Assembly: GCF_030067675.1 (NCBI RefSeq) | Contig: NZ_JASJEV010000001.1 | Coordinates: 572,309 to 636,308, forward strand | Direction: 5' to 3' | From: Chelatococcus albus | GTDB lineage: Bacteria > Pseudomonadota > Alphaproteobacteria > Rhizobiales > Beijerinckiaceae | DNA length: 64,000 nt | Shown here: positions 1 to 64,000 of the stretch, piece after piece | How the letters are laid out: the number at the start of each line of letters is the position of its first letter | Position numbering within the stretch: position 1 is the stretch's first letter | Made by a program: the position numbers and the translations under genes | Notes under the pieces: model-generated | Databases searched by the model: none | Told to the model about the DNA's origin: nothing | What the model saw: the letters and a program-made list of their open reading frames with translations, nothing else

Positions 1-323
1 CGGCTACGGCGCCGAAAGCCCGCGCTCTTCCCAGGTCCTGCCAGACGCGTCCGAACCGGCCGAACAGGACCGCCCTGTGCCGCCGCGCCCTTCGCATCCA
101 TCCGGCGGCACGATGCCGCCCGTCGGGCTCCCCCCTCCGCGCGACATCGACGCCATTGGATAGCACCATCGGCTGAAGGCGACCTGAACGGCCGCAGCCG
201 CGGTGCCGCGGAAGCGCCGCCCACGGGCACGCAACGCTTATATGTCACGGCTGGAGGGGCGAAAAGATAGTCGGCGCAATGCAGCGCCCCGCGCCCCGGG
301 GGCGCCGTCGCGGCGGCTGAGGC
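1..323. other. left-edge region, possible 3' end of a truncated gene
   Basis: No complete gene is recognisable here. A plus-strand frame open from base 2 to a TAG at 161-163 encodes about 53 residues that are proline-rich and end in DIDAIG. It could be the low-complexity C-terminal tail of a gene whose body lies left of the window, but a chance open frame in GC-rich DNA is equally possible. The rest, up to the ssb stop, is GC-rich and I see no convincing promoter or RNA gene in it. Confidence 0.2.
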
Positions 324-839
324 TCAGAACGGAATGTCGTCGTCGAGGTCGTTCGGGAATTTCGAACCGCCGGAAGCGGCGGCCGGCCGCCGCTCCATCG
401 GCGAGGAGCGGCCGAAGTCGCCGCCACGACCGCCGCTGTAGCCGAGGGATCCGCCCTCCTCCTCCCCGGCGAGATCGCCGCCGCCGTTGCGGCTGTCGAG
501 GATGGTGAGCTCGCCGCGGAAGCGCTGCAGCACGACCTCCGTCGTGTAGCGCTCCTGGCCGTCCTTGTCCTGCCACTTGCGCGTCTGGAGCTGGCCTTCG
601 ATATAGACCTTCGAACCCTTCTTCAGATACTGCTCGGCGACGCGCGCCAGGTTCTCGTTGAAGATCACGACGTTGTGCCACTCGGTGCGCTCGCGCCTTT
701 CGCCGGAGGCCTTGTCGCGCCAGGTTTCCGACGTGGCGATGCGCAGGTTGACGACCGGCTCGCCCGAATTCAGCCGCCGTGTCTCGGGGTCGCGCCCGAG
801 ATTGCCGACCAGAATGACCTTGTTCACGCTACCGGACAT
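324..839 (-). CDS. ssb: single-stranded DNA-binding protein SSB
   Basis: SSB coats single-stranded DNA during replication, repair and recombination and recruits partners through its C-terminal tip. The 171-residue product has the usual layout. It starts [19 protein letters not shown], followed by an OB-fold to about residue 110 with the [10 protein letters not shown] strand. A Gly/Ser/Arg-rich disordered linker follows, then the acidic amphipathic tip DLDDDIPF that binds partner proteins. The length is normal for alphaproteobacterial SSB. It is divergent from uvrA, and the 241 bases between them hold a LexA box at 945-959, so SOS induction is likely. The identification is secure. Confidence 0.97.
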
Positions 840-944
840 GCCGACCTCCTGCTGCCGTGCCGAACCTTAAACCAGACTGCCCCCGGACGTCGAAACCTGC
901 AGGAGCCGAGCAGGGCTCCATTGTCCACAGTTGCTTGGTTTTAT

Positions 945-959
945 GTTCCCGATATGTTC
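945..959. promoter_or_regulatory. LexA (SOS) box between ssb and uvrA
   Basis: The sequence GTTCCCGATATGTTC matches the alphaproteobacterial LexA operator GTTC-N7-GTTC exactly. It lies 106 bases upstream of the ssb start and 122 bases upstream of the uvrA start, so one operator could repress both divergent genes. Both are classical SOS genes in this class. It is the only copy of this motif I noticed in an intergenic region of the window. Confidence 0.85.
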
Positions 960-1080
960 TTATCGTGACGACTCGCCGCGCACAAGTCGCCGCACTCTCA
1001 TGTCAACAGTTGTCAGCAGGGCGGGCATAAGAGCGATCGTCTCGCGCCTGCCGGCGGACGAACGACCACAGAAGTGAGCC

Positions 1081-4008
<2,928 letters not shown>

Positions 4009-4443
4009 CGGCCTCGCCGGCGGCCGCTCGCCCGCGGCATGCGGGAGCAAGAGCGCTCATGCTTGAGTACCCCTGCGCCGCTGGCAGCCAACTCCCCTCG
4101 CCCCGTGCCTGCCCCGCCCCCGGCTGACGGCGAGCCACCGGCAGCCGGGGCCTCGTGCTGCCTGACGGCCCCTGCAACCCACCGGCGGAACCCTTCGCAT
4201 GTGCAGCAATGCAGGCCGTCAGGGTGCCCTGAGATCAAGGCATCGCCGAAGGAACAGGCAGATCCGTGCCTCGATTCTTAACCGTTTGCCAACGCGTTAT
4301 GCACGGCGTGCGGGGCTGACATACGATCTTCCCGCTCCTCAGCGTGCGCTGCCGCACATATATGCTGCACCGCAACAACTAATGTGTGTCCAGTTCGGCG
4401 GGGCCAACGGGAACCGGCCCGGCCGCAAGAATAGGAGAGCCCC
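4009..4443. other. 435-base intergenic region with a long inverted repeat
   Basis: No gene is evident between uvrA and the DUF1127 gene. The arms at 4161-4176 (CCTGACGGCCCCTGCA) and 4210-4223 (TGCAGGCCGTCAGG) are complementary apart from two extra C residues in the left arm, enclosing 33 bases. This could be a transcribed structure, a weak uvrA terminator without a T-run, or part of a small RNA. Near 4355-4363 there is a TATATATG tract that could hold the -10 of the following gene, but no good -35 pairs with it. Confidence 0.4.
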
Positions 4444-4599
4444 ATGTTCGTGTCCTACATTCTCGCCAAGATCAAAGCGTACCTTCGCTACCGCGAGACC
4501 GTCCGCGAGCTGTCGCGTCTGTCCGACCGCGAGCTCAACGACCTCGGCATCTCGCGCTGGGACATTCCCTTCGTCGCGAAGCGGCACGCCAGCGCCTGA
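4444..4599 (+). CDS. DUF1127 domain micro-protein
   Basis: This 51-residue basic protein begins MFVSYILAKIKAYLRYRET and carries the DUF1127 (YjiS-like) signature ELSRLSDRELNDLGISRWDI, followed by a short basic tail. A ribosome site (AGGAGA) lies eight bases before the ATG, and a strong terminator follows 28 bases after the stop, so it is a stand-alone transcription unit. Short DUF1127 proteins are abundant in alphaproteobacteria. Some have been tied to RNA turnover, phosphate and carbon metabolism or stress responses, probably as RNA-binding regulators; the exact role of this copy is unknown. The motif match and the flanking signals make it a real gene despite its size. Confidence 0.9.
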   Translation: MFVSYILAKIKAYLRYRETVRELSRLSDRELNDLGISRWDIPFVAKRHASA

Positions 4600-4627
4600 C
4601 ACCCACCCGTCAGCGCCGCCTGATCGA

Positions 4628-4652
4628 AACGCCCGCCGCTTCGGCGGGCGTT
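4628..4652 (+). terminator. hairpin terminator after the DUF1127 gene
   Basis: A perfect 11-bp stem (AACGCCCGCCG / CGGCGGGCGTT) with a CTT loop is followed by a partly T-rich stretch (TTCGTGTTCGTG). It ends the DUF1127 transcript before trmFO. Confidence 0.8.
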
Positions 4653-4736
4653 CGTGTTCGTGGACCCTTCCTGCCCTGACGGAGAGCGTCCACGCATCCG
4701 CTTGACGCCCGCCGGCGCGGCGGACACATAAGCAGC

Positions 4737-6152
4737 ATGACGCACAAACCCGTTCACGTCGTCGGCGGCGGCCTCGCCGGCTCCGAAGCTGCGTGGCAGC
4801 TCGCGCAGGCGGGCATTCCCGTCGTGCTGCACGAGATGCGGCCGCAGGTGATGACGCCGGCGCACAAGACGCAGGGGCTTGCCGAGCTCGTCTGCTCCAA
4901 TTCATTCCGCTCCGACGATGCCGAGACGAATGCGGTCGGCCTCCTGCATCAGGAGATGCGCCGCCTTGGCTCGCTCATCATGGCCAAGGGCGACGCGCAC
5001 CAGGTGCCCGCCGGCGGCGCTCTCGCGGTCGACCGCGAGGGCTTCTCGGAGGCCGTCACGGCCGCGCTCGCGGGCCATCCGCTCGTCACCATCGAACGCG
5101 GCGAGATCGCCGGCCTGCCACCCGAGGACTGGGATTCGGTCATCGTCGCGACCGGCCCCCTCACCTCGCCGGCCCTCGCCGAGGCCGTGCTCGGCCTGAC
5201 CGGCGAACGGGCGCTCGCCTTTTTCGATGCCATTGCCCCCATCGTCTATCGCGACTCGATCGACATGCATGTCGCCTGGGCCCAGTCACGCTACGACAAG
5301 GCGGGCCCGGGAGGTACCGGCGCCGACTACATCAACTGCCCGCTGACGAGGGATCAGTACGAGGGCTTCGTGCGCGCCCTCCTCGACGGTGAGAAGACCG
5401 AATTCCACGAGTGGGAGAAGGACACGCCCTATTTCGATGCCTGCCTGCCGGTCGAAGTCATGGCCGAGCGCGGCCCCGAGACGCTGCGGCACGGGCCAAT
5501 GAAGCCCGTCGGCCTCACGAACCCGCACCAGCCGGACGTCAAGCCCTACGCCGTCGTCCAGCTCAGGCAGGACAATGCGCTCGGCACCCTGTTCAACATG
5601 GTCGGCTTCCAGACCAAGCTGAAATATGCCGAACAGGTGCGGATCTTCCGCACGATCCCGGGCCTCGAGAAGGCGGAATTCGCCCGCCTCGGCGGGCTTC
5701 ACCGCAACACCTTCCTCAACTCCCCCAAGCTGCTCGACCGCACGTTGCGCCTGAAGGCCGCGCCGCGCCTGCGCTTCGCCGGCCAGGTCACCGGCTGCGA
5801 GGGCTATGTGGAGAGCGCGGCGGTCGGTCTCATCGCCGGGCGCTTCGCCGCGGCCGAGCGGCTCGGCCGGCCCCTCTCCCCGCCACCCGCCACCACGGCG
5901 CTCGGTGCGCTTCTCAACCACATCACCGGCGGTCATATCGAGACGATCGACACCGGGCCCCAGTCCTATCAGCCGATGAACGTCAACTTCGGCCTCTTCC
6001 CGCCGCTCGCGCGGGCGCCGAAGGGTGAAGGCGGCAAGCGGCTGCGCGGCAAGGAGAAGACGCTCGCCAAGAAACGTGCGCTCACCGACCGCGCCCGCGC
6101 CGATCTCGCCGCCTGGATCGAGGGCGGCGAAGGCCGCGCGGCCGCGGAGTAG
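4737..6152 (+). CDS. trmFO: FADH2/folate-dependent tRNA U54 methyltransferase TrmFO
   Basis: TrmFO methylates uridine 54 in the T-loop of tRNA, using 5,10-methylenetetrahydrofolate as carbon donor and FADH2 as reductant. The 471-residue protein starts with the FAD-binding Rossmann motif [18 protein letters not shown] (GGGLAG at 10-15). It contains the family-typical stretch [12 protein letters not shown] near residue 58, and [14 protein letters not shown] just before. The C-terminal end is basic and Lys/Arg-rich, then acidic. Length fits the family (about 440-475). It is monocistronic on the plus strand and convergent with the NDUFAF6-like gene, with only 35 bases between the stops. Confidence 0.96.
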
Positions 6153-6187
6153 ATCGAGCGGCCGATCCCCGTACCCTGCTGCGCGCC

Positions 6188-7066
6188 TCAGGCGAAACGG
6201 CGCGCGGCGCGCCAGAGAATCCACTGCTTGCGCCATTGCGGCAGGTCGACCACCATGCGGAAGGGGTCGTAGTCGCGCCGCTCCATCCGCGCGAGATAGG
6301 CCGGAACGAGCGCGAGCGGCAGGAGAGCGGCGCGCACCGCCATCGGCAACGCTGGCAGGAGCGCGGCCGCCTGCTCGTAGTGGCCTCGAGCCGCCAGCCG
6401 CATCTCGCCGAGCGCGGCCGCGAGGCCCGGGCCGCCCCGCCCTGAGACAACGTCGTCGCGCGTCACGCCAGACCGGGCGAGCACGTCCATCGGCACGTAG
6501 AGCTGCCCCCGCGCCGCATGCCAGGGAAAGGCGCGCAGGAGCCCGGTGATGGCATAGGCGACACCTGCGTGACCGGCGGCATCCGCCGGCCCGGAATCGG
6601 CCCCGTCAGCGAGCACGAGGCTCGCGAGCCGCATGAGGGCCGACGAGGTCTCGCCGCAATAGCCCTCCAGGTCACCCAGGCTCGGCATCGGGTCGTCGTA
6701 GAGGTCGAAGACGCGCGCGTCGACGAGATCGCGGAACGCCTGCACCGGCAGCCGATACCGCGCAATGGTCGCCATGAGGGCCGCCGCCACCGGATGCGCG
6801 GCGGTCCCTCCCAGGGGCCCTTGGCCCAAGGCATCGCGCCACCACTGCAGGCGGACCTCGCCCGGCATCGGATCGCTGACGACTTCGCGCACGCGCGCGA
6901 TCTCGTGGCTGAAGGCATAGATCGCGAAAAGATGCGGGCGCTTGTCGGCGGGCGCGAAGAGCGTGGCGAAATACCGGTCGCGATCGCCGTCCCGCACCAG
7001 CCCCTCGCAGTGCGCATAGGCCCAGGCAAGGGCGCCATCAGCGCTGGGGCTGTCGCTCGTCGTCAT
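6188..7066 (-). CDS. squalene/phytoene synthase-fold protein, NDUFAF6-like, probably non-catalytic
   Basis: The 292-residue protein has the all-helical squalene/phytoene synthase fold, but both Asp-rich diphosphate-binding motifs are lost. Where the first DxxxD should be it reads YAFSHEIARVREV, and where the second should be it reads GLLRAFPWHAARGQLYVPMD. From memory, the latter matches the human complex I assembly factor NDUFAF6 at the same place better than true phytoene synthases. Known: NDUFAF6 relatives occur in alphaproteobacteria. Inferred: this is not a carotenoid or hopanoid enzyme but an assembly factor-like protein. It is the last gene of a minus-strand run with secDF and the Mth938-like gene, 49 bases after the latter. 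A GGAG site precedes the ATG. Confidence 0.8.
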   Translation of the reverse strand: MTTSDSPSADGALAWAYAHCEGLVRDGDRDRYFATLFAPADKRPHLFAIYAFSHEIARVREVVSDPMPGEVRLQWWRDALGQGPLGGTAAHPVAAALMATIARYRLPVQAFRDLVDARVFDLYDDPMPSLGDLEGYCGETSSALMRLASLVLADGADSGPADAAGHAGVAYAITGLLRAFPWHAARGQLYVPMDVLARSGVTRDDVVSGRGGPGLAAALGEMRLAARGHYEQAAALLPALPMAVRAALLPLALVPAYLARMERRDYDPFRMVVDLPQWRKQWILWRAARRFA

Positions 7067-7115
7067 GCAAAGCTCCGAGTCCGGCAGGCGAAGGCGGCTG
7101 CGCCCGCCGCCCGCG

Positions 7116-7505
7116 TCAGGCGACGGCGATGAGCGCCGCCGCCACCCGGCGCCCCTCCGCCAGCAGGACGTTGTAGGTACGCGCCGCCGCCCCGGTGGGC
7201 ATTACTTCGAAGGCGATGCCCGCCTCGCGCAGGCTCCAGCGCAAGGGCTCGGAGAGCGGCACGAGATCCTCCCCCGTCCCCACGAGGAGGAGCTCGATCA
7301 TCGCCGCCTCGGCAAGCACGTCCGCGAGGTCGGCACGCGTCAGCGCCCGCCCGTCGGTCGCGGCCCAGGCCTTCATGCCCGACGGCAGGGCGAGCATTGA
7401 GCCGCGATGCGACATCTCGGCGAAACGGAAGCCGCCGTTGCCATAGGCGTCGATGCCGTGGCGCCCCGGCAGGAAACCCTCGTAGCGCCGCCCCTCGCTC
7501 GTCAT
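7116..7505 (-). CDS. Mth938-like domain protein (NDUFAF3/AAMDC family)
   Basis: This 129-residue protein of the Mth938/DUF498 fold has the typical core YGNGGFRFAEMSHRGSMLAL, followed by LLVGTGEDLVPL and a C-terminal AARTYNVLLAEGRRVAAALI. The family includes mitochondrial NDUFAF3, a complex I assembly factor, and AAMDC; the biochemical activity is not known. I chose the ATG at 7505. A GTG seven codons upstream (7526) is an alternative but has no better ribosome site. It follows secF by 25 bases on the same strand, so it is probably co-transcribed with yajC-secD-secF. NDUFAF3 homologues beside SecDF are a known alphaproteobacterial arrangement. Confidence 0.88.
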   Translation of the reverse strand: MTSEGRRYEGFLPGRHGIDAYGNGGFRFAEMSHRGSMLALPSGMKAWAATDGRALTRADLADVLAEAAMIELLLVGTGEDLVPLSEPLRWSLREAGIAFEVMPTGAAARTYNVLLAEGRRVAAALIAVA

Positions 7506-7530
7506 GCCGCAATCCCGGCCGGTCACTCGT

Positions 7531-8478
7531 TCAGGGCGCCACCCGCGCGGGCTTCTCGCCGGCCTTCGCCACCGCCTCGCCCTCCCGGAAGCGCACGCCG
7601 ATGTAGATCAGGATGGGCGAGGAGATGAACATGGCCGAATAGGTGCAGACCAGCACGCCGAACAGCATGACCTGGGCGAAGCCCTGGATCGCCTGCCCGC
7701 CGAACCAGACGAGCGCAAGCAGCGACAGCGCCGTGGTCGTCGCCGTCATGGCCGTGCGCGACAGTGTCGAGTTGATCGACAGGTCGAGCAGCTCCTCGAC
7801 GGGCAGGGTCTTGTACCGGCGCAGAAGCTCGCGCGTGCGGTCGAAGACGACGACCGTCTCGTTGAGCGAGTAACCCACGATGGTCAGGATCGCCGCGATC
7901 GAGGTCATGTTGAACTCGATCTGCGTGATGAGGAAGAAGCCGATCGTCAGCACGATGTCGTGCAGCGTGCCGATGATCGACGCGACCGCGAGCTGCGCCT
8001 CGAAGCGGAACCAGAGATAGGCGAGCACAGCGATGATCGACAGCACGATGCCGATGGTGCCCGTCTGGACGAGTTCGCCAGACACGCGCGGTCCCACGGT
8101 CTCGACGCGGCGGAATTCGTACTGCCCCTCGAGGGCGGCGCGGGCATTGCGCACCACCTCGCTCTGCGCCGCCTCGCCGCCGGGCTGCAGCGGGACGCGC
8201 AGGGACAATTCGCCGGCGCTGCCGAACTCCTGCACCTCGACCTCGCCTTCGCCGAAGCCGTGGGCGGCCTGGCGCACGGCGGCGATGTCGGCCTTGCCCG
8301 ACTTCGCCTGCAGCTCGATGAGCGTGCCACCCTTGAAGTCGATGCCGTAGTTCAGGCCGACGGACAGGAACAGGATCACCGTGGCGATCGAGAACAGCGC
8401 CGACAGAGGGTAGCTGAAGCGGCGGAACCGGACGAAACGGATCTTGGTGCCGTCGGGAACGATGCGAAGCAGACGCAC
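7531..8478 (-). CDS. secF: protein translocase subunit SecF
   Basis: SecF pairs with SecD to use the proton gradient to pull secreted proteins out of the SecYEG channel. The 315-residue product has a first membrane helix (SALFSIATVILFLSVGLNYG), the conserved GIDFKGGTLIEL just after it, a short periplasmic domain, and five further helices. The helices include ASIIGTLHDIVLTIGFF and IAAILTIVGYSLNETVVVFDR, both hallmark SecF segments. It follows secD by 14 bases in the yajC-secD-secF order. A proline/lysine-containing tail ends the protein. Length is typical. Confidence 0.97.
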   Translation of the reverse strand: MRLLRIVPDGTKIRFVRFRRFSYPLSALFSIATVILFLSVGLNYGIDFKGGTLIELQAKSGKADIAAVRQAAHGFGEGEVEVQEFGSAGELSLRVPLQPGGEAAQSEVVRNARAALEGQYEFRRVETVGPRVSGELVQTGTIGIVLSIIAVLAYLWFRFEAQLAVASIIGTLHDIVLTIGFFLITQIEFNMTSIAAILTIVGYSLNETVVVFDRTRELLRRYKTLPVEELLDLSINSTLSRTAMTATTTALSLLALVWFGGQAIQGFAQVMLFGVLVCTYSAMFISSPILIYIGVRFREGEAVAKAGEKPARVAP

Positions 8479-8492
8479 GCGCTTGTCTCCGA

Positions 8493-10106
8493 TCAGAAAG
8501 GAATGCTCTTCGGGCGTGCCCAGCGGTACCAGAGCCCGATCATCATGCGCGTCATCGTCACCGCCGTGATCACCGTCGTCAGGATGCCGAGGATGAAGAC
8601 GACGGCGAAGCCGCGCACGGGTCCCGATCCGAGGAAGAACAGGATCAGCGCCGCGATGAACATCGTACTGTTGGAATCGAAGATGGTGGCGAAGGCGCGC
8701 TCGAAACCCGCCTCGATGGCCGAGACGATGGACCGCCCGGCGTGCGCCTCCTCGCGGATGCGCTCGTAGATGAGCACGTTGGAATCGACCGCCGTGCCGA
8801 TGGTCAGCACGATGCCGGCGATGCCGGGCAGGGTGAGCGTGGCCCCCAGGATGGACATGAGGGCGAAGATGAACACCACATGCACGATGAGCGCGATGTT
8901 GGCGAAGAGGCCGAACAGGCCGTAGGTCGCGAACATGAACAGGACGACGAAGATGGTCGCCACATAGGTCGCGAGCTTGCCCGCCTGGATCGAATCCGCC
9001 CCCAGGCCCGGCCCCACCGTGCGCTCCTCGACCACCGTGAGCTTGGCAGGCAGTGCACCGGCGCGCAGCAGCACGGCGAGGTCGTTCGCCTGCTGCACCG
9101 TGAAGCGGCCGGAGATCTGGCCGGAGCCGCCCGTGATGGCCGTCTGCACGACCGGAGCCGAGACGACCTCGTTGTCGAGCACGATGGCAAGGCGCCGCCC
9201 CACGCCCTCGCTGGTCGCCTGGCCGAAGCGCTGGGCGCCGCGCACGTTGAAGCGGAAGTTGACGATCGGCTCGTTCGTCTGCTGGCTGAAGGCCGGCTGC
9301 GCATCGACGAGGTCCTCACCCTCGACGATGACCCGGCGCTCGACCGGGATTTGCTGTCCGCCCGCGTCGCGCGAAGGCATCATCTCGACATCGGCCGAGC
9401 TGGTGCCCGGCTCCGCGACGAAGCGGAACTGCAGCTTCGCCGTCTTGCCGAGGATCTCCTTGAGGCGCTGCGGATCCTGCAGGCCCGGCACCTGGACGAG
9501 GATGCGGTCGGCCCCCTGGCGCTGGATGCTCGGCTCGGTCGTGCCCATGGCGTCGACGCGGCGGCGCAGCACCTCGATCGCCTGGGCGACGGCCCGGCGG
9601 ACGCGATCGACGAGGCCCGGCTCGGTCAGCGTGAGCTGCACCAGCCCGTCCGCCCCCTCCGTGACGTCGATCGTCGCGAGGCCGGTCTGGCCGATCACCG
9701 CATTCGTGATGGGCTGGGCCAGCTCACGCAGCTTGGGCATGAGCTTGTCGCGGTCCGCCTGGTTCGGCACGCGCAGCTGCACGCCCCGCGGCATGACACC
9801 GATGCCGCCCTGCGGCGCCACGCGCGTCTCGCGCAGGATGCGCCGCACGTCGTCGCGCAGAATATTGACCTGGGTGCGCGTGAGGTCGTTGACGTCCACC
9901 TCGAGCACGACGTGCGAACCACCCTGCAGGTCGAGGCCGAGAACCACGCCCTTGTGCGGCACGATCCACGACGGCAGCCACGCCGGGATCGACGCCTCGA
10001 TGGCCTTGCGCGCATCGGGCGACAGAAGGTTGGGCGCAGCGAAGAGGAAGCCCAACAGCGTGAGCAGGAGGATCGAGACGACCTTGGCGGTCGAGAAACG
10101 CAGCAT
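8493..10106 (-). CDS. secD: protein translocase subunit SecD
   Basis: SecD is the partner of SecF in proton-driven late translocation. The 537-residue protein has an N-terminal helix (ILLLTLLGFLFAAPNLL), the family motif GLDLQGGSHVVLEV near residue 57, a large periplasmic P1 region, and five C-terminal helices. The C-terminal part contains GIVLTIGTAVDSNVLIYERIREE, the conserved Asp-bearing helix. At 537 residues it is shorter than E. coli SecD (615) but normal for alphaproteobacteria. It lies between yajC (82 bases upstream) and secF (14 bases downstream). Confidence 0.97.
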   Translation of the reverse strand: MLRFSTAKVVSILLLTLLGFLFAAPNLLSPDARKAIEASIPAWLPSWIVPHKGVVLGLDLQGGSHVVLEVDVNDLTRTQVNILRDDVRRILRETRVAPQGGIGVMPRGVQLRVPNQADRDKLMPKLRELAQPITNAVIGQTGLATIDVTEGADGLVQLTLTEPGLVDRVRRAVAQAIEVLRRRVDAMGTTEPSIQRQGADRILVQVPGLQDPQRLKEILGKTAKLQFRFVAEPGTSSADVEMMPSRDAGGQQIPVERRVIVEGEDLVDAQPAFSQQTNEPIVNFRFNVRGAQRFGQATSEGVGRRLAIVLDNEVVSAPVVQTAITGGSGQISGRFTVQQANDLAVLLRAGALPAKLTVVEERTVGPGLGADSIQAGKLATYVATIFVVLFMFATYGLFGLFANIALIVHVVFIFALMSILGATLTLPGIAGIVLTIGTAVDSNVLIYERIREEAHAGRSIVSAIEAGFERAFATIFDSNSTMFIAALILFFLGSGPVRGFAVVFILGILTTVITAVTMTRMMIGLWYRWARPKSIPF

Positions 10107-10188
10107 CGCGGAGCGGCCTCGAACTTGTCTGAAGCGGCACCGGTCGGATCGCGGACGCGACCTCGGCCCGGCGCATCGGTTCGCAACC

Positions 10189-10515
10189 TCAGCCCTTGAC
10201 GGGCTCTGTCTTGGTGCGCACGTCGGAGATCATCGCACGCACGAGGCGCACCTTCACGCCCTCTGCGATCTCGACCTCGAGCTCGTTGTCGTCGATGACC
10301 TTCGACACCTTGCCGACGAGCCCCCCCGAGGTGACGATTGTGTCGCCGCGCCGCACGTTCTTGATCATCTCCTGATGGCTCTTCACCCGCTTTTGCTGCG
10401 GGCGAATGATCAGGAACCACATGATGACGAAGATCAGAACGAACGGGATGAGCTGAATGAGCATATCGCCGCCGCCGGCGGGTGCCGCGGCCTGGGCGAA
10501 GGCTGGCGTGATCAC
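10189..10515 (-). CDS. yajC: preprotein translocase accessory subunit YajC
   Basis: YajC is a small single-pass protein that associates with SecDF. I place the start at the GTG at 10515, not at upstream codons. A perfect GGAGG lies seven bases before it, and the resulting N-terminus (ITPAFAQAAAPAGGGD) matches alphaproteobacterial YajC. The 108-residue product has one helix (LIQLIPFVLIFVIMWFLII, about 19-37), then RPQQKRVKSHQEM and a beta-rich cytoplasmic domain (GDTIVTSGGLVGKV). It is the first gene of the yajC-secD-secF unit and is divergent from the DUF815 ATPase. Confidence 0.94.
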   Translation of the reverse strand: MITPAFAQAAAPAGGGDMLIQLIPFVLIFVIMWFLIIRPQQKRVKSHQEMIKNVRRGDTIVTSGGLVGKVSKVIDDNELEVEIAEGVKVRLVRAMISDVRTKTEPVKG

Positions 10516-10719
10516 GGATGATCCTCCGGTGAAGCGCGGCGCCGTCGGCAACGGCCGCAGCGCCGTAGGGTTTCGAAAGTGGCGCGGACTATAGCGACGG
10601 GCCCGACGAAATCAAATGGCGGGCAGGCTCTGGCTGCAATGGACCACAAGCCTTTGAGCCACTAAGGAGCAGAGGCTCGCGCCCCCCGCGCGGATCGCGT
10701 CCGAGGAGAGCACGCCGAC

Positions 10720-11631
10720 ATGTCGAAGCCCGAGCCCTTTCCCGAATCCGGATCCACCTCGCAGGATGCAGTCGCGGCTGCCCTGACGCGCATCGCCGCG
10801 GCGCTGGAGCGGCTCGCGCCCCCACTGCCGGCGGCGCCCGACCTGACGGTGGCCGACGCCTTCGTCTGGCACCCGAAGCCGGCGCGCCTCACCCCTGTGC
10901 CGCGCGTCAATCGCGTGGAAATGGTGCTGCTGCGCGGTATCGACCGCATGCGCGACACGCTCGCCGAGAACACCGAGCGCTTCGCCAGAGGCCTGCCGGC
11001 GAACAACGCCCTCCTCTGGGGCGCCCGCGGGATGGGCAAGTCCTCCCTCGTCAAGGCTGTGCACGCCGAGACCAACAAGCGTCTCGCTGCCGGCAACTCC
11101 TATCGGCCGCTGAAGCTCGTCGAGATCCACCGCGAGGACATCGAGAGCCTGCCCGATCTCATGGCCATCATGCGCGCCGACACGCACCGCTTCGTCGTCT
11201 TCTGCGACGACCTGTCATTCGATGCGGACGACACCTCCTACAAGTCGCTGAAGGCCGTGCTGGAAGGCGGCATCGAGGGGCGGCCGGCCAACGTCGTGTT
11301 CTACGCCACCTCGAACCGCCGGCACCTCCTGCCGCGCGACATGATGGAAAACGAGCGCTCCACCGCGATCAATCCGGGCGAAGCGGTGGAGGAGAAAGTC
11401 TCGCTGTCCGACCGCTTCGGCCTGTGGCTCGGCTTCCACAAGTGCAGCCAGGACGAGTATCTCGACATGGTCTTCGGCTATGCGGCCCACTACGGCCTGG
11501 AGCGCGACCGAGATGCGCTGCGCGCGGAAGCGTTGGAGTGGGCGACGACGCGTGGCGCGCGGTCCGGCCGCACCGCCTGGCAGTTCGTGCAGGATCTCGC
11601 CGGGCGCCTCGGCAAGAGCCTCGACGCCTGA
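10720..11631 (+). CDS. DUF815 family AAA ATPase
   Basis: The 303-residue protein matches the DUF815 family, an AAA-type ATPase group of unknown function. The P-loop GARGMGKSSLVKA is at about residue 101, the Walker B region is VVFCDDLSFDADD, and a sensor-like stretch reads VVFYATSNRRHLLPRDMMEN, with the conserved LSDRFGLWLGFHKCSQDEYLDMV near residue 228. The N-terminal 35 residues contain a short amphipathic helix. The family is cytosolic, and its substrate is not established. It sits between yajC and the nlpD-like gene, transcribed away from yajC and towards nlpD. Paired hairpins follow the stop. Confidence 0.9.
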   Translation: MSKPEPFPESGSTSQDAVAAALTRIAAALERLAPPLPAAPDLTVADAFVWHPKPARLTPVPRVNRVEMVLLRGIDRMRDTLAENTERFARGLPANNALLWGARGMGKSSLVKAVHAETNKRLAAGNSYRPLKLVEIHREDIESLPDLMAIMRADTHRFVVFCDDLSFDADDTSYKSLKAVLEGGIEGRPANVVFYATSNRRHLLPRDMMENERSTAINPGEAVEEKVSLSDRFGLWLGFHKCSQDEYLDMVFGYAAHYGLERDRDALRAEALEWATTRGARSGRTAWQFVQDLAGRLGKSLDA

Positions 11632-11656
11632 TTCCGCACGGCCGGCGATGAGCGAA

Positions 11657-11721
11657 GGGCGCGACGGCTCTTGCAGCCGCCGCGCCCCCCGTCGATCAGC
11701 ACAGGGTCTCGAGGCTGATCG
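11657..11721. terminator. two hairpins between convergent DUF815 and nlpD-like genes
   Basis: The first structure (11657-11687) pairs GGGCGCG-A-CGGCT with AGCCG-C-CGCGCCC around a CTTGC loop, with one mismatch. The second (11693-11721) pairs CGATCAGC with GCTGATCG across 13 bases. They lie between the two convergent stops and probably end transcription in both directions, although neither has a long T-run. Confidence 0.55.
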
Positions 11722-11730
11722 TATCCCGTT

Positions 11731-12960
11731 TCACATGCCGGCGAGGTGCGGCACCGGGTCGACCGGAGTGGAGCCGCGACGCAGCTCGAAGTGGAGCTGC
11801 GGTGAGGAGACGTTGCCGGTCTGGCCCGACCTGGCGATGACCTGCCCGCGCTTGACCTTCTCGCCCCGCTTGACGGTGATCTCGCCATTGTGGGCATAGG
11901 CCGACACCCAGCCGTCATCGTGACGGATGAGGACCAGATTGCCGTAGCCCTTCAACTCGTTGCCGGCATAGGCGACGGTGCCGCCCTCCGCCGCCTTCAC
12001 CGGCGTGCCCTCGGGCACGGCGATGTTGATGCCCTCGTTGCCGCCCTTGCTGAACCCGGAGATGACGCGGCCGCGGGCCGGCCAGCGGAACTCGGGCCCC
12101 GAGGCCGCGGACGGAGCAGCCGCGGCAGGCTCCTCCTTGGCGATGCTCGCGGTCTGCTGCGGCTCCGCCGGGGACAGGGCCGCTACCTTCTGATCCTTCG
12201 CCGCCGGCGCCTTCTCCGCGATGGGCTGCTTGGCCGGCTGAGGCTGAGCCTGCTGCGCCGGCGGCTTGCCGGGCGCAGCCGCCGGTTTCGGCGCCTCGCC
12301 GGGAGCGGCTGCCACCGCTGTCTTGCCCGGCGATTTCACCGGCGCGGGCATCGTCGCGACGGGCTCCGCTTTGGCCGGCTTGGCAACGGCGGGCTGCACG
12401 CCCTGGGTGAATCGCATCTGCGGCTGGGCCGGCGCCGCGGAGGGAGCGGTAGCTACCGTCTGCTGGCCGGCCGCATTGTAGACCGGAATGACGATCTGGC
12501 TGCCGGGTTTCACCTGCGCCGGGTTCGACAGGCCGTTGGCGGAGAGGATCGCGGCCGCCGGAACACCGTAGCGGTTGGAGATCGAGGCAAGGCTGTCGCC
12601 GGTGCCGACGAAGATCGGGGTTCCGCCCTGCGCGCTCCATCCGACCTTGCCGCCCGTCACAGGCGCGGGGCTCACGGGTGCGGCGGCCTGCGGAGACAGG
12701 TTCGGGAGCGGCGCGCTCGCGACCGGACGCACGGGCTGCGGCGCGGGCAAGGGCTGCGCCTGCACCGGGGGCGTCGGGGCGCGATTGATGCTGCCGGTCG
12801 CGACCGGATCCGCCTGCGACGAGGAGAAGGGGCTGGAAAAGGGATTGTCGACAAAACGCAGTGCGTCGGAGCTGCACCCGGCGGCGACGCTCGCGATGAA
12901 CCCGACAGCGGCGACGCGCCGGAATACGCCAGACGGCAAGCACTCAACTCGAACACGCAT
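11731..12960 (-). CDS. NlpD-like lipoprotein: LysM plus degenerate LytM (M23) domain
   Basis: This 409-residue outer-envelope protein has a lipoprotein signal (AAVGFIASVAAGC, lipid-bearing Cys about residue 29). A Pro/Gln-rich linker follows, then a LysM peptidoglycan-binding domain at about 115-161 (GTGDSLASISNRYGVPAAAIL), a long Ala/Pro/Lys linker, and a C-terminal LytM fold. The M23 zinc ligands are altered: the H-x3-D site reads NEGIN, and the HxH site reads QLHFELR instead of HLH. As in E. coli NlpD, it should therefore activate amidases rather than cut peptidoglycan. The gene order surE-pcm-nlpD is the same as in E. coli. A GTG six codons upstream (12978) is an alternative start. Confidence 0.87.
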   Translation of the reverse strand: MRVRVECLPSGVFRRVAAVGFIASVAAGCSSDALRFVDNPFSSPFSSSQADPVATGSINRAPTPPVQAQPLPAPQPVRPVASAPLPNLSPQAAAPVSPAPVTGGKVGWSAQGGTPIFVGTGDSLASISNRYGVPAAAILSANGLSNPAQVKPGSQIVIPVYNAAGQQTVATAPSAAPAQPQMRFTQGVQPAVAKPAKAEPVATMPAPVKSPGKTAVAAAPGEAPKPAAAPGKPPAQQAQPQPAKQPIAEKAPAAKDQKVAALSPAEPQQTASIAKEEPAAAAPSAASGPEFRWPARGRVISGFSKGGNEGINIAVPEGTPVKAAEGGTVAYAGNELKGYGNLVLIRHDDGWVSAYAHNGEITVKRGEKVKRGQVIARSGQTGNVSSPQLHFELRRGSTPVDPVPHLAGM

Positions 12961-13088
12961 CGACCCACCCACACGCACGCAAGGTCCATGCGGCCGATTA
13001 AAACGGGATTCAGGTTAAGCAAGCGTTGCCGAGGGCGCCGCAGGTGGAATTTCGATTCACCGTGTCGGCTGTGGGCCGCGGCGACCGG

Positions 13089-13787
13089 CTACAGGGCCCG
13101 CGCCGTACCCTCGACCAGCGGCGGCAGACGGATGATGCCCTTCTGATGCTCGACGAGCTCACCTTCGGCTGTCCGTTCGATCGAAACAAGCCGCGGCTGA
13201 TCCCCGATGATGCGGGCCGCGACCATCCGGCCGCCGGGCGGCAGGGCCGCGAGCACCCCCTTGGGCAGGCCGGTGATCGTGCCGTTGAGCAGGATCCGGT
13301 CGAACAGCCCGCTCATCGCGCCGACGGCGAAACCGTCGCCGGGCATGATGCGCACCTGGCGCAGGCCGAGTGCGGCGACGCGTTCACTCGCGGCGAGCGC
13401 CAGCGTGCGGAAGCGCTCGACGGACACGACCTCGCGCCCGAGCCGACCGAGCACCGCCGAGACATAGCCCGAACCCGTGCCGACCTCGAGCACGCGGTGA
13501 TGCGCCTCGACGCCCAGGGCCACCAGCATCGTGGCGATCGTCGCCGGTGCCGTCATCGTCTGCCCGCAGGGCAGCGGCAACGAGACGTCGGCGCGGGCGA
13601 GATCGGCGAAGCGCCGCGGCGCGAAAAGATCACGCGGTACGGTCTCCATGGCCCGCAGCACGCTGGTGTCGCGAATGCCGCGCTCGCGCAGGTTGAGGAG
13701 GAACGCGACCGTCTCCTCGGCGCCGGTGGCGGGACCCGCGCCGTCGTTCGGCGGAGCTGCGGCGGGGCTATCCGAAGAGGCGCGCAT
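13089..13787 (-). CDS. pcm: protein-L-isoaspartate O-methyltransferase
   Basis: This enzyme methylates the isoaspartyl residues of ageing proteins with S-adenosylmethionine, starting their repair. The 232-residue protein has a short disordered N-terminus, the family motif [20 protein letters not shown], and the SAM-binding stretch [20 protein letters not shown]. The later region [22 protein letters not shown] carries the post-motif acidic and aromatic residues. The start overlaps the end of surE by 20 bases, so translation is probably coupled. It lies upstream of the nlpD-like gene. Confidence 0.93.
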
Positions 13788-14529
13788 AGCGCGTCATCGT
13801 GGGCTCGTGCGTCAGGTCGAGTTCGAGCGGGGTCACCGAGATGCGACGGTCGGCGATCGCCCACAGATCCGTGCCGTCACGCGGGCTCGGCTTGCCGCGG
13901 GCAAAGGCCAGCCAGTAGTAGGGATTGCCGCGCCCGTCGACGCGATCGTCGACCTTGAGCAGTGCCATGTCGCGGTGCCCCTGGGCAGTCACGGCGATGC
14001 CCTGCACCTCGGCTGGATCACAATCGGGGAAATTGACGTTGACGAGGACGCCCGGGTCGATCCCCGCCTCGAGCAGCTTGCGCACGACCTCCGGCGCATG
14101 CGTTTCGGCGCATTCCCACCTGATTCCGGCGCGGCCGCCGGCGCCGTAGGCCTGCGACAGGGCAATGGACGGCACGCCAAGGATCGTCCCCTCCATCGCG
14201 CCGGCCACGGTGCCCGAATAGGTCACGTCCTCGGCGACGTTCTGGCCGCGATTGACGCCCGACAGGACGAGGTCGGGCAGCACGTCCTTCATCACGTGGC
14301 GGATGCCCATGATGACACAATCCGTCGGCGTCCCCTTCACGGCGTAATGCTTGTCGCTCACTTCGCGCAAGCGCAGCGGATCGTTGAGCGACAGCGAATG
14401 CGACACCCCGCTCTGGTCCGTCTCCGGGGCAATGATCCACACGTCGTCGCACAGGGTGCGGGCGATGCGCTCCAGCACTTTCAGCCCGGGGGCATGGATG
14501 CCGTCGTCGTTGGTGATGAGGATGCGCAT
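13768..14529 (-). CDS. surE: 5'/3'-nucleotidase SurE
   Basis: SurE is a divalent-metal-dependent nucleoside monophosphatase linked to stationary-phase survival. The 253-residue product starts [16 protein letters not shown], giving the metal-binding Asp pair at residues 8-9. It contains the Ser of [15 protein letters not shown] and the conserved [19 protein letters not shown] with its metal-ligand Asn, followed by [16 protein letters not shown]. Length is typical. The gene lies between serS (four bases upstream) and pcm (20-base overlap) in one minus-strand operon. Confidence 0.97.
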
Positions 14530-14533
14530 CGGG

Positions 14534-15817
14534 TCAGGCCGCCTTCTCGATTCGCGTGATGCCGCCCATGTAGGGCTCGAGGACGGGCGGCACGGTCACC
14601 GAGCCATCCTCGTTCTGCCATGTTTCCATGACGGCGATGAGCGCGCGGCCCACCGCCGTGCCCGAACCGTTGAGCGTGTGCACGAAGCGCGGGGCCTTGC
14701 CGTCCTTCGGGCGGTAGCGGGCATTCATGCGCCGGGCCTGGAAATCGGTGCAGACCGAGCAGCTCGAGATCTCGCGATAAGCCCCCTGCCCCGGCAGCCA
14801 CACCTCGATGTCGTAGGTCTTGGCCGAGGCGAAGCCCATGTCGCCGGTGCACAGCGTCACCACGCGGTAGTGCAGGTCGAGCTTGCGCAGCACGGCCTCG
14901 GCGCAGGCGAGCATGCGCTCGTGCTCGTCGGCCGACTGCTCCGGCGTCGTGATCGAGACGAGCTCCACCTTCTCGAACTGGTGCTGGCGCAGCATGCCGC
15001 GCGTGTCCTTGCCGGCGGCGCCGGCTTCCGAGCGGAAGCACGGTGTCAGCGCCGTCAGGCGCATCGGCAGCTCGTCCTCGCTCACGATGCTGTCACGCAC
15101 GAAGTTGGTCAGGGTCACTTCTGCGGTCGAGATCAGCCAGCGCCCGTCGGTGGTGCGGAACAGATCCTCCTCGAACTTGGGCAACTGGCCGACGCCGAAG
15201 ACGGCCGGGTCGCGCACGAGGAGGGGCGGGTTGACCTCGGTATAGCCGTGTTCGGTGGTGTGGAGATCGAGCATGAACTGCCCGAGCGCGCGCGACAGGC
15301 GGGCGAGACCGCCCTTGAGCACGGTGAAACGCGAACCAGAGAGCTTCGCCGCCGTCTCGAAATCCATGAGGCCCGAAGCCTCGCCGAGTTCGAAGTGCTG
15401 TTTCGGCTGGAAGGAGTAGTTGCGGCGGACGCCGTGATTGTGCCGCTCGACGTTGCCCATCTCGTCCTCGCCGATGGGAACGTCCGGCTTCGGCGTGTTC
15501 GGGATGGCGGCGAGCGCCGCGTCAAGCTCGGCGATCGCTACGCGCTCGGCTTCCTCGGCAGCCGGAATCTCTTCCTTGAGCTTCGCCACCTCGGCCATCA
15601 GGGCCGCGGCGCGGGTCTCGTCCTTGGCCTTCTTCGCCTCGCCGATCTCCCGCGACAGGCTGTTGCGCCGCTCCTGCGCCATCTGCAGTGAGGCGATGGC
15701 CGCCCGGCGCTTCTCGTCGATGGCGATGAGGCGCTCCGACAGGGGCGCAAGCCCCCTGGCCTTCAGGCCGCGGTCGAAGGCTTCGGGATTGTCGCGGATG
15801 AGGCGGATGTCGTGCAT
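14534..15817 (-). CDS. serS: seryl-tRNA synthetase
   Basis: This class II synthetase charges tRNA-Ser (and tRNA-Sec) with serine. I set the start at the ATG at 15817 because the product then begins [18 protein letters not shown], the normal N-terminus. Upstream in-frame sequence is Arg-rich shadow and overlaps the tatC side. The 427 residues comprise the N-terminal tRNA-binding coiled coil (about 30-105), then the catalytic domain with motif 2 ([20 protein letters not shown]) and motif 3 ([19 protein letters not shown]). It lies four bases upstream of surE and 55 bases after tatC. Confidence 0.97.
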
Positions 15818-15872
15818 GGCTGTCGCGGGATCGCCGACGGGAAGCCGGCGATCCGTCGCGATCCTTGCGCGA

Positions 15873-16661
15873 TCAGTCCGCCGCGCGCGCGGCCTCGGCT
15901 TCCGCGCGCTTCTTCTCGGCCATTCGGACGGAGAAGATGGAAAGCTCGTAAAGGAGCAGGGTCGGCAGGGCAAGCGCGAGCTGGCTGATCACATCGGGCG
16001 GCGTCAGCACGGCCGCGACGATGAAGACGACGACGATGGCATAACGCCGCTTCTCCTTGAGGAACTGGCTGTCGACGAGGCCCGCCCGCCCCAGCAGCGT
16101 CAGGATGACGGGAAGCTGGAAGCAGATGCCGAAGGCGAAGATGAGCGTCATGATGAGCGACAGGTATTCGCTCACCTTGGGCAGGAGCTGAATCGCCGCC
16201 TGACCCGCCTCGGCCGCCTGCTGTTGGCCGATGGAGAAGCGCATGACCACCGGCATGGCGAAGAAATAGACGACCGCCGCGCCGAGAAGGAAGAACACCG
16301 GCGTCGCCACGAGATAGGGCAGGAAGGCCTCGCGCTCGTTCTTGTAGAGCCCAGGTGCGACGAACTTGTAGATCTGTGTGGCTACGACCGGAAAGGACAG
16401 GAAGGCAGCCCCGAAGACCGCGATCTTGATCTGCGTGAAGAGATATTCGAGCGGCGCCGTGTAGATGAGGCGCACGTCCGCCCCCTCGCCCGCAGCATAG
16501 ACATAGGGCCAGACGAGGATGTTGTAGATGTACTTCGCGAAGGCGAAGCACAGGAAGAACGTCACGACGAAGGCCAGCATCGACTTGATGAGCCGCGAGC
16601 GCAGCTCGATCAGATGCTCGATGAGGGGGGCCTTTGTCGCCTCGATGTCCTCGTAGCTCAT
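15873..16661 (-). CDS. tatC: Sec-independent protein translocase TatC
   Basis: TatC is the multi-spanning core of the twin-arginine translocase and binds the RR signal peptide together with TatB. The 262-residue protein begins [20 protein letters not shown] with the conserved HLIELR motif, then six membrane helices. Signature segments are [22 protein letters not shown] and [18 protein letters not shown]. The C-terminus is charged and cytoplasmic ([17 protein letters not shown]). The start overlaps the tatB stop by four bases, indicating coupled translation. Confidence 0.97.
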
Positions 16662-17242
16662 GCCGAAGCCCCCTCGCCCGGCGTCTGCTCTTCAGTATCG
16701 GCCGCCTTCTTCGTGCGGCGGCGCGCGGGCTGGGGAGCCGTCTCCGCGGCTGGTGCATCGACCGATGCCGCTTCAGCGTCGGCCTCGATCTTGGGCGCGG
16801 CCTTGCGCCGCGGTTTCGGCTTCGGCTGTGCTTCGGCAGCCGCAGCAGCAACGGTCGCGTTGACGTCCGGCGGCGCCGGCAGGTCGGGCGCAGCGATCTC
16901 GACGGACGCGGCTGCGGCCGCCGTCGCTTCGCCCGCCGCAGCAGGCGCGGCGGGAGAATCGGACGGCTTCGATTCGACGGCGCTGCGGATTTCGTTGCGC
17001 ACGGTCTCGATCGGATTGAAGCTCGCGGCCTCGTTCAGGCTCTCGACGTTCTTCTTGATCTCGTCGAGCTCGGCCTCGCGCATGGCCTCGTTGAACTGCG
17101 CCTGGAACTCGCCGGCCATGCGGCGCAGATTCGCCGTCGCCTGCCCCACGGTGCGGAGCACTTTCGGCAGGTCCTTCGGCCCGATGACCACGAGCGCGAT
17201 CGCGCCGATGAGGAGCAGTTCGCTCCAGCCGATATCGAACAT
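16658..17242 (-). CDS. tatB: Sec-independent protein translocase TatB
   Basis: TatB joins TatC in the signal-peptide receptor complex. The 194-residue protein has the family N-terminus MFDIGWSELLLIGAIALVVIGPKDLP with its Glu-8 membrane helix and GPKDLP hinge, then an amphipathic helix (VGQATANLRRMAGEFQAQFNEA). A long, Ala/Pro/Lys-rich tail of about 120 residues follows. Such extended tails are common in alphaproteobacterial TatB. It lies 74 bases downstream of tatA and overlaps tatC by four bases. Confidence 0.96.
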   Translation of the reverse strand: MFDIGWSELLLIGAIALVVIGPKDLPKVLRTVGQATANLRRMAGEFQAQFNEAMREAELDEIKKNVESLNEAASFNPIETVRNEIRSAVESKPSDSPAAPAAAGEATAAAAASVEIAAPDLPAPPDVNATVAAAAAEAQPKPKPRRKAAPKIEADAEAASVDAPAAETAPQPARRRTKKAADTEEQTPGEGASA

Positions 17243-17316
17243 GATGGGCTCTATGGCAGGCGCTGCACGACGTCCGGCATTCCCGGCCGGCCGTCACCAA
17301 ACCGAACGGTGGAGGT

Positions 17317-17568
17317 TCAGCCCGCCTTGCGCTCGCCGGCCTCGGTCTGCACCCCCGTCGGATTACCCGGCTGGTGTTCGATGGTCTTGACGGGGTCGGC
17401 CGGCGGCGTGGTCGTCGACGCGGGCGCCTCGTCTTCCGACATGCCCTTCTTGAAGGCCTTGATGCCCTTGGCCACGTCGCCCATCAGCTCGGAGATCTTG
17501 CCGCGTCCGAAGAGCAGCAGGACGATCACGCCGACGACGATCCAGTGCCAGATGCTTGCACCACCCAT
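17317..17568 (-). CDS. tatA: Sec-independent protein translocase TatA
   Basis: TatA polymerises to form the passage for folded Tat substrates. The 83-residue protein starts [39 protein letters not shown]: one membrane helix, the FGRGK hinge and an amphipathic helix with the usual [14 protein letters not shown] pattern, then an acidic, proline-containing tail. It is the first gene of tatA-tatB-tatC. The orphan ABC ATPase ends 74 bases upstream. Confidence 0.96.
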
Positions 17569-17642
17569 AACTCATGTCTCCAGGCGCTCGACGGGAGCGC
17601 GTCCTTCCGGTGCCGTCAGGCCCCTCCACGTTCGGGCAGAAC

Positions 17643-18842
<1,200 letters not shown>

Positions 18843-18854
18843 CGAAAGGTTCCG

Positions 18855-19565
18855 CTACCGCTCGTCCGACATGTCGAGCGGCTCGCCCATCTCGGCAACC
18901 CTCTCGGCTTCGAGAATCGTGAATAAATCCTCCTCGAGAGGCTCCTCGTCCTCGCGCAGGGTCGGGTCGTCGCTCGGCAGCGGCACCACCGTGCCCGGCG
19001 GCAGGCGCCCGGAGAGAAAGCCCGCCCCCTTGAGCTCGTCGAGCCCGGGCAGGTCGTCGATCGCCTCGAGGCCGAAATGGGAGAGAAAGCTCGGCGTCGT
19101 GCCGTAGGTCACCGGCCGGCCCGGGGTGCGCCTTCGCCCGCGCAGACGCACCCAGCCGGTTTCCATGAGCGCATCGAGCGTGCCGCGCGAGGTGGCGACG
19201 CCGCGGATGTCCTCGATCTCGGCGCGGGTGACGGGCTGGTGATAGGCGATGATGGCGAGCGTCTCGAGGGCGGCGCGCGAAAGCTTCCTCGGCTCCACGA
19301 CCTCGCGCGCGAGCACGAAGGCGAGATCCGGCGCCGTGCGGAAGACCCATCCCTCCGCCACGCGCTGGAGATTGACGCCGCGTGCCGCATAGAGCGTCTC
19401 GAGCCGCGCGAGCACCGCCCGCAGATCCGTACCTTCCGGCAGCCGGCCGGCAAGGTCCTCCTCGCGCACGGGCTCGCGCGAGGCGAAGATCAAGGCCTCC
19501 GCGATGCGCAGCGCCTCCGCGAAGGCCTGCGCGTCGCGGGCGATGCTTTCCACCGTCGCGCTCAT
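18855..19565 (-). CDS. scpB: segregation and condensation protein B
   Basis: ScpB is a winged-helix (kite) protein that dimerises and binds ScpA in the Smc-ScpAB condensin, which organises and separates chromosomes. I take the ATG at 19565, giving 236 residues and a four-base ATGA overlap with scpA. In-frame upstream sequence is antisense shadow. Recognisable segments are ALRIAEALIFASREPV, LSRAALETLAIIAYHQPVTRAEIEDIRGV and GRPVTYGTTPSFLSHFGL. The C-terminus is extended and acidic (about 60 residues after the core). Confidence 0.95.
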   Translation of the reverse strand: MSATVESIARDAQAFAEALRIAEALIFASREPVREEDLAGRLPEGTDLRAVLARLETLYAARGVNLQRVAEGWVFRTAPDLAFVLAREVVEPRKLSRAALETLAIIAYHQPVTRAEIEDIRGVATSRGTLDALMETGWVRLRGRRRTPGRPVTYGTTPSFLSHFGLEAIDDLPGLDELKGAGFLSGRLPPGTVVPLPSDDPTLREDEEPLEEDLFTILEAERVAEMGEPLDMSDER

Positions 19566-20395
19566 CGCTTCTCCTCCCCCGCCGAAGGCCGTGGCGGCAT
19601 GCCCGCCGCACCACCATCCCTGCGTCGCACCCAGAGGGGCCCGAAGGGCTCGTCCTGGTGAAGGTCGAGAATGCCCTCGCGCGCCATTTCGAGAGTTGCC
19701 GAAAGGGCCGACGCGCGCACGGTCCTCCGCATGTTCGGCCGGGCGACATAGGTCGTCAGGTAGTCGTCGAGCGCCGTCCAGTCCCGTGCCTCGCCGACCA
19801 GTCGCTCGAGCGCCTCGCGCGCTTCGATCAGCGACCACACGAAACGCTTGTGCAGCGTCACGCGGGCGTTGGCCTGCTTCTGCCGCTGATGTGCATAGGC
19901 CGTCAGAAGATCGTAAAGCGTCGCCTCCCACTGCGGCCGCTCCAATACCGCCACGGGTTCCGGCCGCCCGCGCGCGAACACGTCCCGGCCGAGCTGCGGC
20001 CGGTCGGACAGGCGCTTCGCCGCGGCGCGGATGGCCTCAAGCCGGCGCAGGCGGAAGGCAAGCGCTGTGGCGAGATCGGAGGCGCTCGGCTCGTCGCCGT
20101 CCCTGGGCGGCTCGGGCAGGAGCAGGCGCGACTTGAGATAGGCGAGCCAGGCGGCCATGACGAGATAGTCGGCCGCGAGCTCGAGCCGGGTGCGTCGCGC
20201 CTCCTCGATGAACTGCAGATACTGCTCGGCGAGCGCCAGGACCGAGATGCGATGCAGGTCGACCTTCTGGCGGCGGGCGAGCTCGAGAAGAAGGTCGAGC
20301 GGGCCCTCGAAACCGTCCACGTCGACGATCAGCGCGGGCTCGCCCGCACCGCGCTCGGCGAGGTCGGCGTCCTCGAAGGGAAGCTCGGCGGCCAT
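19562..20395 (-). CDS. scpA: segregation and condensation protein A
   Basis: ScpA is the kleisin that bridges the two Smc heads. The 277-residue protein has the conserved N-terminal domain VDGFEGPLDLLLELARRQKVDLHRISVLALAEQYL and the helix LAADYLVMAAWLAYLKSRLLLPEP. A variable middle follows, then a winged-helix C-terminus that ends in FGPLWVRR and a basic tail. It lies between nagZ (45 bases upstream) and scpB (four-base overlap), the standard alphaproteobacterial order. Confidence 0.95.
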   Translation of the reverse strand: MAAELPFEDADLAERGAGEPALIVDVDGFEGPLDLLLELARRQKVDLHRISVLALAEQYLQFIEEARRTRLELAADYLVMAAWLAYLKSRLLLPEPPRDGDEPSASDLATALAFRLRRLEAIRAAAKRLSDRPQLGRDVFARGRPEPVAVLERPQWEATLYDLLTAYAHQRQKQANARVTLHKRFVWSLIEAREALERLVGEARDWTALDDYLTTYVARPNMRRTVRASALSATLEMAREGILDLHQDEPFGPLWVRRRDGGAAGMPPRPSAGEEKR

Positions 20396-20440
20396 CGGCT
20401 GTCCGTCCCCGGTCCTGTCGTCTCGCCCAGCTTCCGCCCG

Positions 20441-21460
20441 TCAGGCGGCCGCCGCAAGCGCCGCGTCGAGGCGCGCGCGGGCTTCCACAGGATCGAAGGG
20501 CTCAGGCAGATGCCGGATGCGGGCGAGCGCCGCCTCGGCCCGCCGCTTCGCCTTGCCGGCGAGCGCGGGCGCAACCTCCGCCACCGCACGCATCTCGGCG
20601 AGGTCGCCGTTGCAGTGGAGCACCACGTCGCAGCCGCCGGCAAAGGCCGCCCGGGCCCGTTCGGCAATCGTGCCCGACAGCGCGTTCATCGACAGATCGT
20701 CGCTGATGATGAGGCCGTCGAAGCCGATGTGCTCGCGCACGATGCGTCGCAGCACGACGCGAGAGGTCGTCGCCGGGCGCCGCGGGTCGATCGCGGTGTA
20801 GACGACATGGGCCGACATGGCGAGCGGCAGGTCGGCCAGGACGCGGAAGGGCAGGAAATCGCGCGCCTCCAGGGAGGCGAGCGGCGCATCGACCACGGGC
20901 AGGGCATGGTGGCTGTCCGCCCCCGCCCGCCCGTGACCGGGGATATGCTTCATCACGGGCAGCACGCCGCCGGCAATGAGCCCCTCCGCCGCCGCGCGGC
21001 CGAGAACGGCGACGCTCTCGGCATCCTCGGCATAGGCGCGGTTGCCAATGACGTCGTGTGCGCCCGGCACCGGCACGTCGAGCACCGGCAGGCAGTCGAC
21101 CGTGATGCCCACGGCCGTGAGATCGTGCGCCATGAGCCGCGCCCCAAGGCGCGCCAGCTCCCGCCGCACGAGCGGGTCGTTCACCGCCACGCGCCCGTAG
21201 GCACGCCCTGCCGGATAGGCGGGCCAGTGCGGAGGCCCGAGACGCTGCACGCGCCCGCCCTCCTGATCGACGAGCACGGGTGCGTCGGCCCGCCCGACCG
21301 CCTCGCGCATGGCGCTCGTCAGCCCGCGCAGCTGATCGGGACTCTCGACATTGCGCTTGAAGACGATGAATCCCCAAGGGTCGGCGTCCCTGTAGAACGC
21401 TCTCTCCTCCGGGGTCAGCACGGGGCCCCGGGCGCCCACAATGAAAGCGCGGATCGTCAT
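20441..21460 (-). CDS. nagZ: beta-N-acetylhexosaminidase NagZ
   Basis: This cytosolic family 3 glycosidase removes N-acetylglucosamine from 1,6-anhydro-muropeptides during peptidoglycan recycling. The 339-residue TIM-barrel protein carries DQEGGRVQRLGPPHWPAYP and the mobile catalytic loop motif KHIPGHGRAGADSHHALP with the general acid/base His. It also has the nucleophile Asp within GLIISDDLSMNAL. There is no signal peptide, as expected. It follows the SPOR-domain gene by 49 bases and precedes scpA. Confidence 0.96.
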   Translation of the reverse strand: MTIRAFIVGARGPVLTPEERAFYRDADPWGFIVFKRNVESPDQLRGLTSAMREAVGRADAPVLVDQEGGRVQRLGPPHWPAYPAGRAYGRVAVNDPLVRRELARLGARLMAHDLTAVGITVDCLPVLDVPVPGAHDVIGNRAYAEDAESVAVLGRAAAEGLIAGGVLPVMKHIPGHGRAGADSHHALPVVDAPLASLEARDFLPFRVLADLPLAMSAHVVYTAIDPRRPATTSRVVLRRIVREHIGFDGLIISDDLSMNALSGTIAERARAAFAGGCDVVLHCNGDLAEMRAVAEVAPALAGKAKRRAEAALARIRHLPEPFDPVEARARLDAALAAAA

Positions 21461-21509
21461 GACGATCCGCGCTTAAGCGGGCGCCTCGCGCCGGTCAAGG
21501 TGAGCGCCG

Positions 21510-23066
21510 TCAGTTGCGCGCCACGAAGCACTGCCCACCGGCGGCCTGCAGCTTGGTGCAGAGCACGGTCGCATCCTCGCGCGACATCGGCCCGACGCGC
21601 AGGCGATAGATGGTGCGGTCGCCGACCTCCACCTTGCGGACCAGCGGCTTGTGGCCAGCGAGATCGGGATGTTTGCGCTGCAGGGCGGCGAAAGTGCTGC
21701 GCGCCTCCGCTTCGCTGCCCGGCGCGGCAAGCTGCACGGCGAAGGCACCGGCAGCGCCTGCAGGAGCCGCGGCAGAGGTCGCGGCCGTCACCTCCGGCTC
21801 GCCGGTCGTGGCTTGCAGCGCGGCGTTCGCCACGCGGCGCGGCTGGGCGGCCTGCGGCGAGATCGACAGCGGAGCGCCGACCGCCTCGGCCGCACGGGCG
21901 GGGGCGGCCACCTGGGGCTTGGGCGCAGCGGTCTGGGTCACGGGAGCGGCCGCCGGCGTGGTGCCCGCCGGCTTGGGCTGCGTGGCCGCCGCCGGCTTCG
22001 GCGCAGCCGGCGCCGCCGAAGCGTCGGACACGATGGTGCCATCCGGCCGGACGGACACGGTCTTCACCCGCTTCGGCTCACCAAGCGCCGCTGCCGCCGG
22101 GCTCGTGGGCTGCGGCGGGCTCGGCACCGGCACGGCGGCGGCGCCCTCGCCGGGGAGCGCGGCGAGCGCCACGTCCCGGCGGATCGCCTGGGCCACGTCC
22201 ACCGGCTGCTCCTCCCGGCTCACGACCTTGCTCTGGGCCGGGACATCTTGGCCGATCTTCTCGTAGATCTGCTGGTTCTGGTTCGGGATCTCGACGCCGC
22301 CCGGATTCTGCGGCTGAACCTTCGCGGGCTCGTTGTCGGCCTTGATCACGGGCGGCTCGCCGCTGATGGTTCCGCCCGATCCGCCCCGCAAGGCGAACAC
22401 GCCGGAGACGCCAATGACGGCGATGCCGAGCACCGTCGCGACGGCAATGAGCCCCTTGCGCGAGCGGCGCGGCTCGAGCGGCACGAAGTCGGACTCGCCC
22501 GCCTCGTCGGCATAGGGCTGGCCGTCGCCCCGCGCGTCGTAATAGGGATCGTACCGGTCCGCATAACCGGCCTGTGCCCCCTGGGCATAGGCCTGGTAAT
22601 CCTCCGCCTGCGCTCCGTAGCCGCGCTGGTCGACCGACCACTGGTCGACCTCCGCCCCACCGCCGCGCCCGGCATAGGGGGATGCGGCATAGTCGTCCAC
22701 GGGCTCGAAGCGCCGGTCGCGCAGATCGAGATGCCCCCCTGGCGGCTGCACATAGGGCTTCTCGGTGAACGGACCACGCAAGCCCAGATCGTCGAACTGC
22801 CCTCCTGCGGACACAGCTCCTGCCCCAGAGGCAGTATCCGGCAGCAAGGGGGCAGCTTGGAGCCCGATGCGCGCCCCCGCCACCGGCTTCGCCTGCCGGT
22901 CGGCGGACAGGATCGCGCGGAAGGGGTCGTCCTGTCCGACGATGCGGGCGAGTTCGGCCAGCGGATCCTCCTGCCGGGTCGGTCGCGCCGACGCGGGAAC
23001 CTGCTTCAACTCACGCTCGATCTCCTCAAGATCGAGAGCAAGGCGGGACTTGGTCGAGTCGTGCAT
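21510..23066 (-). CDS. SPOR domain membrane protein
   Basis: This 518-residue bitopic protein has a cytoplasmic part of about 210 residues rich in Asp, Tyr and Gly, then one membrane helix (GLIAVATVLGIAVIGVSGVFAL). A long Pro/Ala-rich periplasmic linker follows, and a C-terminal SPOR domain (about 440-518: GAFAVQLAAPGSEAEARSTFAALQ to the end). SPOR domains bind denuded glycan strands at the division septum, so a septal or cell-wall role is likely. The start at 23066 gives MHDSTKSRLALDLEEIER. It lies between argS and nagZ, its usual place in this order. Confidence 0.9.
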   Translation of the reverse strand: MHDSTKSRLALDLEEIERELKQVPASARPTRQEDPLAELARIVGQDDPFRAILSADRQAKPVAGARIGLQAAPLLPDTASGAGAVSAGGQFDDLGLRGPFTEKPYVQPPGGHLDLRDRRFEPVDDYAASPYAGRGGGAEVDQWSVDQRGYGAQAEDYQAYAQGAQAGYADRYDPYYDARGDGQPYADEAGESDFVPLEPRRSRKGLIAVATVLGIAVIGVSGVFALRGGSGGTISGEPPVIKADNEPAKVQPQNPGGVEIPNQNQQIYEKIGQDVPAQSKVVSREEQPVDVAQAIRRDVALAALPGEGAAAVPVPSPPQPTSPAAAALGEPKRVKTVSVRPDGTIVSDASAAPAAPKPAAATQPKPAGTTPAAAPVTQTAAPKPQVAAPARAAEAVGAPLSISPQAAQPRRVANAALQATTGEPEVTAATSAAAPAGAAGAFAVQLAAPGSEAEARSTFAALQRKHPDLAGHKPLVRKVEVGDRTIYRLRVGPMSREDATVLCTKLQAAGGQCFVARN

Positions 23067-23191
23067 GGCGCAGTCCGAACTCTGGCGCCAGCCGCAACCA
23101 CGACGTGACGCACGCAACAGACGCAACGCCAAGCCTACGACCTCTTTCGGTTGCGGGCGACCTGTTTTTCAGGGTGCCACGCGGGCCGCGC

Positions 23192-24952
23192 TCAGCGCAT
23201 CTCTTCCGGCGCCGCAACCCCGAGGATCGCGAGCCCCGACGCAAGAACCGACCGGACCGCATGGACGAGGGCCAGCCTTGCCAGCGTCGAGTCTCGGTCG
23301 GTTTGATTAACAAAGCGTAATTCCGGTGCGTCCTTGCCCTTATTCCATAAACTATGAAAAGCACTTGCAAGATCGTGCAGGAAGAACGCCACCCGATGCG
23401 GCTCGCGCGCCGCCGCCGCCGCCTCGAGCGCGCGCGGGTACTGCGCTACGCGCTTGATGATGTCGACCTCCGCCTCGTCGCTTAGACGGTCGAATTGCGC
23501 CTTTTCGAGGGCAGCGGGCGCGGTATCGAGATCCGGAAAGACCTCGCGGGCCTGGCGGAACACCGAGGCGCAGCGCGCGTGCGCGTACTGCACATAGAAG
23601 ACCGGGTTGTCCTTCGACTGCTCCACCACCTTCGCAAGATCGAAGTCCAACGTCGCGTCGTTCTTGCGAAAAAGCATCATGAATCGCACCGCGTCGCGGC
23701 CCACTTCGTCGATGACCTCGCGAAGTGTGACGAAGTCGCCGGCGCGCTTCGACATGCGCACCTGTTCGCCGCCGCGCAGCAGGCGGACGAGCTGACAGAG
23801 CAGCACCGTGACCTCGAGCTCCGGGCCGCCGATGGCGCGGCCGACCGCCTGCAGCCGCTTGACGTATCCGCCGTGGTCGGCGCCGAGCACGTAGACGAGA
23901 TGCTCGAACCCGCGCTCATGCTTGTCCCGCAGGTAGGCGACGTCGGCGGCGAAATAGGTGTAGCTGCCGTCGGACTTCATGAGCGGCCGGTCGATGTCGT
24001 CGCCGACGTCGGTGGCGCGGAACAGAAGCTGCTCGCGGTCCTCCCAGTCCTCGGGGAGCTGCCCCTTCGGCGGCGGAACGCGGCCGACGTAGACATAGCC
24101 GTGCGCCTGGAGGTCGTCGATCGCCGCCTTGATGGCCCCGCCGTTCTCGCCGTGCAGGGTGCGCTCGGAGAAGAAGACGTCGTGATGGATGCCGAGGGCG
24201 GCGAGATCGTCGCGGATCATGTCCATCATGGCGTCGATCGCCACGTTGCGCACGATCGGCAGCCATTCGGCCTCAGGGGCGGCGAGCAGGCTTCGGCCGA
24301 ACCTGTCGGCGAGCATGGTGCCGACGGGCTTCAGATAATCGCCGGGATAGAGCCCCTCCGGGATGGCGCCGATGTCCTCGCCCAGGGCCTCGCGGTAGCG
24401 CAGGTAGGCCGAGCGGGCGAGCACGTCGACCTGGGCGCCCGCGTCGTTGATGTAGTACTCGCGCGTCACGTCGTAGCCGGCGGCGGCAAGGAGATTCGCG
24501 AGCGCATCGCCGAAGACGGCGCCTCGGCCATGCCCGACGTGCATGGGCCCCGTCGGATTGGCCGAGACATATTCGACGTTGATCTTCTCTCCCTTCCCCG
24601 CCGAACTGCGGCCGAAGGCTTCGCCGGCGCGCACGGCGGCGCCGAGCACGTCCTGCAGAAGGGCAGGCGTCAGGGTCAGGTTGATGAAGCCGGGCCCGGC
24701 CACCTCGACCCGGGCCACACCGTTCTCGGCACGCAGGGCGCTTGCCAGCGTCTCGGCCAGCGCCCGGGGATTGGTCTTCGCATCCTTCGCCAGCACCATC
24801 GCCGCGTTGGTGGCGAGATCCCCGTGGGCCGCGTCGCGCGGCGGCTCCACCACCACGCGCGAGAGGTCGAGCCCCGGTGGAAGCTGGCCTTCAGCCGACA
24901 GCCGCTCGATCACGGCGGCGAGGCGGCGCTGGTACGCGTCGAAGATGTTCAT
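23192..24952 (-). CDS. argS: arginyl-tRNA synthetase
   Basis: This class I synthetase charges tRNA-Arg. The start at 24952 gives [18 protein letters not shown], the expected N-terminal additional domain. The 586-residue protein has the HIGH-type motif ([19 protein letters not shown]), the KMSK-type loop ([12 protein letters not shown]) and the C-terminal anticodon-binding helical domain ([17 protein letters not shown] onwards). Codons upstream of 24952 lack family similarity. It lies 78 bases downstream of the dGTPase gene, and the SPOR gene follows. Confidence 0.97.
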
Positions 24953-25030
24953 GATGCCCCTGAAGACGTCGAAGGCGCGACGAGCCTGAGAAAACGGGCC
25001 GGCCACGCGCGCCGGCACGCCGGCGGGCGC

Positions 25031-26239
25031 CTAACGCAATTCGGGGGTGGCGTCAAACAGCCGCCGGTGCTCGGACAGGGCATAGCGATCCGTCATGCCG
25101 GCGATATAGTCGGCCACGCGCCGGGCGCGGCGCCCTTCGTCGGCGCCCGCGAGGCCGCGGTGCCACTCCTCCGGCATGAGATCCGGCTCGGCGCAGAACC
25201 GCCCGAAGAGTTCGCGCACGACGCGGTCTGCCTCCGCCCGGACCTGCATGACCCGGGGGGCGCGGTACATGTTGGGATAGAGGAACCCCTTGATCGACTT
25301 GTCCGCCTCCATGAAGGCCGGCGAGAAGGCGATGACGGGACCGTCGGCGCGCCGTACCGCATCGGCATCCGCCGGCGCCAGGGCCGCCAGGCGCCGCTCG
25401 CTCTCGATCGTCACGTCCTCCACGAAGCGGGTGATGACGCGCCGGATGAGTTCGTGAATGGTGCGGTGGCGCTCGAGGCCCGGGTAGCGTCGCTCGATGT
25501 CGCCGAGCAGCTCCGCCAGGAAGGGCACGCGCTTCAGGTCGGCAAGGTCGAAGAGCTCCGCGCGCAGGCCATCGTCGATATCGTGCGCGTCGTAGGCAAT
25601 GTCGTCGGCAAGCGCCGCCACCTGGGCCTCGGCGCTGGCATAGGTCGCGAGGCCGAGGTCGTGCACGGCGTCGTATTCGAGGATGGCGCCGGGCACGCCG
25701 CGCTCGGCGTAGCGGCCGAAGGGCCGCCCCTGCGCGTCCAGGAGCGGGCCGTTGTGCTTGACGAGTCCTTCCAGGGTCTCCCAGGTCAGGTTGAGGCCGT
25801 CGTAGGCGGCATAACGCCGTTCCAGCCGCGTCACGATGCGCAGCGCTTGGGCATTGTGGTCGAAGCCGCCGCAGGCCGCCATGCAGGCGTCGAGCGCATC
25901 CTCGCCGGTGTGGCCGAAGGGCGTGTGCCCGAGGTCGTGCGAGAGCGCCAGCGCCTCGGCGAGATCCTCGTCGAGGCCGAGCGAACGCGCGATGGCCCGG
26001 GCGATCTGGCTCACCTCGATCGTATGAGTCAGCCGTGTGCGGTAATGGTCGCCCTCGTGATAGACGAAGACCTGCGTCTTGTGTTTGAGCCGCCGGAAGG
26101 CGCCCGAATGGATGATCCGGTCGCGGTCGCGCTGGTATTCGCTGCGCGTCGGCGAGGCTTCCTCGGGAAAGAGGCGTCCGCGGCTCCTCGCGGGATCGCA
26201 GGCGTAGGGGGCACGCCAATGCTCGCCATGGGGACGCAC
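25031..26239 (-). CDS. deoxyguanosinetriphosphate triphosphohydrolase-like protein
   Basis: This HD-domain dNTP triphosphohydrolase splits dGTP (or other dNTPs) into deoxynucleoside and triphosphate, limiting nucleotide pools. The 402-residue protein has [20 protein letters not shown], the metal-binding HD motif ([19 protein letters not shown], then [16 protein letters not shown]) and a distal conserved Asp in [16 protein letters not shown]. The length puts it in the shorter type 2 (dgt-like) group. The start is the GTG at 26239, preceded by GGAGG nine bases upstream. It is divergent from erpA by 86 bases. Confidence 0.93.
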
Positions 26240-26325
26240 GGCTCGAAGCCTCCACGGTTGAACCAGCCTGTTGCGGCCATTACCTTTCGGGCGAAGGCCG
26301 GCGCAAGTCCGCCGGCGAGGATATC

Positions 26326-26661
26326 ATGCCGACCATGACCGGGATCACCCTGACCGAGAACGCCGCGAGGCGGATCAACACCGTTCTTGCATCCGAGCCG
26401 AGCGGGTCCATGCTGCGCATCAGCGTCGACGGTGGCGGGTGCTCGGGCTTCCAATACGTCTTCGGCGTCGAGCGGACGCGCCACGACGACGACGTCGTCG
26501 TCGAGCGCGACGGTGCCCGTGTCGTCGTCGACGGCCTGTCCATGCAGTACATGGACGGCGCCGTCATCGACTTCGTCGACGACCTCATCGGCCAGTCCTT
26601 CAAGATCGAGAATCCGCAGGCCACCGCCTCGTGCGGATGCGGGACCTCGTTCTCCGTGTGA
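26326..26661 (+). CDS. erpA: A-type iron-sulfur cluster carrier (ErpA/IscA family)
   Basis: This 111-residue A-type carrier passes [4Fe-4S] or [2Fe-2S] clusters to target enzymes. The three ligand cysteines are present: GGGCSGFQY and the C-terminal CGCGTSFSV. The core reads ITLTENAARRINTVL...LRISVDGGGCSGFQYVFG. Of the family names, ErpA fits best (it commonly lies next to dgt in this class), but ErpA and IscA cannot be separated with certainty by eye. It is divergent from the dGTPase gene. A second ATG three codons in (26335) is possible. A stretch coding DDDVVVE forms a 20-base palindrome, which I regard as coincidental. Confidence 0.9.
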   Translation: MPTMTGITLTENAARRINTVLASEPSGSMLRISVDGGGCSGFQYVFGVERTRHDDDVVVERDGARVVVDGLSMQYMDGAVIDFVDDLIGQSFKIENPQATASCGCGTSFSV

Positions 26662-26772
26662 GGTGCGGCGCCACACCGTTCTCGTGAACTCCCCGCAGCC
26701 ATAGGTGGTGGCATCGCGCCGGCGTCCCGGCGTGCTATGTCTGCCCCAACGGAATCTCTCGAGGAGTGCACG

Positions 26773-28797
26773 ATGGCTGCGGTGAGAAAACTCGTTCTTC
26801 TGGCATCGGTCGCAGCCGCCGGGGTCGGCGCCGCAGGCGGCGCCGGCATCCTGGCGGAGCGAGAGGTCGCGCGCTCCCTGGCCGATGCGGGCCTGGCCGT
26901 CGCCGATGTCGATGCGAGCGTGACGGGACGCCTCAGCCTTTCCGGACTTCGCGCGTCGCTCGGTGAATCCGGCAGCCTCGGCGTCGCCCGGATGAGTGTG
27001 CCCGGCCAGGGCTTTCTCGCCTCGGCTGCGCTCGCGGCAGAGGATGTGACGCTCGAGGGAGTGACCGTCGAGCTTGGCCCCCTCGCCTACCGCCTGCCGC
27101 GCATCGAGGTGAAGGGCTCGTCCCTTGGCAGGAGTGACCTTCAGGCCCTTCTCGACAGGAACGCTACCGAACCCCTCGCCGCCCGCCTGATGAAGTTCTC
27201 CGCCGGCGAGATCGTGATTCCCGAGGTCACGATCGAGCAGAAGCTCGGCAAGGAGATGCAGACGACGACCTACCGCGACCTGCGCATCCGCGACGTCGCC
27301 GCCGGCAAGATCGCTTCCGCCACCGCCGCCGGAGCGACGATGAGGGCGAGCGGGGACGACGACAAGGCCTTCGACGCCACCTTCGGCGCCATGACGGTGA
27401 ACGACTTCGACGCCGTTCTCGCTGCCCGCCTCTATACCGAGAAGGCCGGCCCGGACGACAGGGAGCCGAGGCTCCTCTACGCCTCCTTCTCCGGCGGCGA
27501 GGTGGTGATGAAGAACAAGAAGGGCGTCGAGATGCGCATCGGCCGCATCGCCGGCAGCGACTTCAAGGTGCGCCCCACCCGCGAGCCTCTGCTCGAGCTG
27601 ATCAAGAGCGTCGGCGCGTCGGGCGACTTCGAGAAGATGCCGCCGGCCGAGCGCGGCCGCCTCGTCGGCCTCGTCATCGACCTTTGCGAGGCCTTCGACG
27701 CCGGTTCGATGGAGATCACGGATCTCACGGTCTCCGACCCGACGGACAGGAACAACGCGGCGGGGCGCATCCGGCGCATCGCGCTCGGCGGAGCAGCCGG
27801 CTCGGCGCAGGTGACCGTCGAGGGTATCGAGATGGTCTCCAAGGAAGGGAACGTGAAGCTTGGGACCCTGTCCGTGACCGGCTTCTCCCTCAAGCCGACC
27901 CTCGACGGGCTCAAGGAACTCATCGCCAAGCCGGAGGACAAGGTCGAGGAAGCGGACTTCCGCAAGCTCGTGCCCGTTCTCGGAACAATGCGCTTCACCG
28001 ATGTCGACGTCGACATGCCCGACTCCGGCAAGGAAGCCCGCGACACCGGCAAGGCCGGCAAGAACGGCAAGGGGAGCAAGGAGGCGAACGGCAAGGGGCT
28101 GGCCAAGAAGGAGCCGGATCGCCTCCGCATGACGATCAGGGCCGTCGAGCTTCAGGCCGGCAAGCCCATCAACGGCATCCCCACCTCGATCCGCACCGCG
28201 GTCGAGCGCGCCGCTTTCGCCATTCCCGACAACACCAAGGAGGACGGCCTGAGGGACCTCGCCGACCTCGGCTACAAGACGCTCGACGTGTCCTTCGCGG
28301 TCGACGGCGCCTGGGACGAGCCGACGCAGGAGTTCGCCATCAAGGAGGTCTCCTTCGCGGGTACCGACATGGGCCAGGTGGTCCTGCGCGGCGTGCTCGG
28401 CAACATCACCAAGGATGTCTTCTCGACCGACATGGCGACGGCCCAGGTCGCCCTCATCGGCGCCACCGCCAAGAACCTGAAGCTCACGGTCGAAAATCAG
28501 GGCCTCTTCGAGCGCCTCCTCCAGCGTGAGGCGAAGAAGCAGAAGAAGAAGCCCGAAGACCTGCGCAAGGAATATGGCGTGACCGCCGCCATCGGCATCC
28601 CGGCGCTCCTCGGCGCCTCGGAGCCCGCCAAGGTACTCGCCAATGCCGTGGCGAGGTTCGTGGCCAGGCCCGGGCGGCTCGAGATCAACGCCAGGACCAA
28701 GGACGGCGCGGGTCTCGGCTTTGCCGACTTCATCGCCGCCGGCGGCGAGGCCTCGGCCCTCGCCGACAAGATCGACCTGACTGCGACCGCCGACTGA
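26773..28797 (+). CDS. large envelope-anchored protein of unknown function
   Basis: I do not recognise this 674-residue protein. The ATG at 26773 has a GAGGAG site seven bases upstream. Residues 4-28 (RKLVLLASVAAAGVGAAGGAGIL) look like a signal anchor or uncleaved signal. The remainder is a series of beta-rich segments of the type (V/I)T-x-E-x-V-x-L-x2, for example EDVTLEGVTVELGPLAYRL and MRFTDVDVDMP. About residues 416-453 form a Lys/Gly-rich low-complexity linker. No cysteine motif or catalytic signature is visible. The pattern recalls AsmA-like or YdgA (DUF945)-like periplasmic proteins, but that is only an analogy. It sits between erpA and a terminator shared with maeB. Confidence 0.75.
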   Translation: MAAVRKLVLLASVAAAGVGAAGGAGILAEREVARSLADAGLAVADVDASVTGRLSLSGLRASLGESGSLGVARMSVPGQGFLASAALAAEDVTLEGVTVELGPLAYRLPRIEVKGSSLGRSDLQALLDRNATEPLAARLMKFSAGEIVIPEVTIEQKLGKEMQTTTYRDLRIRDVAAGKIASATAAGATMRASGDDDKAFDATFGAMTVNDFDAVLAARLYTEKAGPDDREPRLLYASFSGGEVVMKNKKGVEMRIGRIAGSDFKVRPTREPLLELIKSVGASGDFEKMPPAERGRLVGLVIDLCEAFDAGSMEITDLTVSDPTDRNNAAGRIRRIALGGAAGSAQVTVEGIEMVSKEGNVKLGTLSVTGFSLKPTLDGLKELIAKPEDKVEEADFRKLVPVLGTMRFTDVDVDMPDSGKEARDTGKAGKNGKGSKEANGKGLAKKEPDRLRMTIRAVELQAGKPINGIPTSIRTAVERAAFAIPDNTKEDGLRDLADLGYKTLDVSFAVDGAWDEPTQEFAIKEVSFAGTDMGQVVLRGVLGNITKDVFSTDMATAQVALIGATAKNLKLTVENQGLFERLLQREAKKQKKKPEDLRKEYGVTAAIGIPALLGASEPAKVLANAVARFVARPGRLEINARTKDGAGLGFADFIAAGGEASALADKIDLTATAD

Positions 28798-28821
28798 CGC
28801 CGCGCGGGAGCAAAAACAAAA

Positions 28822-28851
28822 GAAGCCGGGAGATCGGATCTTCCCGGCTTC
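28822..28851. terminator. bidirectional hairpin between the envelope gene and maeB
   Basis: GAAGCCGGGA pairs with TCCCGGCTTC around a short core (28822-28851). On the plus strand it follows the envelope gene stop by 24 bases; an A-rich stretch (CAAAAACAAAAG) precedes it and would read as a T-run on the minus strand, where it ends the maeB transcript 53 bases after its stop. Confidence 0.8.
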
Positions 28852-28903
28852 TCCCGTCGGGTTGCCCCTTCACTTCCGCTCGCCCTCGCCGCGCCGCCGC
28901 GGC

Positions 28904-31189
28904 TCAGGGACAGGTCGCCTGTGCCTCGACCACGGCCACCGCCGTCATGTTGACGATGCCGCGCGCCGTCACCGAGGGGGTGAGCACATGGGCGGGCTTG
29001 GCCGTGCCGAGGAGGATCGGGCCGACCGGCAGCGCATCGGCGAGGACCTTGGTGAACTGGAAGGCGATGTTCGCCGCATCGAGGTTCGGCATCACGAGCA
29101 CGTTCGCCTCGCCCTTCAGGTGGGAGGACGGCAGCTTGCGGTCGCGAATCACCTGCGAGATCGCCGTGTCGGCCTGCATTTCGCCGTCCACCTCGAGCTG
29201 CGGCGCCCGCTCGCGGATGAGTGCCAGCGCCTCGCGCATCTTCTGGGCGGAGCGCGTGTCGGCCGAGCCGAAGTCGGAATGCGACAGGAGCGCGATATGC
29301 GGCTCGATGCCGAAGCGCTGCACGTGCTCGGCACACATCACCGTCATGTCGGCGAGCTCTTCGGCCGTCGGGTCGGCGCGCACATGCGTGTCGGCGAGGA
29401 AGTAGTGGCCCTTCGACGTGATCACGAGGCTCATCGCCGACAGGTCGCGCACGCCGGGCGCAAGCCCGATGATGTCGCGGATGTGCTTCAGGCGGGACTG
29501 GAAGCGCCCCTCGAGACCGCAGAGCATGGCGTCCGCATCGCCGCGCACCAGGGCAACCGCGGCGATCACCGTATTGTTGGTGCGGATGAGCGTCCGGGCA
29601 GCATCCGGCGTGATGCCCTTGCGGCCGGCCACCTCGAGATAGGTCGCGACATAGTCGCGGTAGCGTGGATCGTCTTCCGGATTGATGAGATCGAGATCCC
29701 GCCCGGCCCTGATGGAGAGGCCGAAGCGCTTCAGCCGCGCCTCCACGACTGCCGGCCGGCCGATCAGGATGGGCTTGGCGATTCCATCCTCGATCACGGC
29801 CTGGGCCGCCCGCAGGACCCGCTCATCCTCGCCCTCGGCGTAGATGACGCGCTTGGGCGCGAGCTTCGCCTGGGCGAACAGGGGCTTCATGATGAAGCCG
29901 GAGCGGAAGACGAAACGCCCGAGCGAATCGGCATAGGCCTCGAAATCCTCGATCGGCCTGCGTGCGACGCCGCTGTCCATGGCCGCGAGCGCGACCGCCG
30001 GTGCGATGCGCAGGATGAGGCGCGGGTCGAAGGGGCTCGGAATGAGCGACTCGGGCCCGAACGTGCGCGCCTCCCCGCCGTAGGCGCGCGCGACGACCTC
30101 CGACGGCGCCTCGCGCGCGAGGCCGGCGATCGCCTTCACCGCCGCCGCCTTCATGGCCTCGTTGATGGTCGAGGCCTGCACGTCGAGCGCGCCACGGAAG
30201 ATGTAGGGAAAGCACAGGACGTTGTTGACCTGGTTGGGATAGTCCGACCGGCCGGTGCAGATCATGGCGTCGGGACGGGCCGCGATCGCCTCCTCAGGCA
30301 TGATTTCGGGGATCGGGTTGGCAAGGGCGAGGATGAGCGGGCGCTCGCCCATGCGCTTCACCATTTCGGGCTTGAGGACCCCGGCCGCCGACAGGCCAAG
30401 GAAGACGTCCGCGCCGTCGATCACCTCCGCCAGCGTGCGCGCATCGGTCTTCTGCGCATAGACCGCCTTCCAGCGGTCCATCAGCGCCTCGCGGCCCTCG
30501 TAGACGACGCCCTCGAGGTCGGTGACCCAGATGTTCTCGCGCCGGGCTCCGAGCGACACGAGGAGATTGAGGCAGGCGAGCGCGGCGGCGCCGGCGCCCG
30601 ATGTGACGATCTTCACGTCCTCGATGCGCTTGCCGGCGAGTTCGAGACCGTTCATCACCGCGGCCCCGACGATGATGGCCGTCCCGTGCTGGTCGTCGTG
30701 GAAGACGGGGATGGCCATGCGGGCCTTCAGACGCTCCTCGACCTCGAAGCACTCGGGTGCCTTGATGTCCTCGAGATTGATGCCGCCGAAGGTCGGCTCG
30801 AGTGCCGCCACCACGTCGACAAGCTTGTCGACCCTGTTCTCGGCGATCTCGATGTCGAAGACGTCGATGCCGGCGAACTTCTTGAAGAGGACTGCCTTGC
30901 CCTCCATCACGGGCTTGGAGGCGAGCGGCCCGATGTTGCCGAGGCCGAGCACGGCCGTGCCGTTGGAGATGACCGCCACGAGATTCTGCCTGGCGGTGAC
31001 GGTCGCAGCCTCCGCCGGATCGTCCACGATGGCCTCGCAGGCCGCGGCGACGCCGGGCGAATAGGCGAGCGCCAGGTCGCGCTGGTTGCCGAGCGGCTTG
31101 GTGGGCTGGATCTCGAGCTTACCGGGCCGCGGATTGCGGTGGTAGAACAAGGCGCCCGATTTCAGATCCTGCGAAATGTTACCCGCCAT
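28904..31189 (-). CDS. maeB: NADP-dependent malic enzyme (MaeB type, with phosphotransacetylase-like domain)
   Basis: This enzyme decarboxylates malate to pyruvate with NADP, linking the TCA cycle to pyruvate and NADPH. The 761-residue protein has an N-terminal malic enzyme domain (about 1-430) with [18 protein letters not shown], the nucleotide site region [16 protein letters not shown], and [21 protein letters not shown]-terminal phosphotransacetylase-like domain (about 435-761) begins near [18 protein letters not shown] and is thought to be regulatory, binding acetyl-CoA. Length matches MaeB (about 755-770). It is monocistronic. The methyltransferase gene lies downstream on the same strand in genome order but is separated by 118 bases upstream of maeB. 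Confidence 0.96.
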
Positions 31190-31307
31190 GGCCGACGTCC
31201 TCGCTTGCGGTCACCGACTTTCGTCGCAATCGTGAGGCGGCCCTTGTGCGCGGCACGGCGGGCCGCGTCAATGGTGCGTCGGCCGCGGGAAAGCGCCACC
31301 GGTCCGC

Positions 31308-31952
31308 TCAATCCCGCTTCTCGGCGACGATGAGCCATTGCTTGGCGACGAGCTCGTCGGCCGCCCCGAAGGTTGCTGCGGAGAGGAACCATCGCGCATC
31401 GGGAAAGCCGGGCCTGCGTGCCGGTTCCGCCGCCACGAGCGTGAGGCCGCCGCAGGTCGCGAGCTCGATCGCCGTCGCACGCACGAAGAAGCGCAGATGC
31501 GTCCGGTCGAGGAGGCCGGCGTCGCGATAGCGGAAGTCGCCGCGCGTGGCGAGCCGCCAGATGAATTTCCAGTTGCGCACGTTGGGCACGGAGACGATGA
31601 GGCGCCCGCCCGGCCCGATGAGCCCGGAGAGCCGCCGCACCATGGCCCACGGGTCCGCGAGATGTTCCAGGATGTCCATGCACAGCACGAGATCGAGCGA
31701 GCCGGGCGCAATGTCCGCCTCGAAAGGCAGTGCTGCCGCATCGCCCTGCCACACTCGGTCGCACATCCGACGGGCGCGCTCGGCAGCGCTCGGCGCGAAC
31801 TCAACCCCGCCCGCCCACGCGACCTGTCGGGCCTGCCTCACCGCCGCCGTCGTGGCGCCGCCGCCGCAGCCGAGATCGAGCATGCGCTCCACGCGCGCCG
31901 GCAGCCAGGGCAGGACTTCCGCACGCGGCGTGTCGTAGTAACGGTCGGTCAT
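31308..31952 (-). CDS. class I SAM-dependent methyltransferase
   Basis: The 214-residue protein begins MTDRYYDTPRAEVLPWLPAR. It has the SAM-binding motif ERMLDLGCGGGATTAAVR, the acidic post-motif LDLVLCMDILEHLADPW, and the GPGGRLIVSVPNVRNWKFIW segment seen in sugar- or lipid-associated methyltransferases. The substrate is unknown. The glycosyltransferase gene lies 165 bases upstream on the same strand, which suggests, without proving, a role in modifying an envelope polysaccharide. The start at 31952 was chosen by family fit; the open frame runs further upstream without similarity. Confidence 0.85.
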   Translation of the reverse strand: MTDRYYDTPRAEVLPWLPARVERMLDLGCGGGATTAAVRQARQVAWAGGVEFAPSAAERARRMCDRVWQGDAAALPFEADIAPGSLDLVLCMDILEHLADPWAMVRRLSGLIGPGGRLIVSVPNVRNWKFIWRLATRGDFRYRDAGLLDRTHLRFFVRATAIELATCGGLTLVAAEPARRPGFPDARWFLSAATFGAADELVAKQWLIVAEKRD

Positions 31953-32117
31953 GACTGTCGCCTCATCCGTCCTGAAGGTGGGGATCACGTGACGCAGCCC
32001 GCATGAAAGGCAGCGCCAGGATGAAACGGCCGTCAGGCCGCTGCTCGTCGGACAGGAAGCACGCGCTGTCAGCCGTCGCAAGCGAAACAGCACAGGGCAC
32101 CGTGACGGCAGGTCCGC

Positions 32118-33056
32118 TCATGCTGCCCGTCGCCGTACCTTCCCGGGCGTCGCCAGCCCCTGGCGCGCGAGGGCCGTACGGCCCGTCAGCCACGCCAGCG
32201 CGCCGGCGGCCGAGCCGCCGTAACGCTCCAGGCGGCCGCGGTTGAAGACGAGACAGGCTCCGAGCGCCTTCGCCGCATTGACGAGGAACATGGCGGGCGT
32301 CGGGTCGGTGAGCCCGTACTTGCGGCTGACATAGCCCTTCGACCACGCCTGGTGCCAGCGTGTCGTGAAGATGCGGCCGCGCTTCGGCGCGCTGGATCGG
32401 CCGCGCCCGTGGCGCGCGACCGCGGCGTGGACATGCACGAGTGCATGCCCGGCGTCGGCCACGCGCCGGCACAGGTCGTCATCCTCGTAGAAGAGGAAGA
32501 TCTGTTCGTCGAACCCGCCGCAGGCAAGGAACAGGTCGCGCCTCATCAGCATCGCCGCACCCGACAGGAACGGCGCGCAGCAGTCCCCCTCAGGCAGGCG
32601 CAGCACGCCGCGGGGATTGGGCAGATAGGCGGAGAGCAGCGAGCGCGCCTGGAAGAACAGGCGCCCGTCGGGCTCGACGATACGCGGCGCGAGGATGCCC
32701 GCATCGGGATAGCGCGCCGCGGCGGTCAGAAGCTCCGCCACCGCCCCGGGGTCGAGCACCAGGTCCGGGTTGACGAGAAGGACGTAGTCCGTCTCGGCGG
32801 CCCGCACGCCGATGTTGTTTGCCCGGCCGAAGCCCTCGTTGCGGCTGTTGCGCACGACGCGCGCGCCCCGCGCCTCGGCGAGCGCGGCCGAGTCGTCCTC
32901 GCTGCCGTTGTCGACGACGATCGCGTGCACGCCTTCGCGCGCCAGCGCGTCGAGGCAGGCGGGCAGCGCATGCGCGCTGTCGAAGGCGACGACGACCGCC
33001 GTCACGGTCGCGGCTGGCGAGGGGGGCACGGGCAGGACATCTCCGCTCGGCCGCAA
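32118..33056 (-). CDS. family 2 glycosyltransferase (rhamnosyltransferase-like)
   Basis: The 312-residue protein has the GT-A fold of family GT2. It shows VVVAFDSAHALPACLDAL, the nucleotide-sugar site VVDNGSEDDSA, NEGFGRANNIG, LLVNPDLVLDPGA (the metal-binding Asp motif), and FLFYEDDDLCRRVADAGH, the acceptor-side motif common in rhamnosyltransferases such as WbbL. There is no clear membrane helix. It probably adds one sugar to a surface polysaccharide precursor at the inner face of the membrane; donor and acceptor are not readable. The methyltransferase follows 165 bases downstream. Confidence 0.88.
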   Translation of the reverse strand: MRPSGDVLPVPPSPAATVTAVVVAFDSAHALPACLDALAREGVHAIVVDNGSEDDSAALAEARGARVVRNSRNEGFGRANNIGVRAAETDYVLLVNPDLVLDPGAVAELLTAAARYPDAGILAPRIVEPDGRLFFQARSLLSAYLPNPRGVLRLPEGDCCAPFLSGAAMLMRRDLFLACGGFDEQIFLFYEDDDLCRRVADAGHALVHVHAAVARHGRGRSSAPKRGRIFTTRWHQAWSKGYVSRKYGLTDPTPAMFLVNAAKALGACLVFNRGRLERYGGSAAGALAWLTGRTALARQGLATPGKVRRRAA

Positions 33057-33208
33057 TCGGTGGGCGGCCGAGCCAGCTTTGCCCCGAGACAGCGGCCTGT
33101 GGCAAGCCGCCCTTCGTCATCATGCAGGGCTCCGGATCGGGAAGTTGCGTCCACGACCTAGGGCCTGCCCCGGTTCCACCTGCGGCTCACGGCGAGCGCG
33201 ATGAAGGA

Positions 33209-33236
33209 CCGGAACGCGGGCGCGCCCGCGTTCCGG
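33209..33236. repeat. 28-base perfect GC-rich palindrome
   Basis: CCGGAACGCGGGCG is followed directly by its exact reverse complement CGCCCGCGTTCCGG. It lies 46 bases beyond the stop of the frameshifted membrane gene (minus strand) and about 150 bases upstream of the glycosyltransferase start. No T-run is attached, so it may be a weak terminator, an mRNA end-protecting hairpin or a dispersed palindromic repeat. Confidence 0.55.
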
Positions 33237-33282
33237 GAGGCGGCGATTTCCACCCCCTCAATTCCATCCGATCGCAGGCGCG

Positions 33283-33512
33283 TCAGAGCGCGCCGCAGCG
33301 CCGGGCGATCGGTGCCACGGCATAGACCATCCCGAGCACCATGGGAGGCATGGCAAGCAGTGTCACCGCCCAGGTCGGCCACCCTTGGGGACGGGCTGCA
33401 GGAGGTAGAGGAGGACATTGATCAAGGCATAGGCGCCCAACATGAGCGCAGCAAGGAAGCGCAGTTGTGGGATGATCGCAGACTTGGCAGTAAGAGGCCG
33501 GTCGGACGTCAT
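33283..33512 (-). pseudogene. small two-helix membrane protein, frameshifted
   Basis: From the ATG at 33512 the frame encodes MTSDRPLTAKSAIIPQLRF and a first helix (LAALMLGAYALINVLLYLL), then leaves its natural course at QPVPKGGRPGR. A second frame, entered at the C-run near 33391-33394, continues as QGWPTWAVTLLAMPPMVL, a second helix, ending RRCGAL at 33283. Adding one C to the run would join them into a 76-residue protein with two membrane helices. The homopolymer makes either a real mutation or a sequencing error possible. It is divergent from tetR and is likely the regulator's target. No family is recognised. Confidence 0.6.
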
Positions 33513-33544
33513 TACAGACTCCGTGCACCGGGAGGCGATAATAG

Positions 33545-33593
33545 GAACGAAACGGCTCGTTCTTATTGCCACATATAAACGAACCGTTCCGTT
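33545..33593. promoter_or_regulatory. two candidate TetR operators
   Basis: In the gap between the membrane gene and tetR, GAACGA-AACGGC-TCGTTC (33545-33562) is a perfect 6-6-6 inverted repeat. AACGAACCGTTCCGTT (33578-33593) is a second, imperfect one built from the same AACGAAC/GTTCGTT elements. Repeated dyads next to a tetR gene usually bind its product, so autoregulation and control of the divergent gene are likely. Confidence 0.65.
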
Positions 33594-33630
33594 ATGAAAA
33601 GCGCCTGTCGACAGTCGGAGGATGGCGTGG

Positions 33631-34251
33631 ATGTCAGAGGACGACGAGGCACCTCGCGGCAGGCGGCGCGGATCGATCGGTGCCCGCCGCAATCCCGAGA
33701 CCGAGGCCGCCGTGCTGATGGCGGCACAGGCCCTTCTCGCAGAAAAGGGTTACGCGGGCTTTTCCATCGACGAGGTCGCGCGCAGGGCGGGCGCCGGCAA
33801 GCCGACGATCTACCGTTGGTGGCCGACGAAAGCCGATCTGTTCGTCGCCGTCTATGAGCAGGACAAGGCGGCCTTCGTCGCCGATCCGCATGCGGGGGAC
33901 CTGAAGAGCGACCTGATCGCCTACACGCGCGCGCTCTGGACCTTCTGGCGCGACAGCCCCGCGGGCTGCACCTTCCGCGCCCTGGTGGCCGAGGCACAGG
34001 GCAGCAAGGCCGCCCTCGCCGCGCTGCGCGACAAGTTCCTGCCCGAGCGGGTCAGGACCTTGCGCAACATCTTCGCCCGCGCCGCCGTGCGCGGCGAGAT
34101 CGATGCCGCCGACGTCGAGGCGCTGCTCGAGCTCTATGTCGGCTTCAACTGGCTGCGGATGCTCACAGACCGCATCGCGGACGACAAGGCCGCCGTGGAT
34201 CGCATGGCCCGGCTGATCGCGGGCGCACGAGGCGACAGGAAGGCGGGCTGA
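33631..34251 (+). CDS. TetR/AcrR family transcriptional regulator
   Basis: This 206-residue repressor-type protein has an N-terminal helix-turn-helix (AAQALLAEKGYAGFSIDEVARRAGAGKPTIYRWWPTKADLF, about 28-70) and a ligand/dimer domain with SPAGCTFRALVAEAQ. The ATG at 33622 touches the GGAGG (33617-33621) directly, so translation more likely starts at the ATG at 33631, which has nine bases of spacing. It is divergent from the frameshifted membrane gene. Two dyads in between probably serve as operators. The ligand is unknown. Confidence 0.9.
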   Translation: MSEDDEAPRGRRRGSIGARRNPETEAAVLMAAQALLAEKGYAGFSIDEVARRAGAGKPTIYRWWPTKADLFVAVYEQDKAAFVADPHAGDLKSDLIAYTRALWTFWRDSPAGCTFRALVAEAQGSKAALAALRDKFLPERVRTLRNIFARAAVRGEIDAADVEALLELYVGFNWLRMLTDRIADDKAAVDRMARLIAGARGDRKAG

Positions 34252-34382
34252 GAGGGCGAGTTCCCTCCCGGGCAAGCCCCGCCAGCCCCTTGCGGGACGA
34301 CGGAGCTGAACGCCCGGCGTTTGCGGGGGCACCCCTGCGTCCCCGCGACGACGGCAGTGGCGTGCATGCGGAAAACCCGGCG

Positions 34383-34423
34383 GTCATCCCGGGCTCCTCG
34401 GCTCACGCTCGGACCCGGATGAC
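34383..34423. repeat. imperfect inverted repeat of the GTCATCCCGGG type
   Basis: GTCATCCCGGGCTCC (34383-34397) and GGACCCGGATGAC (34411-34423) can pair with small bulges around CTCACGCTC-type sequence. Short elements opening with GTCATCCCGGG are often dispersed between genes in Hyphomicrobiales. It lies just downstream of aspS (minus) and tetR (plus) and may also help terminate them. I see no second copy in this window. Confidence 0.4.
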
Positions 34424-34441
34424 GGGGAACACGGCAGCCGT

Positions 34442-36256
34442 TCAGGCCTTCTTCTCCGGCAGGTTCAGCCGGATGTGCAGCTCGCGGAGCTGCTTTGCCG
34501 TCACCTCCGACGGAGCCCCCATCAGGAGGTCCTCGGCGCGCTGGTTCATGGGGAACATGACGACCTCGCGCAGGTTCTGCTCGCCGCACAGCAGCATGAC
34601 GATGCGGTCGATGCCCGGCGCGATGCCCCCGTGCGGCGGCGCGCCGTAGGTCAGCGCCCGCAGCATGCCGCCGAACTTCGCCTCGAGCACGTTCTTGCCG
34701 TAGCCGGCGATGGCGAAGGCCTTCTCCATGATGTCCGGGCGGTGGTTGCGGATCGCCCCCGACGACAGCTCCACGCCGTTGCAGACGATGTCGTACTGGA
34801 AGGCCGTGATGCCGAGGATCGTGTGCTTGTCCTGCGGATCGAGCGCCATGAAGGCGTCGTGGTCGTAGTTCGGCATCGAGAAGGGGTTGTGGGAGAAGTC
34901 GATTCGCTCCTCCTCCTCGTTCCACTCGTAGGCAGGAAAGTCGGTGACCCAGCAGAACTCGAAGCGCTCGCGATCGCCGAGCGCAAGCTCGTCGCCGATG
35001 CGGATGCGCGCGGCGCCAGCGAGCTTCGCCGCCTTCGCCTCCTCGCCCGCCGAGAAGAAGACGGCGTCACCCGCCTTCACGCCGGCTTTCGCCGCGATCG
35101 CCGCCTGCACGTCGGCGGGAATGAACTTGGCGATGGGCCCACGGCCGGCGAGTGCTCCGCCCTCCTCCTCGAAGACGATGTAGCCGAGGCCGGGCGCCCC
35201 TTCCGAGCGGGCCCAGTCATTGAGCTTGTCGAAGAAGGAGCGCGGCTGGGCGGCTGCGCCGGGCGCCGGGATGGCACGCACGACGCCGCCCGCCTTGATG
35301 ACGTTCTTGAAGGCGTTGAACGTGACGCTCTCGGCGGAGAATTCCGCCGACACGTCGGCGATGACGATCGGGTTGCGCAGGTCGGGCTTGTCGACGCCGT
35401 ATTTCAGCATCGACTCGCGATAGGGGATGCGCGGGAAGACGGGCGTGACGGGCTTGCCCTCGCCAAACTCCTCGAAGACGCCGCGCAGCACGGGCTCGAC
35501 GGCCTGGAAGACGTCCTCCTGCGTGACGAAGCTCATCTCGATGTCGAGCTGGTAGAACTCGCCCGGCGAGCGGTCGGCACGCGCATCCTCGTCGCGGAAA
35601 CACGGCGCGATCTGGAAGTAGCGATCGAAGCCCGCGATCATCGTGAGCTGCTTGAACTGCTGCGGCGCCTGCGGCAGCGCGTAGAACTTGCCGGGATGAA
35701 GGCGCGAAGGCACGAGGAAGTCGCGCGCCCCTTCCGGCGAGGAGGCCGTCAGGATCGGCGTCTGGAACTCGAAGAAGCCCTGCTCCTTCATGCGCCGGCG
35801 CAGCGAGTCGATGATCGCCCCGCGCTTCATGATGTTCTGATGGAGTTTCTCGCGGCGCAGGTCGAGGAAGCGGTACTTCAGCCGCGTGTCCTCGGGGAAC
35901 ACCTGGTCGCCGAAGACCTGCATCGGGAGTTCCGCAGCCGGCCCCAGGACCTCGAGGTCGGTGATGTAGATCTCGACTTCGCCGGTCGGCAGGTCGGCGT
36001 TCTCGGTGCCGGCGGGGCGCCGGCGCACCTTGCCGTCGATGCGCACGACCCACTCGGAACGCACCTGCTCGGCCGCCCTGAACGCCGGCGAATCCGGATC
36101 GGCCACACACTGCGTGATGCCGTAATGGTCGCGCAGGTCGACAAAGAGCACGCCGCCGTGATCGCGGATGCGATGGCACCAGCCGGAGAGGCGGACGGTT
36201 TCGTCGACGTGGGACGCGCGCAGGGCGCCGCAGGTGTGGGAGCGGTAGCGATGCAT
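34442..36256 (-). CDS. aspS: aspartyl-tRNA synthetase
   Basis: This class IIb synthetase charges tRNA-Asp (and tRNA-Asn where asparaginyl-tRNA synthetase is absent). The ATG at 36256 gives [19 protein letters not shown], the normal start. Upstream frame is shadow. The 604-residue protein has an OB-fold anticodon domain ([21 protein letters not shown]), motif 2 in [24 protein letters not shown], an inserted GAD-type domain near residues 290-420 typical of bacterial AspRS, and motif 3 ([13 protein letters not shown]). It is divergent from rnd. Whether it is discriminating cannot be told here. Confidence 0.97.
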
Positions 36257-36507
36257 GACCCGAGGACCGAGAGAAGACGACGTGCGGGCACGAGGACGCG
36301 CCCGCGGGAAGCGTCGGAGAAGCCCATAGGGCGCCCCGCTTGTCAAGGACGGTGCGCCGGCCGTTACCTTCCGCGATGAGCCGGGCCCTCCGGACGAGCC
36401 GAAGGCGCGGCACCGCCGCCACGCCGCCCGCCTGCGCACCCGCGCGCGCCGAATTTCCGCACCTTCGCGCGCGACAGCGCGCATCGTCTCGGCTATAGCG
36501 CCGTTTC

Positions 36508-37653
36508 ATGGACCTGATCACGACCACCGACGCCCTGGAAGCCGCGTGCCGGCGGCTCGCCCATCATCCCTTCGTCACCGTGGACACCGAGTTCCTGCGG
36601 GAGACGACGTACTATTCCAAGCTCTGCCTCATCCAGATGGCCTGCCCGGCCGAGGCCGTTCTTGTCGACCCGCTGAGCCCGGACATCGACCTCGCCCCCT
36701 TCTTCGGCCTCATGGCCGACGAGCGGATCGTCAAGGTCTTCCATTCGGCGCGCCAGGACATCGAGATCATCTGGCAGAAGAGCGGCGCGATCCCCGCGCC
36801 GCTGTTCGACACCCAGGTCGCGGCCATGGTCTGCGGCTACGGCGACTCGGTGTCCTACGAACAGCTCGCCAACGACCTCGCCAAGGCGCGCATCGACAAG
36901 TCCTCCCGCTTCACGGACTGGTCGCGCCGGCCGCTCACCGAACAGCAGCTTGCCTACGCCCTCTCGGACGTGACGCATCTGCGCACAATCTACGTGGCGC
37001 TGCACACGGAGCTGCAGAAAACCGGACGCGAAACCTGGCTCGACGAGGAGATGGCGGTCCTCACCTCGCCGGCGACCTACGAGCTGAAGCCCGAGGAGGC
37101 GTGGCTGCGCCTGCGCGGCCGCATCAAGAAGGCGCGCGAGGCCGCCGTCCTCATGGAGGTCGCCGCATGGCGCGAGCGCGAGGCGCAGAGCCGCGACGTG
37201 CCGCGATCGCGCGTCATGAAGGATGACGCGCTCGTCGACGTCGCCACGCACGCTCCCCGCAGCGCCGAGGCCCTGGGGCACCTGCGCTCGATACCGAACG
37301 GATTCGAGCGGTCGCGCGCCGGCGCCGAGATCCTGCTCGCCGTCGAGCGCGGCCTCGCCCGGGATCCGAAGACCATCGCCCTGCCCGAGCGTTCGCGCGG
37401 CAGGAGCGCCAACAGCGCCGTTCTCGAGATGCTCAAGGTGCTGCTCAAGGCCGTGGCCGAGAACGAGGGCGTGGCGCCGAAGATCCTTGCGACCGTCGAC
37501 GACCTCGAGGCGATCGCCCTCGACGACGAAGCCGATGTGCCGGCGCTCAAGGGTTGGCGCCGCGGCCTCTTCGGCGAGCGCGCCCTCGCCCTCAAGCACG
37601 GCCGCCTGGCGCTCACCGTCGAGCGCGGGCGCGTGCACGCAACCGAGCGCTGA
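36508..37653 (+). CDS. rnd: ribonuclease D
   Basis: This 3'-5' exonuclease trims tRNA precursors and other stable RNAs. The 381-residue protein has a DEDDy exonuclease domain with [20 protein letters not shown] (ExoI), [14 protein letters not shown] (ExoII) and [13 protein letters not shown] (ExoIII, with the Tyr). An HRDC domain (about 205-285: [32 protein letters not shown]) and a further helical domain follow. It lies divergent from aspS and convergent with the chemoreceptor, with 20 bases between stops. Confidence 0.95.
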
Positions 37654-37673
37654 GTCGGCCCTTCGTCGCGGGT

Positions 37674-39674
37674 TCAGGCTGCGCGTGCCAGGAAATCGTC
37701 GAGCGCCGCGACGAGCGCCTCGGCCGATTGGGCGAAACCCTCGGCGAGGTGCTCCAGATCCAGCGTGGCCCGGCGGGCCTTGACCACGGTCTCTGCCATG
37801 ACCGCGAGGCTCTCGCTCATGCGCGTCGCGCCCAGGGCGGCCTCCGACGAACTCGCCGCAATCGCGCTGGTCGCCTGCCCCTGCTCCTCGACTGCGGCGG
37901 CGACCAACTGGCTGAATTCGCTGATCTCGCCGAGAAGCCCCTCGATGCGCGCCACCGCGGCAGCACTGTCCTGCGTGTCGCGCTGGATTGCCGCGACATG
38001 GGCGGCGATATCGGCGGTCGCGCGTCCGGTCTGAATGGCGAGCGCCTTCACCTCGCTGGCGACCACGCCGAATCCGCGCCCTGCGTCGCCGGCGCGCGCC
38101 GCCTCGATGGTGGCGTTGAGGGCGAGCAGATTCGTCTTCTGGGCGATGGTCTCGATCAGCCCGACGATGTCGCCGATCTGCCGCGCCGCCGCGCTCAGTG
38201 CCGTCGCCCGGGCGCTCGACTGGTGGCCGGCGACGAGCGCCTCGCCCACCATGCGGCTCGTTTCGCTCGAACGCTCGGCAATGTCGCGGCTCGACGTCGC
38301 GAGTTCCTCCGTCGCGGTGGCGACAATCGCCATGCTGGCGGTGGTGTCGGTGGCTGCGCTGCGTGCAACGCTGGCGTGTTCCTCCGAACTCTCGACCTCG
38401 GCGCCGAGGTCGCGCGACAGGCTGCGCAGCGCATTCGCCCCCTCGCGCACGACCCCCAGCACGCTGCCGGTGCGCTCCCTCAGATGCGCGATCGCCTCTT
38501 CGAGCTGGCGTCGTCGGGCCTCCCGTGCGGCAGCCTCGCGCGAGGCTGCGTCCTCGAGGCGGCGCTTGGCGAGGGCGTCGTCGCGGAAGACGGCGAGGCT
38601 GCGCGCCATGGTGCCGACCTCGTCCTGCCGGTCGACACCTGCGATATCGATATCGACATCGCCCGCCGCGAGGCGCTCCATGCTGCCGCCGAGGCCGTCG
38701 AGCGGCGCCACGACGCGGCGGTCGAGCCAGATGAGGATGAGCCCGACGATGGCGATCGCACCGCCGGCGGCCAGCGCCAGCCCCAGCGTCAGGTTGTGGG
38801 CGAGATCGCCGACATGCCCGGCGGACGCCGCCGACATCCGGCCCGCGGTGCGCCGCATGCCGCGCGCGAGCTGGCCGGCCTCCTCGACGACGGTCGCGAG
38901 GTCGCGGGCTGCGCGGTCGGCGCGTTCTCCAGCACCGCCCTTCTGGGTCACGAAGCCATAGAGCCGCGACCGTTCGCTCTCGACGGCGCGGACCAGGTCG
39001 CGGGCATTCCCGGTGCGCCCGCGCAGGCGCGCGTGGGCTGTTTCAAGGGAATCCGCGAAGGCGGTCAGGCCGGCGCGCACCGCCTCGAAACCCGCCCCAC
39101 CCCTGGCCCCAAGGAAGGCGACAGCCCCGCCGACGATCACATCCTTCTCATCGAGGAGGCGTCGGGCGAGGCCGGGGTCGACCCCCTCCACCTCCATCGC
39201 CAACCGGCGCACGGCCGCCATGAAATCGCGCACGGTGACCGGATAGGCCTCGTCGAGATCGTCGAGCGCCCACCGGGCGACGACCGCGTTCCGCGCCGCC
39301 TGGTCGAGCGTTTCGGTCCGCTGGACGAGAAGACCGACCTCGCCGCTGAAGGACGTGCCGGCCGCAAGCGCGGCCAGCCGAGCGGCCGCGGTCCGCAGGC
39401 CATGCATTTCCGCACCGACCAGCGCATCCGGCGACCGGCCGAACTCCCCTTCGGCGGTGCGCACGCGCAAGGTCATGGCCTCAAGGTCGCTCACATAGTC
39501 GGCGGCCCCACTGGCGACCGCCAGCATGGCGGAAGTCTCCGCCGCGGAGGCAGCCATGCGCCGCGCCGCCCAGCCGGCACCTCCCAGCACCGATGTCATG
39601 CCGGCGACGATCACCACCGCCATCGGCAGCGATACGCGTGCGGTGATGCGCCCGCGGAGCGAAATTCTCGTCAC
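37674..39674 (-). CDS. methyl-accepting chemotaxis protein
   Basis: This 666-residue chemoreceptor has a first helix ([23 protein letters not shown]), a large periplasmic sensor of about 260 residues with helical, Ala-rich content, and a second helix ([23 protein letters not shown]). An HAMP domain follows ([26 protein letters not shown]). The signalling helices have the conserved hairpin tip [41 protein letters not shown] prefer the GTG at 39674, preceded by AAAGGG, to the ATG eight codons upstream. No che genes are nearby. It lies between ppx and rnd. The ligand is unknown. Confidence 0.93.
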
Positions 39675-39790
39675 GGCACTACCCTTTTTGCATTGCAACA
39701 GGGTTTTCGCGGCCTGCCGTTGCGAAAGCGTTACCTCAGTATGACGTTTCGGTGACGCGGGCGCAGGATCGAAGGTCCGGCCCCTTGGTG

Positions 39791-41371
39791 TCAGGCCTGG
39801 GCGATGTCCGGCCGCAAACCGATCAGGCGCGCGAGTTGCTTGACGCGGTTCTGCAGGCGCTCGTTGGCGAGCGGCGCAAGCTCACGCGGCAGCGTCAGCA
39901 TCAGCTTGCCGCCGGTTCCCTCGATCGGGACGCGCGGCAGGACGCCGGGCATGGCGGCCGAGACGAGATAGGCCACCCGCATGGCACCGCCGAGGATGCG
40001 GGCGCGGTCGAGCATCCGCGGCGAGACGAGTTCGCGCAGCCGCGGGCTCACGTCGTCGACGGACAGGCCCACATGCCGGAAATAGACCGAAAGCGCGAGA
40101 TAGGCGCGGCCGGGATGGTCGACGCCGACGAAGGCGGCGTGCGCGATGATGTTGAGGCTCTGCTCGCCGCGGTAGTCGGGGTGGGCCCGCCAGCCAATGT
40201 CGGCGAGCAGACAGGCCGCATGCCGGAGGCGCCGCTCCTCGACGCTCTCGTCGAGCCCTGCCGTCTCCATCAGGCGATCGGTCCAGGCGATCAGCTCCTC
40301 GCCGTGGCGGGGCGAGCGCGAGCGCAGGATGTTCAGGTCGCTCGCCGCCACCAGGAGCGGGTCCTGCCGCCGCGCCTCCTCGTCGAGCTGCTCGTAAAGC
40401 AACCCCTCGCGCACACCGAAGGCCGAGACCACCACCGTCTTGGGCTTGCCACGGCGGATGATCTGGTCGAGCACCAGGGCGCCGTAGGCAAGAAGCGGCC
40501 GCCGCGCTTCGGAGACGGTGTCGATCGCCTCAAGCGTCTCGGCCTCCACGCGCTCGACGATGCGGGCGAATTCCAGCACGTCGCGCGGGGGCACGCGATA
40601 GCCATGCATGACGTGCAGCGGATAGCCCTTCTGCCGCATGTGCAGATTGGCAAGCGCGCGCCACGTGCCGCCCACCGCGTAGAAGGTGCGACCCTTGAGC
40701 GCGTCGAGCTGCGGCACCGCGGCCATCGCCTCGCGCACGAGCTTCTGCGCCTTCTTCACCGACCCGCCGGCGAGGTCCTGCAGCGCGAGGCCACCGAGCG
40801 GCAGCGTCACGCCCTGCGACACCATCTGCCCGTTGAGCTCGACGAGTTCGAGGCTGCCGCCGCCGAGGTCGCCCACTACCCCATCGGGCTCATGGAAGCC
40901 GGAAATGATGCCGTAGGCCGACAGTTCCGCCTCGCGCCGCCCCGACAAGAGCTCGATCGACCGTCCGGTGACCGCGGCCGCCCGCTCGAGAAACTCAGGT
41001 CCGTTCGAGGCGTCCCGCGCCGCGGCCGTGGCCAGGACCTGCAGGCGCTCGACCTGCATGGTGTCGCAGAGAACCCGGAAGCGGGCGAGCGCCTTCAACG
41101 CCTTGTTGACCGCGTCCTCGGCGAGGCGGCCCGTGGTCGCCACATTGCGCCCGAGGCCGCACAGAACCTTCTCGTTGAAGATCGGCGTCGGCGCGCGCGT
41201 CAGCCCCTCATAGGCGACGAGTCGCACCGAGTTGGAACCGATGTCGATGATGGCGACGGGCCTGCCGACCTTGAGGCGGCCGGGCGCCGAATCGAAAGAC
41301 GCATCCGGCCCGCCGTCAGCGGGATCCCTTGGCGAGAGTGCGGGGGCTCGAATCCTTGAGAGATTTTCCAC
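39791..41371 (-). CDS. ppx: exopolyphosphatase (Ppx/GppA family)
   Basis: This enzyme releases phosphate from polyphosphate ends and may also hydrolyse pppGpp. The 526-residue protein has the actin-like ATPase fold with [17 protein letters not shown] near residue 41 and [17 protein letters not shown] near residue 170, plus a C-terminal HD-like helical domain ([21 protein letters not shown]). The N-terminal 35 residues before the fold are unusual and overlap the end of ppk by 56 bases, so the true start could be internal. Ppx and ppk together set the polyphosphate level. Confidence 0.93.
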
Positions 41372-43553
41372 GTCCCGACAGGCTCGGATTGGTCATGAAG
41401 TACTTGTGGGCGTTGAAGGGCTCCTCGCCCTTTGCGCGGATGATGCGTTCGCTCGTCCCGTCGGGCAATACCCTCCAGCTCTGCTCGTTGTCGAGCAGAT
41501 TGGCGAGCATGATCTGGTCGAGGACCTGCTGATGCACCGTCGGGTTGTGGATCGGCAGCAGCGCCTCGACGCGCCGGTCGAGGTTGCGCGGCATCAGGTC
41601 GGCCGAGGAGATGTAGAGATGCGCCTTCGAGGTCGGCAGGCCGTGGCCGTTGCCGAAGGCATAGATGCGCCCGTGCTCCAGGAAGCGGCCGACGATCGAC
41701 TTCACCCGGATGTGGTCGGAGAGCCCGGGAATGCCGGGCCTCAGGCAGCAGATGCCGCGCACGACGAGATCGATCTGAACCCCAGCCTGCGAGGCTTCAT
41801 ACAGCGCATCGATGACCACGGGGTCGACGAGCGCGTTGCACTTGCCCCAGATCGCGGCCGGCCGCCCCGCCCTGGCATGGCCGATCTCCTCGCGGATGTG
41901 CTGCAGGATGCGCGCCTTGAGCGTCACCGGCGAGACGGCCATGCGCACGAGCTCGGCCGGCTCCGCATAGCCGGTGATGAAATTGAAGATACGCGCCACG
42001 TCCCCCGCGATCACCGGATCGGCCGTGAAATAGGAGAGATCGGTATAGACGCGCGCGGTGATCGGGTGGTAGTTGCCCGTGCCCACGTGGCAATAGGTGA
42101 CGAGCTGGCCGCCCTCGCGCCGCACCACCATCGAGAGCTTGGCGTGCGTCTTGAGCTCGATGAAGCCGAAGACGACCTGCGCGCCGGCCCGCTCGAGGTC
42201 GCGGGCCCAGCGGATGTTCGCCTCCTCGTCGAAGCGCGCCTTGAGTTCGACGAGCGCAGTCACCGACTTGCCGGCTTCTGCCGCCTCCGACAGCGCCTTG
42301 ACGATGGGGGAGTCCGAAGACGTGCGGTAGAGCGTCTGCTTGATCGCGACGACGTTCGGGTCGCGCGCCGCCTGCTGCAGGAACTGCACCACCACGTCGA
42401 AAGACTCGTAGGGGTGGTGCACCACGATGTCCTTCTGGCGGATGGCGGCGAAGCAGTCGCCGCCGTGCTCGCGGATGCGTTCGGGGAAGCGGGCGTTATA
42501 GGCCTTGAACTTGAGGTCCGGCCTGTCGAGGCTGACGAGCTGTGACAATTCGTTGAGCGCCAGCATCCCGTCGACGACGAAGATCTCGTCCGACGAGACG
42601 TCGAGTTCGTCCGCCACGAAGGCGCGCAGCGCCTCCGGCATCCCGGCCTCGATCTCGAGGCGGATGACGGTGCCGCGCCGGCGCTGTTTCAGCGCCGACT
42701 CGAACAGGCGCACGAGATCCTCCGCCTCCTCCTCGATTTCGAGATCGGAGTCGCGGATGACGCGGAACGAGCCCTGCCCCTTCACCGTGTAACCGGGGAA
42801 GAGCTTGCCGGTGAACAGCACGATCGCCTGTTCGAGCGCGATGAAGCGCTGAGCCCCCGTCTCGGCGAAATCCGGCAGGCGGATGAAGCGCTCGATCTTG
42901 CTCGGCACGCGGATGAGGGCGCTCAGCGCCCGGTTGTCGCCGGCGCGGAAGAGCGACAGGGCGACCGAGAAGCCGAGATTGGGAATGAAGGGAAACGGAT
43001 GCGCCGGGTCGATGGCGAGCGGCGTCAGCACGGGAAAGACGTGGTGAAGGAAATAGTCCTCCAGCCACGAGCGTTCCGCCTTGGTGAGATCCGTGCCGTC
43101 GGCGAGGACGATGCCGTTCTCCAGCAGTTCGTCGCGCAGCTCGCGCCAGCGTCTCTGCTGGTCGCTGGCGAGAACAGAGACCTCAGCGCTGATCTTGGCG
43201 AGTTGCTCGGCCGGCGTCAGCCCGTCCTGCGAGGGGGTGACGACGCCCACGCGCACCTGCCCGCGCAGGCCTGCGACGCGCACCATGAAGAACTCGTCGA
43301 GGTTGTTCGCCGAGATCGACAGGAAGCGCAGCTGTTCGAGCAGCGGATGGTTGCGGTTGGACGCTTCCTCCAGCACCCGCCGGTTGAACTGCAGCCAGGA
43401 GAGCTCGCGATTGATGAAGCGCTGCGGCGACTGGCGCAGGGCCTCGCCCTCGGGCGCAACGCGCTCGGCGGGTGGTCGGGCTGCCGGCTCCACCTCGGCG
43501 CGCACCGCAGGCTCCAGCACCTCGACCGCCCGACGATCCGCCTCGCTCTGCAC
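41316..43553 (-). CDS. ppk: polyphosphate kinase 1
   Basis: Ppk reversibly makes polyphosphate from ATP at the membrane. The 745-residue protein has the N-terminal domain [20 protein letters not shown], the ATP-binding and catalytic region including [20 protein letters not shown] with the phosphorylated His, and a C-terminal phospholipase D-like domain with [22 protein letters not shown]-type features. Family length is about 690-750. It lies between hdaA (76 bases upstream) and ppx (56-base overlap), so it is very likely co-transcribed with ppx. Confidence 0.97.
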
Positions 43554-43629
43554 CGTTGTCTCCCGCCGTCGTTGCCGTTCGTTCTTGTCCTACTTGTACG
43601 ACATTTCCGCGACGAAGGGCGAAGCTTTG

Positions 43630-44319
43630 TCAGCCCTCTTCCCCGCGCAGCAGGCTCTGGACGACGTCCGTGGCCATGGCGCGTGTGATGCGGCGGCCGC
43701 GGCTCAGCGCCTCGCGGTCGAGAAGCGCCACGACCCGTTGCGCCACGGCGAGCGAGCGCTCGATGCGCACGGCGAGATAATCCACCACGCTCGTGTCGAC
43801 CACGAGCTGCCGGTCGACGAAGAGCTTGACCAGCACAGCCTTGAGCAGGGCATCGTCCGGCGCGCCGAGCTCGACCGCCGGCGCGAGCCGCAGGCGCGAC
43901 AGGAGATCGGGTGTGGCGAGGCCCCAGGCATCCGGCGGCGTTCTCGCCGTGAGCAGGGCATGGCCACCGCGCCCGCGCACCGCATTGAGCAGGTGAAAGA
44001 AGGCGTGCTCGTCGCGCGGGCCCGCGTCGCAGTCCTCGACGACGACCGTCCCGCCAGGGGCGAGTTCCGCCACGCTCTCTTCCGTCAGTTCCGCCGCCCT
44101 GACAGTCCACGCACAGGCACGCGCGGCCCAGATGGCGGCAAGATGCGTCTTGCCCGAGCCGTCCGGCCCAAGGAGTCGCACGACCCGGTCCGGCCATTCC
44201 GGCCAACGCTCGATCAGGGCATAGGCCACCTCGTTGCAGGGGCTGACGAGGAAATCCTCGGCCCCGTAGCGCGGCTCGACGGGCAGATCGAGCGGAAGCT
44301 GGCGTGGCGGTTGTGGCAT
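43630..44319 (-). CDS. hdaA: HdaA, DnaA-inactivating regulator
   Basis: HdaA joins the beta sliding clamp to hydrolyse DnaA-ATP and so prevents over-initiation of replication. The 229-residue AAA+ protein starts with the clamp-binding motif QLPLDL at residues 8-13, then has a Walker A (GPDGSGKTHLAAIW) and a Walker B-like VVVEDCDAGPRDEHAFF. Sensor II lies in the C-terminal helices (LSRGRRITRAMATDVVQSLL). It lacks the DNA-binding domain of DnaA. It lies between the PerM-like gene and ppk, its conserved place in Hyphomicrobiales. Confidence 0.9.
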   Translation of the reverse strand: MPQPPRQLPLDLPVEPRYGAEDFLVSPCNEVAYALIERWPEWPDRVVRLLGPDGSGKTHLAAIWAARACAWTVRAAELTEESVAELAPGGTVVVEDCDAGPRDEHAFFHLLNAVRGRGGHALLTARTPPDAWGLATPDLLSRLRLAPAVELGAPDDALLKAVLVKLFVDRQLVVDTSVVDYLAVRIERSLAVAQRVVALLDREALSRGRRITRAMATDVVQSLLRGEEG

Positions 44320-44373
44320 GGCACTCGGATATGCTTGGTACTCGTTACGCTGGCCGGCGCGGCACGCGCCGGC

Positions 44374-45468
44374 TCAGGCATCCGTCTCGGGGCCCGGCGG
44401 GGGAGCAGTCAGGGTCCCGTACAACGGGCTCGCCAGATACTGCCGGATGGCGAAGCGGGCCAGCACCCCGAGGGCCGCGGCAAGCGGCACGGCGAGCAGC
44501 AGGCCGACGAAGCCGAAGAGCGAGCCGAAGGCGAAGAGCGCGAACATCAGCCACACCGGATGGAGCCCCACCGCCCCGCCGACGAGCTTCGGGGACAGGA
44601 TGTTGCCCTCGATGAACTGGCCGAAGAAGAAGATGCCGAGAGTGGCGGCGACCATGGTCCAGTCCGGCCAGAACTGGACGAGCGCCACGCCGGCGGACAG
44701 GAGAAGGCCGGTCATCGAACCGACGTAGGGAATGAAGGTGAGGAAACCGCTCACCAGGCCGATGAGGGCGCCGAAATTGAGACCGAGGGCGGTGAGCCCC
44801 ACGGCGTAGAAGGTGCCGAGAATGATGCACACGAGCGCCTGCCCGCGGATGAAGCCGGAGATGGCGCGGTCCATCTCGCTCACCAGCGCCCGCACCGTCT
44901 CGCGATGACGGCGCGGCAGCCAGCCGTCGACGGTCGCCACCATGCGGTCCCAGTCGACAAGCAGGTAGAAGGCGACGACCGGGGTCACGACGAGCAGGGC
45001 GAAGACATTGACGATCGCCTGCCCGCCCGACCACAGGGACTGCAGGAAGGCGCCGAGCCACTTCGCACCCTGGCTGACCACATCGCCAAGCGACTTCTGC
45101 ATGTTGGCGAGGGCCTCGCTGCCTCCCAGATGCTCGAGCAGCGGCCCGCCCTGCTCGGCGAAGAGCTGCTGCAGCCGCGCCACCGTCGGCGGCAGCCTGT
45201 CGATGAAGGCCGAGAGCTGGCTGGTGGCGATCGGCACGAGGAGGACGAGCGCAAGGATGAAGATGAGGACGAAGAGCCCGAGGATGATGAGCGTCGCCCA
45301 CAGCCTTCCGATGCGCAGGCGCTCCAGGCGGTCGGCCAGAGGATCGAGGAGATAGGCGAGCGCAAGCCCGGCGACGAAGGGCAGAAGGATGTCGCGCAGG
45401 ATGAAGAGGAAGGCGACGATGACGAGGAGCGTCGCGACCCAGAAACCGATCTGTCGCTGAATGGTCAT
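44374..45468 (-). CDS. AI-2E family transporter (PerM-like)
   Basis: The 364-residue inner-membrane protein of the AI-2 exporter/PerM family has about eight predicted helices. It begins FWVATLLVIVAFLFILRDILLPFVAGLALAYLLDPL; a central amphipathic cytoplasmic or periplasmic stretch holds RLQQLFAEQGGPLLEH, and the C-terminal half has the family signature SGFLTFIPYVGSM. Some members export autoinducer-2 or drive Na+/H+ exchange; the substrate here is unknown. It follows the pgsA-like gene by 49 bases and precedes hdaA by 54 bases. Confidence 0.9.
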   Translation of the reverse strand: MTIQRQIGFWVATLLVIVAFLFILRDILLPFVAGLALAYLLDPLADRLERLRIGRLWATLIILGLFVLIFILALVLLVPIATSQLSAFIDRLPPTVARLQQLFAEQGGPLLEHLGGSEALANMQKSLGDVVSQGAKWLGAFLQSLWSGGQAIVNVFALLVVTPVVAFYLLVDWDRMVATVDGWLPRRHRETVRALVSEMDRAISGFIRGQALVCIILGTFYAVGLTALGLNFGALIGLVSGFLTFIPYVGSMTGLLLSAGVALVQFWPDWTMVAATLGIFFFGQFIEGNILSPKLVGGAVGLHPVWLMFALFAFGSLFGFVGLLLAVPLAAALGVLARFAIRQYLASPLYGTLTAPPPGPETDA

Positions 45469-45517
45469 GCGTCCTCGGGTCCCTTGCAGCGGGCGATCCT
45501 TCGCTCGGCTGCGCGCC

Positions 45518-46048
45518 TCAGGCCGCCATGTGGCGCAGCCAGACGGCGAGATAGGCGCCAGCCGAGATCAGCGTCAAGACGGCCACCACGGCCATGACGG
45601 CATCCTCGACGAGGCCGAGGTCCACGCCGAAGGCGCGGGCGCCAAGGACGAGCGCGGCAAACGAGATCTGCGCCGCCGTATTGGCCTTCGACACGACGAG
45701 CGGCTTGATCTCGACCGGCTTGTCCATGAGCCAGGAGACGATGACCGCCATCAGGATCATCAGGTCGCGCGACACGACGAGAATGGCGATCCAGCCCGGC
45801 AGAACGCCGACGATCGACAGGCTGACGTAGATCGACACGAGCAGCGCCTTGTCGGCGAGGGCGTCGATATAGGCGCCGAGCTCGCTCTTCATGTTGAAGC
45901 GGCGGGCAATGAAGCCGTCGACTGCGTCGGACACGCCTGCGACCACGAAGAGGACGAAGGCGAACTGCCAGCGCCCGGCCCCGATCATGGCCACGATGAG
46001 CGGCACCAGGAAGAGCCGGGCTATGGTGATGAGGTTCGGAAGGGTCAT
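45518..46048 (-). CDS. CDP-alcohol phosphatidyltransferase family protein
   Basis: This 176-residue integral membrane enzyme transfers a phosphatidyl group from CDP-diacylglycerol to an alcohol, often glycerol-3-phosphate (PgsA) or another acceptor. The active-site motif D-x2-D-G-x2-A-R-x8-G-x3-D-x3-D is complete (SDAVDGFIARRFN, then GAYIDALADKAL). Five or so helices fill the rest. The ATG at 46048 gives MTLPNLITIARLFLVPLIV, the family start. It heads the minus-strand cluster with the PerM-like gene, hdaA, ppk and ppx, and is divergent from purM. A second pgsA elsewhere may exist, so I leave the symbol open. Confidence 0.88.
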   Translation of the reverse strand: MTLPNLITIARLFLVPLIVAMIGAGRWQFAFVLFVVAGVSDAVDGFIARRFNMKSELGAYIDALADKALLVSIYVSLSIVGVLPGWIAILVVSRDLMILMAVIVSWLMDKPVEIKPLVVSKANTAAQISFAALVLGARAFGVDLGLVEDAVMAVVAVLTLISAGAYLAVWLRHMAA

Positions 46049-46224
46049 TCGCGGAACCGACCGGCAGAGGGGAATACCGAATGTAGGACGTGGCTCACGA
46101 AACCGCGAGGGGCCGCGCCGGCGACAGGCCCCTTGCGCGCAAGCCCCTGTCGTCGTACTGCCCGCCGCGACGAATTCGACTGGCGCGGGCGATGGCGCGA
46201 TCGCCGCGGGAGACCACACGGGCG

Positions 46225-47310
46225 ATGCAGAACGACGAGCCGAAGAACGCGGCGAACGGCCTCACCTATGCTGACGCGGGCGTGGACATCGATGCCGGCA
46301 ATGCCATGGTCGACGCCATCAAGCCGCTGGTGCGCGCCACGCGCCGCCCCGGGGCCGATGCGGAGATCGGCGGCTTCGGCGGCCTCTTCGACCTGAAGGC
46401 GGCCGGCTTCACCGACCCGATCCTGGTCGCAGCCAACGACGGTGTCGGCACCAAGGTCAAGATCGCCATCGAGACCGGCATCCACGACACCGTCGGTATC
46501 GACCTCGTGGCCATGTGCGTCAACGACCTCGTCGTGCAGGGCGCCGAACCGCTGTTCTTCCTCGACTATTACGCCACCGGCAAGCTGGAGCCCGCGGCGG
46601 GCGTCGCGATCGTCAAGGGCATCGCCGAGGGCTGCCGGCAGGCGGGCTGCGCCCTCATCGGCGGCGAGACGGCGGAAATGCCCGGCCTCTACGCGGCCGG
46701 CGACTACGATCTTGCCGGTTTCGCCGTGGGCGCGGCCGAACGCGGCCGCCTTCTGCCGCGCGGCGACGTGAAGCCGGGCGACGTGCTTCTCGGGCTTCCT
46801 TCTTCCGGCGTCCACTCGAACGGCTTCTCGCTCGTGCGCAAGGTCGTGGCGAATGCCGGCCTTGCCTGGGATGCGCCTGCCCCCTTCGCGCCGGGCACGG
46901 CACTCGGCGCCGCCCTCCTCACGCCGACGCGCATCTACGTGCGCGAGCTCCTCCGCGCGCTGAAGCGCTCGGAGGCAATCAAGGCGCTCGCGCATATCAC
47001 GGGCGGCGGCTTCCCCGACAACATTCCTCGCGTCCTGCCGGATGGCACCGGCGCCCGCCTCGATCTGTCGGCGATCGCGGTTCCCCCGGTCTTCGGCTGG
47101 CTCGCCCGTGCGGGCGGCATCGCCGAGGCCGAGATGCTGCGCACCTTCAACTGCGGCATCGGCATGGTGGTGGTGGCGGATGCCGCGGCGGCGGAGGACG
47201 TCGCCGGGGCGCTCGCGGCGGAGGGCGAAGCCCCCGTCCGGCTCGGCACGATCGTCGCGGCCGAGGCCGGCGCGCCGCGCGTGACGACGACGGGGCATCT
47301 CGCGCTGTGA
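46225..47310 (+). CDS. purM: phosphoribosylformylglycinamidine cyclo-ligase
   Basis: PurM closes the imidazole ring of AIR from FGAM with ATP, the fifth step of purine synthesis. The start at 46225 gives [26 protein letters not shown]; upstream in-frame codons lack similarity. The 361-residue protein shows [70 protein letters not shown], and [16 protein letters not shown]. The TGA stop overlaps the GTG start of purN, so the pair is translationally coupled. Confidence 0.97.
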
Positions 47311-47972
47311 CCTCATCCGGTCCCAACCGCCGTCGCACGGCCATCCTCATCTCCGGGCGCGGATCGAACATGACCGCGCTCATCGAGGCCGCGCGCGATC
47401 CGCAGTACCCGGCCGACATCGTCCTCGTCCTCTCGAACCGCCCCGAGGCGGCGGGCCTCGCCCGCGCGACGGCAGCCGGTATCGCGACGGCTGTCATCGA
47501 CCACAAGCTTTTCGGCAAGGACCGCGCCGCCTTCGACCAGGCGCTCGATTCCGTGCTGGCCGAGCACGGCATCGAGCTCGTCTGCCTCGCCGGTTTCATG
47601 CGCGTGCTGACGCCCTGGTTCGTCGAGCGCTGGACGGGACGGATGCTCAACGTTCACCCTTCCCTCCTGCCTGCCTTCCGCGGACTGGATACGCACCGCC
47701 GTGCCCTGGAAGCCGGCGTGCGCGAGCACGGCTGCACGGTGCATTTCGTCGTGCCCGAGCTCGACGCCGGCCCCATCATCCGGCAGGCTGCCCTTCCCGT
47801 CCTTCCCGGCGACACGGAGGAAACGCTCGCCGCGCGCGTGCTCGCGCAGGAGCACGTCATCTACCCGGCCGCGCTCGCCCAGGTCGCTTCTGGCAAGGCG
47901 CGTCTCGAGGGCGACCACGTGGTCTTCGCGCCGGAGGCTCAGGCAGGCGCGCGCACCGCGGCGCGCTCGTGA
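47307..47972 (+). CDS. purN: phosphoribosylglycinamide formyltransferase
   Basis: PurN transfers a formyl group from 10-formyltetrahydrofolate to GAR in purine synthesis. The start is the GTG at 47307, which overlaps the purM stop as GTGA. The 221-residue product has [55 protein letters not shown] with the catalytic Asn and His, and [19 protein letters not shown] with the active-site Asp. It is the second gene of purM-purN, followed by the compound palindromic repeat. Confidence 0.96.
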
Positions 47973-48154
47973 CCGGGCGCTCGCCCGCGGCAGACGCCGG
48001 AACCTCGTCCAGTCGAGCCCCGCCAACAGCTTGGGCGCGACATCGGATTCGACCCGACCAGCGGGACGGCCGGCCCCCGATCTGATTCTCCTTCCACAGA
48101 TCGGCCGCCAAGCTCTTGAAAATCCGGCTTTTCAGCCCACGCGGGCGCGACCTT

Positions 48155-48266
48155 GCGCTAGAGCACTTCCCGATTCAATTGAATCGGGAAGTGCATCTAT
48201 CTTTTTGAGAATAGAGCATTTTCTTCGCCGAACCGGCGACCACCTCGGCGGAAAATGCTCTAGCGC
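48155..48266. repeat. 112-base compound palindromic element
   Basis: An outer perfect inverted repeat GCGCTAGAGCA (48155-48165) / TGCTCTAGCGC (48256-48266) encloses two inner hairpins. The first is a perfect 32-base palindrome (48163-48194, core CCCGATTCAATTGAATCGGG). The second pairs AGAGCATTTTC (48213-48223) with GAAAATGCTCT (48251-48261) and itself contains CGCCG-AAC-CGGCG. AT-rich patches contrast with the surrounding GC-rich DNA. Such AGAGCATTTTC elements recur in Hyphomicrobiales genomes. It lies between the convergent purN and YafY-type genes, four bases from the latter's stop, and may terminate both. Confidence 0.75.
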
Positions 48267-48269
48267 GGC

Positions 48270-48989
48270 TCAGCCCAGGCCGAGCAGATCGAGGTGCGGC
48301 AGGCCGGCCCGGTCGCGCACCTCCTGCTGCCAGGCCTGCAGGAGGACCGCCCGCCGGCCGGGAATGCGCTCCGCCAGCGGTTCGAGCTCGAGGATGCGAT
48401 CCGTACGGAAATGGCGAAAGCCCTGCCTGAGCTCGCACCAGGCCACGGCGATGCGCTTGCTCTCGTAATAGGTCAGCGCGAGCGGCCACACGATCCGGTC
48501 TGTTTCCTGGCCGTCCTCGGCGCGGTAGAGCAGGCGCAGCTTGCGGCCGTCGCGAATGGCGACCCGCAGTTCGCCGAGATCGACGGACGACGGGTTCTCG
48601 GTCCATGGCGGCGGAACCAGCAGGCGATTGTCGAGGAACACGGGCCTCAGCCTCTCGGGCACCATCGCCTCGATCTTGGCGACGACATCGAGCGCGGCGC
48701 GCGCCAGATCGCGGTCACCCCGGCCGACGACCCAGCGCAGCCCGAGCATGACGGCCTCGAGCTCGTCGGGCGTGAACATCAGGGGCGGCATGTCGAACCC
48801 GCGGTCGAGCACGTAGCCGATGCCCGCCTCGCCGCGCACCGGCACGCCCTGCCCGATCAGCGCGGCAACGTCGCGATAGACGGTACGGACCGAGACTTCG
48901 AGTTCCGCGGCGATCACGTCGGCCGTCACGGGCCGGCGATGCCGGCGCAGGATCTGGAGCAGGTGCAGCAATCGGTCGGCGCGGCGCAT
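48270..48989 (-). CDS. YafY-type transcriptional regulator (HTH plus WYL domain)
   Basis: The 239-residue protein begins MRRADRLLHLLQILRRHRRPVTADVIAAELEVSVRTVYRDVAAL, a DeoR-like helix-turn-helix. GFDMPPLMFTPDELEAVMLGL follows, and a C-terminal WYL-type domain has LRLLYRAEDGQETDRIVWPLALTYYESKRIAVAWCELRQGFRHFRTDRI. WYL domains bind nucleic acid or small ligands. The start at 48989 is by family fit. It is divergent from the metaxin-like GST, with a perfect dyad in the gap, so it likely controls that gene and itself. Confidence 0.9.
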   Translation of the reverse strand: MRRADRLLHLLQILRRHRRPVTADVIAAELEVSVRTVYRDVAALIGQGVPVRGEAGIGYVLDRGFDMPPLMFTPDELEAVMLGLRWVVGRGDRDLARAALDVVAKIEAMVPERLRPVFLDNRLLVPPPWTENPSSVDLGELRVAIRDGRKLRLLYRAEDGQETDRIVWPLALTYYESKRIAVAWCELRQGFRHFRTDRILELEPLAERIPGRRAVLLQAWQQEVRDRAGLPHLDLLGLG

Positions 48990-49155
48990 CGGGCGGATCC
49001 TGGCCTCGTGTCGTGCCAGCCGCGGCAACAGCGAAACGCTTGGACGGCCGGCTCGGTTGCGACGTTTCACCGATGGCGAGGGCCCTCGCGCGGGCGCAAG
49101 GCAGGCGCGGCCGACCCTTGGCATCATCGGTTCCCGGCAACATGGCGGTATGCTG

Positions 49156-49173
49156 CTGACAGCACGCTGTCAG
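49156..49173. promoter_or_regulatory. candidate operator of the YafY-type regulator
   Basis: CTGACAG-CACG-CTGTCAG is a perfect 7-4-7 inverted repeat in the 234-base gap between the regulator (minus) and the GST (plus), 51 bases before the GST start and 167 bases before the regulator's start. Its position and symmetry suit binding by a dimeric or tetrameric regulator encoded next door. Confidence 0.6.
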
Positions 49174-49223
49174 GAATGTGGCAGTAGACGAGCCATCGGC
49201 CAATCTTTCCCTGGGCGGATGCC

Positions 49224-49943
49224 ATGATCACCCTTTACGCGTTCGGGCCGGGTTTCGGTCTCTCCGACCTCAGCCCCTTCGTCATCAAGGCCGAGATTCT
49301 CCTGAAGATGGCCGGCCTGCCCTACCGCACCGACAGGGGCGGCTTCTCGAAGGCTCCCAAGGGCAAGCTCCCCTATATCCGCGACGGGGAGCGCGTCGTC
49401 TGCGACTCCACCTTCATCAGGCTCCATCTCGAAGAGCGCCACGACATCGACTTCGATGAGGGACTATCGGCGCTCGAACGCGCGACCGGTTGGGCCTTCG
49501 AGAAGATGTGCGAGGAGCACCTCTATTGGGCGCTGGTCAGCGAACGCTGGCTGATGGAAGAGAATTTCGCCAAGGTGCGGGCAGCGATCTTCGACCAATT
49601 GCCCTGGCCGCTCAGGACCCTCGTGCCCCCGCTCATCCAGAGGAAGGTCCGCAAGGCCCTGGTAGCGCAGGGGTTCGGCCGCCATTCGCGCGAGGAAATG
49701 CTGCTGCTGGCGCGCTGCGATATCGAGGCCATCGCGACGCAACTCGGCGACAAGCCCTTCATGATGGGCGCGGCACCGAAGGGCGTGGACGCGACTGTCC
49801 ACGCCTTCCTGATGACGGTCTCGAGCGCCGATCTCGCCTCGCCACTCGTCGCCTACACGCGCGAGCATGCCAATCTCGCCGCCTACATGCAGCGCATGCA
49901 GGATCGCTTCTACGCCGAACCGGCGATGACGGAAGCCGCCTGA
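49224..49943 (+). CDS. glutathione S-transferase-like protein (metaxin/Fax type)
   Basis: The 239-residue protein has a thioredoxin-like N-terminal half (MITLYAFGPGFGLSDLSPFVIKAEILLKMAGLPY), the strand-turn PKGKLPYIRDGERVVCDSTFI and a helical C-terminal half with GFGRHSREEMLLLARCDIEAI and KPFMMGAAPKGVDATVHAFLM. This arrangement is that of the failed-axon-connections/metaxin branch of GSTs, found in bacteria as GST_N_3 plus GST_C_6 domains. Enzymatic activity is unproven. It is divergent from the YafY-type regulator and convergent with a small secreted protein gene, seven bases away. Confidence 0.85.
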   Translation: MITLYAFGPGFGLSDLSPFVIKAEILLKMAGLPYRTDRGGFSKAPKGKLPYIRDGERVVCDSTFIRLHLEERHDIDFDEGLSALERATGWAFEKMCEEHLYWALVSERWLMEENFAKVRAAIFDQLPWPLRTLVPPLIQRKVRKALVAQGFGRHSREEMLLLARCDIEAIATQLGDKPFMMGAAPKGVDATVHAFLMTVSSADLASPLVAYTREHANLAAYMQRMQDRFYAEPAMTEAA

Positions 49944-49950
49944 CCGGCGG

Positions 49951-50322
49951 TCAGCCGCCTCGGCTCACCTTGCAGGCGAGAAGCGCGTCCTCGGCCTTGG
50001 CACGGGCGCTGTCACTGAAGTAGCCCGTCGAGCGGAAGGCGTCGAACTCGTCAGGCGTCATCGCCTTCGCCACGCGGGTGGCGTAGCAGCCGCAGCGCTG
50101 GGCGTAGTTGTCGGTCTTCGATTCGGTTTCGCCCCACTGGCGCACGACACAGGCGTCGAGAATCTGTGTGCGGATCTGCTCGTTGCTGAGGCTGGAATAG
50201 TCCTTGGGCAGCCCCGCCGGGGCGGCAGAGGCCGGCGGCGGCGCGGCGCCCGCGAAGGCTGCGGCGGATGCGGCCATCGCCCCGGCCAGAACGAGAGAAA
50301 ACAAGACCCCACGCTTCGTCAT
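49951..50322 (-). CDS. small secreted Cys protein, paralogue A
   Basis: I do not recognise a named family. The 123-residue product has a signal peptide (GVLFSLVLAGAMAASAAAFAGA), an Ala/Pro-rich stretch and a compact domain with four cysteines: LDACVV, the pair in QRCGCYATRVAKAM, and ALLACKV. It shares with the next gene the pattern C-x-C-Y-A-x-R-x3-A-M-x2-D-E-x2-A-F-R-x-T-G-Y-F, then R-A-K-A. The mature protein would fold in the periplasm with two disulfides or bind a cofactor. It lies 203 bases downstream of paralogue B on the same strand. Confidence 0.85.
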   Translation of the reverse strand: MTKRGVLFSLVLAGAMAASAAAFAGAAPPPASAAPAGLPKDYSSLSNEQIRTQILDACVVRQWGETESKTDNYAQRCGCYATRVAKAMTPDEFDAFRSTGYFSDSARAKAEDALLACKVSRGG

Positions 50323-50525
50323 CGCTGTCGCCCCGCTCCGCGCTTCCGGCAACGGGCCGCACACCCGTCGCCAGGTCCCGCCCGTGATCAATTCTGATGA
50401 GCCAGGGCGGGATGGAACGGAGAACCGGTACCCGCCTTTCATCATCCCGCTCTGGCACGCGCTCGTTGTCGCGCGTGCTGCGGCGCGTCAAGCGCCAAAG
50501 ATGGCGGAGCAGGTCTGCGGGACGA

Positions 50526-50870
50526 TCAGATCGGACGCTTGAGGTTGCAGGCGTCGAGCGCTGCGAGCGCCTTGGCGCGGGTCACGTCGTTGAAATAGCC
50601 GGTTTGGCGGAAGGCAGCGACCTCGTCCTCGCCCATCGCGGCGATCGTCCTGTTGGCGTAACAGCGGCAGGGGCTGCGCAGGGTCTCCTGCGGCGTGCCC
50701 TGGAGCTGCGCCTGGGTCACGAGGCAGCCCTTGTAGGCGCGCTCGCCGATCTGCGGCCGGCTCAACCTGGCCGCGGTCGGATCCGGCGGCGGCAGGGCGG
50801 CCGTCGATCCGGCGGCGAAAGCCGATGTGGCGACGAACAGACCGATGGCGACCAGAAGCAAACCACGCAC
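50526..50870 (-). CDS. small secreted Cys protein, paralogue B
   Basis: This 114-residue protein starts at the GTG at 50870, which has a GGGAGG site six bases upstream. It has a signal peptide (VRGLLLVAIGLFVATSAFA), a Pro-rich stretch and the same four-Cys domain as its neighbour: YKGCLV, SPCRCYANRTIAAM, and LDACNL, with GYFNDVTRAKALAAL near the end. It is 45 bases downstream of the molybdopterin oxidoreductase stop, so the two are probably co-transcribed. Function unknown. The duplication with divergence suggests two roles or two partners. Confidence 0.85.
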   Translation of the reverse strand: MRGLLLVAIGLFVATSAFAAGSTAALPPPDPTAARLSRPQIGERAYKGCLVTQAQLQGTPQETLRSPCRCYANRTIAAMGEDEVAAFRQTGYFNDVTRAKALAALDACNLKRPI

Positions 50871-50914
50871 GCGCAACCTCCCAGCCTCGTTGCGGACGAG
50901 AGTATGTCGCCGGC

Positions 50915-53005
50915 TCACGCCTTGCTCAACCACACCTTGTTGTCGTGGAAGGCGGCGCCGCCGAAGGGAGCCGGCTGGTCGGCGCCCGTGAGCGTATTGA
51001 TGCCGCGGCCGTCCTCGAAGGCACTGTTGGGCCAGATCGATTCGGCGATCAGCACACCGCGGCGCACGCCGTCATAGACCCGCGCGTGAAGGCGCACCTC
51101 GCCACGGCGGTTGCCGAGGACCACCCTCTCGCCGTCCGCGATGCCGAGGGCGGCCGCGTCGTCCGGATGGACGAAGACCTCCGGGCGCCCGCCCTCCTTG
51201 GCCTGCGACGTTGGCGTCTCGGTGAAGGTGGAATTGAGGAAGTTGCGCGCCGGGCTGGTGGAGAGGCGGAAGGGATGTTCGGCGTCCGCCTCCTCGATCA
51301 CGGGCCAATGATCCGGCAGCGCCGGCATGGCCTGCCACGGCCCCATGGGACCGGCATTCGTCATGGGCACGCGGCTCCAGTCCGGCCTGAAGCGGAACCT
51401 GCCGTCCTCGTAGCCGAAGCCGTCGAGGAAATGCGCCTGCCGGAAGGGCGGCTGCACGTCGAGCCAGCGGCTGGCCTGGAGCTCCTCCACCGTGCCCCGG
51501 TCGGTATTGCGCAGCGTCCAGTCGATGAGCTCGCGCGCACTCATGGAAAAGCCCGGGTGCTCGGCGCCGAGGCGCCGGGCGAGCGCGCAGATGACCTCGT
51601 GGTTCGAGCAGCACTCTCCGGGGGGATCGACGAGCTTCGGCCCGAGGAGCACGTGCTGGTGCCCGCCGCCCTGATAGAGGTCGTCGTGCTCAAGGAACAT
51701 GGTCGCCGGCAGCACGACGTCGGCCATCTTCGCCGTCTCCGTCATGAACTGCTCGTGGACGCAGACGAAGAGGTCCTCGCGGGCGAAGCCCTGCTTCACC
51801 CGCTCCTGCTCCGGCGCGACCGACACGGGATTGGTGTTCTGGATGAGCATGGCCTTGACCGGCGGCCCGTGGCGCAGCGCCTCCGCGTCGCCCGTGAGCA
51901 CGCGCCCGATCTGCGACTGGTCGAGCTGCCGCACGGAGGCATCGAGCGCGTCGAGCCCCTCGATCATGGTCTTGCGCCAGCGGAAGATGCCGCTGTTCGA
52001 GTGCAGCGCGCCGCCGCCCTCGTGGCGCCAGGCCCCGAGCACGGCCGGAATGCTGAGCGCCGCGTGCATGCCAACCGCCCCGTTGCGCTGCCGCGCGAAG
52101 CCATAGCCCAGGCGGAAATAGGCGGCCCGACGCTCGCCGAGGAGCGCGGCGAAGGCCTCGATCTCGGCGGCGGGAAGGCCCGTGATGGCGGAGGCCCATT
52201 CCGGCGTCCGCGACTTCAGATGCGCCTCGAGCTCGTCCGGACAGTCCGTGTATTGCGCGAGATAGTCGCGATCGGCGTGGCCGTCGCGGAAGAGCACGTG
52301 CATGACGGCGCAGGCAAGCGCCGCATCCGTGCCCGGCCGCAGCAGGAGCGCCATGTCCGCCTGCTTCATCGTCGCGTTCATGTAGACGTCGACGGCCACG
52401 ATCCTGGCGCCGCGCTCCTTGCGCGCCTTGAGGGCGTGGGTCATGACGTTGACCTGTGTGTGCACCGCGTTGGTGCCCCACAGGACGATGCAGTCCGACT
52501 TCGCCATCTCGCGCGGGTCGGTGCCGGCGAGCCGGCCGGTGCCGGCGATATAGCCCGCCCAGGATAGAGCCGTGCAGATGGTGGAATACTGGCGGGAGTA
52601 TTTCTTGACGTGGCGCAGGCGGTTGATGCCGTCGCGCATCACGAGGCCCATCGTGCCCGCGTAGTAGTAGGGCCAGACGCTCTCAGGGCCGAAGTCGCGC
52701 TCGGCCGCGAGGAATCGCTCGGCCACGATGTCGAGCGCCTCGTCCCAGGAGATGCGCTCGAACTCCCCCGCCCCCTTCGGGCCGACGCGCTTCAGGGGAT
52801 GCAGGACACGCCCGGGGCTGTGCACGCGCTCGGCATAGCGCGCCACCTTGGCGCAGATCACGCCCGCCGTGTAGCTGTTGTCGCCCGCCCCGTGGAGGCG
52901 CCCGATGGTGCGGCCGTCGATCACCTCGACGTCGAGGGCGCAGGTCGACGGGCAGTCGTGGGGGCAGGCTGAGAAGCCGCGCGTGATCTTGGGCTGAACG
53001 GTCAT
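50915..53005 (-). CDS. molybdopterin oxidoreductase family protein
   Basis: The 696-residue protein belongs to the DMSO reductase/formate dehydrogenase superfamily. It begins after the ATG at 53005 with an N-terminal [4Fe-4S] motif, ACPHDCPSTCAL ... GVICAKVARY (C-x3-C-x3-C-x27-C). Molybdopterin-binding segments follow (IVLWGTNAVHTQVNVM; LPATMFLEHDDLYQGGGHQ) and a C-terminal molydopterin-dinucleotide domain (RLSTSPARNFLNSTFTET). There is no Tat signal, so it should be cytoplasmic. Cys in STICTALSWAGY is a possible metal ligand. Substrate unknown. The small Cys protein B lies 45 bases downstream. Confidence 0.9.
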   Translation of the reverse strand: MTVQPKITRGFSACPHDCPSTCALDVEVIDGRTIGRLHGAGDNSYTAGVICAKVARYAERVHSPGRVLHPLKRVGPKGAGEFERISWDEALDIVAERFLAAERDFGPESVWPYYYAGTMGLVMRDGINRLRHVKKYSRQYSTICTALSWAGYIAGTGRLAGTDPREMAKSDCIVLWGTNAVHTQVNVMTHALKARKERGARIVAVDVYMNATMKQADMALLLRPGTDAALACAVMHVLFRDGHADRDYLAQYTDCPDELEAHLKSRTPEWASAITGLPAAEIEAFAALLGERRAAYFRLGYGFARQRNGAVGMHAALSIPAVLGAWRHEGGGALHSNSGIFRWRKTMIEGLDALDASVRQLDQSQIGRVLTGDAEALRHGPPVKAMLIQNTNPVSVAPEQERVKQGFAREDLFVCVHEQFMTETAKMADVVLPATMFLEHDDLYQGGGHQHVLLGPKLVDPPGECCSNHEVICALARRLGAEHPGFSMSARELIDWTLRNTDRGTVEELQASRWLDVQPPFRQAHFLDGFGYEDGRFRFRPDWSRVPMTNAGPMGPWQAMPALPDHWPVIEEADAEHPFRLSTSPARNFLNSTFTETPTSQAKEGGRPEVFVHPDDAAALGIADGERVVLGNRRGEVRLHARVYDGVRRGVLIAESIWPNSAFEDGRGINTLTGADQPAPFGGAAFHDNKVWLSKA

Positions 53006-53080
53006 CGTCTTCGGAACGGTTCCAGGTTCGCGGATGATGCCCGCGGGTCCACGTCGCGTCGAGCCCTCCATCCATGAAGA

Positions 53081-53102
53081 AAGGCGGGCCGAGGCCCGCC
53101 TT
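53081..53102 (-). terminator. hairpin terminator of ndk
   Basis: AAGGCGGGCC pairs with GGCCCGCCTT around GA (53081-53102). On the minus strand it follows the ndk stop by about 30 bases and ends in TTTCTT, a factor-independent terminator. It also separates ndk from the Mo enzyme gene. Confidence 0.85.
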
Positions 53103-53132
53103 CCGTTCATGAATGCACCGAGCGGAGCGTGC

Positions 53133-53555
53133 TCAGCCGACGATCTCGTTGCCGGAGAAGAACTGGGCGATCTCGATCACCGCCGTCTCCGGCGCATCCG
53201 AGCCGTGCACCGAGTTCTCGCCGATCGACTTGGCGAAGAGCTTGCGGATCGTGCCGTCGGCGGCCTGGGCGGGGTTCGTCGCCCCCATCACGTCGCGGTA
53301 CCTGGCGATGGCGTTCTCGCCCTCGAGCACCTGCACCACGACCGGGCCGGAGGTCATGAACTCGACGAGCTCGCCGAAGAAGGGGCGCTCCTTGTGCACC
53401 GCGTAGAAGGTCTCGGCCTGCTCGCGCGTCATGCGGATGCGCTTCTGCGCCACGATGCGCAGGCCCGCCTGCTCGATGACGGCGTTGATGGCGCCCGTGA
53501 GATTGCGCGCCGTCGCATCGGGCTTGAGGATCGAAAAGGTGCGCTCGAGAACCAT
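53133..53555 (-). CDS. ndk: nucleoside-diphosphate kinase
   Basis: Ndk moves the gamma-phosphate from ATP to other NDPs through a phospho-His, balancing nucleotide pools. The start at 53555 gives [19 protein letters not shown] and 140 residues, the usual length. Key parts are the Lys of ILKPDAT, the RxRMT helix ([23 protein letters not shown]), [26 protein letters not shown], and the catalytic His in [21 protein letters not shown]. It is monocistronic with its own terminator. Confidence 0.97.
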
Positions 53556-53680
53556 GAGCTGCTCGTCTCGTCGTTTTGCGTTGCGGGAAATGTGGCGGGG
53601 CTTATAGCCGCCGACGCCGGCCGTCACAAGACACCGCGTGGGCCCGCAACGCGCGAAAATGAACGGCTTCCGGCATTTTG

Positions 53681-53694
53681 GTTCATGTATGAAC
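53681..53694. promoter_or_regulatory. perfect dyad upstream of the DUF2147 gene
   Basis: GTTCAT-GT-ATGAAC is a perfect 6-2-6 inverted repeat in an AT-rich patch 105 bases upstream of the DUF2147 start and 125 bases upstream of the ndk start. It resembles binding sites of dimeric helix-turn-helix regulators. No regulator gene lies adjacent. Confidence 0.45.
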
Positions 53695-53799
53695 TATTTG
53701 CTTGGAAGCGCACGCGCCCTCGCCTAGCATCTGCAGCATCGACGGCAGCACGGCCGCATGAGCCGGAGCCTTGAAAGCAGAAGCGTCGAGGAGGAGACC

Positions 53800-54249
53800 A
53801 TGGCAGGCAATGTCAATATGCGCGCGGGAATGGTGCGTCTGGGCGCGATGGCGCTGATCGCCGGAAGTCTGGCATCCGCCGGCCAGGCGCGGGCCCAGGC
53901 CCAGGATGTGATCGGCACCTGGCTCAGCGAGAGCAAGGAAACCCGCGTGCGCGTGGCCCCCTGCGGCGCGGCGCTCTGCGGCACCATCGTCTGGGTGAAG
54001 GGCGACGCCAGGGACGAGAACAATCCCAACGCGGCGCTGCGCACACGCAGCCTCGTGGGCGTGCAGATGATGACGGACATCAGGCCGAGCGGTGCGCCCG
54101 GCGAATATGCCGGGTCGCTCTACAACTACAAGGACGGCAAGACCTACAGCGGCAGGATGAAGGTGAAGGGGGGCAATGCCCTCGAGCTCTCGGGCTGCGT
54201 GCTCGGCGGCCTCATCTGCCGCGGACAGACCTGGTCGCGCGTCAACTGA
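53800..54249 (+). CDS. DUF2147 family secreted protein
   Basis: This 149-residue protein has a signal peptide (LGAMALIAGSLASAGQARA), then the DUF2147 fold: DVIGTWLSESKETRVRVAPCGAALCGTIVWV near residue 44 and DIRPSGAPGEYAGSLYNYKDGKTYSGRMKVKGGNALELSGCVLGGLICRGQTWSRV. The family is an up-and-down beta-sandwich of about 110 residues found in the periplasm, function unknown. Two Cys pairs (CGAALC and CVLGGLIC) look able to form disulfides. The ATG at 53800 has GAGGAG upstream. A terminator follows the stop. Confidence 0.9.
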   Translation: MAGNVNMRAGMVRLGAMALIAGSLASAGQARAQAQDVIGTWLSESKETRVRVAPCGAALCGTIVWVKGDARDENNPNAALRTRSLVGVQMMTDIRPSGAPGEYAGSLYNYKDGKTYSGRMKVKGGNALELSGCVLGGLICRGQTWSRVN

Positions 54250-54272
54250 CGCGCGGTCCCCGCCGGAACGAG

Positions 54273-54300
54273 AACGGGCGGCCCGAAGGCCGCCCGCCGT
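54273..54300. terminator. hairpin between convergent DUF2147 and GST genes
   Basis: CGGGCGGCC-CGAA-GGCCGCCCG (54275-54296) is a 9-bp stem with a tetraloop. It ends the plus-strand DUF2147 gene and, read on the other strand, follows the GST stop at 54324 by about 25 bases, so it can serve both. Confidence 0.7.
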
Positions 54301-54323
54301 TGCCTCGACCCACAACGTACCCC

Positions 54324-55034
54324 TTACAGGGCACGCTGTCCAAAGAGGATCTTCTGCGCCTCCTTGTCGGTGGCGAGATCAAGTTTACCACGATCCTCGG
54401 CATTCACCGCAAGGCCTCGTTGAACGGCCGGGCGCGCGAGCACCGTGTCGAGCCAGCGCTTGAGGTGTGGAAAGTCGCTGATGTCCTGGCCCTGCCGCTC
54501 CCACAGCTTCGCCCAGCCCACGCAGGCGATGTCGGCGATCGAATAGTCTCCGGCCAGGAACTCCCGGTCGGCGAGCCGCCGGTTCATGACGCCGTAGAGG
54601 CGGTTCGTCTCGTTGGTGTAGCGATCGACGGCATAGGGCAGTCTTTCCGGCGCATAGATGCGGAAATGATGCGTCTGGCCCGCCATCGGCCCGAGGCCCG
54701 CCATCTGCCAGAAAAGCCACTGCTCGACTTCGACACGCCGGCGCTCGTCGGCCGGATAGAACTTGCCGGTCTTGCGGCCGAGATATTGCAAGATGGCGCC
54801 GGACTCGAAGACGGAGATCGGCTTGCCGTCCGGCCCTTCCGGATCGACGATCGCCGGCATCTTGTTGTTCGGCGAAATGGCGAGGAACTCCGGCTTGAAC
54901 TGGTCGCCCCGGCCGATGTTCACGGAATGCACCGTGTAGGGAAGGCCGCATTCTTCCAGCATGATCGAGATCTTCCAGCCGTTCGGTGTCGGCCAGTAAT
55001 AGAGGTCGATGGGCTTCGTCTGCGTAGCGGCCAT
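54324..55034 (-). CDS. glutathione S-transferase (YghU/YfcG-like)
   Basis: This 236-residue protein begins MAATQTKPIDLYYWPTPNGWKISIMLEECGLPY with GAGGAG eight bases upstream of the ATG. It shows the thioredoxin fold region with TPNGWK and NIGRGDQFKPEFLAISPNNKMPAIVD, the GSH-binding stretch ISVFESGAILQYLGRKTG, and a helical C-terminal domain. The GDQFKPEFLAISPNNKMPAIVD pattern is that of the Nu-class E. coli YghU/YfcG proteins, which act as disulfide-bond reductases with two glutathiones. The true activity is not readable. It is divergent from pobA. Confidence 0.92.
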   Translation of the reverse strand: MAATQTKPIDLYYWPTPNGWKISIMLEECGLPYTVHSVNIGRGDQFKPEFLAISPNNKMPAIVDPEGPDGKPISVFESGAILQYLGRKTGKFYPADERRRVEVEQWLFWQMAGLGPMAGQTHHFRIYAPERLPYAVDRYTNETNRLYGVMNRRLADREFLAGDYSIADIACVGWAKLWERQGQDISDFPHLKRWLDTVLARPAVQRGLAVNAEDRGKLDLATDKEAQKILFGQRAL

Positions 55035-56604
<1,570 letters not shown>

Positions 56605-56838
56605 ACCCGGCCGCAGGCGGCAATGGCCGGCCGGGCGCGCGACAGGCGTTCGGCCCTCCTCCCCGCGGCGCGCCCATGGGTTTGCCCCCTGCGGGGAGCG
56701 TCCATTGTCTGCCCCCTCGGGGACTTGCCTCGATCATCTTTTCCGGGCGGAATGCGGCCGCTTGCTGTTCGGGCTTGAAGGGGGGCTGCGTGTTGCGGCG
56801 CCGGGCCGGGGACGGCAACGGGTTCAGGAGGGATATCC

Positions 56839-57150
56839 ATGCTGAACAAGGTCCTCGGTGCCGCCGCAGCCGCCGTGCTCGTGGCTTCCCTGACGACGCC
56901 CGTCGCGGCGCAGACCGCCCAGCCGGCGAAGCCCGCGCCGACGCAGACCGCGCCCGCAGCCCCGGCACAGCCCGCCGCGCCGGCGACGGAGACAGAGAAG
57001 AAGGAAGCGACCCCCGCCCAGCAGGCGGCGCGCAACCGCATGAAGGAATGCGGCGCCGAGTGGCAGAAGATGAAGGCCGAGAACAAGACCGGCGGCAAGA
57101 CCTGGCGGCAGTTCTCGAGCGAATGCCTCAAGGCCAAGAGAACGAACTGA
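56839..57150 (+). CDS. PsiF-like small secreted protein
   Basis: This 103-residue protein has an AGGAGGG site before its ATG and a signal peptide (MLNKVLGAAAAAVLVASLTTPVAAQ). A Pro/Ala/Thr linker follows, then a PsiF-type motif: RMKECGAEWQKMKAENKTGGKTWRQFSSECLK with two cysteines about 27 residues apart. PsiF was first seen as phosphate-starvation-inducible in E. coli, but its function is unknown. The region before it (56605-56838) holds no recognisable gene. Confidence 0.85.
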   Translation: MLNKVLGAAAAAVLVASLTTPVAAQTAQPAKPAPTQTAPAAPAQPAAPATETEKKEATPAQQAARNRMKECGAEWQKMKAENKTGGKTWRQFSSECLKAKRTN

Positions 57151-57312
57151 CCGAAGAGGAACGAACTGACCGCGCGGGCGGGACGAGCGAAGCCCATCGA
57201 CCTGTCCCCGGGCTTCACGGCCTCGTGTCTTACTTCGGCCCGGAAACGGGCCGATCATCAAGACGTCGAGGCAACGACTGCTCCGAAAATCGAGACCCTT
57301 CGGGCAGCCCTC

Positions 57313-57342
57313 ACGCCCCGGCCTCACGGCCGGGGCGTTTTT
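57313..57342 (+). terminator. strong hairpin terminator
   Basis: ACGCCCCGGCC-TCAC-GGCCGGGGCGT is a perfect 11-bp stem followed by TTTTTG. It lies about 165 bases after the PsiF-like stop on the plus strand and 25 bases from the stop of the convergent GNAT. Confidence 0.88.
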
Positions 57343-57367
57343 GTGCGGGATGCCGGTCGCCGCCAAT

Positions 57368-57847
57368 TCAAAGGTGCTTGGAAAAGCCCTGGTGGCTCGC
57401 CGCATAGCCGTGCCGCGCATGGAAGCGATGGACATCCGGCCTGCTCTTGTTGGAGGTCAGCTTGAGCAAGGTCGCGCCGCGCGCGCGGGCCTCGTCCTCC
57501 GCAAAGGCCAGCATGGCGGCGCCGATCCTGCGCGAGCGCAGATCGGGGCGAACCTGAACGGCGCGCAGCAATGCCGTCACCGCGCCGCGTCCGGTGAGGC
57601 CCGGCATGATCGTCAGCAGGAAAGTGCCCGCGACGGCGCCGTCGACCTCGGCCACGCAGAGGAGGCTGTCCGGGCTTTCGGCGATGCGGCGTCGGGCCAG
57701 CTCGTACAGCGGGCTCGTCTCCTCGCTCCACGCATCGCCGTAGCCGTGGCCGGAGGCGCCGTCCGCTTCGTGCAGGCGCACGATCGCCTCGAGGTCCGAT
57801 GCCGTTGCCGCACGCAGCACGAGCCCGGCGACGCTCAACCGTCTCAT
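57368..57847 (-). CDS. GNAT family N-acetyltransferase
   Basis: The 159-residue protein starts at the ATG at 57847 (MRRLSVAGLVLRAATASDLEAIVRLHEADG). It has the GNAT fold with VAEVDGAVAGTFLLTIMPGL, the acetyl-CoA-binding segment VQVRPDLRSRRIGAAMLAFAEDEARARGA, and the late strand KLTSNKSRPDVHRFHARHGY. The substrate is not readable. In frame upstream of the ATG is a piece of an unrelated glutathione S-transferase (listed separately), so a longer fused reading frame from 58045 is possible but probably not the true gene. Confidence 0.88.
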   Translation of the reverse strand: MRRLSVAGLVLRAATASDLEAIVRLHEADGASGHGYGDAWSEETSPLYELARRRIAESPDSLLCVAEVDGAVAGTFLLTIMPGLTGRGAVTALLRAVQVRPDLRSRRIGAAMLAFAEDEARARGATLLKLTSNKSRPDVHRFHARHGYAASHQGFSKHL

Positions 57848-58068
57848 GCCGCGGAACGGCTTTCGACCGGCAGAACGTCTTCCGGTGCGCCGAAGCCCGG
57901 CAGGCTCTCGATCCGCGCCCCCGCGCGTCAGGCGGTCGAACTCCCGGAACATCCATTCGCGCGCCGCCAGACGTTCATCGAGCGAGCCGCCGCTGAAGCG
58001 GCCGGTCTTGTCGGCGAGATATTCGAGAATGGCGGCCGACTGCACGAACAGGGAAAGCCACCCTCCTG
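57848..58068 (-). pseudogene. glutathione S-transferase remnant
   Basis: On the minus strand the sequence encodes LSLFVQSAAILEYLADKTGRF, then LDERLAAREWMFREFDRLTRG. This is the typical end of the GST thioredoxin domain and the first helices of the C-terminal domain. The N-terminal 55 or so residues and the rest of the C-terminal domain are missing. It breaks off near 58060, where the remnant of a divergent methyltransferase begins on the other strand, and runs in frame into the GNAT. Confidence 0.65.
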
Positions 58069-58371
58069 ACGGTCTCCCTGGCCGAAGCAGATCTGGGCAA
58101 GGCCTGTTTCGACAAGGTCTTCTCCGTGAACGTCAATCTCTTCTGGCTCGACGCGTCCCGTGAACTCTCCGTCATCAGACGCGCACTGGCGCCGCAAGGC
58201 ATCCTGCTGCTGATCTACGAGCCTCCGGCGGCCGCCGAGGTTCTCACGATCGCTGACAGGCTGGCGCCCATGCTCGCGGCGAACGGCTTCCGCGTCGAGG
58301 CCGTCCGCCGCCATACGGAAGGCTCGGCCCCGCTGCTCGCCGTCTCGGCCAGACCGATCCCCACCTCTTAG
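58051..58371 (+). pseudogene. C-terminal remnant of a class I methyltransferase
   Basis: The open frame reads KATLLTVSLAEADLGKACFDKVFSVNVNLFW, then ELSVIRRALAPQGILLLIYEPP, and the late ADRLAPMLAANGFRVEAVR. This is the second half of a SAM-dependent methyltransferase fold (FDKVFSVNVNLFW plus a strand-loop ending in a C-terminal strand). The SAM-binding GxGxG half is absent. The remnant's TAG overlaps the livM stop by four bases on opposite strands. A GTG at 58126 could still give an 81-residue peptide, unlikely to be active. Confidence 0.65.
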
Positions 58372-59351
58372 AGCGGCTTCCTGAGCTTCCTCGCGAGAAC
58401 GCCGATGATGCCCTCGCGGAACAGAAGCACGCAGACGACGAAGATGGCGCCCTGCACCACCGTCACCCAGGCGCCGAGATGGGCGAGGTAGTTCTGCATG
58501 GTGACGATCACCGCCGCTCCGACGATGGGGCCGAAGACCGTGCCCATGCCGCCGACCAGCGTCATCAGCACCACCTCGCCCGACATCGACCAGTGCACGT
58601 CGGTCAGCGAGGCGAGCTGGAAGACGATGGCCTTCGTCGCACCGGCAAGGCCCGCGAGTGTCGCCGACAGCACGAAGACCATGAGCTTGTAATGATTGGC
58701 CCGGTAGCCGAGCGAAATGGCGCGCGGCTCGTTGTCCCGAATAGCCTTCAGCACCTGCCCGAAGGGCGAGTGGATCATGCGGTAGATGGCGAGGAGACCG
58801 AACAGGAAGATGCCCGCCACGATGTAGTAGAGCACGCGGTCGTCGGCGATGCTGACGATGCCGAGGAGACGGCCGCGCGGCACGGCCTGGATGCCGTCCT
58901 CGCCGCCCGTGAACTTCGCCTGCAGCGAGAAGAAGAACACCATCTGGGCGAGCGCCAGGGTGATCATGGCGAAATAGATGCCCTGGCGCTTGATGGCGAG
59001 CCATCCGAAGACGAGGCCGAGCGCGCCCCCGGTCGCCGTGCCGGCGAGGATGGCGACTTCCGGCGTCAGCCCCCAGACCTTGGCGGCATGGGCGCAGACA
59101 TAGCTCGCGATGCCGAAATAGGCGGCATGGCCGAAGGACAGGAGGCCGCCATAGCCGAGCAGCAGGTTGAAGGCGCAGGCGAAGAGCGCGAAGCACAGCA
59201 CCTTCATGAGGAACACGGGGTAGAGCACGAAGGGTGCCACGAGAAGCAGGGCCGCGATCCAGACGAAGACCGCCCGGTGGAAGGCGGCCGTCTCCACCAC
59301 CTCGCGCCGCGCGCCGCCGACGGAAAGCCGTTCGCTCACGCTCGCCATCAC
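58368..59351 (-). CDS. livM: branched-chain amino acid-type ABC permease LivM
   Basis: This 327-residue inner-membrane permease pairs with LivH. It has about nine helices. Family segments are FNLLLGYGGLLSFGHAAYFGIASYV near residue 62 and KRQGIYFAMITLALAQMVFFF, with the coupling-helix motif IRDNEPRAISLGYRANHYKLMVFVLSA and LVGGMGTVFGPIVGAAVIV. It overlaps livH by four bases. It is the last gene of the operon livG-livF-SBP-livH-livM. Confidence 0.93.
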   Translation of the reverse strand: MMASVSERLSVGGARREVVETAAFHRAVFVWIAALLLVAPFVLYPVFLMKVLCFALFACAFNLLLGYGGLLSFGHAAYFGIASYVCAHAAKVWGLTPEVAILAGTATGGALGLVFGWLAIKRQGIYFAMITLALAQMVFFFSLQAKFTGGEDGIQAVPRGRLLGIVSIADDRVLYYIVAGIFLFGLLAIYRMIHSPFGQVLKAIRDNEPRAISLGYRANHYKLMVFVLSATLAGLAGATKAIVFQLASLTDVHWSMSGEVVLMTLVGGMGTVFGPIVGAAVIVTMQNYLAHLGAWVTVVQGAIFVVCVLLFREGIIGVLARKLRKPL

Positions 59352-60235
59352 GCATTCCTCCCGAACAGACCGGCCGGCTTCACGAGCAGCACGAGCACCA
59401 TGATGACGAAGATCACGGTCGAGGCCGCCTCCGGATAGAACACCTTGGTGAGGCCTTCGACGAGGCCGAGCCCGAAGCCGGTGACGATCGAACCGAGGAT
59501 CGACCCCATGCCGCCGATGACGACGACGGCGAAGACCACGATGATGATGTCGGCCCCCATGTTGGGGTTGACCGAATAGATTGGCGCGGCGAGCACGCCC
59601 GCGAGCGCGGCGAGCGCCACCCCGAAGCCGTAGGTGAGCGTGACGAGGCGCGGCACGTTGATGCCGAAGGCCTGCACCAGCGTGGGGTTCTCGGTCGCGG
59701 CGCGCAGATAGGCGCCGAGCTTCGTCTTCTCGATGACGAACCAGGTGGCGAGGCAGACGACGAGCGAAGCGACGACCACCCAGCCGCGGTAGTTCGGCAG
59801 GAACATGAAGCCGAGGTTGTGCCCGCCGGTCAGCTCAGGCGGAATGCCGTAGGGCAGGCCCGATACACCGTACTGGTTGCGGAACAGGCCCTGGATGATG
59901 AGTGCCAGGCCGAAGGTCAGTAGCAGGCCGTAGAGATGGTCGAGCCGGTAGAGCCGCGAGATGAGCAAACGCTCGATCACGACGCCGAAGGCACCGACCA
60001 CGAGCGGCGCCAGGAGGAGCGCCCACCAGTAGCCGACGCCCGCGTAGTTGAGCAGCATCCACGCCACGAAGGCACCCATCATGTACTGGGCGCCGTGCGT
60101 GAAATTGATGATGTTCAGGAGCCCGAAGATGATCGCGAGCCCCAGGCTCAGGATCGCATAGAACGAGCCGTTGATGAGGCCGAGCAAGAGCTGGCCGAAC
60201 AGCGCCTGTGGCGGAATTCCGAGTAGCTCGAACAT
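59348..60235 (-). CDS. livH: branched-chain amino acid-type ABC permease LivH
   Basis: This 295-residue permease of the LivH family has about eight helices. It shows GLINGSFYAILSLGLAIIFGLLNIINFTHGAQYMMGAF near the N-terminus, the cytoplasmic coupling motif YRLDHLYGLLLTFGLALIIQGLF, ENPTLVQAFGINVPRLVTLTYG, and VIGGMGSILGSIVTGFGLGL. It follows the substrate-binding protein by 98 bases that hold a hairpin, and overlaps livM by four bases. Confidence 0.93.
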   Translation of the reverse strand: MFELLGIPPQALFGQLLLGLINGSFYAILSLGLAIIFGLLNIINFTHGAQYMMGAFVAWMLLNYAGVGYWWALLLAPLVVGAFGVVIERLLISRLYRLDHLYGLLLTFGLALIIQGLFRNQYGVSGLPYGIPPELTGGHNLGFMFLPNYRGWVVVASLVVCLATWFVIEKTKLGAYLRAATENPTLVQAFGINVPRLVTLTYGFGVALAALAGVLAAPIYSVNPNMGADIIIVVFAVVVIGGMGSILGSIVTGFGLGLVEGLTKVFYPEAASTVIFVIMVLVLLVKPAGLFGRNA

Positions 60236-60291
60236 CGTGCGAGATCCGCGGGGAGCCTTTGACTGGACGTGGAAGGCTGGAAAACGAGGCA

Positions 60292-60311
60292 GGCGCCGAT
60301 CGTTCGGCGCC
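60292..60311 (-). terminator. intercistronic hairpin between the SBP and livH
   Basis: GGCGCCGA-TCGT-TCGGCGCC is a perfect 8-bp stem with a tetraloop in the 98-base gap between the substrate-binding protein stop and the livH start; on the minus strand a TCGTTTTCC tract follows. Such partial terminators or mRNA-stabilising hairpins often raise the level of the binding protein over the permeases. Confidence 0.6.
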
Positions 60312-60333
60312 CGCCGGGTCGGGGAAGGGCCAG

Positions 60334-61536
60334 TCAGCCCTTGACGAGCGGGCAGCCGCCCTCGTTGAGCGGGCGGAAGGCTTCCGCCGCCGGAATCGTG
60401 GCGAGGAGCTTGTAGTAGTCCCAGGCGGCCTTCGACTCCTCGGGCTTCTTCACCTCGAAGAGATACATGTCGTGGATCTTGCGGCCATCGGCCCGCACCT
60501 GCCCCTTGCCGAAGAGCGGATCGTCCGTCGGCAGCTCCTTCATCTTGGCCATCACGGGCCCGGCGTCCTTGCTCTTCGCCGCCTCGATGGCCTTGAGATA
60601 ATGCAGGACGCCCGAGTAGACGCCGGCGTGCACCATGCTCGGCATCTTGCCGCCGCTCTTCTCGGCGAAACGCTTGGAGAAGGCGCGCGAGGCGTCATCC
60701 CGATCCCAGTAGAAGGATTCCGTCAGGACGAGCCCCTGCGCCGCCTTGAGGCCGAGCGCGTGCACGTCGGTGATGAAGATGAGGAGGCCCGCGAGATTCT
60801 GCCCGCCCTGGGTCACGCCGAACTCGGCCGCCTGCTTGATGGTGTTGATCGTGTCGCCGCCCGCATTCGCAAGGCCGATGACCTTGGCCTTCGACGCCTG
60901 GGCCTGCAGCAGGAAGGAGGAGAAGTCGCTGCCGGGGAACGGGTGGCGGATGGTGCCGAGCACCTTGCCGCCGGCCTTCTTCACCACGTCGGCTGTGTTC
61001 TGCTCGAGCGAGTGGCCGAAGGCGTAGTCCGCCGTGATGAAGAACCAGCTGTCGCCGCCCTTCTTCACCATGGCGCCGCCGGTGCCCTTGGCAAGCGCAT
61101 AGGTGTCGTAGGTCCAGTGGATGGTGTTGGGCGAGCACTGCGGCCCGGTGAGGTCGGTGGAGCCGGCACCCGAGTCGATGAAGATCTTGTTCTTCTCGCG
61201 CGTGACCTGGTTCACGGCGAGTGCGACGGAGGAGGTCGGCACGTCGAAGATGGCGTCGACGCCGTCCTGGTCGTACCACTTGCGGGCGATGCTCGCGCCG
61301 ATGTCGGGCTTGTTCTGGTGGTCGGCCGAAACGACCTCGACCTTCAGCCCCCTGTCGGCGGCCTTGAAGTCCTCGATCGCCATGCGCGCGGCGATCACCG
61401 ACCCCTCGCCCGACAGGTCGGCGTAGACGCCCGAGCGGTCGTTCAGCACGCCGATCTTCACGGCGGTCTGCGCCTCGGCCATGCCGGCGAGCGCCCCGAC
61501 GAGCGCGGTTGCGAGCAGCATCGTCTTGAGTTTCAT
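60334..61536 (-). CDS. branched-chain/aromatic-type ABC substrate-binding protein
   Basis: This 400-residue periplasmic binding protein of the LivJ/LivK type has a signal peptide (KTMLLATALVGALAGMAEA). It then shows the fold start VKIGVLNDRSGVYADLSGEGSVIAARMAIEDF, with VEVVSADHQNKPDIGASIARKWYDQDGVDAIFDVPTS and a long DUF3834-like tail. Members of this subgroup bind branched-chain amino acids, amides or aromatic acids. pobA nearby (3.7 kb away) hints at an aromatic ligand, but only by position. It lies between livF (166 bases upstream) and livH. Confidence 0.92.
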   Translation of the reverse strand: MKLKTMLLATALVGALAGMAEAQTAVKIGVLNDRSGVYADLSGEGSVIAARMAIEDFKAADRGLKVEVVSADHQNKPDIGASIARKWYDQDGVDAIFDVPTSSVALAVNQVTREKNKIFIDSGAGSTDLTGPQCSPNTIHWTYDTYALAKGTGGAMVKKGGDSWFFITADYAFGHSLEQNTADVVKKAGGKVLGTIRHPFPGSDFSSFLLQAQASKAKVIGLANAGGDTINTIKQAAEFGVTQGGQNLAGLLIFITDVHALGLKAAQGLVLTESFYWDRDDASRAFSKRFAEKSGGKMPSMVHAGVYSGVLHYLKAIEAAKSKDAGPVMAKMKELPTDDPLFGKGQVRADGRKIHDMYLFEVKKPEESKAAWDYYKLLATIPAAEAFRPLNEGGCPLVKG

Positions 61537-61702
61537 GACTTCCTCCCAATGGACCCGTGGGCGCGGGCCGTGTTCAAGGCGTCTTCAGGCAAAGCAGCTA
61601 CCGATTGGCCAGGGCCGGCTTCAGCCGACCCCGGATGACTGCACGCGGCCTGCGGACGGATCCGACGGGCCGCGCACAAACGAACGACACGTGCACCAGG
61701 CG

Positions 61703-62441
<739 letters not shown>

Positions 62442-62455
<14 letters not shown>

Positions 62456-63197
62456 CCCCGATGTAGGATTCGAGAACGCGCGGGTCCTTCGACACCGTGG
62501 CGTAGTCGCCCTCGGCGAGGATGCGCCCGCGCGCGAGCACGGTGATGCGGTCGGACAGCGACGCGACGACCGACAGGTTGTGCTCGACCATCAGGATGGT
62601 GCGGTCGGCCGCGACGCGGCGGATGAGCTCGGCCGTGCGGTCCACGTCCTCGTGGCCCATGCCCGCCATCGGCTCGTCGAGCAGCATCATCTCGGGATCG
62701 AGCGCGAGCGTCGTGGCGATTTCGAGCGCGCGCTTGCGCCCGTAGGAGAGTTCGACGGCCGGAATGTCGGCGAAATCGGCGAGACCCACCGCCTCCACGA
62801 GCGCCATGGCCTCCCCGTCGAGCGCCTTCAGGAGCCGCTCGGAGCGCCAGAAATCGAAGGAGGAGCCGCGCTTGCGCTGCAGCGCGATGCGCACATTCTC
62901 GAGCACAGTCAGGTGCGGGAAGACGGCGGAGATCTGGAACGAGCGCACGAGCCCCAGGCGCGCCACATCCGCCGGCTTCATCGCCGTGATGTCGCGGCCG
63001 TTGTAGACGATCGCGCCCTTCGTCGGCGTGAGAAATTTCGTCAACAGATTGAAGCAGGTTGTCTTGCCGGCGCCGTTCGGGCCGATGAGCGCATGGATCG
63101 TGCCACGCTTGACGTGCAGATCGACGCCGTTGACCGCGACGAATCCTTTGAATTCGATCGTCAGATCTTTGGTCGCGAGAATGGTGTCGGCATCCAT
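62442..63197 (-). CDS. livG: branched-chain amino acid-type ABC ATPase LivG
   Basis: This 251-residue ATPase starts at the ATG at 63197 with GGGAGGAA upstream. It has Walker A GPNGAGKTTCFNLLTKF, the LivG-specific insertion (LALQRKRGSSFDFWRSERLLKALDGEAM), the signature-like ELSYGRKRALEIATTLAL, Walker B MMLLDEPMAGMGHED, and the H-loop LMVEHNLSVVASL. In LivG the canonical LSGGQ is often replaced by LSYG, as here. It is the first gene of the operon. Confidence 0.94.
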
Positions 63198-63253
63198 CAG
63201 GCCGCATTCCTCCCGGCTGCCGTTGTTGTTGGAGATGAACTCTCTTAGCAAGA

Positions 63254-63283
63254 TTTGTGCACCGCCGCGAACGGCGGTGTCAA
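63254..63283 (-). promoter_or_regulatory. possible promoter with embedded hairpin upstream of livG
   Basis: On the minus strand a TTGACA (63283-63278) is followed by CACCGCCG-TTCG-CGGCGGTG (63279-63260), a perfect 8-bp stem with a TTCG loop. The expected -10 position reads CACAAA, a weak match. The stem overlaps the -35/-10 spacer, so it could be an operator. Evidence is thin. Confidence 0.3.
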
Positions 63284-63382
63284 TGAGCGTGGAGGCCAGT
63301 TGCGACTTTGGTCTAGTGCAAAAGTAGCAATTTGAAACGATGTAAAGCCGGCTCGCGACGGAAACACCGCTCGGCCTTCACC

Positions 63383-63883
63383 TCAGACCAGCGCCTTCTC
63401 GAAGAAAAACTCGCGCGAATTGGAGATGTCGCCGAGGTCGCGGATCTCGCGGCCGCGAACGTAGCCGAGCTTCTCGTAGAGCCGGTGCGCATCGTTGAAA
63501 CGCGTGTCCGACCAGAAGAACATCCGCTCGGCTCCGCATCCGCGCGCATGATCCTCGACGAGGCCCACGAGGCGCCCCCCGAGCCCCTGCCGACGCATGT
63601 CCGAGCGCACGTAGAGCCGGTGCAGCTCGGCCGCCCCCGCCTGCGGGAAATCGACCGCCACGCAGGCCCCGGCCCGTCCGCGCCGGTCCTCCACGACCCA
63701 GAACGCCCCCCTGCGCTCGGCAAAGGCTGTCGCCGGCCTGACGAGATCCGGCAGGTCGCCGTGCGGATCGACGAAACAGCCCGGATATTCCGCAAAACAC
63801 AGCGCAAGGAGGCCGAAGAGATCCTGGGCGTCCTCGTCGCGCACGGCCCGAACAAGCAAGTTGCTCACGCTACCCTCACCCAT
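63383..63883 (-). CDS. GNAT family N-acetyltransferase
   Basis: The 166-residue protein begins MGEGSVSNLLVRAVRDEDAQDLFGLLALCFAEYPGCFVDPHGDL and has VVEDRRGRAGACVAVDFPQ, the acetyl-CoA motif LHRLYVRSDMRRQGLGGRLVGLVEDHARGCGAERMFFWSDTRFND, and AHRLYEKLGYVRG near the C-terminus. The QGLGGRL loop is the canonical pyrophosphate-binding QxxGxG/A. The substrate is unknown. A GTG five codons in could be the start. It lies upstream of the Liv operon on the same strand with 185 bases between them. Confidence 0.88.
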   Translation of the reverse strand: MGEGSVSNLLVRAVRDEDAQDLFGLLALCFAEYPGCFVDPHGDLPDLVRPATAFAERRGAFWVVEDRRGRAGACVAVDFPQAGAAELHRLYVRSDMRRQGLGGRLVGLVEDHARGCGAERMFFWSDTRFNDAHRLYEKLGYVRGREIRDLGDISNSREFFFEKALV

Positions 63884-64000
63884 ACTCCTCCGCCCCTGCC
63901 CTCCGGCTCTCCACGTCCGAGACCGGCGATTGCCGGACGAGAACGTCGCCGAATGGGCATATTCCCGATGCTCGCCGCCTGTCCACCGCCGGCCGGACGG

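Follow-up and report, generated by a model that had tools for sequence, protein, structure and literature searches.

The window analysed here is a 64,000-nucleotide stretch of the Chelatococcus albus genome (contig NZ_JASJEV010000001.1, positions 572,309 to 636,308), and it contains two adjoining leftwards-transcribed genes that encode small exported proteins with four cysteines, which we refer to as proteins A and B. They lie downstream of a gene for a molybdopterin oxidoreductase (the Mo enzyme), and the locus is organized as follows.

46174–47972, plus strand: purM-purN, convergent and on the far side of the four-cysteine (Cys) genes, by tblastn synteny in most loci
48270–49127, minus strand: HTH_11-WYL regulator, belonging to a GST-WYL block common with Bosea (Pfam and synteny)
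49224–49943, plus strand: GST-like protein (Tom37/GST_N_4), convergent with A (Pfam and synteny)
49951–50322, minus strand: protein A, 123 aa, exported four-cysteine protein (ORF and profile family)
50526–50870, minus strand: protein B, 114 aa, GTG start, exported four-cysteine protein (ORF and profile family)
50915–53005, minus strand: molybdopterin oxidoreductase with an N-terminal [4Fe-4S], 696 aa, upstream of B (PF04879, PF00384, PF01568)
53133–53555, minus strand: ndk (nucleoside diphosphate kinase), a conserved upstream neighbour, near the Mo or Cys gene in most loci read

A and B are genuine open reading frames, and the ORFs and sequences agree with a preliminary description of this DNA, which had reported two adjoining four-cysteine signal-peptide proteins of 123 and 114 residues sharing the motifs CxCYAxR, then AFRxTGYFxD, then RAKA. 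Each protein has exactly four cysteines (residues 58, 77, 79 and 117 of A) spaced C-x18-CxC-x37-C, and CxxC is absent from both. By eye, both N-termini are signal-peptide-like, opening with a short basic stretch that leads into a hydrophobic run and a Sec-like end at AFA/GA or AFA/AG (the slash marking the end), leaving mature proteins of approximately residues 25–123 (A) and 20–114 (B), each with one methionine and no histidine. A ribosome-binding-like GGGAGG is located 6 nt before the GTG start of B, and this start is separated from the stop codon of the Mo gene by 44 bases, such that the closeness of the two genes described earlier stands but the exact figure of 45 bases does not. A follows B in the same orientation after 203 nt and is 38–42% identical to it, and in a promoter and terminator scan the stretches separating Mo, B and A showed neither sigma-70-like nor terminator-like sequences. 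The likeness of A and B is not due to chance, since a profile built from 22 relatives finds A, B and homologues across the order with E-values down to 3e-48, and B-type orthologues (66–70% identical) are present at the same locus in three other Chelatococcus species.

Homologues were found in 22 of 60 relatives in the first search, and by profile the Cys gene is present in 64 of the 149 genomes of a family sample and in 18 of the 121 of an order sample; a wider profile, which includes some of the very sequences that it finds, detects it in 36 of 199 order genomes. For the genome-contig scan, A as a lone query returned nothing and an order-wide alignment (A1) was too diverse, and a six-member alignment (A2) worked. 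Class-wide searches beyond the order, with only 15 to 22 candidates scored per genome, gave no convincing homologue, and the best match outside the order (G105, E 7e-5) has only the general C...CxC...C layout in common. Neither Pfam (22 and 28 family members scanned) nor NCBIfam (28 members, no curated cut-off reached) gives anything above chance, A and B have no PDB sequence matches, and the literature returned nothing on the four-cysteine family or on the ndk-Mo-purM locus. The Pfam and NCBIfam scans bear out the earlier remark that no named family accommodates these proteins, and the family to which A and B belong is unnamed, spread across the Hyphomicrobiales, constrained and ordinary in kind. 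A toxin-immunity lipoprotein was also considered and dropped, there being no Pfam match.

All four cysteines are kept in each of the 66 homologues for which the spacing was counted, and 49 of these have exactly C-x18-CxC-x37-C. Homologues read later mostly keep the four cysteines too, with the exception of the G608 homologue (L217, 5113–5481), which lies directly behind the Mo gene and lacks both C3 and C4 but retains C1 and C2; the full set of four is thus not absolutely required. Lipobox-like N-termini are seen by eye in several relatives (G005, G011, G032, G045, G348 and others), and the best explanation is that most family members are soluble periplasmic proteins and that some relatives are lipoproteins. 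Two distant homologues (L180, 4891–5955, in G395, and L182, 5849–6403, in G354) are located elsewhere in genomes that both lack a Mo orthologue, and these are apparently anchored by a single transmembrane segment, with FCRCYG replacing CxCYA.

An AlphaFold2 model of B built from 36 sequences has a mean pLDDT of 88.7 and helices at 12–16, 19–38, 42–59, 62–71 and 76–88, and the model of A (20 sequences) has four helices at a pLDDT of 77.5. In the B model helix 19–38 carries C30, helix 42–59, which runs antiparallel to it, carries C49 and C51, and C89 comes just past the last helix, and judging by helix register C30 faces C49/C51 across the antiparallel hairpin. Two structural disulfides are the natural reading of this placement, and A and B are each predicted to consist of approximately four helices, probably with two disulfides that pair either as C1-C2/C3-C4 or as C1-C3/C2-C4; the joint loss of C3 and C4 in G608 offers a hint towards C1-C2 and C3-C4. 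The fold yields no function, as neither Foldseek (best E 1.1) nor VIA (best Z 4.9) returned a significant match. Matches such as spidroin domains and the sulfhydryl oxidase Ac92 (Z 4.9) were rejected as structural relatives, being within noise for helical bundles.

On the models, two structural disulfides appear more likely than a redox or a metal site. If A and B were thiol-redox proteins, the CxC pair and its partners would form a switchable or electron-carrying periplasmic dithiol, which would suit conserved cysteines in an exported protein with a redox enzyme next door. However, A and B are not thioredoxin-like or Dsb proteins, which have CxxC in a thioredoxin fold, since both lack CxxC and the B model is all-helical; the geometry suits a helical hairpin stapled by two structural disulfides, and the Cys gene is kept where there is no Mo enzyme, so that a redox function is highly improbable. 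Binding of copper or another soft metal through the four cysteines is marginally less probable again: the CxC motif would fit, and the top Foldseek row for the A model is the periplasmic cuprous-ion protein 7vw1 (E 1.4, TM 0.25, non-significant), but the mature proteins offer a single methionine and no histidine, and the usual fate of cysteine sets in periplasmic proteins is to become disulfides. With no CxxC, few methionines, no histidine and cysteines set for structural disulfides, the redox or metal role that had been proposed from the neighbouring enzyme is not indicated. A redox chaperone of the Mo enzyme was dropped as a candidate, since such chaperones are cytoplasmic and the Cys protein is exported.

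The closest tested analogue in behaviour is ScwA, a four-cysteine periplasmic protein in which two disulfides were shown by AMS assay; both the stability of ScwA and its control over a lytic transglycosylase depend on them (PMC7933661). ScwA and LprI (PF07007) are like A and B in being exported, mostly helical and equipped with four conserved cysteines, whereas ScwA is 275 aa long and has a very different cysteine spacing and another genome context. The PF07007 profile does not match A, B or any member of alignments A1 and A6 in hmmscan at E-values up to 1. HdeA-type periplasmic acid chaperones are likewise small, helical and exported and contain a disulfide, whereas two disulfides are expected in A and B. 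A, B and the scanned family members do not match the HdeA/HdeB Pfam models at E ≤ 1, and HdeA is absent among the Foldseek and VIA matches listed, although short helical models match only weakly in such searches. By analogy with these proteins a binding or chaperone-like role of A and B in the envelope can be suggested tentatively, as a doubtful proposal.

The Mo enzyme has the Pfam Fe4S4, molybdopterin and dinucleotide-binding domains, which place it in the formate dehydrogenase/BisC superfamily of cytoplasmic enzymes with an N-terminal [4Fe-4S], but it differs from the named formate dehydrogenase and BisC families in falling below every NCBIfam cut-off among the families listed, such that it has no named equivalog. 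As stated in the preliminary description, its N-terminus (MTVQPKITRGF...) shows no Tat motif, and by its sequence features it is a cytoplasmic-type enzyme. Orthologues at approximately 58–81% identity are present in 74 of the 121 genomes of the order sample and in 92 of the 149 of the family sample, and the enzyme is an order-wide, stand-alone protein with no redox subunit seen alongside.

Across the order the locus is ndk–Mo–Cys, followed on the opposite strand by convergent purN-purM, and B has this same family address, just downstream of a Mo orthologue and between ndk and purN. Further out there are often genes for CDP-alcohol phosphatidyltransferase, AI-2E and Hda-like proteins. A psiF-like small secreted protein with a sub-threshold PF07769 match (56839–57150) is conserved near the locus in several relatives. 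Of the first-round order-level homologues, 10 of 13 lie directly behind the Mo gene; among 15 further ones, found by profile and not by position, 11 are downstream of Mo and another three are between ndk and purN. Homologues behind Mo across the order indicate that the adjacency is old, and the position next to the Mo enzyme is retained far outside the genus as well. Both genes are carried by 45 genomes of the family sample, and in 39 of these the Cys gene is 17–300 nt downstream of Mo on the same strand; in the remaining six the two are 0.8–1.2 kb apart. At L110, L123 and L143 the Cys gene is approximately 1 kb from Mo and beside purM, and at L143 the gap contains a divergent glycosyltransferase gene.

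This arrangement could reflect a functional pair, in which the exported Cys protein shares a pathway with the Mo enzyme (for instance by binding, sensing or handling a substrate or product of the enzyme in the periplasm) and the lineages without Mo use another partner. Same-strand adjacency throughout the order, mostly at 17–300 nt and including homologues found by profile alone, is consistent with such a pair and leaves room for a tie in most lineages, and the preliminary description had reckoned on homologues without the enzyme in most genomes if there were none, yet 45 of the 64 Cys-bearing genomes have a Mo orthologue. But the ndk...purN-purM block is vertically inherited, so the adjacency can be explained without a shared function. 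Moreover, the other 19 of the 64 Cys-bearing genomes have no Mo orthologue, no Cys gene is detected in 47 of the 92 Mo genomes, and co-occurrence gives a Fisher p-value of 0.09 for the family sample and, when the first profile is used, of 0.19 for the order sample. With the wider profile the order-sample co-occurrence is mildly over the base rate (19 of 23 versus 55 of 98, Fisher p 0.03), but this value is uncorrected for relatedness and is biased, because some rows (G047, G048) were identified or lengthened by inspecting the DNA next to Mo.

The loci without Mo make up 15 of the 57 loci in the named collection, mostly from Bosea, and their Cys genes have pN/pS values of 0.10–0.20 in Bosea and 0.03 in Camelimonas. 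Since these genes are under purifying selection, a function needing this Mo enzyme is excluded for the Mo-less lineages. The functional tie to the enzyme that had been proposed earlier is therefore not upheld, given the genomes in which either gene occurs without the other and the constraint in Mo-less Bosea; adjacency makes a weak case for a functional link, and we consider a functional pair unlikely. A broader variant would unite the two proteins in an ancestral pathway of the Hyphomicrobiales that spans two compartments (for example with the compound converted by the Mo enzyme being captured or sensed in the periplasm), with the Cys protein reused after Mo loss and a foreign second copy in this strain relaxing the constraint on B; this seems less likely still. 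The Mo-less Bosea loci also contain a divergent gene between ndk and the Cys gene; at L121, the one locus checked by profile, this gene (3390–4280, minus strand) encodes MipA, an outer-membrane protein (PF06629, E 4e-31), and a similar ORF is present in L111.

GST-like and WYL genes separate Cys from purN in many Bosea genomes and also in this window; they are missing from the loci of the three other Chelatococcus species, with the GST gene not found anywhere in those three genomes. The GST-WYL block may have arrived together with A. A and B had been described as tandem copies, which if read as a local duplication followed by divergence in this strain would agree with their proximity, shared orientation and level of identity. 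In the tree, however, they come from different branches. B groups with its three Chelatococcus orthologues (98/92 for B with G001 and G002) and is, by this placement, a vertical Chelatococcus orthologue, and A falls outside a 100/99 clade that holds B; it joins copies from the C. asaccharovorans group and from another Mo-less genus in a nine-row group of weak support (39/85). AU tests reject a sister pairing of A and B (p-AU 0.003) and also a grouping of A with the full set of Chelatococcus B copies (p 0.028), but not A with the C. asaccharovorans copies (p 0.56). The relatives closest to A, at 54% identity, occur singly in genomes without Mo, and no second genome with two copies was found in the family sample. 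The alignment has 91 columns, many forks lack resolution, and with so few columns there is room for long-branch effects; the tree is nevertheless good evidence against local duplication, without fixing the donor of A, and such a duplication is very unlikely. The pN/pS of B is 0.39–0.48, compared with 0.13 for the pair C. sambhunathii and C. composti, and this faster change, in a single comparison, would fit a relaxed constraint after the arrival of A.

The account that we favour, at somewhat better than even confidence, joins structural disulfides, independence from the Mo enzyme and two separate origins of A and B. The family fold would be a bundle of about four helices stapled by two structural disulfides. 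The ancestral Cys gene would have been positioned just downstream of Mo in an ndk-Mo-Cys-purN-purM block, probably co-transcribed with the Mo enzyme, and its product would act independently in the envelope, such that purifying selection persists after Mo loss. A would derive from a lineage now found in Mo-less relatives, having been gained horizontally, with or without the adjoining GST-WYL genes, or being an old copy lost elsewhere. A and B would be neither redox catalysts nor metal carriers, and we infer for them a disulfide-stapled helical protein of the ScwA/LprI or HdeA type, presumably acting on an envelope partner by binding or in a chaperone-like manner.

These comparisons define an unnamed, constrained family that extends over a large order, including Bosea, Chelatococcus, Camelimonas and others, and has a fixed genomic address. 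They also illustrate that conserved adjacency alone does not amount to a shared pathway, as the two genes come apart where the Mo gene has been lost naturally.
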